Shown: one piece after another, positions 1-33,339 of the stretch | How the letters are laid out: every line of letters begins with the position of its first letter | How positions within the stretch are numbered: the first letter of the stretch is position 1 | Assembly (NCBI GenBank): GCA_005893265.1 | Contig: VBOX01000064.1 | Coordinates: forward strand, 1-33,339 | Origin: Candidatus Eiseniibacteriota bacterium | GTDB lineage: Bacteria > Eisenbacteria > RBG-16-71-46 > SZUA-252 | Length of the DNA stretch: 33,339 nt | Reading direction: 5' to 3' | Notes under the pieces: generated by a model | Told to the model about the DNA's origin: nothing | Databases searched by the model: none | What the model saw: only the letters and a program-made list of their open reading frames with translations | Translations under genes and position numbers: made by a program

Positions 1-1714
1 GGAACGCGCTGAACGTGGAGTCGCCAAGGTACCCGCGAAGCGTATGCAGCATCATCGCGGGCTTCGAGTAGGCGCCTACCGCGTAGCTCGTCCAGCCATG
101 ATACGCATCCGCGGGTGTCGAAATCGGCTGCTCGTCCCGCGCGTAGGCGCGGGAGAGGTAGCGATTCTCGTCCAAGAAGAAGTCCTTGAGAGGGCTCGTC
201 CAGGGAAGGAGCTTTCGCCGCTTGAGTAGCCCGCGCGGGTATTTCCAGTCGCCGTAGCGGTCTTCCATGTACTGCGTGAAACCTTCGTCGAGCCAAGGAT
301 GGGCGCGCTCATCGCTCCCCAGCATGCCGTAGAACCAGTTGTGCGCCACCTCGTGCGCGACCGTGGCATCGAGAGATCCGGCCCAGGTCGACGGCACGTC
401 CGGCTCGTTCATGATGAGCATCGGATACTCCATTCCCCCCCCTCCGACGTGGCTCTCGGCGCTCGTGAACGCGGGCCAGACGTATGGACCGACTTCTCGG
501 CTCAAGAACGCCATCGCCGAAGCGACAGCCGCTTTCTGCTCACGCCAACGATCCTGATCCTCGCGGAACGCGAGGGCGCGAATCGAGATGCCGTTCCAGA
601 CGGTATCGCCGCGAACGTAGTAGGGGGACGCCACCCAGGCAAAATCGTGGACGCGATCGGCGTGAAACCGGAGGGTCTTCAGCGAGGGAAGAACGCTGTC
701 CTTGGGCGTGCCCGCCCGCGCGAGCGCGCGGAGCGTGTCTACAAGCGTCGTGTCGCGCGACGCAAGGACCAAGTGAAGGGGACCGGGCCTTCCATGTGCG
801 TCCGCCTCCTCGCGCGCATCCTTTTCGGTCTCGATCCACGAATAGCTGTAATGGACGGGCGCCCCGCGTGGCACCCGGAGGGTCGCGCCTTTCGCACGCT
901 TTACCTCGACCGGCGCGCTCTGCTTGCCTCGAGGCGCCGCGAGCATCGTCCGCGGCCATCGGCCCCGGAGCGAATCCGCCGGGACGGCGCGCAGGCGCAC
1001 GGTCACGCTATCGCCGGCGGTCTCGCGATCCGCGAGCGGGATCTGGTTATCGCCCCCTTCCGTGCCCATCAACACGCCGGTCGCGCCGACCCAGAACGGG
1101 TCCGGAAGCGTGATGGCGACGTCGAAGGTGCCGTAGTCCCCGTAAAATTCAGATAGGTAATGGTAGGGATCCACGTGCCAGCCAAGATCGTCGTAGACCG
1201 CGACCTTGGGATACCACTGCCCCACGGAGTAGGAGTCGCCCACGTGCCCGAGCCGCGCGAAGGGCTTCGGGACCTGGACCTCGAAGCGGAGCGTGATCGT
1301 GACCGAGCCCCGAGGCTTCAAGGGCCGGGGCAGATCCACCCGCACGACCGTTTCCTCCATCGCGATCGACGCGGGTACGCCGTCGGCCGAGACCGAATCG
1401 ATCGACATCCAGCCGCGTTGACTCGGGCTCGCGAAGCGGAGCGCATAGTCCTCGCCCCAGCGCTCTCCCTCACGGCCGAAGATCGTATGCGGACCGCGGA
1501 ACGCGTTCGGATACGCGTGGAGATAGATGGAAGGAAGGAGCGAGTCCGCGCCGCTCCGGTAGGTGATCGCGGCGCGCCCCGAGAGGCGGTGGCGAAGCGG
1601 ATCGAGGGTCACGTCGATTCGGTACCGGAGGCCCGGAACCGCGGTCGCGCACGCGTGCGATGGAGCGAGGAGGCCGAGGAGGACGAGAAGCAGAGCCGCC
1701 GCGCGGAGGCTCAG
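1..1714 (-). CDS. M1-family zinc metallopeptidase, secreted, C-terminus off the window
   Basis: This reading frame is absent from the ORF track because it runs off the left edge and has no ATG/GTG/TTG start. It is open from 1714 to 1. The zinc signature HEVAH is at about residue 454, and the second glutamate lies 18 residues further on in WLDEGF. This is the HExxH-x18-E spacing of M1 (gluzincin) peptidases. A GGMEYP stretch near residue 428 is the equivalent of the GxMEN substrate-binding motif. The N-terminus LRAAALLLVLLGLLAPSHACA is a good signal peptide. The only candidate start giving this peptide is a CTG at 1714-1712, which shares CTGA with the miaB stop and has GAGG about 9 nt upstream. 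The product is probably an exported peptidase, translationally coupled to miaB. The family is clear; the start codon is inferred and the substrate unknown. Confidence 0.85.
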   Translation of the reverse strand, partial: MSLRAAALLLVLLGLLAPSHACATAVPGLRYRIDVTLDPLRHRLSGRAAITYRSGADSLLPSIYLHAYPNAFRGPHTIFGREGERWGEDYALRFASPSQRGWMSIDSVSADGVPASIAMEETVVRVDLPRPLKPRGSVTITLRFEVQVPKPFARLGHVGDSYSVGQWYPKVAVYDDLGWHVDPYHYLSEFYGDYGTFDVAITLPDPFWVGATGVLMGTEGGDNQIPLADRETAGDSVTVRLRAVPADSLRGRWPRTMLAAPRGKQSAPVEVKRAKGATLRVPRGAPVHYSYSWIETEKDAREEADAHGRPGPLHLVLASRDTTLVDTLRALARAGTPKDSVLPSLKTLRFHADRVHDFAWVASPYYVRGDTVWNGISIRALAFREDQDRWREQKAAVASAMAFLSREVGPYVWPAFTSAESHVGGGGMEYPMLIMNEPDVPSTWAGSLDATVAHEVAHNWFYGMLGSDERAHPWLDEGFTQYMEDRYGDWKYPRGLLKRRKLLPWTSPLKDFFLDENRYLSRAYARDEQPISTPADAYHGWTSYAVGAYSKPAMMLHTLRGYLGDSTFSAF

Positions 1715-3048
1715 ACGGTAGCGTCCTCGGTAGCCGCGAAACTCGCTGCCCGTACCCCCTCCCCGAGTAGCGCATGCGGCGTCGCGGAGGCGACGCGGAC
1801 CGGAATCAAATCTCCAACGCTCTCCCCTCGGTGCGGGAACACGGTCGTCTTGAAATGCGCGGATTTCCCGAACCACTCTAACGGGTTCCGGCGGGTCGGG
1901 CCCTCGACGAGCACCTGGGCGATGGATCCGATGTCCGCCTGGTTCTTGAGAAGGGAGGTCCCCTTCTGCTCCTCGATCAGGAGCGTGATGCGCCGCGTCT
2001 TCTCCTCCTCGTCCACCGTCTCGGGCCACTCGGCCGAGCGGGCTCCGGACCGCGGGGAATACTTGAAGACGAAGGCGCTCTCAAACCCGATTCGCCGCAT
2101 CGCCACCCGCGTCGCCTCGAAGTCCTCCGCGGTTTCCCCCGGAAAGCCAACGATGATGTCGGTCGAGAGCGCGACTCCGGGCACGGCGCGACGGATTCTC
2201 CCAACCAGCGCCGTGTACTCCTCCATCGTGTAGGTGCGGCGCATCCGCTCGAGCACGGAATTGGATCCCGACTGAAGTGGGAGATGCACGTGGGGCGGAA
2301 CCTTCTCGCAGGCCGCGAGCGCCTCGATCGCGCGGTCGCTCATGTCGGACGGATGAGGAGACGTGAACCGGATGCGCACGATCCCTTCCACGCGATTCGC
2401 GCGAGCCAGGAGCTCGGCAAAATCGACGTCACCGTCGCGGTAGGCGTTCACGGTCTGTCCGAGGAATACGATTTCCCGGAATCCCTCTGCGGCGGCGTGC
2501 TCGACCTGGCGTAGCACGTCCCCCACGGGGAGACTCCGCTCCCGGCCGCGCACGTAGGGCACGATGCAGAACGTGCAGAACTTGTCGCAGCCCCGCATGA
2601 TGCTCACCCACGCCCGCACGCCGTCGGCGCGCGCCGGCACGAGATCGCCGTAGGTCTCGACACGGCTCAGCCGGACCGCGAGCGTGGGCTCCTCGCGTGC
2701 CTCGTCGATCAGCTCGGGAAGATGTCGATACCCGTCGGGACCCACCACCAGATCCAGTTGCGGGACTCGCTCGATGAGCTTGGCGCGAAGATGCTGCGCC
2801 ATACAGCCGGCCACGCCCAGGACCACTCCCGGGCGGCGGAGCTTGTGCCGGGTCAGCTCCCCCAGGCGTCCGTAGATCCGCTGCTCCGCGTGCTCTCGGA
2901 TCGCGCATGTATTCACGAGGATCACGTCCGCTTCATCCGCGCGTTCCACCCTGGTGTACCCCGCCCGGTCGAGCAGACCCTGCATGAGCTCGGAGTCAGC
3001 CACGTTCATCTGGCAGCCGTAGGTTTCGATGTAGAGTCGCCGCTCCAT
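1711..3048 (-). CDS. miaB: tRNA-2-methylthio-N6-isopentenyladenosine synthase MiaB
   Basis: This radical-SAM methylthiotransferase adds the 2-methylthio group to i6A37 of tRNA in the cytoplasm. I place the start at the ATG giving MERRLYIETYGCQMN (445 aa), because the 61-residue upstream extension in the ORF track looks non-coding and the family begins here. The N-terminal UPF0004 domain has its three cluster cysteines at C12, C48 (VNTC) and C82 (AGC). The radical-SAM CxxxCxxC is at C154, C158 and C161 (RGCDKFCTFC). A TRAM domain occupies about the last 70 residues. NTCAIREHAEQ and the IMRGC context favour MiaB over RimO or MtaB. No clear Shine-Dalgarno precedes this ATG. The stop overlaps the putative CTG start of the M1 peptidase. 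Confidence 0.95.
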   Translation of the reverse strand: MERRLYIETYGCQMNVADSELMQGLLDRAGYTRVERADEADVILVNTCAIREHAEQRIYGRLGELTRHKLRRPGVVLGVAGCMAQHLRAKLIERVPQLDLVVGPDGYRHLPELIDEAREEPTLAVRLSRVETYGDLVPARADGVRAWVSIMRGCDKFCTFCIVPYVRGRERSLPVGDVLRQVEHAAAEGFREIVFLGQTVNAYRDGDVDFAELLARANRVEGIVRIRFTSPHPSDMSDRAIEALAACEKVPPHVHLPLQSGSNSVLERMRRTYTMEEYTALVGRIRRAVPGVALSTDIIVGFPGETAEDFEATRVAMRRIGFESAFVFKYSPRSGARSAEWPETVDEEEKTRRITLLIEEQKGTSLLKNQADIGSIAQVLVEGPTRRNPLEWFGKSAHFKTTVFPHRGESVGDLIPVRVASATPHALLGEGVRAASFAATEDATV

Positions 3049-3160
3049 GGGGCGAGAAGTATACGCGACACCCAGGCTCCCGAGAGGGTCAAGTTGGACG
3101 CCTGGGATGCCGATCGATCGATTACGCATTTTTCCCGCGTCCCCGATCATTCGAGGGCCC

Positions 3161-3532
3161 ATGACCGAATCCAAGTGTACCGTTCTCGTCGTCGATGATG
3201 AGGAAGCGGTTCGACAGGTGGCGTCGGACATTCTTGGCTATCTCGGGTACTCGGTGGAGACCTCGCCGTCGGGGCAGGAAGCCGTGAACCGCCTGCTCCA
3301 GGGGGCAAGGCCGGACCTTGTTCTCCTTGACTTGATCATGCCCGGGATGGACGGTGTCGAGACCTTCCGGAAGCTCCGGGAAATCCAGCCGGACCTTCCG
3401 GTCCTCATCACCACGGGGTACGCGGAACCGGGCGCCGTCCAATCCCTGGCCGATGAAGGCGTGGCTGGATTCGTGAACAAGCCCTTCGCCATCGAATCGC
3501 TCGCGAAGCGGCTCGAACAGATCCTCGGCTAG
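3161..3532 (+). CDS. Single-domain response regulator (receiver domain)
   Basis: The protein is 123 aa and consists only of a CheY-like receiver domain. The acidic pair D12-D13 is in VVDDEE, the phospho-acceptor is D57 in LLDLIMPGMDG, the conserved threonine is in LITTGYA (T84/T85), and the switch lysine is K107 in NKPF. No output domain follows, so it probably acts through protein contacts or as a phosphorelay intermediate, as with other stand-alone receivers. The start is the ATG giving MTESKCTVLVVDDEE; the longer ORF-track start adds a non-homologous leader. No histidine kinase is visible nearby, so its partner is unknown. It is divergent from miaB across about 110 nt. Confidence 0.93.
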   Translation: MTESKCTVLVVDDEEAVRQVASDILGYLGYSVETSPSGQEAVNRLLQGARPDLVLLDLIMPGMDGVETFRKLREIQPDLPVLITTGYAEPGAVQSLADEGVAGFVNKPFAIESLAKRLEQILG

Positions 3533-3664
3533 CTCCGCCGCTCCGACGTCGCCCCCTTCACCCGCCCACCCGATCCTCCATGGACCCCAACGCGCCCTCC
3601 ATGGCACAATGCGCCCGAGTCTTGGGAACGGAAGCTGAGAATCGCCTGGCGGATGGGGGCGCGC

Positions 3665-4216
3665 ATGATCAAGAGCGACAAGTGGATTCGCCGCATGTGC
3701 CGCGAGCACGGAATGATCGAGCCGTTCGAGGAGAAACAGATGCGCGAGGGGACGATCTCCTACGGCATCTCTTCCTATGGATACGATCTCAGGATCGCGG
3801 ATGAATTCAAGATTTTCACGAACATCAACAGCACGATCGTCGATCCAAAGGAGTTCGACTCGAAATCGTTCGTCGACTACCAAGGGGACGTCTGCATCGT
3901 CCCCCCCAATTCTTTCGCGCTCGGCCGGAGCGTCGAGTATTTCCGTATCCCGCGCCGAACGATGACCATCTGTGTCGGGAAATCGACCTACGCCCGATGC
4001 GGGATCATCACCAACGTGACGCCGCTCGAGCCTGAATGGGAAGGGCACGTGACCCTTGAGATCTCGAACACCACGCCCCTTCCGGCGCGCATCTACGCCA
4101 ACGAGGGCATCGCGCAGGTCCTGTTCTTCGAAAGCGACGAGGACTGCTCGGTCTCGTACAAGGACAAGAAGGGCAAGTACCAGAACCAGCGGGGCGTCAC
4201 GCTCCCGCGGGTCTAG
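3665..4216 (+). CDS. dcd: dCTP deaminase
   Basis: Deaminates dCTP to dUTP, feeding dTMP synthesis. The protein is 183 aa from [11 protein letters not shown], close to the family length of about 190. Visible motifs are SYGYDLR near residue 37, GKSTYARCG near 105, and [14 protein letters not shown], where E132 matches the catalytic glutamate of bacterial dCTP deaminases. The C-terminal [15 protein letters not shown] is typical of the trimeric enzyme's tail. The ORF track starts four codons earlier (MGAR); I prefer the internal ATG because it matches the family start and has a G-rich ribosome site just upstream. The 130 nt before it hold nothing I recognise. A bifunctional dCTP deaminase/dUTPase cannot be excluded. 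Confidence 0.95.
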
Positions 4217-4247
4217 GGCGGTCCCCGCTCGCCGTCTGGGGCCGCGC

Positions 4248-5219
4248 CTACAACGCCGCGCGGCTCACGCCCAGGTACAAGTTGAAGTCCGAGACGAGAT
4301 TGATCCCGTTGACGCGCTGGTAGACGGGAAGCTGGACCACGCCGTAAAACGCGGTCTTCCCCTTTGCGTTGACCCGGATTCCCGGGCTCGCAAAGACCCA
4401 CGTCCCACCCGTATGGCCCGGATCGGCATCGGTGTTCCCCGGGTCGTCCTTGGCCCGTACCCGGAAATCCCCAGATAGAAGCAGCTCCAGCGATCGACTG
4501 ACCGGGTAGCCCAGCCCGAGATTCGCCTGCAGCTCGGAACCCACGCGATACCGCTCCGTCCCGCGTCTGTTGGCCCGTCCCATCAGCCTGAGGCGGACGG
4601 GCACGGCGCCGTAGTCTCCCCCTGGCATCTTCGTCGTCAGCGACCATCGCGCTCCAACACCTGCGATCGCGCCCCAGGCGCCGGTGCTCGGACGCGCCGG
4701 CGGCTCAGGCTCTTCCCCGTTGAACTCTTCGACGTGGCGTACGCCGGTGGGCGCCTTGAAGCCGGCCTCCACGTGGTAGCGGGTCGTTTTCTCCTCGCCG
4801 TGTGCGAAGCTTCTGGAAACTTGGGCTTCCAGGTCTCCGACTCCCCGGTAGCTCCAACGCATGAGCTCGGGTGGGTTACCCGGCTCGTTGTGGAAGTGCT
4901 CGTGATACCGGTTCACAAATGGAAGCGAGCCGGTGATCGTCCACTTCTCATTGGGCTGGTATACCGCTCGCGCCGTCGTGATCCGATTCACCGTACGGAC
5001 CTCGTCCTCGTGGCTCGGCAAGGCGCCGACGGCCGCGTCGCGCGTTCCGACGCGCGGCTGGTCCTGGTCGATGTACTGCTGTGAAAGATCGAATGTGAGA
5101 ACCGAGCGTTCCCAGGGCATGCCCAGATCGATGGGACAATGCTCCGATCCGCAGCTTGCGCGCGCGCCCGATGGGACCAGCGCGACCGCAGCAAGGAGAA
5201 CGACGATGCGCCAAAACAT
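4248..5219 (-). CDS. Secreted outer-membrane-type beta-rich protein, unknown function
   Basis: The protein is 323 aa from MFWRIVVLLAAV, with a signal peptide ending near ARAS and a cysteine pair just after it (CGSEHC). The rest is rich in alternating polar/hydrophobic segments separated by charged loops, as in an outer-membrane barrel of the kind often labelled putative transporter. I chose the second ATG (5219) because GGAGG lies 9 nt upstream of it, whereas the first ATG directly abuts the GGAGG. The gene lies downstream of the Cys/Met-rich gene 5306-5758 on the same strand and is probably co-transcribed. That suggests a role in metal export or sensing, but this is inference. I do not recognise a named family. 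Confidence 0.7.
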   Translation of the reverse strand: MFWRIVVLLAAVALVPSGARASCGSEHCPIDLGMPWERSVLTFDLSQQYIDQDQPRVGTRDAAVGALPSHEDEVRTVNRITTARAVYQPNEKWTITGSLPFVNRYHEHFHNEPGNPPELMRWSYRGVGDLEAQVSRSFAHGEEKTTRYHVEAGFKAPTGVRHVEEFNGEEPEPPARPSTGAWGAIAGVGARWSLTTKMPGGDYGAVPVRLRLMGRANRRGTERYRVGSELQANLGLGYPVSRSLELLLSGDFRVRAKDDPGNTDADPGHTGGTWVFASPGIRVNAKGKTAFYGVVQLPVYQRVNGINLVSDFNLYLGVSRAAL

Positions 5220-5305
5220 GGGATGCATCCTCCGCGAAAAACGAATTCGAGGCGCTCCAAAGCGAGAAGCGCCGAGTCAGTGGTGCCTTTGGCGGGGCTT
5301 GCGCG

Positions 5306-5758
5306 TTAGGCGCGCGGGGGACGATCGACGGGTGCGGGGTTTCGGGTGGCGGGTTCGACGGGCGCGAATTCGATGAGCCCCGCTGCGGTCAGAATCGTGG
5401 CGCGCGCGGGGGTTGGGTCGAGTGTCCCCGGATCGGGAACGCCGGGTACCATCCGGGCGCCTTCGCGGCCGCATGACGGAGCGCAGAGCCGGACGTCTGA
5501 GGTTCCGGTCTCGGGTTGGACCGCAGCGGCCGGCGTCGTCTTGGTGTCGGCCATCGGACATGCCGCTTCCGTGCGGCACCCTGTCGCGTGCATGGGGCAT
5601 GAGGCCATGCCGCAGCAGGACTTCGCGGGGGCTCGTGCCGGAGGCGTGGCCGGTCCCCTGCCGTCAACAGCCGCACACACGGGCGACTCGATGAAGAGAC
5701 CCGGAGCTTCGGCCGCAAGAATCAGGAGCGCCAAAAACAGCGCGAGGATAGAGCGCAT
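5306..5758 (-). CDS. Small Cys/Met-rich exported protein, possible copper/metal binding
   Basis: The protein is 150 aa from MRSILALFLALLILAAEAPG, a signal peptide. The mature part opens with a dense cysteine/methionine/histidine cluster (C48, C49, C54, C61, C67; CCGMASCPMHATGC and ACPM). A later CAPSC follows, then a Pro/Ala-rich low-complexity tail. Twin CPM motifs are typical of periplasmic soft-metal-binding proteins, but I cannot name the family. The ORF track shows a 491-aa version (5306-6781) whose first two thirds is antisense to the 3-hydroxyacyl-CoA dehydrogenase, so the internal ATG is the real start. It precedes an outer-membrane-type gene and is divergent from the catabolic operon; the two starts are only 66 nt apart. 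Confidence 0.7.
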   Translation of the reverse strand: MRSILALFLALLILAAEAPGLFIESPVCAAVDGRGPATPPARAPAKSCCGMASCPMHATGCRTEAACPMADTKTTPAAAVQPETGTSDVRLCAPSCGREGARMVPGVPDPGTLDPTPARATILTAAGLIEFAPVEPATRNPAPVDRPPRA

Positions 5759-5824
5759 CACGCCGCCATCATATACCATGGTGCGGATCGAATCCATTTC
5801 GGCCCGGCCGCACTCGGGGGGAGC

Positions 5825-6685
5825 ATGACGGAAGCATCCATTCGAAGCATTGCCGTTGTCGGCGCGGGGATCATGGGGCGAGGCATCGCGCTCGCCTCGG
5901 CGCGCGCGGGACTCAAGACGAGCGTGATCGAGCCCAACGCCGGGGCGATCCAGTCGGCTCGAGCGGAGCTCGACAAGGTGCTCGATCGCTCGCGTGAGAA
6001 AGGGGAGATCGACGAAGCAGCGGAGCGCGCGACGCGCGAGAGGCTCTCCTGGTCCGGCGCGTATGACGTTGCGAACGGCGCCGACCTCGTGATCGAGGCC
6101 GTTCCCGAGTCGATGGCGATCAAGGCCGAGGTCTACAAGAACATCGCACCGCGTCTCACGCCCACAAGCGTCATCGCGACGAACACCTCCTCGCTCAGCA
6201 TCACCGAGCTCGCCGCAACGTCGGATCGCCCCGCCCGATTCGTCGGGATGCACTTCTTCAACCCGGTGCATCGGATGAAATTGGTCGAGCTGGTGCGCGG
6301 GCTGGAAACCTCCGACGAAGCGCTCGCCGTAGCGGAGCGGGCGGCCAGGGCGATGGGCAAGGAAACCGTGGTCGTGCGCGAATCGCCTGGATTTGTGACG
6401 AGCCGCATCAACGTCCTGATCGGGAACGAAGCCTTCGCGATGCTCGAGTCGGGAGTCGCCTCCGCCCGCGACATCGACAAGGCCTTGAAGCTCGGCCTCA
6501 ACCACCCCATGGGCCCATTCGAGCTGGTCGACCTGGTCGGTCTGGACACGCGCCTCAGCATCCTGGAATATCTGCATCGAACGCTGGGCGACAGATTCCG
6601 GCCCTCCCCGCTCCTCATCCAATATGTGAAAGCGGGCCGCCTGGGCCGCAAGGTGGGACGCGGCGTGTACGAGTACCCGAGCTAG
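5825..6685 (+). CDS. 3-hydroxyacyl-CoA dehydrogenase (Hbd/PaaH-type)
   Basis: NAD-dependent oxidation of 3-hydroxyacyl-CoA to 3-oxoacyl-CoA in beta-oxidation-like pathways. The protein is 286 aa, the stand-alone single-domain length. The Rossmann GxGxxG is at residues 13-18 (GAGIMG). The catalytic histidine is H143 in GMHFFNPVH, paired with E155 in MKLVELV. The C-terminal dimerisation half contains GLNHPMGPFELVDLVGLD. A GGGGGGAGC ribosome site directly precedes the ATG. It is the first gene of a tight operon: the aldehyde dehydrogenase follows after 3 nt. The family assignment is firm; chain-length preference is unknown. Confidence 0.95.
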   Translation: MTEASIRSIAVVGAGIMGRGIALASARAGLKTSVIEPNAGAIQSARAELDKVLDRSREKGEIDEAAERATRERLSWSGAYDVANGADLVIEAVPESMAIKAEVYKNIAPRLTPTSVIATNTSSLSITELAATSDRPARFVGMHFFNPVHRMKLVELVRGLETSDEALAVAERAARAMGKETVVVRESPGFVTSRINVLIGNEAFAMLESGVASARDIDKALKLGLNHPMGPFELVDLVGLDTRLSILEYLHRTLGDRFRPSPLLIQYVKAGRLGRKVGRGVYEYPS

Positions 6686-6688
6686 AGG

Positions 6689-8176
6689 ATGGCGCAAATG
6701 AATCCGACCGAAACCCTGCCGAAACCCGCATTGACGTCCGGCGGCCGCTTGTTGGTCGGCGGCGACTGGCGCGAGGCTCAATCGGGAAAGCGCTTCCGCA
6801 CGCTGAATCCAGCGACGGGGGATACCCTTCTAGAGGTCGCGGAAGGAGACGCGGCCGACATCGACCTCGCGGTTCAGGCCGCTCGCCGGGCGCTCGAGGG
6901 GCCGTGGGGCAAGATGTCCGCCTCGGAACGCGGGCGCCTCCTCTGGAAGCTGGGCGACCTCGTGAACGAGAAGGCGGCCGAGCTCTCCCAGCTCGAGACC
7001 CTCGACACGGGCAAGGCGATCTGGGAGTCCTCGAAGATCGACGTGCCGCTCACCGCGGACACCTTCTACTACTACGCGGGAGCCGCGACCAAGCTCGAAG
7101 GGCGGACGATCCCTGTGAGCGGGCCCTATCTCAACTACACGCTCCGCGAGCCGCTGGGGATCGTGGGACTCATCGTTCCATGGAACTTTCCCCTTCTTCT
7201 CGCCGCGCGCAAGGTCGCGCCCTCGCTCGCAGCGGGAAACGCGGCAATCTTGAAACCGGCCGAGGAAACGCCCCTTTCCGCCCTCAGGCTGGGCGAGCTC
7301 GCGTTGGAGGCGGGACTGCCGCCCGGCGTGCTCAACGTGGTACCGGGTTACGGGCCGACGGCTGGCGCCGCGCTCGTCGCGCACCCCGGCGTCCAGGGCA
7401 TCGCCTTTACGGGCGAGACGACCACGGGCCAGCTCATCATGCAGAACGCCGCGCGCTCCCTGAAGAAGATCTCACTCGAGCTTGGCGGAAAGTCTCCGAA
7501 CATTGTCTTCGCCGACGCCGACCTCGAAGCGGCGGTACGCGGATCGATCTTCGCCATCTTCTACAACAAGGGCGAGGTCTGCACCGCGGGATCGAGGCTC
7601 TTCGTGGAGAAAGGAATCCACGACGCGATGCTCGAGAAGGTGATCGACCGCGCGCAAAAATTTCCGCAGGGAGATCCCTTCGATCCCAAGACCCGGCTCG
7701 GGGCCCAAACCTCCGAGGCGCAGATCGAGAAGATCGCCCGCTACGTCGACATCGGCAAGAAGGAAGGCGCGAAGGTCGTGCTGGGTGGTGAGCCAGCGCG
7801 GGTCGGGAACGGCCGAGGATTCTTCTGGAAGCCGACCATCTTCGACGGCGTCACGAACTCGATGACGATCGCGCGCGAGGAGATCTTCGGCCCGGTTCTC
7901 TCCGTGATCGCGTTCGAGGATTTCGACAAGGTGCTGGCGGAGGCGAACGACTCGTTCTACGGCCTGAGCGCGGCGGTCTGGACGCGCGACATCAAGAAAG
8001 CGCACCGCGCGGCGCGCACCCTGCAGGCGGGAACCGTGTGGATCAATACCTACAACCTCTACGACGCGGCATCTCCTTACGGTGGTACCAAGGGGTCCGG
8101 GTTCGGCCGCGAGTCCGGCATGCAGGGGCTCGATTTCTACACCCAGACCAAGAGCGTCTGGGTGGACCTGAGCTGA
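6689..8176 (+). CDS. NAD(P)-dependent aldehyde dehydrogenase
   Basis: Oxidises an aldehyde to the carboxylate or acyl product. At 495 aa it is the usual ALDH superfamily length. The nucleophile is C298 in GEVCTAGSRLFV, the general base E264 in LELGGKSPNIV, and the oxyanion asparagine N166 in PWNFPLL. The coenzyme loop is FTGETTTG, and KPAEETPLSALRLGEL is the usual cofactor-binding segment. It lies 3 nt after the dehydrogenase and 5 nt before the next gene, so it is co-transcribed with beta-oxidation enzymes and probably acts on an intermediate of the same pathway. The closest look is betaine/phenylacetaldehyde-type ALDH, but the substrate cannot be read from sequence. Confidence 0.95.
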   Translation: MAQMNPTETLPKPALTSGGRLLVGGDWREAQSGKRFRTLNPATGDTLLEVAEGDAADIDLAVQAARRALEGPWGKMSASERGRLLWKLGDLVNEKAAELSQLETLDTGKAIWESSKIDVPLTADTFYYYAGAATKLEGRTIPVSGPYLNYTLREPLGIVGLIVPWNFPLLLAARKVAPSLAAGNAAILKPAEETPLSALRLGELALEAGLPPGVLNVVPGYGPTAGAALVAHPGVQGIAFTGETTTGQLIMQNAARSLKKISLELGGKSPNIVFADADLEAAVRGSIFAIFYNKGEVCTAGSRLFVEKGIHDAMLEKVIDRAQKFPQGDPFDPKTRLGAQTSEAQIEKIARYVDIGKKEGAKVVLGGEPARVGNGRGFFWKPTIFDGVTNSMTIAREEIFGPVLSVIAFEDFDKVLAEANDSFYGLSAAVWTRDIKKAHRAARTLQAGTVWINTYNLYDAASPYGGTKGSGFGRESGMQGLDFYTQTKSVWVDLS

Positions 8177-8181
8177 CCGGG

Positions 8182-8261
8182 ATGGCCGAGGTTCGGACGT
8201 CGGAGATCCTCACGGAGCGGCGTGGCCGCGTCGCGCTGATCACGCTGAACCGCCCCGAGTG
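8182..8261 (+). pseudogene. Orphaned N-terminus of the PaaG-like crotonase (out of frame)
   Basis: The ATG at 8182, 5 nt after the ALDH stop, opens MAEVRTSEILTERRGRVALITLNRPE, a textbook crotonase first beta-hairpin. After the PE the frame runs into WRCAPRCEKRS, which is not crotonase sequence. The expected continuation (EMRTPLREAFEG) is present in the next frame, only 2 nt later. Crotonases usually have about 7 residues (xxNALxx) between these points, so about 19 nt seem to be missing. This fragment belongs with the body at 8259-8966. Confidence 0.8.
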
Positions 8262-8966
8262 GAGATGCGCACCCCGCTGCGAGAAGCGTTCGAAGGGGCC
8301 GCAAGCGACTCCGGCGTCCGGGCGATCGTGGTTACGGGCGCGGGGCGCGGATTTTCCGCCGGCGGCGACATCAAGTTCATGGAATCGGTGATGGCCCGAG
8401 GGGGCCGATTCGAGGATTTCCGCCCCCTCGTCGAAGCCGGCCGGGAGATCGTGCTGGCGTTGGCGAGGATCGATAAGCCGGTGATCGCTGCGGTAAACGG
8501 CGCGGCGGCCGGAGGAGGCATGAGCTTAGCACTCGCATGCGACGTGCGCTGGGCCTCAGAAATCGCAAAGTTCGCCCAGAGTTTCGCCCGGATCGCGCTT
8601 CATCCCGATTGGGGCGCGCTCCACTCGCTCCCGCGTCTTCTCGGCACGTCGCGCGCGCTGGAGCTGATGTGGACAGGCGATCTCGTGGATGCGCAGGAAG
8701 CGCTTCGCTTGGGGATCGTCTCCCGCGTGCTCCCCGCGGAGCGACTCCTGCCCGAGGCGATTGCCTTCGCGGGCCGGCTCGCGCAGGGACCGGCCGTCGC
8801 GCTGGCCGAAATCAAGCGCTCGGTTCGGGCCTCGCTCGGCTATACTCTCGAGCAAGCGCTCGAACGGGAAATCGAAGCCCAGGAACGATGCTGGAATTCG
8901 CACGACGCCCGCGAGGGCTTCGCCGCCTTTCTCGCGAAACGCGAGCCGCGATACGAGGGCCCTTGA
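8259..8966 (+). CDS. Enoyl-CoA hydratase/isomerase, PaaG-like, body of a frame-disrupted gene
   Basis: The open body (235 aa from a GTG) covers the crotonase fold after its first hairpin: AGRGFSAGGDIKFME (first oxyanion loop), AAVNGAAAGGGMSLALACD (second oxyanion loop) and LPRLLGTSRALELMWTGDLVDAQEALRLGIV. Both hydratase glutamates are absent: S follows GGGM, and QSFARIALHPD replaces QPEI. QSF with a following PD is the PaaG/isomerase-type pattern, where an aspartate acts instead. The N-terminal strand is in another frame (8182-8261). As written, the product would lack that strand and probably misfold. It sits fourth-from-last in the catabolic operon. Confidence 0.8.
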   Translation: MEMRTPLREAFEGAASDSGVRAIVVTGAGRGFSAGGDIKFMESVMARGGRFEDFRPLVEAGREIVLALARIDKPVIAAVNGAAAGGGMSLALACDVRWASEIAKFAQSFARIALHPDWGALHSLPRLLGTSRALELMWTGDLVDAQEALRLGIVSRVLPAERLLPEAIAFAGRLAQGPAVALAEIKRSVRASLGYTLEQALEREIEAQERCWNSHDAREGFAAFLAKREPRYEGP

Positions 8967-9030
8967 GGCGGCCCCGACCGCGGAGGCCATGAAGAGCTTG
9001 ACTCCCACCCCGAAGAAGGAGGATCCACCC

Positions 9031-9846
9031 GTGACACCCGAGACGCAGACCCTTCCGGCCGCGGGGACGCGGGTTCTTTACCGCGTCGAGAACGGCATCG
9101 CGATCTTCGAGCTGAACGATCCGCCCGCGAACACGTACACGTACGAGATGATGCGCGACCTGGACGACGCGATCTTAAAGGCGCGTTTCGATCCGGGCGT
9201 CCACGTGGTCGTGATCCGTGGCGCGGGCGACAAGTTCTTCTGTGCCGGCGCGAATATCAAGATGCTCCAAACCGCGGAACCCACGTTCAAGTATTTCTTC
9301 TGCCTCCACGCCAACGAGACGCTCAACCGTCTGGAGCAAACTCCGAAGCTCGTCATCGCGGCCATCAACGGGCATTGCGTGGGCGGCGGCCTCGAAATCG
9401 CCATGGCGGCGGATATCCGGATCGCCAAGCGGAACGCCGGCAAGATCGGACTTCCCGAAGTGACGCTGGGCGTCCTCCCGGGCACAGGCGGGACGCAGCG
9501 GATGGGGCGTCTGGTGGGGAAGTCGCGCGCGATCGAGCTCATGGCGACCGGATCCACATTCTCCTTCGAGGACGGCGAGCGCTACGGACTGGTGAACCAC
9601 GTATACGAAGCGGAAGACTTCGACGCCAAGGTGATGGAATACGCGCGCCAGTTCGTCCCACCCGCCAAGGCCTCGAAGGCCGTGGGGCGAATCAAGCGCT
9701 CCGTGCAGTCGGGCCTCGAGGTAGCGTTCAGCGAGGCACTCGCGATCGAGCGCGAGCTCCAACAGCAGCTCTTCACGAGCGAGGATGCGCGCGAGGGACT
9801 GAACGCCTACGTGGAGAAGCGCCCACCCAAGTTCAGCGGAAAGTAG
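9031..9846 (+). CDS. Enoyl-CoA hydratase (crotonase family)
   Basis: Hydrates trans-2-enoyl-CoA to 3-hydroxyacyl-CoA. The protein is 271 aa from a GTG preceded by AAGGAGG with 8-nt spacing, a near-ideal ribosome site. An ATG at 8989 would add 14 residues (KSLTPTPKKEDPPV) but has GGAGG only 2 nt away. The oxyanion loops are GDKFFCAGANIKM and INGHCVGGGLEIAM. Both catalytic glutamates are present (E122 in GGGLE, E143 in GLPEV). PGTGGTQRMGRLVGKSRAIELMATG is the canonical mid-region. It is the intact hydratase of the operon and differs from the neighbouring crotonase, which lacks the glutamates. Confidence 0.93.
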   Translation: MTPETQTLPAAGTRVLYRVENGIAIFELNDPPANTYTYEMMRDLDDAILKARFDPGVHVVVIRGAGDKFFCAGANIKMLQTAEPTFKYFFCLHANETLNRLEQTPKLVIAAINGHCVGGGLEIAMAADIRIAKRNAGKIGLPEVTLGVLPGTGGTQRMGRLVGKSRAIELMATGSTFSFEDGERYGLVNHVYEAEDFDAKVMEYARQFVPPAKASKAVGRIKRSVQSGLEVAFSEALAIERELQQQLFTSEDAREGLNAYVEKRPPKFSGK

Positions 9847-9873
9847 CCGGGCCACGCGCGATCACGCATCGCG

Positions 9874-10650
9874 ATGGTGAACGGTGGCCTCGCGCCGCGC
9901 GAGCGAATGGTGCTCCGCGCGGCGCGCGAGATCGAGGAGGGGGAGACCGTGTTCGTCGGGACGCGGCTCCCCCTTCTTGCTTATCTGGTCGCGAAGGACA
10001 CCCACGCCCCGAATGCCGTCGCGCTCTATGAGAACGGCCTCATCCGCGAGGAAGCGGCCCGCGAGCTCTTGTTCACGATGGGCGATCCGCCGAACATCCT
10101 GAACGCGACCTCAGCCTCCACGACACTCGACGTGATGGGAATGATGCAGGCGGGGCGCGTCGACCTCGGCCTCCTCGGAGGCGCGGAGGTGGATCGCTTC
10201 GGTAACATCAACTCAACCGAGGTCGAAGACGAATCAGGACGCATGACGCGCCTCCCGGGTAGCGGGGGCGCCGCGGACATCGCATCGCTCGCGCGCCGAA
10301 CGGTGGTCCTCATACCCCAGGAGGCACGTAGATTGGTGGAGCGCGTGCGCTTTCGCACGAGCCCCGGGTATGGGGACGGGCCTGGTTTCCGCGAGCGCGA
10401 AGGGCTGCCCCCAGGCGGTCCGACTGCGATCGTAACCACGCACGCGGTGTTCCGCTTCGATCGCGTCATCGCCGAGGGCTACCTCTACGAGATTTTCCCG
10501 GGCGTCACCGTAGACCACGTGCTCGTGGGAATGAGCTGGTCGCCGCGAATCGCCCAGCCGCTCGGCATGACGCGCCCATTCTCCGTGGAAGAAATCAGCT
10601 CGCTCCGCCGCATCGACCCGGAAGGGTTCTGGACCGGCGGTCGTGGCTGA
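9874..10650 (+). CDS. CoA-transferase family protein, subunit B (GctB/IpdB-like)
   Basis: The protein is 258 aa, the usual length for the beta subunit of glutaconate-type CoA-transferases and of related IpdB ring-hydrolases. E53 in LYENGLI matches the ENG motif that carries the catalytic glutamate in CoA-transferases. LGGAEVDRFGNINST and RLPGSGGAADIAS are family signatures near residues 108 and 126. It is the last gene of the plus-strand catabolic operon and is followed by a strong terminator. Its likely partner, subunit A, is encoded about 5.7 kb away on the other strand (16329-17330). Whether it transfers CoA or hydrolyses a ring (as IpdAB does in steroid degradation) cannot be told. Confidence 0.88.
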   Translation: MVNGGLAPRERMVLRAAREIEEGETVFVGTRLPLLAYLVAKDTHAPNAVALYENGLIREEAARELLFTMGDPPNILNATSASTTLDVMGMMQAGRVDLGLLGGAEVDRFGNINSTEVEDESGRMTRLPGSGGAADIASLARRTVVLIPQEARRLVERVRFRTSPGYGDGPGFREREGLPPGGPTAIVTTHAVFRFDRVIAEGYLYEIFPGVTVDHVLVGMSWSPRIAQPLGMTRPFSVEEISSLRRIDPEGFWTGGRG

Positions 10651-10699
10651 GGCCTGCGCGGCCCGGCTCCAAGCCGTTTTATAGGTATTACGCTTTCCG

Positions 10700-10731
10700 G
10701 CGCCGGGTCCTGAAGACCCGGCGCTTTTTTT
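10700..10731 (+). terminator. Intrinsic (rho-independent) terminator
   Basis: A perfect 10-bp GC-rich stem (GCGCCGGGTC / GACCCGGCGC) with a 5-nt loop is followed directly by seven T. It lies 50 nt after the CoA-transferase B stop and closes the catabolic operon before the large repeat-protein gene. Confidence 0.92.
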
Positions 10732-10751
10732 GTCCGCCGGCCGGGTTTAGA

Positions 10752-13700
10752 ATGCAGGCATCCCCATCTGTCAGCCCGGTCCCACGTCGGAGGAAGCTTG
10801 CGCCCGCGCGTTCGGTCCTACCGAGCCTTGGTTCCCCTGCTCGGCACGCTACTGGCCCCGCAAGCGCTCGCCGTGCCGTTCGTGATCCAGACCGTCGACT
10901 CACGTGGACAGTCGAAGTAGCCGACTCCCTGGGCAACGTGGGCTACTACACGTCGCTCGCATTCGATGGAGCCGACGTCCCCCATATCAGCTACTTCGAT
11001 ATCGATCGGGCGGATCTGCGCTATGCCACGAAAGTGTCCGGCGTGTGGGTCGCCCAGGTGGTCGACTCGGTAGGAAGCGTGGGGCAGTTCAGCTCGATTG
11101 CCGTCGATGCCGATGGAAACCCGAGAATCACCTACTACGACAAAGACCACGGGGATTTGAAATATGCGGCGATGGCGGGCGGCGTGTGGACCATCGAGAC
11201 CGCGGACTCGGTCGGCGACGTGGGATTTTACACATCCCTCGCGCTCGACGCTCTCGGGGAGCCTAGCGTGAGCTACTCCGATATCAGCGGCGGCGGGCTC
11301 AAATACGCCCACAAGTCGGGAGGGGTTTGGTCCGCTGAAGTCGTGGAACCAGGCTTTCCGGTCGGGACGTATTCCTCGCTCGCGCTCGAACCGTCCGGTC
11401 GGGCCCATATCAGCTACGCAAACATCGGCCTCCAGACCCTCAGGTATGCCGTACAGGACGGCGCGGGATGGAGCCTCGAGACGGTGGACGGCAGCGGATC
11501 GGTCGGCTACTACACGTCGATTCAGCTCGCAGGAGGAACCAGCCCACGAATCAGCTACATCGACATCGCGCACCGAAAGCTCCTCTACGCCGCGCGCGGT
11601 TCTGGTTTCAACTGGGACATCGAGACCGTGGACCAGGTCACGCAGGCCCTCTTCTACACCTCTCTCAAGCTCGACAGCGAGGGCAACCCGAAGATCAGCT
11701 ACTTCGACAACGAGAAGGGCGATCTCAAATTCGCCGATTCCGCGGTTCACCTGATCGCGCCCGCGGGGGGCGAGCGTTGGCCTGCCGGGAGCGCGCAGAA
11801 GGTCGCCTGGACCGGGATCGGGCCGGTCGAGGTCCTGATCTCCCAGGACGGCGGCGCGAATTACATCGCTGCCCTGCCCTCGCCGGTAACAGACCACGAG
11901 GTCTTCATCCCGGTCCCATCCTGGACGACGACCATGGGTCGGGTGAAGGTTCGCCGCAGCTCCCCCCTTTCCTCGTCTGAATGCAGGGGACTCCTCACCA
12001 TAGCCCTCGGCCTCACCTCTCCCTGGTGGGCGAAGACCATCGACGCGGTGGGCTCCACGGGATACAACCCCTCGCTCCGCCTGACGCCGGCGGGAGCACC
12101 CCGAATCTCCTACTGGGACCTGTCGGCCCGAGCGGTCCGATTCGCGGCGCGCACCGGCGGTGTCTGGAATTTCGAAACCGTGCAGATCACCGGCGGATCG
12201 ACGACGCCCACGTCGCTCGCGATCAGCGCCATCGGGATTCCCTCGATCGCGTACTTCGACAATGCAGCCCGGCAGCTCAAGTACGCGGTCCGGGTAGGCG
12301 GGACGTGGTCGAGCGAGATCGTGCGATCGCTCACCGTCGTGGGGGATCATTGCTCCCTGGCGCTCAACTCGTTCGGGAGCCCGAGAATCGCCTACTACGA
12401 AAGCTCCCCAGCGAGACTTGTTCTCGCCGCGCAAGCCGGCGTTTCATGGGGCACGGAGGACGTGGATGCCGGAACGGACGTGGGCCTCTACAACTCCCTG
12501 GCGCTCGATAACATCGGATACCCGTACATCAGCTACTACGACGGAACCAATCATGATCTGAAATTCGCTTCCAAGGCAGGCGCGACCTGGACGGTCGAGA
12601 CGGTCGATGCGGCCGGAGACGTTGGATCCTATTCCTCGCTCGTGCTGGACGCGGGCCGAAATCCTCACGTGAGCTACGTGGACGTCGGGAACGGATATTT
12701 GAAATACGCCACCAAAGCGGGAGGTACTTGGACGATCGAGACCGTGGACTTCGGGGGGTACGTGGACGGTTCCACGTCCATCGCCCTTGACGGCGGCGGC
12801 CAGCCGCACATCGCGTATTACGACGCGGTCACGAGCCGGCTCCGGTACGCATCACGCTCGGCGCTGGGGTGGAGCACCGATAGCGTCGACCCGAGCGCGG
12901 GCGGGGGAGGACGGAACTCGCTCGCTCTGGACTCGGATGGAAATCCGCGGATCGCCTTCCAGCATATCGCCTCGAGCGATCTGCGCTACGCCTCCGCCGC
13001 GATCGAGCTCTCCGCTCCGGCGACCGCCGTGGTATGGCCGGTGGGGGCGAATCGGATCGTGCGCTGGGAAGGAACCGGATACGCGAATCTTTGGATTTCA
13101 ACCGACGGTGGAACCTCGTTTCAAATGATCGCGCCCGGGCTCAGCGGGGGCGCGTATACGCTGCTCGTGCCGCGGTCGCCATCGACGCAGTGCCGCGTAC
13201 GCCTTCAGCGTGACTTCCCATATTCCGCCTCGCTCTGCGAATCCCTATTCGAGATCAAGGCGAGCGTGGATCTCGTGGCCTTCCGCGCGGATCCCGTGCC
13301 GTACGAGGGGGGCGCGCTCGTAACTTGGGCGACCAATCCGGGCGTTGGCGATCTCGCCGGGTACCGCCTTGAGAAGGCGGTTGGCTCCGGAGCCTTCACC
13401 TCGGTCCTCGGGCTCACGAGCGAGGTGACCTACCGCGATCCCGGCGCGATCCCAGGCACGCAATACAGGCTGACCGCGGTGAACGGTCTGGGGGACGCGT
13501 TCGTTCTGGGCGTGGCCACTTTCCGGCCCCGGAAGCCGCTCGCGGCGGGACCGTTGCCCTACCGCGGCGGTGACCTCACGATTTCCTTCGCGTCGTCGGG
13601 CGGGGCCGCCGGCGCGCCCGCCCTGACCGAAGTGATTTTGTTCGACTTGCGCGGGCGGAGGGTCCGCACGATCGCGCGCGGTCCGTACCCGTCCGGCTTC

Positions 13701-13820
13701 CAGAGCGCCGCGTGGAACGGGAAGGACGAAGGAGGACGCCGGGTCGCCTCGGGCGTGTACTTCTTGAAGACCGTGAGCGGCGGCCACGAACAGTCGATCA
13801 AGATCACCGTGCTTCGATGA
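10752..13820 (+). CDS. Large secreted repeat protein (two propeller-like arrays, FlgD/T9SS-like C-terminus), N-terminus frame-disrupted
   Basis: The frame gives 1022 aa, but the first 50 residues (PSVSPVPRRRKLAPARS...) look non-coding and no ribosome site precedes the ATG. From WTVEVADSLGNVGYYTS onward there are 13 tandem repeats of about 47 residues (consensus W..E.VDS.G.VG.Y.SLALD..G.PHISYYD...LKYA.K.GG). Six lie before and seven after a spacer domain beginning APAGGERWPAGSAQKVAWTG. A second such domain (VVWPVGANRIVRWEGTG) follows, then a fibronectin-III-like stretch (PYEGGALVTWATNPG). The end is LFDLRGRRVRTIARG...WNGKDEGGRRVASGVYFLK, the FlgD-Ig/T9SS-type sorting module common in FCB and Eisenbacteria proteins. 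The protein is probably cell-surface; its ligand is unknown. A signal peptide exists in another frame (see 10798-10920). Confidence 0.85.
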   Translation: MQASPSVSPVPRRRKLAPARSVLPSLGSPARHATGPASARRAVRDPDRRLTWTVEVADSLGNVGYYTSLAFDGADVPHISYFDIDRADLRYATKVSGVWVAQVVDSVGSVGQFSSIAVDADGNPRITYYDKDHGDLKYAAMAGGVWTIETADSVGDVGFYTSLALDALGEPSVSYSDISGGGLKYAHKSGGVWSAEVVEPGFPVGTYSSLALEPSGRAHISYANIGLQTLRYAVQDGAGWSLETVDGSGSVGYYTSIQLAGGTSPRISYIDIAHRKLLYAARGSGFNWDIETVDQVTQALFYTSLKLDSEGNPKISYFDNEKGDLKFADSAVHLIAPAGGERWPAGSAQKVAWTGIGPVEVLISQDGGANYIAALPSPVTDHEVFIPVPSWTTTMGRVKVRRSSPLSSSECRGLLTIALGLTSPWWAKTIDAVGSTGYNPSLRLTPAGAPRISYWDLSARAVRFAARTGGVWNFETVQITGGSTTPTSLAISAIGIPSIAYFDNAARQLKYAVRVGGTWSSEIVRSLTVVGDHCSLALNSFGSPRIAYYESSPARLVLAAQAGVSWGTEDVDAGTDVGLYNSLALDNIGYPYISYYDGTNHDLKFASKAGATWTVETVDAAGDVGSYSSLVLDAGRNPHVSYVDVGNGYLKYATKAGGTWTIETVDFGGYVDGSTSIALDGGGQPHIAYYDAVTSRLRYASRSALGWSTDSVDPSAGGGGRNSLALDSDGNPRIAFQHIASSDLRYASAAIELSAPATAVVWPVGANRIVRWEGTGYANLWISTDGGTSFQMIAPGLSGGAYTLLVPRSPSTQCRVRLQRDFPYSASLCESLFEIKASVDLVAFRADPVPYEGGALVTWATNPGVGDLAGYRLEKAVGSGAFTSVLGLTSEVTYRDPGAIPGTQYRLTAVNGLGDAFVLGVATFRPRKPLAAGPLPYRGGDLTISFASSGGAAGAPALTEVILFDLRGRRVRTIARGPYPSGFQSAAWNGKDEGGRRVASGVYFLKTVSGGHEQSIKITVLR
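10798..10920 (+). pseudogene. Out-of-frame signal peptide belonging to the repeat protein
   Basis: A TTG at 10798 with GGAGGA just upstream opens LRPRVRSYRALVPLLGTLLA, then PQALA followed by VPFVIQTVDS: a classical signal peptide with an ALA cleavage site and the first 8-10 residues of a repeat. This frame stops at TAG 10918, while the repeat body reads in the neighbouring frame from WTVEV at 10905. The two parts clearly belong together. About 36-37 codons of one repeat, in a number of bases not divisible by three, seem to be missing between about 10899 and 10905. Confidence 0.72.
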
Positions 13821-13993
13821 CGACCGCCCTGCTGCTGCTCCTCTTCCTATGGGTCGCGGGCACGGCGCCCGCCGCTTTCGCCGGCACCTGGGGCACGATC
13901 CAAAGAGAAGACCTGGAGCTCAAGCAAGGGCGCGTGGACGCCGGTGGTTCTTTCGCGGCGGTAGATCCGGCTCCAGCCTCCCTCCCGCAGTAG
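13817..13993 (+). CDS. Small secreted peptide, translationally coupled
   Basis: A 58-aa ORF whose ATG overlaps the repeat-protein stop as ATGA. MTTALLLLLFLWVAGTAPA followed by AFAG is a strong signal peptide; the mature part would be about 35 residues (TWGTIQREDLELKQGRVDAG and a Pro/Ala tail). The ORF track shows it only with a spurious N-terminal extension (13712). The tight coupling and good signal peptide suggest a real gene acting with the repeat protein, but I know no family. Confidence 0.5.
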   Translation: MTTALLLLLFLWVAGTAPAAFAGTWGTIQREDLELKQGRVDAGGSFAAVDPAPASLPQ

Positions 13994-14025
13994 GCCCGGC
14001 TTCAGGCGTGTGTTACGGTAGAAAC

Positions 14026-14796
14026 ATGGCCGAACGCGAAGTCGTCACCTATCACCTGGAAGACCGCGTGGGCCGCGTGACGCTCGACCGGCCGCCTCTT
14101 CACATCCTGGACCTTCCGACCATCCGGGAATACTCGGCCGCCTTGAGCCGCGTCGAGCGCGACCCCGCCGTGGTGTGCATCCTTGGCGCCGCCGGCGACA
14201 AGGCATTTTCGGCCGGCGTGGACATCGCGGATCACACCCGCGAGAAGGCCCCGGCCATGCTCGAGCAATTTCACGGTTTGATCCGAAAGGTGAGGCGCCT
14301 CGAGTGCGTCACGATCGCGGCGGTCCAGGGTTTGGCGCTGGGCGGCGGATTCGAGCTGGCGCTCGCATGCGACATGATCGTCGCCGAGGAGGGAGCGACG
14401 TTCGGAGTCCCGGAGATCTGGCTCGGTTGCTTCCCACCCGTAGCGGCCGCGGTGCTGCCGCGGCATCTCGCGCCTCAGAAGGCCTATGAGCTGGTCTTGA
14501 GCGGGGAGCCGATCACGGCGGCGGAGGCGACCCAGATGGGCCTCGTGAATGCCTTGGCACCCCGCGGGAAGCTCGAGGAGACCCTGGACCGGTTCGTCGC
14601 GCGCTTCACGGAGAAAAGCGGAGCCGCTCTGCGCGTCGCCAAGCAGGCACTCCGGGTCTCGGAGGATGCCGCGTTCGGCGCGGCGCTCGAGGCGATCGAG
14701 CGGCTGTATCTGGAGGAGCTCATGCGGACGCACGACGCGGAGGAGGGCATCCGAGCGTTCCTTGAGAGACGCCCGCCGAAATGGGAGGACCGATGA
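14026..14796 (+). CDS. Enoyl-CoA hydratase family, dienoyl-CoA hydratase (Dch)-like
   Basis: A 256-aa crotonase-fold enzyme. The oxyanion loops are GDKAFSAGVDIADH and VQGLALGGGFELALACD. The catalytic glutamates are E110 (GGGFE) and E130 (GVPEI), spaced 20 residues apart as in classical hydratases. LDRPPLHILDLPTIREY near residue 20 resembles the RPPLNxLD segment of cyclohexa-1,5-diene-1-carbonyl-CoA hydratases, but the resemblance is only to that subgroup and the substrate is uncertain. GCFPPVAAAVLPRHLAP replaces the usual PGAGGTQRLPR. It follows the small secreted peptide after 32 nt and ends in ATGA with a 14-codon ORF. It probably serves the same acyl-CoA pathway as the operon at 5825-10650. 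Confidence 0.88.
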   Translation: MAEREVVTYHLEDRVGRVTLDRPPLHILDLPTIREYSAALSRVERDPAVVCILGAAGDKAFSAGVDIADHTREKAPAMLEQFHGLIRKVRRLECVTIAAVQGLALGGGFELALACDMIVAEEGATFGVPEIWLGCFPPVAAAVLPRHLAPQKAYELVLSGEPITAAEATQMGLVNALAPRGKLEETLDRFVARFTEKSGAALRVAKQALRVSEDAAFGAALEAIERLYLEELMRTHDAEEGIRAFLERRPPKWEDR

Positions 14797-14837
14797 GCGA
14801 CGACGCGGGAGTGCCGGAGCCGCGTCCGGGCCGCTAG
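14793..14837 (+). other. 14-codon ORF coupled to the crotonase stop
   Basis: The ATG overlaps the crotonase stop (ATGA) and encodes only MSDDAGVPEPRPGR before TAG. That TAG shares the palindrome CTAG with the stop of the convergent pabB gene. It may be a gene remnant or chance; I see no function. Confidence 0.2.
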
Positions 14838-16339
14838 GCCTCCCACCGCGTTCCCAGGGCCCGCATCATGCCGCGCGCCTTGACCAGCGTCTCCTCGTAC
14901 TCCCCTTCCGGCGTCGAGTCCGCGACAATACCGCCTCCCGCGTGAAACGTCGCCGCACCCCCTTCGACCACGATCGTCCGGATCGCGATATTGAAGTCAC
15001 ACGCGCCGCTCACGTCCCAGTATCCGATGGCCCCTGTGTAGACCCCTCGGCGGGTCGGCTCGAGCGCGTCGATGATATCGACCGCGCGGATTTTCGGCGC
15101 CCCGGTGATCGAGCCCCCGGGAAACATGGCCCGAATCACGTCGACCGGACCGGCATCCTCGCGCAGCCTGCCCTCCACCCTCGAAACCAGGTGGTGCACG
15201 TTGGCGTAGCTCGCGACCTCGCAGAGCGACGTGACGCGTATGCTTCCGATCTCGCAGATCCTGCCCAGGTCGTTTCGCTCGAGGTCCACGATCATCACAT
15301 TCTCCGCGCGGTCTTTGGCGCTCGCACGGAGCGATTCGGTCAGCGCCGTGTCCTCGGCCGGCGTCGAGCCCCGTGGCCGCGTCCCCTTGATCGGCCAGGT
15401 CTCGATCCTGTTCCCGTCGATCCGGAAAAACCGCTCTGGAGATGAGGAAGCGATCGCGGCGCCCGGAGCCGTCAGAAATGCGGAGAATGGAGCCGGGGAC
15501 TCTTCCCGGAGCGAGCGAAATAGAGAAGCTGGCTCCGGCGCCGGCGTGAAGCAAAATCGCTGGGCGAGGTTCACCTGGTAGACGTCGCCGGCCGCGATGT
15601 GCTCGAGCGCGCGCTCCACGACCCGGCGGTAGCCGTCCCGGGTGAAGTTCGACCGCCCGGCCGCGGCTGCGGACGGCGCCTGCCCCGAGCGAACGGCGGG
15701 AGCCGAAGACGACGCGGCTTCCTGCGCCGCGCCCAGGACCCGCGCCCATTGGTGCTCGAGCCGGGTCTTCGCGCGCCCTTGGCGCGAATCGGGGTCGCGC
15801 TCGGAGAGCCCGGTCGAGACGACCCAGCCCTGCCCGCTCGCTCGATCCCACGCCCAAACCACGTCGTAGAATCCGAGCGAAAGGTCCGGTAGCGATGACT
15901 CGCGACGCGCTCGCCCGGAATAGCGCTCGAGCTGATCCTTCAAGTCGTAGGAGAGATATCCGGCGAGTCCGGATACGAACGGGAGGCGACGCGCGCCGCC
16001 GGAGACTCCAGCCGGGATGGGCGCTGTCTCGCGGCCATAGTCGTACCGCTCGGGCCACATGCGGGCCAACGCCTCCATCGGCCTCCCGGGTTGAGCGACC
16101 GCCTCGCCGGCGGCCAGCCTCCACAGCGTCCCCGCGCGAAGCTCGAGCCGCCAAACCGGATCGAAGGCGAGGATGGTCCATCGCGCGCCCTCATCGACGG
16201 CGCCGAGCGACTCGAGAAACACGGTGTGCGGCTCCCGCTCGACCGCTGAGAGCGCTTGGAGCGGTGCCAGATCGCGCGGAATCATGCGCACGATGGGACG
16301 AATCCCGGACCCGGTCCGCTCGGCCGCGTCAGTAGCCAT
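14834..16339 (-). CDS. pabB: Aminodeoxychorismate synthase component I
   Basis: Converts chorismate and ammonia to 4-amino-4-deoxychorismate for folate synthesis. The protein is 501 aa. The chorismate-binding C-terminal domain has GDVYQVNLAQRF near residue 251, SSSPERFF at 298, and PIKGTRPRG with K318. The lysine in PIKGT is the covalent nucleophile of PabB and is an alanine in anthranilate synthase TrpE, so PabB is preferred. The end contains FPGGSITGAPKIRA and GGGIVADSTPEGEYEETLVKA. Its ATG lies inside the end of the CoA-transferase A gene (11-nt overlap), so the two are co-translated. No PabA or PabC is seen here. Confidence 0.93.
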   Translation of the reverse strand: MATDAAERTGSGIRPIVRMIPRDLAPLQALSAVEREPHTVFLESLGAVDEGARWTILAFDPVWRLELRAGTLWRLAAGEAVAQPGRPMEALARMWPERYDYGRETAPIPAGVSGGARRLPFVSGLAGYLSYDLKDQLERYSGRARRESSLPDLSLGFYDVVWAWDRASGQGWVVSTGLSERDPDSRQGRAKTRLEHQWARVLGAAQEAASSSAPAVRSGQAPSAAAAGRSNFTRDGYRRVVERALEHIAAGDVYQVNLAQRFCFTPAPEPASLFRSLREESPAPFSAFLTAPGAAIASSSPERFFRIDGNRIETWPIKGTRPRGSTPAEDTALTESLRASAKDRAENVMIVDLERNDLGRICEIGSIRVTSLCEVASYANVHHLVSRVEGRLREDAGPVDVIRAMFPGGSITGAPKIRAVDIIDALEPTRRGVYTGAIGYWDVSGACDFNIAIRTIVVEGGAATFHAGGGIVADSTPEGEYEETLVKARGMMRALGTRWEA

Positions 16340-17330
16340 AGTCGACCGGTTCCGGGAAATGATGGTCGATAGGAATCAACGATGCGACGCGCTCGTTTCC
16401 GAGGCGTCTCAAGTACCCGCCAAGACCCTCGACCCCCTCCACCCAATCGGCACGCCAGCGCCCATATCCATCCGCGGTCTTGGTCACGCGGTGGTATTCC
16501 GAATAGGCCTCGTGGTCCCTCCGGTAGTAGCCCTGCACGGGAGAAGGGTGCGCCCCCCAGCGCGCTTCGCATACCGCGGAAACCACGAGACCCGGAATCA
16601 CGACTCGATTCGGATCGCGTCGGATCTGCTCCGGGGCAACGATCTCCTCGGCGGTCACGATCACCGCGCGCGCCGCCCGAACCGCGTCGGGCGTGATTCC
16701 AAGGCTCCCCCACATGATTCCATTGCCGTGCGCGTCCGCGCGCTGCACGTGCACGATCGCGGTGTCGGGGTGCAGCGGCCGCACGGCGAGGATCGGCTCT
16801 CCGCCGAGGGGACTCGCGATCGGCTCGAGATAAGGATTCCGCGCGACCAGGTCGGTCCCGAGCGCCGAACGGGTCGGGATGAACGGCGCCCCGATCGCCG
16901 CGGCGTGGAGGGCCAGCGCCAAGGTGAAATTCGAGAACTCGACCACGTCGATGCGGCGCGGCTCGCCGCGCTCGACCGCGCGCCGGAAGCAATAGGCCGA
17001 GCCCATCATCACGTTTCCCACCCAGGCGCCCATGACGCGCCGGGCGAGCCCGGCGCCGATGAGCTGGTCGAAGCAGATGTCCGATACGGGGCCGATCAGG
17101 GAGAGATCCCCAATCCTACGCCGGATGATCTCGTGGGTTGCCGCGAAGGGAATCATCTGCTCGAGGCACGTGCCCAGCACGATCGCCGCTCCGGGATGCA
17201 CGAAGCGCTCGATCGCCTCGCCGAGCGGCATGAGTTTCTCCTGACCCCGATGATGCGACAGGGCATCGGGACGCGCGGCGACCCGCCTTGGAGCCAGGTC
17301 ATCCATCCGGATTTCGGGCGATTTCGACAT
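16329..17330 (-). CDS. CoA-transferase family protein, subunit A (GctA/IpdA-like)
   Basis: The protein is 333 aa. Family hallmarks are GAAIVLGTCLEQMIPFA near residue 48, VEFSNFTLALALHAAAIGAPFIPTRSALG in the middle, and RPLHPDTAIVHVQRADAHGN with TAEEIV, typical of glutaconate CoA-transferase alpha and IpdA subunits. It is the natural partner of the B subunit at 9874-10650, but it is on the opposite strand, in an operon with mscL (19 nt upstream) and pabB (11-nt overlap downstream). The first 30 residues (MSKSPEIRMDDLAPRRVAARP) are not conserved-looking; a later start such as MPLGEAIERF is possible. Substrate unknown. Confidence 0.88.
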   Translation of the reverse strand: MSKSPEIRMDDLAPRRVAARPDALSHHRGQEKLMPLGEAIERFVHPGAAIVLGTCLEQMIPFAATHEIIRRRIGDLSLIGPVSDICFDQLIGAGLARRVMGAWVGNVMMGSAYCFRRAVERGEPRRIDVVEFSNFTLALALHAAAIGAPFIPTRSALGTDLVARNPYLEPIASPLGGEPILAVRPLHPDTAIVHVQRADAHGNGIMWGSLGITPDAVRAARAVIVTAEEIVAPEQIRRDPNRVVIPGLVVSAVCEARWGAHPSPVQGYYRRDHEAYSEYHRVTKTADGYGRWRADWVEGVEGLGGYLRRLGNERVASLIPIDHHFPEPVDYGY

Positions 17331-17349
17331 GGAACCCGGAATGATAGCG

Positions 17350-17649
17350 CTATTTGGCGGGCGCCGGCTGCTCCCGCACCAGGGTCTTCACGATCAGGAA
17401 CACCACGAGGGCAATGATGAGAAAATCGAGCACCGCTCCGAGAAAATCGCCCAACCCCAGCTTGATCGGGCCGATCGACATGGTCGCGGTCCTCCAGTTG
17501 CCGCCCGGCGTCAAGGCACCGATGATCGGCATGATCAGATCGGCAACGATGGCGGCGACGAGCTTCTGGACCGCCCCCCCGATCACCACCGCGACCGCGA
17601 GCGCAATCACCCCATGCTTCAACAAGAATGCTTTGAACTCCCCGACCAT
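17350..17649 (-). CDS. mscL: Large-conductance mechanosensitive channel MscL
   Basis: An inner-membrane homopentameric channel that releases solutes under osmotic down-shock. It is 99 aa from MVGEFKAFLLKHGVIALAVA; the ORF-track start adds 20 unlikely residues. TM1 is GVIALAVAVVIGGAVQKLVAAIVADLIMPIIG, with the glycine-rich gate and the NL/DLIMP segment. A periplasmic loop (TPGGNWRTATMSIGP) follows, then TM2 (LGAVLDFLIIALVVFLIVK). It is shorter than E. coli MscL (136 aa), mainly in the loop and C-terminal helix, like several compact homologues. It heads the minus-strand operon with CoA-transferase A and pabB. Confidence 0.92.
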   Translation of the reverse strand: MVGEFKAFLLKHGVIALAVAVVIGGAVQKLVAAIVADLIMPIIGALTPGGNWRTATMSIGPIKLGLGDFLGAVLDFLIIALVVFLIVKTLVREQPAPAK

Positions 17650-17757
17650 GGCTCGATCCTCCGGGTGGAAACCTTCCCCGCGCGCGGGTATTCTGCGCTT
17701 TGCACGCATGCCTCCGTGACCGAACGGATCACGTCGGGCCCGCGAAATCTACCAGAC

Positions 17758-19086
17758 ATGCTAGGCTGCCTCGACAACGTCTTTCCGCGACGCGCCCTGT
17801 TCCAGAGGGACCGCCGTCTCCTGCATCTATTCCTCGGTCGCGTCCTCGGGTCCACCGGGTTCTCCATCGTCATCCCGTTCCTGAGCCTCTATCTCCACGG
17901 GGAGCGCGGGGTTCCGATGAGCCTCGTAGGCGGCATCTTCTTCTTCGCTGCGCTCGCCGGCGCGGTCGGGCAGGTGGTGGGAGGCGAGCTGACGGACCGC
18001 CTGGGAAGAAAGGCGGTAATCGTCGGATCGCAGCTCGTCCGCTCGGCGGCCTTCGTCGGATTCGGCGTGGCCGTCCTGGTCCATGCGCCCATCTTCTGGT
18101 TTTCCCTCATCACCGCGCTCAGCGCGCTCGCGGGACGCGCGTTCGAGCCCCCTTCGGGCGCCATGGTGGCCGACATCGCCACCGGACCCGCCCGCGCCGA
18201 GTACTACGCGATCTTGCGAATCGGCGGGAACCTGGGTTGGGCGATCGGGCCCGCCATCGGCGGCTTCCTCGCCGCGCTTTCGTACCCCACGCTGTTCCTG
18301 ATCGCGGCCGGGGTCCTGCTCGCGGCCGGGCTGTTCATGGCGTTCAAAGTCGAAGAGACCTTGCCGCACCGTGTCGCGCGCTCCCTGGAGGTCCAGGAAG
18401 CAACGACTCTCCTCCCCTCTTCGACGGGAACCGCTCCCCTCGCGCGATTCGGGTTCGAGGAGCTCGGGCAGGCGCTCCGCGACGCGACGTTCGTCCGTTA
18501 CTGCGTCATCTCACTCGTCCTTTTCACGGTGATGTCCCAGCTCATTTCCACGTTGTCGGTCTACGCCGTGCAGTGGGCGGGGATCTCGAAGCTGGAGCTG
18601 GGCGCTCTGTATACTCTGAACGGGCTCATGGTGGTGTTCCTGCAATTCCCGGTCGTGCGCATTCTCACTCCGTATCGGATGACCACGGCGCTCGTCGCGG
18701 GGAGTATTCTTTACGCTCTGGGCTACGCGATGATGGGGTTCGCGCACGGTATGCCGGTCCTGGCCGTGTCGATGTTCGTCGTAACGATGGGTGAAATCGT
18801 AACCACCCCGGCGTCGATGAACCTGGTTGCCAACTTCTCGACCGTTCAGCTGAGAGGGAGATACATGGGTGTCTACGGTTTATTCAATTCATTCGGGTGG
18901 TCGATCGGTCCCCTGATCGGCGGCGTCATGCTCGATTTGGCGTCGGGCCGATCGATGCTCCTCTGGACGCCGATCGGGTGCTTGGCGCTCGTCGCGGCGG
19001 TGGGATATTGGGACTTGAGACGGAGAATCACCCGAACGATGGACTTGAACTACGAGTACACGACCGCCGAGACCGCAACCGCATGA
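17758..19086 (+). CDS. Major facilitator superfamily transporter
   Basis: The protein is 442 aa with about 12 hydrophobic segments. GGELTDRLGRKAVIVGSQL between TM2 and TM3 is the MFS motif A, and VIPFLSLYLHGERGVPMSLVGG is a typical TM1-TM2 start. The central cytoplasmic loop is near residues 200-235 (TTLLPSSTGTAPLARFG). The layout resembles drug/proton antiporters of the MdtG/TetA class; the substrate is not predictable. I start at ATG 17758; an in-frame GTG at 17716 would add 14 residues, and neither has a clear ribosome site. The ORF-track extension to 17329 is antisense to mscL. An OsmC-like gene follows 24 nt later, probably in one transcript. Confidence 0.88.
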   Translation: MLGCLDNVFPRRALFQRDRRLLHLFLGRVLGSTGFSIVIPFLSLYLHGERGVPMSLVGGIFFFAALAGAVGQVVGGELTDRLGRKAVIVGSQLVRSAAFVGFGVAVLVHAPIFWFSLITALSALAGRAFEPPSGAMVADIATGPARAEYYAILRIGGNLGWAIGPAIGGFLAALSYPTLFLIAAGVLLAAGLFMAFKVEETLPHRVARSLEVQEATTLLPSSTGTAPLARFGFEELGQALRDATFVRYCVISLVLFTVMSQLISTLSVYAVQWAGISKLELGALYTLNGLMVVFLQFPVVRILTPYRMTTALVAGSILYALGYAMMGFAHGMPVLAVSMFVVTMGEIVTTPASMNLVANFSTVQLRGRYMGVYGLFNSFGWSIGPLIGGVMLDLASGRSMLLWTPIGCLALVAAVGYWDLRRRITRTMDLNYEYTTAETATA

Positions 19087-19110
19087 GCGGCGGACAAGGG
19101 AGGAACGTGC

Positions 19111-19599
19111 ATGAGCGAATCGCAGTCGGACAAGCATCGATTCCTGTGCCGCCTCGTGTGGACGGGGGCCGCGCGAGGATCCACCACGAGCTACGAAGGC
19201 TATTCTCGGGAGTATAGAGTCGACATCGAGGGTAAGCCTTCCCTCCGCGGCTCGGCGGCTCCGGTGTTTCGCGGTGACCCGACGCTCCATGATCCGGAGG
19301 ATCTTCTTGTGGCCGCGCTCTCAGCATGTCATTGCCTGAGCTACCTGGCGCTCTGCGCGCGCGCGGGCGTCCACGTCGTCACCTATGAAGACGAGACCGA
19401 CGGCACCATGGCCAAGGTGGACGGCGTGGTGCGCTTCACGGAGGTCACGCTCCACCCGAAAGTCACGATCGCGCCGGGTTCGGATCCGGAAAAGGCCCGA
19501 GCGCTCCACGAGCGGGCGCACGCGATTTGCTTCATCGCGAACTCGGTCAACTTCCCTGTCCGGAACAAACCCACCATCACCGCGGGGGCGCCGGTCTGA
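19111..19599 (+). CDS. OsmC/Ohr-family protein
   Basis: A 162-aa protein of the OsmC fold, which as a family includes thiol peroxidases that reduce organic hydroperoxides. Two conserved cysteine positions are visible: ALSACHCLSYLALCARAG near residue 70 and AHAICFIANSVNFPV near 142. GDPTLHDPEDLLVAALSACH is the standard lead-in to the first helix. GGGAGGA upstream of the ATG is a good ribosome site. It is probably co-transcribed with the MFS gene upstream. Its 3' end overlaps the convergent DUF2079-type gene by 23 nt. The peroxidase role is inferred from the family. Confidence 0.9.
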   Translation: MSESQSDKHRFLCRLVWTGAARGSTTSYEGYSREYRVDIEGKPSLRGSAAPVFRGDPTLHDPEDLLVAALSACHCLSYLALCARAGVHVVTYEDETDGTMAKVDGVVRFTEVTLHPKVTIAPGSDPEKARALHERAHAICFIANSVNFPVRNKPTITAGAPV

Positions 19600-21160
19600 G
19601 CCGACGCAGGATGTAGAAATCCTTCACCGAGGACCGGTTTTCGTAGCGTCCCGAAGCGAGCGCCCTGTCCACGATCTGCTGCGCTTCGCCGGGACCAAGC
19701 GGCCATGGCGTTCCGTCGGTGCGTAGGACGGCATAGTCGGCCGTCACCTCGGAGCCGGTTTGGATCAGAGATTTCTCGCGGCGATACCCGAGGACCGGGT
19801 AAAAGCATGACATGGCCTGCACCGCGGCCGTGTCTGGAACCGCTCCCAGGTCGCGTAGAAATCGCGCGCGGGCACGCGGAATTTCCGGGTAGCTCAGATG
19901 CGAGACGTTCAACACGACGGCCGCGCAGGCCGCGCCGAGCGCGAGCCGCGACGAGGCAAGGCGGCGAAAGGCTGCGGATACGAGCCCGAACACACCCGCC
20001 ACCGCGGAAAACGCAAGGAGCGGAATCCCGTAATAGAGCCCGAGCGTCGCCTGCTGCATGAAACCACTCGTGGCGGGGACGACCCACGGGACGAGGAATA
20101 GGAGCCACCCGGCACCCGTGAGAAACGGCGTGAAGAGAAGCGCCGCGAAGAATTTGAGATACGTCCACGTCACGAGGGCCCGCACGAGGTCGATGGGATG
20201 GGTCAGGAATCCCAGGACCACCCCGCCGATTCCATCCCCCCAGGCGCTCCAGCGGGATAGAAACGAGTACCCGCCTCCGGCTGCCCCGACCGCCGGCATC
20301 GCGACCCGGAGTGCGAACGCCGTCCAAGCCAGACCAGCGGCCGCTGTTAGTAATCCCCATGTCCGCCTCCGGTCCACGAACGCCGCGTAGAGGCCGAACG
20401 CCGCGACATAGAGCCCCACGTCCTCCTTCACCATGAGGGCGAGACACGTGGCCGCCGCGTACTTCCACACGGATCCCCGCTTGTAATGGAGCACCATCGC
20501 GAACGCGAAGAGGGGAAGGAAGCACTCCATGTGGAACAGGTAGAGAAGCGCCGCGATCTGGACCGCGTGATTCCAATAGACGAGACACGCGAGGTTCGCC
20601 GTCGCGGACGAGACACCGATCCGGGCGAGAATCGACCGCAGCAAGACGCCGCTTCCCCAAAGCGCGACCGGCTGGAGCGCCACGAGGAGATACGGAGACC
20701 GGATCACCGCGTGGATCGGAACGAGCATGACCAGAATGGGAGAGAAATGCTCGCTGAGGAAACTCCGGCCCAGGACCGGCGAGTAGAGGAGCGGCCGGTC
20801 CGCACGCGGCAGAAGGGCCTCGTCGATCATCGAGAAGTCGTGGGAGAAGGTGTGGAAGCTGAGATGCTGCGTCCAGGCCGCAAGCATGTACAAGCCGAGC
20901 ATGGTCCCGGACATCGCCGGAAAGAATCGGGGGTGCTCGAGGATCGCGTGCATGCGGCCGGACCACTCGCGCGCGAACGAAGCCCGGTCCCGGCGCGCGA
21001 GTGCGAATACGGCAAGCGCTCCGTAGAGGATCCAGGTCAGCTCTCGAAAGCGTTTGAGATGAAAGGACCCGACATGGGTGAGATTGAGCGCCACGAGCGG
21101 AAGGAGGGCGGCGCAGACGAGCGCCAGCAGGAGCGCCCCCCGGCGGAGCGCGCTCAACAT
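19577..21160 (-). CDS. Polytopic membrane protein, DUF2079-type (GT-C-like)
   Basis: The protein is 527 aa from MLSALRRGALLLALVCAALL, with roughly 10-12 hydrophobic segments. Features typical of DUF2079 are the early HFSPILVMLVPIHAVIRSP motif, a following LFHMECFLPLFAFAMVLHYKRG, and KEDVGLYVAAFGLYAAF. DUF2079 proteins are thought to be related to GT-C glycosyltransferases, but no activity is established and I make no functional claim. The ORF-track start (21268) adds a non-conserved leader; the ATG at 21160 directly precedes the first TM. The C-terminal soluble part (about 100 residues, SYPEIPRARARFLRDLGAVPD) may be periplasmic. It is divergent from the membrane protein at 21208. Confidence 0.8.
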   Translation of the reverse strand: MLSALRRGALLLALVCAALLPLVALNLTHVGSFHLKRFRELTWILYGALAVFALARRDRASFAREWSGRMHAILEHPRFFPAMSGTMLGLYMLAAWTQHLSFHTFSHDFSMIDEALLPRADRPLLYSPVLGRSFLSEHFSPILVMLVPIHAVIRSPYLLVALQPVALWGSGVLLRSILARIGVSSATANLACLVYWNHAVQIAALLYLFHMECFLPLFAFAMVLHYKRGSVWKYAAATCLALMVKEDVGLYVAAFGLYAAFVDRRRTWGLLTAAAGLAWTAFALRVAMPAVGAAGGGYSFLSRWSAWGDGIGGVVLGFLTHPIDLVRALVTWTYLKFFAALLFTPFLTGAGWLLFLVPWVVPATSGFMQQATLGLYYGIPLLAFSAVAGVFGLVSAAFRRLASSRLALGAACAAVVLNVSHLSYPEIPRARARFLRDLGAVPDTAAVQAMSCFYPVLGYRREKSLIQTGSEVTADYAVLRTDGTPWPLGPGEAQQIVDRALASGRYENRSSVKDFYILRRLRPAPPR

Positions 21161-21207
21161 GATGGTATGATGCGAACCATGTTGTGGACTCGGGGTGAGC
21201 GACCAGG

Positions 21208-21711
21208 GTGCGCCCGCGAATGAGCCCGCACAGCCTAGCGGAGCAGCGAGGCACCGTAAATCGGCCAATCCAGATTTACGTCCTGGTGGCGCTCTGGGCC
21301 GTCAAAGGCTTCGAGGAGCTGTTCCGGGGCGTGATCGGCGGCGCCTTTTACATCGTCCAGCAGACATCCCAAGGGAAGCTCGAAGGCTACATGCTCCATC
21401 TCGCGATCCAGAGCGCGCTGTTCGCCGCCGTGATGGCCGCCGGAAGCTTCTACGTCATGACCGCGCTCTGGCTTGGTCGCGGCGCCGCCCGAGGCTGGGG
21501 GATCGCGTTTGCGCTCGTGAACGAGCTTTCGGTGCTGGCCTATCTCATCACCAGGCCGCCCGAGTTCGGTGGCGACATCCCGATCATTCGAACCGTGACC
21601 ATCGCCTCGATCGTAAACATGGGAATCGTGGGGGTCCTGCTTTTCGACGGAAAGCTCGCGCGATTCTTGGGCAGCACGCGCCTGGTCGGTGGGTGGTCCC
21701 CTCGACGCTAG
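21208..21711 (+). CDS. Hypothetical four-TM membrane protein
   Basis: The protein is 167 aa from a GTG, or 163 aa from an ATG at 21220; GGGGTGAG about 8 nt before the GTG slightly favours it. Four hydrophobic segments are visible: IQIYVLVALWAVKGFEEL, LAIQSALFAAVMAAGSFYVM, WGIAFALVNELSVLAYLI and TIASIVNMGIVGVLLF. No motif points to a family. It is divergent from the DUF2079-type gene and convergent with fabL. Confidence 0.6.
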   Translation: MRPRMSPHSLAEQRGTVNRPIQIYVLVALWAVKGFEELFRGVIGGAFYIVQQTSQGKLEGYMLHLAIQSALFAAVMAAGSFYVMTALWLGRGAARGWGIAFALVNELSVLAYLITRPPEFGGDIPIIRTVTIASIVNMGIVGVLLFDGKLARFLGSTRLVGGWSPRR

Positions 21712-21749
21712 TTCGGGACCGCGGCCGGGAATCCGAACGGGGCTGGGCG

Positions 21750-22499
21750 CTAGCCCAGCGTGTAGCCTCCGTCCACGATGATCACCTGGCCGCTGACCCA
21801 CGACGCGCGGCCGGTGCAAAGGAACGCCGCCACGTTCGCGACTTCCTCAGGCGTTCCCACGCGGCCCAAAGGCGTGCGGCGGGTTGATTCGCGGATGATC
21901 TCGTCGTAGGACGGGAAGATCTTCAGGGAATCGGTATCGATGAAGCCTCCTGAGACCGCGTTCACGTTGATCTTTCGCGATCCCAGCTCGAACGCGAGAT
22001 AGCGCACGAGCGTCTCGATCGCGGCTTTCGAGACCCCGATCGCCGCGTACCCGGGGATGTAGCGGTGTGACCCGAGGGACGTGAGCGCCACGATCCTCCC
22101 GCCTTCCGGCATCATCTTCACCGCTTCCTGCGAGCAGTAGAGGAGCGCCTTCGCGTTCGTGCTCATCGCGACGTCCCACATCTTGTCGTTCACGTCGAGC
22201 ACGTTTCCGAAATGCCCGAGGGCAGCGTTCGAGACCAGGATGTCCAGCTTGCCGAAGGCACCCTTCACTTCCTCGAACATCTTGGGGATCTGCTCCGAGT
22301 TCCCGACGTTCGCGCGGACGGCCAGCGCCTTAACGCCCCGCTTCTGGATTTCCTCAGCGGTGGCCTTGGCGGACTCGCGGCTGCGGAAGAAGTTGATCGC
22401 GACGTCGGCGCCCATATCGGCGAGCGCCAGGGCCGTGGCTCGGCCGATCCCGCGAGTCCCTCCGGTGACGAGCGCGGACTTCCCCTTCAGCTCACCCAT
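21750..22499 (-). CDS. fabL: Enoyl-[acyl-carrier-protein] reductase FabL-type (SDR)
   Basis: The protein is 249 aa, a short-chain dehydrogenase with TGGTRGIGRA (residues 12-21) for NADPH binding and NAAL at 91. The active site is Y151-x6-K158 (GYAAIGVSK) rather than the usual YxxxK, the spacing of FabI/FabL enoyl reductases. NVNAVSGGFIDTDSLKIFP matches the FabL pattern closely, and the residue numbers equal those I recall for Bacillus subtilis FabL. The likely reaction is reduction of trans-2-enoyl-ACP in fatty-acid synthesis. CGGAGGGAGC precedes the ATG at 22499; the ORF-track extension (MTTPPVPPENS) is upstream of that site. Transcribed alone. Confidence 0.88.
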   Translation of the reverse strand: MGELKGKSALVTGGTRGIGRATALALADMGADVAINFFRSRESAKATAEEIQKRGVKALAVRANVGNSEQIPKMFEEVKGAFGKLDILVSNAALGHFGNVLDVNDKMWDVAMSTNAKALLYCSQEAVKMMPEGGRIVALTSLGSHRYIPGYAAIGVSKAAIETLVRYLAFELGSRKINVNAVSGGFIDTDSLKIFPSYDEIIRESTRRTPLGRVGTPEEVANVAAFLCTGRASWVSGQVIIVDGGYTLG

Positions 22500-22583
22500 G
22501 CTCCCTCCGTGTAAGTCATTGAATGGGCGGGAATTCTCCGGGGGAACCGGCGGGGTTGTCAACCGCTAAGTGGGGAGCGCTAC

Positions 22584-23126
22584 TTACGTGGTGCTGTGCA
22601 CTTGGCGGGCGACGAGCGTGAGGCCGCCCTTCTCGCGCCAGCCTTCCACGGCCGCGATCAACCGCACCGGCGTGCCGCCGCCGGGTCTCGGGAGAGAGGG
22701 AGCCAGGTTGAGCGGGAAACTTTGTCCCGTGCCCTTGAGCGTGAAGGTCGTGGCCCCGGCTGAGGTCGTCCCGATCGTTCCCTCCGCCTCGAAGAGAACG
22801 TCGATCAAGGTCAGGTCATGGAGGCGGTTCTCCGCGAGGCGCCCGATCACGTCGCGGAGCGGAACAAGGCCAGGTTTCATGTACCGCACTTCGACCGCGT
22901 CGCTCGAAACGCGCGCCTGGCCTCCATTCGAGCCCGCGCGCGCCATTTGCCGAATTGTCGTCCGACAGTGGGAGCACGAGGTGCACCCCCGAAGCGCGAG
23001 ATAGACGCGCGCGAAAGGTGTCGGGGCTTCGGGGGCGCGGGGGCCCGCCGTGGAGATGGGCGCGATCGAGACGATCGCCGCGATGGCGCCGATCCAAACG
23101 GAGCGGCCGAGACGAACACGGATCAT
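22584..23126 (-). CDS. Exported HMA-like protein with Cys-rich metal-binding loop
   Basis: The protein is 180 aa. The N-terminus MIRVRLGRSVWIGAIAAIVS, then IAPISTAG, is a signal peptide. YLALRGCTSCSHCRTTIRQ (C48, C51, C54) followed by VEVRYMKPGLVPLRDVIGRL resembles the beta-alpha-beta-beta start of a heavy-metal-associated domain, with a C-x2-C-x2-C loop. The C-terminal part (GTGQSFPLNLAPSLP...VEGWREKGGLTLVARQV) looks like a small beta domain. It starts 12 nt after the porin stop, with GGGAGG in that gap, so the two form an operon. A metal-binding or thiol-redox role at the envelope is inferred; the HMA match is by eye. Confidence 0.65.
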   Translation of the reverse strand: MIRVRLGRSVWIGAIAAIVSIAPISTAGPRAPEAPTPFARVYLALRGCTSCSHCRTTIRQMARAGSNGGQARVSSDAVEVRYMKPGLVPLRDVIGRLAENRLHDLTLIDVLFEAEGTIGTTSAGATTFTLKGTGQSFPLNLAPSLPRPGGGTPVRLIAAVEGWREKGGLTLVARQVHSTT

Positions 23127-23138
23127 CGGGACCTCCCG

Positions 23139-24272
23139 CTAAAACATGAACGCCGCGCCGAGATTCACGCGATTGAGCTTCCTGTCGGCGCCGTCTTTCC
23201 AATGCTCCAAGTCGGCCTTGAAGGAGACCTTTTCGATCGGATAATACGAAACGCCGGCGGTCGAGACAGTCCGCTCGGCTGCGGGGTCGCGGACGAATCC
23301 CGCCGGAATCTCCTCGTTCGTGTCGAAATCCTCATGCCGGCCGAAGAGGACGAGCGACCTCAACCCCTCCGTGCGGTCCCGGCGAAGGACATCATACGCT
23401 GCCTCGACATAAAAGCCCTGCATCGCGGACCCGACTGTCCCCCCGACAAAGACGCTCACTCTGTCCGCTCCATCCAGGGCAACGCGGGCATAGGCGCCGC
23501 GGAGGTCGAATCCGGCGCGACGATACCGCGCGTCGGCCCCGAGAAGGGTCATGGTTACCTTCCCGAGCCCCGGGGTCCGCTGGTCGGCGCCGCCGTAATA
23601 GGCCGAGCCGGCCAGCTTGAGCCCGGCGGCCGGTGCGATCTCGACGCGGCCGACGCCGGCGAGATCGTCCGCCTTGGATTCGGATCCCTTGGAGCTCACG
23701 TCGTGGAGTCCTCCAAGGGAGGTGATCTTCGTGGCGTCCATGCCTGCCGTGACGTACGCGCGGTAGCTCGCTTTCCCCCTCCATGCCTGCCCCGCGAAGC
23801 CGGCACCATTCTCCTGCCAGGTCGTGGGGATGATGAAGCGCTCCACATAGGGACGCTCGACGCTGTAGTAGAGCGGGGGTTCATGAAATTCGTTCAGAGG
23901 CCCTACCGGCATGAGGAGGCTTCCGACTCGGAGCGCGAGGGTGGGGGAGAGATCGTACTCGATGTAGGCTTCTTCCAGCTCGAGCTCGCGGGCGGCGTGC
24001 TCGTAGTCGATTTCCCCTTCCACGCGCACTTTGTCCGAATACTCGTACTCCCAGCCCAGGACAAAGCGATGGAAATCGAGCTCGTTCCCGGCACCCGGCG
24101 ACATGGTGTCGATCTTAGGGTTGTTGTAGTGGATCTCCCCGTAGCCGTGGAACTGGAGCCGCCCTGATTCGCCGCCGTCCGCGCCTCGGGCCGGCGTCGT
24201 ACGCCCCGCCAGCCCCGCGACGAGGACCGCGATCGTCACCCCGAGCACCATCCTGAGTTTCAGACCGCTCAC
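23139..24272 (-). CDS. Outer-membrane porin-like beta-barrel protein
   Basis: The protein is 377 aa from a GTG (MSGLKLRMVLGVTIAVLVAG) with GGGAGGG 6 nt upstream; an ATG seven codons later (24251) is the alternative. The signal peptide ends near TPARGADGG. The mature part starts LQFHGYGEIHYNN and continues as amphipathic strands. VGSLLMPVGPLNEFHEPP is the constriction-like segment of phosphate-selective porin relatives. The chain ends in phenylalanine (GAAFMF), as barrel substrates of the BAM complex do. It is first in an operon with the HMA-like gene. The ORF-track 605-aa version runs antisense through 24577-24956 and is rejected. Substrate unknown. Confidence 0.78.
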   Translation of the reverse strand: MSGLKLRMVLGVTIAVLVAGLAGRTTPARGADGGESGRLQFHGYGEIHYNNPKIDTMSPGAGNELDFHRFVLGWEYEYSDKVRVEGEIDYEHAARELELEEAYIEYDLSPTLALRVGSLLMPVGPLNEFHEPPLYYSVERPYVERFIIPTTWQENGAGFAGQAWRGKASYRAYVTAGMDATKITSLGGLHDVSSKGSESKADDLAGVGRVEIAPAAGLKLAGSAYYGGADQRTPGLGKVTMTLLGADARYRRAGFDLRGAYARVALDGADRVSVFVGGTVGSAMQGFYVEAAYDVLRRDRTEGLRSLVLFGRHEDFDTNEEIPAGFVRDPAAERTVSTAGVSYYPIEKVSFKADLEHWKDGADRKLNRVNLGAAFMF

Positions 24273-24576
24273 TGGTTCCCTCCCCGCGCCGTACCCCAAC
24301 CCTCGGGCCCCGCAGCGGCTCATGTCGCGATTTACTTCTGAGACTAAGGTTTCAACAATGGTCGGATTAGCGCGCGTAGAATCCGGTGTGAGTGGAGTAA
24401 TTTCAATAGCAAAAGATTGTGAGCGAAGGGGGCCCACCACGAGCCACGCAGGCTGGATCCAAGCTCGCGCCAACACTTTACTCGTGCGACATAGTCTCAA
24501 TAAATATCGCCTCATGGGTCGACCTCCGCTCGACGGTGCTTGCCTCCGCACCTGATCCCGTGATACCGATTCCCGA
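24273..24576. other. Divergent intergenic region, partly AT-rich
   Basis: 304 nt between the porin start (minus) and the LiaF-like gene (plus). The central part (about 24325-24510) is visibly poorer in GC than its surroundings and is bounded by an imperfect inverted repeat (separate entry). It must hold the promoters of both flanking units, but I cannot place convincing -35/-10 pairs. I see no gene in it. Confidence 0.5.
24321..24516. repeat. Imperfect inverted repeat bounding a 196-nt AT-rich segment
   Basis: The left arm 24321-24346 (CATGTCGCGAT...TGAGACTA) and right arm 24492-24516 (reverse complement CATGAGGCGAT...TGAGACTA) share CATG, GCGAT and an exact 8-bp TGAGACTA with similar spacing. 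Base composition inside differs from the flanks. It could be a MITE-like remnant or paired operator sites. Confidence 0.35.
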
Positions 24577-25404
24577 ATGAATTTCGGGAAGGTTGCCTTC
24601 GGCACACTTCTCCTCGTTGCCGGCGTGCTCCTTCTCGCGATCCGGCTGGGCCTGGTTCCCCCCGACACACCCGGCTTTCTCCTTCGATTCTGGCCCGTCC
24701 TCCTCATCGCATTCGGCCTCGCGTTCCTGGCGGGTGCGCTCAAAAACCCATTCCTGGGCTGTCTGGCCTCGATCTTGATCGTGGGGGGCGTCGCGGTCGG
24801 TGTCTTTTGGATGATCCAGCGCCACGAAGGAGCCAAGGTCTCCCGGGGCGTGGCTTCGATCGATCTGGGAAGGGCAAAGGTGGGGTCGCTCACCGTGCGC
24901 GTCCGGACGTTCGCGGGGGGGTTCGACCTCATCGGGGCGCCGGCCAAATCGCGCACGCTCTACGTCGCTGTCCGGAACAGCGCCGGAGATTCCGCCAGCG
25001 GGTACCGATTCTTCGCTTCAGGAAAAACAGGCGCGCTCGAGTGGCCGCAGCGGCTGGACGGACTTGGCTTGGCGCCGCCCGGCGGGGGGGTGGACGTCCA
25101 GGTTCCGCTCCACCTCGAGCTTGGAGACTCGGGACGGCCCGATCAGATCCACATCGGGGGGGCCCTCTCGACAGCCCACATTCGGATCGCGCAGGATGTG
25201 CCCGTACAACTCCTCGTCCGTTCCCCGCTCACCGCGCGAACCCTTCCGTCGGATTTCGTGAAGGAGACACAGGGGCGCGGCAAAGGACTCGTGTACGCCG
25301 CTCGAGGGCGCGGGCGCGTGGTGAAGATTTTCGCGGACGGGAATCTTCTTCACGTCAAAATCGAGCGTATTCCCGGGAAGGAGATCTTGAATGGGCGCCG
25401 GTAG
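24577..25404 (+). CDS. LiaF-like membrane protein (DUF5668-type TM region)
   Basis: The protein is 275 aa. Three TM segments occupy the first 80 residues (KVAFGTLLLVAGVLLLAIRLG, FWPVLLIAFGLAFLAGAL, CLASILIVGGVAVGVFWMI). FWPVLLIAFGL is the signature of the LiaI/LiaF-like TM region. The C-terminal 190 residues are a beta-rich soluble domain (GSLTVRVRTFAGGFDLIG, VDVQVPLHLELGD, VPVQLLVRSPL), like the putative beta-helix of LiaF/DUF4097 proteins. LiaF relatives tune envelope-stress two-component systems in Firmicutes; no such kinase is nearby, so the role here is open. It overlaps the next small gene by 14 nt. Confidence 0.75.
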   Translation: MNFGKVAFGTLLLVAGVLLLAIRLGLVPPDTPGFLLRFWPVLLIAFGLAFLAGALKNPFLGCLASILIVGGVAVGVFWMIQRHEGAKVSRGVASIDLGRAKVGSLTVRVRTFAGGFDLIGAPAKSRTLYVAVRNSAGDSASGYRFFASGKTGALEWPQRLDGLGLAPPGGGVDVQVPLHLELGDSGRPDQIHIGGALSTAHIRIAQDVPVQLLVRSPLTARTLPSDFVKETQGRGKGLVYAARGRGRVVKIFADGNLLHVKIERIPGKEILNGRR

Positions 25405-25558
25405 GCACAGCCTCGTGTTTCCACTCACTCTGATCGCGGTCGGGGTCATGCTGCTTCTAAGGGAGTTTGGCTACTTGCACGGAGATATCGTGCGCTACTG
25501 GCCGGTGCTTTTGATCGTCTGGGGTCTCGGGATGATCTGGGCGGCGAGGAAAGGGTAA
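25391..25558 (+). CDS. Short LiaI-like two-TM membrane protein
   Basis: A 55-aa gene missing from the ORF track because of its length. It starts at an ATG inside the end of the LiaF-like gene (14-nt overlap) and reads MGAGRHSLVFPLTLIAVGVM, then LLLREFGY, then a second segment YWPVLLIVWGLGMIWAARKG. The same WPVLLI-x-G signature occurs in the upstream protein, so this is a small member of the LiaI/LiaF TM family. Overlap and shared motif support a real, translationally coupled gene. Confidence 0.75.
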   Translation: MGAGRHSLVFPLTLIAVGVMLLLREFGYLHGDIVRYWPVLLIVWGLGMIWAARKG

Positions 25559-25589
25559 CCCCAGGGGAACTCTCCCGCGGATTGCGGGG

Positions 25590-25619
25590 TTGACAGGTCT
25601 AAGCCCCCGCACGGAGAAT
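25590..25619 (+). promoter_or_regulatory. Sigma-70-like promoter before the metal-uptake cluster
   Basis: An exact TTGACA at 25590-25595, an 18-nt spacer, then GAGAAT (4 of 6 matches to TATAAT) at 25614-25619, about 38 nt before the ATG of the His/Cys-rich gene. No obvious Zur/Fur palindrome overlaps it. Confidence 0.5.
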
Positions 25620-25656
25620 CGTCAAGAATCGCCTAGGGTTGCCGAGGCTTAAGACA

Positions 25657-25950
25657 ATGAGAAAGACGACCTTCCAAATGAGACTGTTCCCGCCGTTCCT
25701 CCGGGCGGCGCTGGCCCTCTATCTCCTGGGCACCCTTTGTCTCGCCGAGGTGCACCAGCACCACGGCGCGCTCCAAAACCACGACTGCGCCCTCTGTACG
25801 ATCGTGCATTCGCCGGCCACGGTGGTTCCGGCTGCACCTCATGACGCGGCGCCAGCCGCAGTGGCGTATCTTCTCCCGGCGCCGGACGATCGCGGTTGGG
25901 ACTCCGAATCCAGAAGCACCCTACGAAGTCGCGCTCCGCCCCTCGCCTAA
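25657..25950 (+). CDS. Small exported His/Cys-rich protein (DUF2946-like)
   Basis: The protein is 97 aa from MRKTTFQMRLFPPFLRAALA. A hydrophobic leader ends near LCLAEV, then EVHQHHGALQNHDCALCTIVHSP places five histidines around a CxxC (H33, H35, H36, H42, C44, C47, H51). The rest is Ala/Pro-rich. Such small exported proteins (for example DUF2946) often sit beside metal transport genes, and a zinc/manganese-type uptake set follows here. I start at ATG 25657; the ORF-track TTG is six codons earlier. Metal binding is inferred from composition and context. Confidence 0.65.
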   Translation: MRKTTFQMRLFPPFLRAALALYLLGTLCLAEVHQHHGALQNHDCALCTIVHSPATVVPAAPHDAAPAAVAYLLPAPDDRGWDSESRSTLRSRAPPLA

Positions 25951-26101
25951 CCCCTCCATAATTTCGCGCACAGCGCCTGCGCGTCCGTAGCGCGCCTCCA
26001 CTCGCGCCTCCTCGCCGACCGCACCGTCACAGGCAGGTGGCGTATGTGGGGCAGCGCCCGTGCCGTCTGTCCCGCGTTGCCACGCACCGCCGGAGGCCTA
26101 C

Positions 26102-27454
26102 ATGCTTCAACGACTGATGCTTGCATACATGTTGCTCGCGACTTCCACCGCTCCCGCGCTCGCGGGGGCGGTGAATCCGGATATTTCCGCGGTGGGCCAG
26201 CAGGGTGCACTTGACTCGCTCACTTTTGCCGTCCGAGCCCTACAGGCGCGAGTGGACAGCTTGGCCAGCGCTGGCGAGGAGTCCGCGGCTGCGTCGCGGG
26301 CCGCTCAACAATCGCCCTCGACGGCGCCCGTGGCGCGGGCGGGGGGGACGTACATGAACGTCAGCTATGACGGGCTCGCTGACTTCGGCTGGTCCTCCGA
26401 GCCGAACGTCGGTTCGCTTCAGGGGGGTGATCACGATCCTCATGTACGCGGCTTCACAATTCCCAATGCCGAGCTCGCGCTTGATGGAACAGTGGATCCG
26501 TACTTCAAGGGATTCAGCAACATCGTCCTCAAGTTGAATTCAGACGGCGAGACGGGTATCGAATTGGAGGAGACGTATTTGCTGACGACCTCATTGCCTT
26601 GGAACCTGCAGCTCAAGGGCGGGCAATTCTTCGCCGAGTTCGGCCGCCAGAACGCCCAGCACCCGCACGCGTGGTCTTTTGTGGACCAGCCGTTGGTGCT
26701 CAATCGCATGTTCGGCCCCGATGGACTGCGTAGCCAAGGTGCCAGGATCTCCTGGCTCGCGCCGACGTCGTGGTATTCGGAGGCCACGCTCAGCGTTCTC
26801 AACAGCGCTGGCGGGACGACGTTCAGTTTTCGCTCGCCTGAGTCCTCGGAGCTTCATGGAGGTGTACCCGTCGGGCGCGGCGTGCGCGCACTTGAGGACT
26901 TCCTGGTCGTGCCGCGCATCGCCACGTCGGTCGACCTGACCGCTACCCAGACGCTCGTGTTGGGCACGTCGGCGGCCTTCGGACCGAATAACTCCGGCCC
27001 TCGCGCCAGGACCCAGGTGTACGGCGCCGACCTTTACTGGAAATGGAAGTCCGCCACCGCGGATCGGGGCTTCCCCTTCTTCTCCTCGCAGACCGAGGCG
27101 CTGTTCCGAAGCTATGGAGCGGCAGAGCGCGTGTCGGCCGAAGACGCGTCGGTCACATTGTCCAGTGAGACGCTCCGCGACCGGGGCGTGTACTCGCAGT
27201 TGTTGTGGGGTATCAAACCGCTCTGGGTAGCCGGGCTGCGCGGCGACTACGTGAGCGGCGACGCGGGAGCGTTCGATTCACCCCTACGCGGCGAGCGCTA
27301 TCGGCTCTCGCCGAATCTCACGTGGTTTCCGAGCGAATTCTCGAAGTTGCGACTGCAGTACAACTACGATCATCGCAAGGGACTCGGCGCCGATCACTCG
27401 GTGTGGCTTCAATCCGAGTTCCTCCTGGGCGCACACGCAGCACACAAATTCTAG
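26102..27454 (+). CDS. Outer-membrane protein linked to metal ABC transport
   Basis: The protein is 450 aa from MLQRLMLAYMLLATSTAPALAG, a signal peptide; GGAGG lies 5 nt before the ATG. A short coiled-coil-like stretch (LDSLTFAVRALQARVDSLAS) follows, then a low-complexity linker and a barrel-like body (VRGFTIPNAELALDGTVDPY, LQLKGGQFFAEFGRQN, LRLQYNYDHRKG) ending in phenylalanine (HAAHKF). His-rich spots include NAQHPHAWS. It is 15 nt upstream of the metal-binding lipocalin-free periplasmic protein gene, so it probably lets the metal or a carrier cross the outer membrane. That role is inferred from the operon only; no TonB box or plug domain is visible. Confidence 0.75.
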   Translation: MLQRLMLAYMLLATSTAPALAGAVNPDISAVGQQGALDSLTFAVRALQARVDSLASAGEESAAASRAAQQSPSTAPVARAGGTYMNVSYDGLADFGWSSEPNVGSLQGGDHDPHVRGFTIPNAELALDGTVDPYFKGFSNIVLKLNSDGETGIELEETYLLTTSLPWNLQLKGGQFFAEFGRQNAQHPHAWSFVDQPLVLNRMFGPDGLRSQGARISWLAPTSWYSEATLSVLNSAGGTTFSFRSPESSELHGGVPVGRGVRALEDFLVVPRIATSVDLTATQTLVLGTSAAFGPNNSGPRARTQVYGADLYWKWKSATADRGFPFFSSQTEALFRSYGAAERVSAEDASVTLSSETLRDRGVYSQLLWGIKPLWVAGLRGDYVSGDAGAFDSPLRGERYRLSPNLTWFPSEFSKLRLQYNYDHRKGLGADHSVWLQSEFLLGAHAAHKF

Positions 27455-27469
27455 AGGACGAGAAATCTC

Positions 27470-28396
27470 ATGAAGACCATGACTCTGTTACCAATCGCGG
27501 CCGCCGCGCTGATCGCGATGACCGGTGCCGGAACCGCATCCGCACGGCCGCTCAACGTGGTAGCCACTACGCCCGACCTCGCAGCGCTTGCCAGAGAAAT
27601 CGGCGGTGATGCCGTGGCCGTGGTAGCGCTGGCCAAACCGACGGAAGACCCGCATTTCGTTGACGCCAAACCGAGCCACATCGTCACACTCCACCGCGCC
27701 GACGTGCTCATCGAAGGTGGCGCCGAGCTGGAAATCGGCTGGCTGCCCCCCTTGCTTGAGAGCGCGCGCAACGACAAAATCGCCCCGGGCGCGCCGGGGC
27801 GCATCGTCGCATCGCAGGGCATCAGGCTGCTCGAAGTACCCTCCACGCTGGACCGTTCCAGGGGGGATGTGCACGCGCTGGGCAATCCCCATTTTCTGAT
27901 CGATCCACTGAATGTGAGGATCATCGCAGGGGAAATCGCCGCCCATCTCGCGGAGGTCAATCCGGCATCCGCCCAACTGTTCCAGGCCAATCTGAGGACA
28001 TTTGACGCCCGGCTCGACGCGAAGACGGCCGATTGGCAAAAGCAGCTCGAACCGTATCGCGGGGCGAAGATCGTGACCTACCACAACGATTTCGTCTATC
28101 TGGCCGAGCGATTCAATCTGGAGGTCGTCGCGACCCTGGAGCCGAAGCCAGGCATCTCCCCCTCGCCCGCACATCTGGCCGAAGTCATTGAAAAGATGAA
28201 GGCGGAAAAGGCGCGCGTGATTCTCGTACAGCCCTACCAAAACCGTAAGACGGCGGAAGCGGTGGCGCGTCAGACGGGTGCGGTGGTGTTGGATAGCGCC
28301 CAACAGCCGGGAGCTTACAAGGATACCGCCACATATTTTCAGTTGATGGATACCCTGGTGCGAGGGCTGGCTACGGCCTTTAAGGAGAAGACGTGA
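27470..28396 (+). CDS. Zinc/manganese ABC transporter substrate-binding protein (ZnuA/TroA family)
   Basis: A 308-aa periplasmic cluster A-I metal-binding protein. The signal peptide is MKTMTLLPIAAAALIAMTGA, then GTASA. The three family histidines are visible: H62 (TEDPHFVDAKPSH), H141 (GNPHFLIDP) and H205 (TYHNDF). The fourth ligand is probably D275 in VVLDSAQQ. The His/Asp-rich loop of true zinc-specific ZnuA is missing, so zinc versus manganese is open. GAGGACGAG precedes the ATG. Its stop overlaps the permease start (TGATG), leaving no room for an ATPase gene. Confidence 0.92.
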   Translation: MKTMTLLPIAAAALIAMTGAGTASARPLNVVATTPDLAALAREIGGDAVAVVALAKPTEDPHFVDAKPSHIVTLHRADVLIEGGAELEIGWLPPLLESARNDKIAPGAPGRIVASQGIRLLEVPSTLDRSRGDVHALGNPHFLIDPLNVRIIAGEIAAHLAEVNPASAQLFQANLRTFDARLDAKTADWQKQLEPYRGAKIVTYHNDFVYLAERFNLEVVATLEPKPGISPSPAHLAEVIEKMKAEKARVILVQPYQNRKTAEAVARQTGAVVLDSAQQPGAYKDTATYFQLMDTLVRGLATAFKEKT

Positions 28397-29229
28397 TGCA
28401 AGGGGATTTCCAGATCGCTTGGGAGGTCATGAAATGGCCATTGGCAGCTTGCCTTGTGCTGCCACCGCTGCTGGTCTATCTCGGACTTCACGTCGTGGAG
28501 CGTGAGGTGATCTTCGTGGACCTGGCGCTGGCCCAAGTGGCGACGCTGGGTACCTGCGTGGCTCTGATCATGGGCCACGATCTCAAGGAACCGATCGCGT
28601 TTTGGATTTCGCTCGGCGTGACGTTTCTGGCCGCGGCACTCTTCAGTTGGTCGCGCAGCAGCGCCAAACGTCATGTCCCGCAAGAAGCCATCATCGGCAT
28701 CACGTTCGTGGTAGCTGCCGCGGGCGTGATCTTGCTGCTCAGCAGAGTGGCCGGAGGGAAAGAGGAGCTCGAGAATTTGTTGACGGGGGATGTTCTCAAC
28801 GTGACCAAGGCCGAAGTCGGCCAGCGCGCGGCGATCTTTGCAGTGTTGGCCGGCTTCTACGGCGCTTTTCACAAGCGCTTCGCGCTGATTTCGTCCGATC
28901 CGGAGGGGGCTCGTGCACAAGGACTGAAGGTGCGGCTGTGGGACTTTCTGTTTTACGCGGCCTTTGCATTGGTCGTCGTCAGCTTTGTGCGTCTGGCAGG
29001 GGTGTTGCTGACGTTTGCCTATCTGATCGTGCCCGCCGTCTGCGCGGTGATGCTCGCTTCACGATGGAGGGCGCGGTTGGTGATCGGGTGGGTGATAGCC
29101 GCGGCAGCGAGCCTGCTCGGGCTGTGGGCGTCGTATCGACTGGACTTGCCTACCGGGGCTGCGATTGTGTGCGCTTGCGGCTTGCTCTTGATCGCGGTGA
29201 GCGGTTACGCCGTTGTGCGCCGAGCGTAG
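28396..29229 (+). CDS. Metal ABC transporter permease (ZnuB/TroC, ABC-3 family)
   Basis: A 277-aa inner-membrane protein with about 8 TM segments. VDLALAQVATLGTCVALIMG near residue 40 is the ABC-3 permease signature. Later segments DPEGARAQGLKVRLWDFLFYAAFALVVV and AGVLLTFAYLIVPAVCAVML contain the ATPase-contact loop and the conserved LIVPA. The start is the ATG at 28396 within TGATG; the track's GTG one codon earlier is less likely. No ATP-binding subunit is present in the operon or anywhere in the window, so it must borrow one or be incomplete. Confidence 0.9.
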   Translation: MQGDFQIAWEVMKWPLAACLVLPPLLVYLGLHVVEREVIFVDLALAQVATLGTCVALIMGHDLKEPIAFWISLGVTFLAAALFSWSRSSAKRHVPQEAIIGITFVVAAAGVILLLSRVAGGKEELENLLTGDVLNVTKAEVGQRAAIFAVLAGFYGAFHKRFALISSDPEGARAQGLKVRLWDFLFYAAFALVVVSFVRLAGVLLTFAYLIVPAVCAVMLASRWRARLVIGWVIAAAASLLGLWASYRLDLPTGAAIVCACGLLLIAVSGYAVVRRA

Positions 29230-29254
29230 TGCGTTGGGGAGGCTTCAGGTAACA

Positions 29255-29596
29255 TTGTCCCAGTTGCTGGCATTGATCCTCGCCTTCGCGGGCGCCGTTC
29301 GGTGCTCCGGTCATCCGGACCGCGCGCGGACGGACGCGCCGCGTGGCCGCACCGACTATCGGAGTGCTATCGTGCCTAGGGAAGACATCGCGAACGTCCT
29401 GCGGCGCCGGACCCCGGCGCTGATGGCGATCGATGGAGTCGCGGGAACGGGGGAAGGACGGGATGGCGCGGATACCGTCCTTGTCGTATTCGTGGTTCGG
29501 AAGACCCCGGAGCTGACCGCGCGCATCCCTTCGGAGCTCGACGGCTGGCGTGTCGTGGTCCGTGAGGTAGGAAAGGTCACGGCCCCACCTCCTTAG
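29255..29596 (+). CDS. Small exported protein of unknown function
   Basis: About 113 aa from a TTG (MSQLLALILAFAGAVRCSG) with GGGGAGG 12 nt upstream; the ORF track uses a GTG at 29213 that overlaps the permease. A short hydrophobic leader is followed by a compact domain: RRRTPALMAIDGVAGTGEG, VLVVFVVRKTPELTARIPSELDGWRV, VVREVGKVTA. The pattern (IPGVxGVGxG, VFV, IPxxLxGxxV) occurs in small uncharacterised bacterial domains; I cannot name it. Start uncertain. Confidence 0.55.
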   Translation: MSQLLALILAFAGAVRCSGHPDRARTDAPRGRTDYRSAIVPREDIANVLRRRTPALMAIDGVAGTGEGRDGADTVLVVFVVRKTPELTARIPSELDGWRVVVREVGKVTAPPP

Positions 29597-29664
29597 ACGA
29601 AACACGCCGGGCCGTGCTACCGTACGGGAGGTAGGCTCTCTGGCGCCCCCCGAGGAGATCTCGC

Positions 29665-30027
29665 ATGTCCCGACCAACCGGAATCTGGATCACGGCCCTG
29701 GTGGTGGTCTCATTGGCGATCGGGATCATCTGGACCATCCGGCTCGCTCCCCCCTCCCCCGCGCCGTGGTGGTGGGGGAAGAACCCCGACCTCCACGTCG
29801 AAGTCTGGGAGCCCGGGAAGGACATGGCCACGGTCGCGATGACGATGCCAAAGAAGACGATCGACACGATGTTCGCCCTGGGCCTACCCGCAGAGGTCAG
29901 CGCCAACGGCCACAAGATCCGCTTGAACGCAGTTCGATCCCAGATCGAGCACCTTCCGCGCCGGGAAAAGCTCAAGATCCAGGACGGAGCGGCGACCGTC
30001 TACCTATGGCTTGATGTGAAGGAGTAG
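29665..30027 (+). CDS. Hypothetical membrane-anchored small protein
   Basis: The protein is 120 aa. One N-terminal TM (WITALVVVSLAIGIIWTIRL) is followed by a small soluble domain ([53 protein letters not shown]). GAGGAGAT lies 7 nt before the ATG, a good ribosome site. I recognise no family. Its 3' end overlaps the out-of-frame tail of the topoisomerase VI A reading frame by 28 nt, but not the inferred original end of that gene (30053). Confidence 0.6.
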   Translation: MSRPTGIWITALVVVSLAIGIIWTIRLAPPSPAPWWWGKNPDLHVEVWEPGKDMATVAMTMPKKTIDTMFALGLPAEVSANGHKIRLNAVRSQIEHLPRREKLKIQDGAATVYLWLDVKE

Positions 30028-31073
30028 GCCCGCACCAAGCCGAAATCCTTTCTCAGGGCAGGAATTTCTCCGGGTGTGCGATCTTCTGGGGTAGGTACTC
30101 GTCGATAACGTAATTCAAGCCGTGCGCGGCCAGGGCCTAGGAAGAATGGGTCGTTCTTGAGCGCGTCCTTGGCCCGCTTCACGTCGACTTCCTTGAGGGG
30201 ATGGGTCGGTAGCTTGTAGTCGATGATGTCTTGGGGAGTGATTCCCAGGAAGCGAGCCTGCGGCACGCAGAAGAACTCGTTGATGTGCGCCGCGTTCCCC
30301 GAGCCAACCTTGAACGTGCGGTAGATGTTGCTGATCCCGTAGGGATCGCCGTCCACGAACACGTAGACCGGGATCTTCTTCACGTCGGCGAGACGCCGGA
30401 TGAACCGTCGGCAGGCGCGCGTCGGCACGCCCCCCATCGAAACCAGGATGCAGTTCGCCTTCTTCCAGTAGCCGTGCTTCACGAGCCGCTGGAACATTCC
30501 CGCGGTCTCGATCACCAGAATGAACTTGGCCTTGGTCTCAAACCCAAGATCTTCGACCGAGATGGGGATCGAGTAGGCGCCGGAGCCGAACTTGGTGCAG
30601 TCGATCCTGATCGCTTTACCCGTGTTGGGATCCTTGTCGATGACGATCAAGTTGCCCGCGACGTCTCCCCCCTTTTCCTCCGGAACGAACCCGAGCTGCT
30701 CGCGGTTCACCTCGAAGAGCGCCTCGACGTCGTCCATCACGGTGTCGGATTCCGTTTGCTCCAGGAAGCGCGCCTCGTCCCAATTCTTCGAGACGTAATA
30801 GGCCTCTCGCTTCGTCGCGATATCGTCGGTTTCGACGAGGGTCTTCGAGAGGGCCATCATGCGCAGCGTCTGCGCGAACGTCTTCACGGTGTTCACGGTC
30901 AAAGTCCGCTCCTTCTTGCGTCCGCGGATCTCGAAATACCCTTCCTTCTCGAGATAGCGCACGTTCGCGAGGGAGCGTATCGGGAATCGAAGGGAGGGCT
31001 TCTTCCTCTTCAAGATGGACTCCTCGACTCCCTTCGCCTCCTTCTTGATCTTAGGTACGACGCTCTCACTCAT
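30000..31073 (-). CDS. top6A: Type II DNA topoisomerase VI subunit A (Spo11-like), C-terminus frame-disrupted
   Basis: The DNA-cleaving subunit of topoisomerase VI. The winged-helix/CAP domain carries the catalytic tyrosine Y93 in KREAYYVSK. The Toprim domain has E189 ([10 protein letters not shown]) and D241/D243 (VFVDGDPYG), with [18 protein letters not shown] before it. The frame is family-like up to NDPFF at about residue 311; the last 46 residues ([16 protein letters not shown]...) are not. The true C-terminus ([20 protein letters not shown]) is readable in another frame and ends at 30053. So about 25-30 codons, with a frame change, are missing near 30140. The ATG overlaps the subunit B stop by 8 nt (co-translated). 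All catalytic residues remain. Confidence 0.9.
30053..30139 (-). pseudogene. Orphaned C-terminal end of topoisomerase VI subunit A
   Basis: In the frame next to the annotated top6A frame, this stretch encodes [20 protein letters not shown], then HPEKFLP and a stop: the typical end of a topoisomerase VI A subunit (family pattern: QALAKHGL.YVI.EYLP.KI). It is immediately preceded by TAG in its own frame at the breakpoint (TTCCTAGGCC). Confidence 0.75.
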
Positions 31074-32739
31074 TTTTCCGGCTCCGTTCCAAAGTGTCCT
31101 TCAGGGTCGCGCAAACCTTCTCTTTCCGCTTGTCGTCGATGCCGAGAATCTCTTGAAGCGCGATCCCGATGTGGGGAATGTATTTCTCGATGTACGAGGC
31201 TTTCTTCTCAGCGTCGGCCTCGCGCAAACCGCGGCGGATGTAGAGCCCCAGCTTCCGGCCCACGTCCTGGAGCGCGAGCTTGATCTCCTTGACGATCTCC
31301 GGGTACGAGGCGACCGCCTCCTTGCTTTCCGAGGTAAACGGCACCCAGACCGAGGCGATATGCACCATCAGGACCATGGGAGCCGTCGGCAAGGCCCCCC
31401 GCGCCTGCTGGATCCCGTAGTTCTTCCACGTGTTCGAGACCACCGATTTCGTGATGGCGCAGGCAGACTGCTGATACAGGAGCGGAACGCGGTTGGCGAA
31501 TCGAAGCATCGTGACCAGCTCGTCCGCCGGGAGCTGGCCGCCTCCGTAGGCGAGCGCGGCCTCGATGAGGAAGGGGTTCCCACGGTAGACCGCGGGGCTT
31601 CGCGAGGTCGCCGCGTAGAAGTCCGCCGTGACCTGCTTCTTCAGCCCCTCGATCAAGAGCTCGTCCCCGATCGGCGAAAGCACGTTCGACTGCGGGGCCA
31701 TGAGCTTCGCCGCCTGGATCGCGTTGTAGAGCGCCTCCGCCTGCTCGCGCGCCGCCTTGGGAGGCGACATCGAGAGGGGCAGGCCCGCCGACTTCACGAT
31801 CTCCTCGGCCACCGGGCCGCTCACGCGCGAGAACTCGGCATGGAGAAACGAGGTGATGTTTCTCGCCTTCGTCTCGTGGAGCATCTTGAGGAGAATCCCC
31901 AGCTCGATGCCGTGCGGATGCGGCTTGATCTCGAGCGGCGCCTTGGGAAGCTCCCCCGCGACGCGGGCATACTCGTGACGCTCGCCGTCGGGAGCCACGT
32001 ACGAGACCTTGGCGTGCGGGTTCGCGATCGCGGTCTGCTCGACATAGCCGTCCACGGAGTGGCGGCCCTTCTTGTAGGTCGCTTCGATCTCGAGCTCGAC
32101 CTTCGTCCCGTGTTCGACCGTGCTCTTCTCCCCGGTCGTCGGGTCGACGACATGCCAGTCCCCGAGCTCCCGGTCGGAGACGGGGACGGGCTGGTTTCGC
32201 TTTGTGTCGATCTGGATCTCGAACTCGTGTGCCGGCTTGGTCGGCCCGGTCTTGGAGATGATCCGGATCGGCTTGCCGGTCGTGAGCTGGCCGTACATGC
32301 CCGCAGCGGAGATTCCGATCCCCTGCTGCCCGCGCGCCTGCCGCAGCGTGTGGAACTTCGAGCCGTAGAGGAGCTGCCCGAATATCTTGGGAATTTGGGC
32401 CTTCACGATGCCCGGCCCATTGTCTTGGACCGCGACGCGGTAGCGCGTCTCGGAAATCTCCCCGATCTCGATCAGGAGGTCCGGCAGTATGCCCGCCTCT
32501 TCGCACGCATCGAGCGCGTTATCGACCGCTTCTTTGACGGTGGTGAGGAGGGCCTTTGCGGGGCTGTCGAACCCGAGGAGATGGCGGTTCTTCGTGAAGA
32601 ACTCACTGACCGATATCTCACGCTGGCGAGCCGCGAGATCGTGGGCGGTCAGCCGAACGACGGGCTTGGGGGCGGCCTTCTTGCCGGCCCGGCCGAGCTT
32701 CTCTTTCCGAGCGATTCGTTTGAGCTGTGGTTGTGCCAT
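31066..32739 (-). CDS. top6B: Type II DNA topoisomerase VI subunit B
   Basis: The ATPase subunit of topoisomerase VI. The protein is 557 aa, close to the archaeal length. The GHKL fold motifs are [17 protein letters not shown] (E70 general base, N74), AVQDNGPGI (106-111) and [15 protein letters not shown] (137-151), with LLYGSKFH before the lid. A helix-two-turn-helix and transducer domain fill the rest ([39 protein letters not shown] near 385). AAGGGAGG lies 3 nt before the ATG. The stop overlaps the A subunit start. Topoisomerase VI is mainly archaeal and plant and is only patchily found in bacteria. Confidence 0.95.
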
Positions 32740-33001
32740 GGCCTCCCTTGTTGTCGGATCGAGCCGCGAGAACCTGAACCCGCAAGGACTAGGACCGCCG
32801 AGAATCTACTCGCTTCTCCATCCCTGCGGCTACCTATTTGCTACCTGGCCTTCGTCCGATGGTACCCGATCGGCCTTCGGAAGTCCCTCCCGGCGTATCG
32901 TTTGAGAGAGATCGCCGGCCGCTTCGATCCGATGGCACATGCCTTGCGATTTGCCTGATCGCCGGAACCTTTCGATCCACCCAGGTCACGAGGTGTGAGC
33001 C

Positions 33002-33339
33002 GTGAGCAGGCCTAAAATCCCAACGAGAACCCTGACTTCCATCCTCGTCGAGAGCGGAAACGTCACCGAGGCCCAAGTCGAGCAGGCGCTGGTCCGCCAG
33101 CGCGAAACGGGCACCCTCATCGGGGAGGCACTGGTCGAGCTGGGCTTCACGTCCGAGGAAAACATCGGTTGGGCGCTGTCGAAGCAGCTCGGCATTCCCT
33201 ATGTAGATGTGCGTCCCGAGGCGATCGATTCGGAGCAGGTGCGCCGCTTCCCCGAGCAGGTCCTGCGCCGAGTTCAAGCCGTGCCGCTCTTCGGCTCACG
33301 CAGCGAGCTCACCGTCGCCATGGCGGATCCGACGGACGG
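33002..33339 (+). CDS. PilB/GspE-type ATPase, N-terminal domain, truncated by window end
   Basis: 112 codons from a GTG (MSRPKIPTRTLTSILVESGN) run off the right edge. The sequence is the T2SSE_N/MshEN domain: ILVESGNVTEAQVEQALVRQ, GTLIGEALVELGFTSEENI, ALSKQLGIPYVDV and LTVAMADPTD. This domain precedes the ATPase of type IV pilus or type II secretion assembly proteins. GAGG lies about 10 nt upstream. The Walker motifs would lie beyond the window, so a stand-alone N-domain protein cannot be excluded. Divergent from the topoisomerase VI operon across 262 nt. Confidence 0.85.
   Translation, partial: MSRPKIPTRTLTSILVESGNVTEAQVEQALVRQRETGTLIGEALVELGFTSEENIGWALSKQLGIPYVDVRPEAIDSEQVRRFPEQVLRRVQAVPLFGSRSELTVAMADPTD

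Follow-up and report, generated by a model that had tools for sequence, protein, structure and literature searches.

False pseudogenes commonly arise from genome assembly (Cooley and Wright 2024, PMC11017572). The gene described here is like the cases of that study in that it is frameshifted in one assembly, that the frame is open in relatives, and that many genes of the same assembly are affected, but whereas frameshifts and internal stops in general were at issue there, the damage seen here consists of clean losses of 65-145 nt in the assembled sequence. The gene lies in a window of 33,339 nt (the whole stretch of DNA analyzed, contig VBOX01000064.1 of the Candidatus Eiseniibacteriota assembly GCA_005893265.1), and the genome to which the window belongs (G000) is a fragmented draft of 2.48 Mb in 116 contigs that is 93% complete, with a contamination of 0.23%. 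A same-genus genome of 99% completeness (G003) served as the reference for comparison.

With respect to the encoded protein, the nearest described structures are PLL-type lectins such as PLL3 of Photorhabdus laumondii (PDB 8q81), which consist of seven four-stranded blades. The second repeat array of the window protein (12024..13010; all features lie on the forward strand unless stated otherwise) comprises seven repeats and is predicted to form a seven-bladed beta-propeller as well. When this array was folded alone and without an alignment, the model reached a pLDDT of 82 and a pTM of 0.85, its 28 strands corresponded to seven four-stranded blades, and the best fold matches were seven-bladed PLL-type lectins of Photorhabdus (TM-score 0.79, probability 1.00), followed by sialidase-type glycosidases. 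The difference from these lectins is that the identity amounts to only 14%, and that the window protein has two propellers in tandem, with a linker and with a FlgD-like domain at the C terminus. Between the arrays, the linker domain (11754..12023, delimited by the repeat boundaries in the translation) looks Ig-like by eye and has no Pfam match. The C-terminal domain (13626..13769) is FlgD_ig-like and has a weak similarity to T9SS type A tails, with both the Pfam and the NCBIfam match below cut-off in the window; the FlgD_ig match of the G003 orthologue reaches 28.7 bits at a cut-off of 27, and the type A tail profile TIGR04183 remains below its cut-off of 23 in both proteins (16.4 bits in the window, 18.0 bits in G003). 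Similarity to this C-terminal region occurs at about 35 other places in the G000 assembly, which suggests a common sorting or anchoring route for the G000 proteins that share the domain.

For the repeats themselves, searches of Pfam and NCBIfam gave weak matches only. The window protein scores 30.8 bits with BNR_4 (PF15892), just over the gathering cut-off of 27.3, but the match is partial, covering the last 41 of the 272 profile positions with no stretch that is significant alone, and the G003 orthologue stays just under the cut-off (26.5 bits). No credible sequence match was found in the PDB, as the efflux-pump matches at E 0.004 were judged to be spurious. From the structure prediction, the intact protein is best described as a pair of seven-bladed beta-propellers that would be structurally nearest to PLL-type lectins. 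It is likely a secreted, possibly surface-attached protein with a putative sugar-binding function; the fold and the signal peptide are the supported parts of this assignment.

Where does the gene begin? The repeat-bearing open frame is listed from an ATG at 10752 to 13820, and its frame differs from that of a TTG-started open reading frame at 10798-10920 (LRPRVRSYRALVPLLGTLLAPQALAVPFVIQTVDSRGQSK*), which encodes 40 aa and stops at 10918. The latter, in our view the 5' stub of the gene, begins with the TTG and a signal peptide ending in ALA, continues with VP and with FVIQTVDS, the first eight residues of repeat 1, and then runs out of frame through RGQSK into the stop. A Shine-Dalgarno-like GGAGGA (10789..10794) is found 3 nt 5' of the TTG and is identical in G003. 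The repeats resume in the neighboring frame at 10905, so that the signal peptide and the repeat body do lie in different frames, as had been noticed in the first-pass annotation. The further claim that FVIQTVDS is itself the start of a repeat holds as well: it resembles WxIETVDS, with which the downstream repeat begins, FVIQTVDSRGQ in the 40-aa frame matched positions 1-11 of the profile built from the repeats (7.6 bits, i-Evalue 2e-4), and the corresponding start region of G003, at 90% DNA identity, runs on into a complete first repeat.

The orthologue in G003 settles which start is to be preferred. It is intact (L046:1277-4405, 1042 aa), occupies the syntenic place in a region that is collinear with most of the window, shares 77% protein identity with the window protein, and has the same Shine-Dalgarno motif and TTG, with two changes within the first 34 codons that include the signal peptide. 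In this orthologue, FVTQTVDS leads without a change of frame into a first repeat that is complete, and signal peptide and repeat body are thus joined in a single frame as one gene, just as had been supposed from the window. One might argue that the frame from ATG 10752 is the real gene, since no other open frame is as long (1022 aa), and that the TTG frame with its signal peptide is a coincidence. However, G003 has no ATG at this place, its leader differs by a 1-nt indel, and the repeats are never reached in the equivalent frame; what is conserved there instead are the Shine-Dalgarno motif, the TTG and the signal peptide. A conserved ATG at 10752, which would have spoken against the split-gene reading, is therefore not what the orthologue shows, this start is refuted, and the idea that it is nonetheless the true one has next to no probability. 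The stretch 10752..10797 is rather a non-coding open frame, not conserved in G003, from which the ORF finder took its start. A second way to keep the sequence as it stands would be a programmed frameshift or a transcriptional slippage that bridges the two frames, whose overlap is indeed open in both. Such a bridge is scarcely credible: inspection of 10872-10918 revealed no slippery heptamer or homopolymer, the 36 missing codons are beyond what any shift could supply, and G003 reads through without a shift.

The repeat counts agree with the comparison of the frames. With the profile of the approximately 47-aa repeats, 6 + 7 repeats are counted in the window, the six of the first array (10905..11753, in the neighboring frame) corresponding to repeats 2-7 of the first propeller, which bears out the earlier count of six against seven. 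In G003 there are 7 + 7, 14 in total; this genome thus has both the seventh repeat and the continuous frame for which a check of orthologues had been proposed, and restoring the repeat gives the expected 7 + 7. The same 7 + 7 with the same spacing is seen in the more distant G028 (L049), a member of the same class, and several single arrays elsewhere have seven repeats. A close orthologue is known from G003 only, one of the three other same-genus genomes compared; in G001, the gene is missing at the syntenic place and a distant five-repeat relative is all that was detected, and scans of genome contigs gave no further orthologues. The six repeats that are left of the first array yielded a poor model (pLDDT 51, pTM 0.44), which, as a single comparison, would be consistent with a missing blade. 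The designation of the protein as giant was generous, as the intact orthologue has 1042 aa.

Aligned with G003, the window lacks exactly 109 nt at the junction 10900|10901, and the frame changes because 109 nt correspond to 36 codons plus one base. The earlier suggestion that one repeat of about 36 codons is partly deleted is thus correct as to the missing sequence, but the deletion is most likely one in the assembly, and the organism would still have the sequence. Outside this gap, the gene has one more gap of 3 nt, in frame, and over 971 codons the comparison with G003 gave a dN/dS of 0.26 with changes mostly at third positions. No further stop, frameshift or relaxation of selection, as looked for in a real pseudogene, was found in the rest of the gene, which appears to be under purifying selection, and with this constraint the break would have to be either very recent or not real. 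The lost propeller segment was not found elsewhere in the 2.48 Mb assembly. The breakpoints share about 6 imperfectly matching bases (CGACTC / CGACAC in G003), and as there is no more than this, the idea that the assembler had collapsed identical repeats was rejected as the mechanism.

The propeller gene is not the only gene of the window that has lost a segment relative to G003. At 25105..25106, 108 nt are missing in frame from the gene of a LiaF-like membrane protein (Pfam), and at 30138..30139, on the reverse strand, 65 nt are missing out of frame from the gene of DNA topoisomerase VI subunit A (30000-31073; Pfam). Up to the gap, the topoisomerase gene shares 98% identity with that of G003, and beyond the gap 96%. 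Eight other genomes that were searched have the gene intact, and no second copy was found in the G000 assembly.

To put these losses into perspective, about 1.0 Mb from each of the two genomes were aligned, of which 279 kb were collinear; G003 was the single comparison genome, and gap lengths are given after realignment of some of the gaps listed by BLAST. In the collinear part, indels of at most 19 nt are balanced between the two genomes, 411 vs 406 (343 vs 341 for 1-3 nt, 68 vs 65 for 4-19 nt). Clean gaps of at least 60 nt are one-sided: 15 are found on the G000 side (65-145 nt) vs a single one on the G003 side (84 nt), which gives p = 5e-4 in a two-sided binomial test, and clean gaps of 40-59 nt or 146-800 nt were not found in either direction in the 279 kb. 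On average, the G000 assembly thus has such a loss about every 19 kb. The junctions of the lost segments are blunt or nearly so, and 8 of the 15 losses are not multiples of three. A drop-out of high-GC sequence or hairpins is unsupported, as the lost segments have 56-73% GC and folding energies like random segments and are in both respects nothing special.

The losses do not spare conserved genes. In the G000 assembly they hit Lgt, a FliA-type sigma factor, RecF, a UvrA-type protein, one of two GroELs and topoisomerase VI A, and a STAS protein and an NtrC-type regulator are also among the genes that are cut; the topoisomerase and the LiaF-like protein were assigned by Pfam, and the other names were read from the translations. 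The sigma factor has lost 41 aa from its conserved region-2 stretch, and the GroEL and topoisomerase VI A proteins are 94-98% identical to their counterparts on either side of the gap. All four damaged genes that were tested in this respect (topoisomerase VI A, Lgt, sigma factor and GroEL) are intact in those relatives from which complete copies were obtained: six relatives have a complete Lgt and six a complete sigma factor, both of which are damaged only in G000, with end fragments of Lgt in two incomplete genomes, and G001 and G003 have an undamaged version of the GroEL in question. As G000 carries a second, more distant GroEL copy, the loss of this GroEL need not be lethal.

Taken at face value, the sequence shows a loss, and it may be asked whether the strain really lost 109 nt between the first and the second repeat in recent times, leaving a pseudogene with a 40-aa stub and a body without signal peptide. 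Repeat arrays are prone to deletions, and the short imperfect match at the breakpoints is compatible with such an event, but a slip between the matching hexamers would remove 108 nt in frame, and 109 nt are missing. Moreover, the rest of the gene is constrained, and clean losses of the same size class are also seen in conserved genes that are neither related nor repetitive, both elsewhere in the assembly and on the same contig. We therefore regard a real deletion as unlikely. If the losses were real throughout, the lineage would have acquired many clean deletions of 65-145 nt in conserved genes by an unusual mutational process or rapid genome decay. Such a lineage is still less probable than a single real deletion. 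Two observations speak against the assembly as the cause, namely that 7 of the 15 losses keep the frame, slightly above the one third expected by chance, and that there is one 84-nt loss on the G003 side. It is the narrow size class, the one-sidedness, the indifference to frame and gene, and the damage to conserved genes that argue for the assembly rather than the organism, and with at least 15 clean losses of 65-145 nt in 279 kb, housekeeping genes included, the loss in the propeller gene is probably the assembly's as well. While the 109-nt difference, the intact orthologue and the one-sided excess are directly observed, we infer the assembly cause from them. In our judgment it is very likely that the TTG at 10798 is the start of the gene, that the product is secreted and has two propellers and a FlgD-like domain, that the gene is intact in the organism, and that its 109-nt loss stems from the assembly.

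Judged from the sequences compared here, the 109 nt were most likely lost during draft assembly. The assembler would have skipped a short stretch and then joined its flanks bluntly, for example by wrongly linking read pairs or contigs over a stretch that lacked coverage. As the size range of the losses is narrow, something fixed by the read library is suggested, and this library may have set the range.

The surroundings of the gene differ between the two genomes. A terminator-like hairpin with a T run (10699..10732) lies just 5' of the propeller gene and is conserved in G003, though the preceding gene differs there: upstream of the hairpin, G003 has about 1.2 kb extra, with a signal-peptide-bearing protein of the outer-membrane type. 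Further upstream, about 600 nt of the window (8193-8798) stand against 73 nt in G003. This segment contains most of an enoyl-CoA hydratase-like open reading frame (8259-8966), in which the Pfam profile is matched only from position 23, and the 5' end of this reading frame may be missing too.

What does this mean for the organism? About 15 losses per 279 kb extrapolate to roughly 130 damaged places over the 2.5 Mb draft, and frameshifts, missing domains or “lost” functions that are inferred from the G000 assembly are unreliable for this reason. Such damage is not revealed by a completeness of 93% and a contamination of 0.23%, and this kind of assembly error can be tested for cheaply by looking for a one-sided excess of mid-sized gaps in an alignment with a sister genome. 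As a biological feature, the frame break is most likely not real, and the propeller gene is probably intact in the organism. The case is thus mainly a caution on draft genomes, and the propeller protein itself is unremarkable among proteins of this known fold.

Follow-up and report, generated by a model that had tools for sequence, protein, structure and literature searches.

Topoisomerase VI occurs in archaea and in a subset of bacteria (PMC8837201). Topoisomerase VI A systems have the A subunit gene in an operon with Top6B, and structures exist for the A subunit family from M. jannaschii (Top6A/Spo11 family, 1d3y) and M. mazei (Top6A, 2q2e). Pseudogenes produced by assembly have been documented as common; in these spurious cases, genes at sites across a draft genome have a broken reading frame, and their counterparts in close relatives do not (Cooley and Wright 2024, PMC11017572). 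We analyzed a 33,339-nt stretch of DNA (the window), which makes up the whole of contig C45 in a draft genome of 2.48 Mb (116 contigs, 93% complete). Within the same genome family, the best named relative was a Candidatus Eisenbacteria MAG (L002), the match of which appears identical to that of G005.

The topoisomerase VI operon lies on the minus strand close to the right end of the window, and the A subunit gene is found in an operon with Top6B, as in the known systems. The adjacent B subunit matched profiles for the GHKL ATPase and the transducer, and its 3' end shares an overlap of 8 nt with the start of the A subunit. The A subunit as read is a 357-aa ORF (31073..30000), the conserved part of which spans the N-terminal region, an all-beta insert and most of the Toprim domain. 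All three domains were found (TP6A_N, Topo_VI_alpha and TOP6A-Spo11_Toprim; PF04406, PF20768 and PF21180, all above the curated cut-off). Residues 59-311 gave an end-to-end alignment with 1d3y (E 8e-94), and residues 22-311 aligned with 2q2e; both matches ended at residue 311. The Toprim profile match stopped at the same residue, at position 128 of 170, i.e., at the break point. The sole departure from known topoisomerase VI A is that the final ~49 residues are lost or shifted through a 65-bp gap. Elsewhere in the window, at 26060-29229, an ORF resembling a porin precedes ORFs that look like the binding protein and the permease of a zinc/manganese ABC uptake pair, as judged from translations only; this region had no DNA match at the corresponding place in G003.

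The first-pass annotation had described the A subunit as family-like up to NDPFF (about residue 311) and nonsense-like thereafter, with the expected terminus just downstream in another frame, and had attributed this to an internal deletion with a frame change. Each of these observations held. After residues 311-312, the ORF reads into a different sequence ending in SSHR, and the complete Toprim-side C-terminal end (EQQALAxHGLNYVI...FLP) is absent as read; its remainder, 27 codons (ALAAHG...FLP) at 30136..30056, sits in the other frame and keeps its own stop at 30055..30053. In pairwise alignments with the A subunits of two congeners, G003 and G002 (98.7% and 96.2% identity, respectively, over residues 1-312), a single clean block was missing from the window and present in both congeners; because 65 mod 3 = 2, the net loss of 65 nt changes the frame. 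The annotation had also placed 25-30 residues between NDPFF and the terminus. In G003, 23 residues separate NDPFF from ALAAHG. Tyr92/Tyr93, Glu189, Asp241 and Asp243, which we take from knowledge of the family to be the catalytic tyrosine and the Toprim acidic residues (Glu, DxD), were invariant in the alignment, were retained here and all preceded the break, as had been claimed.

We then looked for the new tail among ~90 readable homologue loci from several phyla, a finding that would have spoken for a native end, and none carried it. All ~90 homologues with a readable end, including both congeners, had the normal end, and that of L006 departed from the others solely in its last few residues. 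In G001, a further draft from this genus, the contig ends inside the topoisomerase VI operon, within the B subunit.

The A subunit gene was compared with that of G003 on both sides of the junction. Before the junction, dN was 0.006 and dS was 0.355. Past the junction, the original frame showed 9 synonymous and 1 non-synonymous differences, and the frame now read showed 1 synonymous and 9 non-synonymous. As judged from these substitutions, selection acts in the original frame of the A subunit up to and beyond the junction, indicating that the tail evolved within an intact gene up to the present; therefore, the loss is either extremely recent or not real. The predicted structure of the 357-aa ORF was poor overall (mean pLDDT 54.7), and within this poor model the last ~37 residues of the new tail had a pLDDT of 25-34, which might hint that the tail is unfolded.

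Next to the local alignment, we compared 615 kb of this genome, a sampled quarter, with 1.39 Mb of G003, the nearest sister genome compared and the sole main sister in the count; 252 kb could be aligned. Clean deletions of 57-145 bp numbered 16 in this genome vs 1 in G003 over these 252 kb (two-sided binomial p = 0.0003), a density here of ~1 per 16 kb. They ignored both reading frame and conserved sites, and roughly half changed the frame. In the eight best-aligned deletions, microhomology at the junctions was 0-1 bp, so that repeat-mediated deletion is not indicated. The coordinates of the features are collected below.

Features of the topoisomerase VI operon in the window and clean deletions in the window and elsewhere in the same genome
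Feature	Position	Strand	Evidence
Intact B subunit of topoisomerase VI (557 aa)	31066..32739	-	NCBIfam NF003218 and TIGR01052 over cut-off; Pfam PF09239
Topoisomerase VI A subunit, conserved part, residues 1-311	30139..31073	-	Pfam matches; identity to G003; dN/dS figures
Junction of 65-bp deletion, no bases between, 0-1 bp microhomology	30138..30139	-	Alignments to G003 and G002
Severed true C-terminus of A subunit, original frame	30053..30137	-	9 synonymous/1 non-synonymous vs G003
Spurious frame-shifted tail of 357-aa ORF	30000..30138	-	Carried by no homologue; low pLDDT
Clean ~108-bp in-frame deletion vs G003	10901..10902	+	In repeat-protein ORF 10752-13820
Clean ~108-bp in-frame deletion vs G003	25106..25107	+	In ORF 24577-25404
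Clean losses of 74-145 bp elsewhere in this genome (G000)	C6:6248; C9:13857, 18503; C19:19300; C24:9236; C3:7541, 9153, 11301		

The losses outside the window, read from loci L139, L142, L152, L157 and L136, fell in a uvrA paralogue, lepA, glmS, an ABC exporter gene, groEL, rlmN and two further ORFs, one of a sigma-54-type regulator and one outer-membrane-like. The sole full-length copy of glmS in the genome was split by a frame-shifting deletion, lepA was split by a frame-shifting loss of 74 nt, and the ABC exporter gene and a lipoprotein gene were each split in the same manner. The uvrA paralogue was likewise split by a frame-shifting loss of 145 nt, with the main uvrA copy on C79 intact, and the in-frame deletion in rlmN removed 25 residues from the conserved RlmN core. 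One of two groEL copies was split by a frame-shifting loss of 104 nt; since the other copy is intact, we dropped groEL as an essential-gene hit, and the essential-gene argument rests on glmS. In the sequence comparison, the deletions are thus systematic, one-sided and frame-blind, and the same class of defect recurs across the sampled assembly in genes expected from general knowledge to be indispensable, the pattern by which an assembly artefact was to be recognized. In the opposite direction, an enoyl-CoA-hydratase-like gene (8259-8966) is whole in the window, and G003 has 73 bp where the window has 606 (8193-8798); this copy is therefore truncated in the sister.

Loss of glmS or gyrA function is not expected in a living cell. 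Similar breaks occur in G001: the only gyrA match lacked 152 nt and changed frame (G001:C84:28112-29277, L131) next to an intact gyrB, and both uvrA genes were split with codons missing. The breaks in glmS and gyrA are therefore most simply read as missing draft sequence. Gyrase A and B were both found intact in the genome of the window. Separately, G006, a genome of the same family (40 contigs, 95% complete), carried intact topoisomerase VI A and B, and a search of it for gyrase A and gyrase B returned no match. This absence probably reflects one missing locus; if true, a bacterium with topoisomerase VI and without gyrase would be remarkable.

Taken together, the break in topoisomerase VI A is very probably a defect of the draft genome, the organism itself not being defective. 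The first-pass annotation had left two options, decay of the enzyme or an error in the sequence; the evidence strongly favors the latter, owing to the many identical-looking small deletions in the sampled quarter, including that in the sole full-length glmS, and makes decay unlikely. We suggest that ~65 bp of the A subunit gene was dropped from the contig, as ~50-150 bp would have been at many other sites, and that, as the likely route, the assembly left a short gap, which was then closed or had its Ns removed, the two flanks being butted together. The missing blocks here (57-145 bp) differ from the single-base indel or internal stop reported by Cooley and Wright (2024, PMC11017572), and a literature search for assembly-lost blocks of ~100 bp found nothing specific to this exact pattern. 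Several observations count against a dropped block. Searching the rest of the genome for the missing 65 bp gave no hit, and the deleted segments, inspected for extreme GC or hairpin richness as coverage dropout might require, were ordinary in GC and folding. One run of 14 Ns survives in the sampled part of the assembly (G000:C8:9931-9944, L141), indicating that Ns were not stripped everywhere. Moreover, the cell might tolerate losing topoisomerase VI because gyrase A and B are present.

This last point also bears on the foremost alternative, a genuine 65-bp deletion that would have arisen very recently in the population sequenced and left the A subunit a fresh pseudogene in a cell relying on gyrase. 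The clean deletion with intact flanks agrees with it, as does the absence of a topoisomerase VI A match from some related genomes of the class. However, it would have to be one of ~16 deletions in 252 kb, all equally fresh, that strike glmS and lepA as well and leave no microhomology. The B subunit shows no decay, and the tail is still coding-like in the old frame; we consider this alternative unlikely. It is less probable still that the lineage is truly shedding ~100-bp blocks genome-wide without regard to frame, in a burst of erosion whose latest effects would be the inactivation of topoisomerase VI here and of gyrase in a sister draft. A mixture of strains, in which the deletion is present in some of the sampled cells and the assembler picked that variant, fits a window from a fragmented draft of 116 contigs; it leaves unexplained why the same size class of deletion appears in essential genes across the sampled contigs, and we regard it as very improbable. 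That the A subunit still works in truncated form, with a new tail of 45 residues, has a negligible chance of being correct, even though the B subunit and every active-site residue are intact, given that none of the readable homologues, congeners included, has the tail, that its DNA evolved in the old frame and that it has no confident fold in a model poor overall.

We therefore return to missing draft sequence as the reading of this locus. The living cell would make a normal A subunit of ~361 aa. Together with the intact B subunit encoded next to it, this would form an ordinary A2B2 type IIB topoisomerase beside gyrase, presumably acting in ATP-driven double-strand passage and decatenation. 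The odd cell that had been envisaged, with a broken A subunit and an intact B subunit, is unsupported, as the same deletions are scattered through the sampled assembly. Counting clean deletions in both directions against a sister genome offers a cheap general test for such errors, and it flags this assembly as one in which "broken genes" should not be taken as biology. The broken topoisomerase VI A subunit is almost certainly not a real feature, and recognizing this keeps the topoisomerase VI of this bacterium from being wrongly reported as half-dead.
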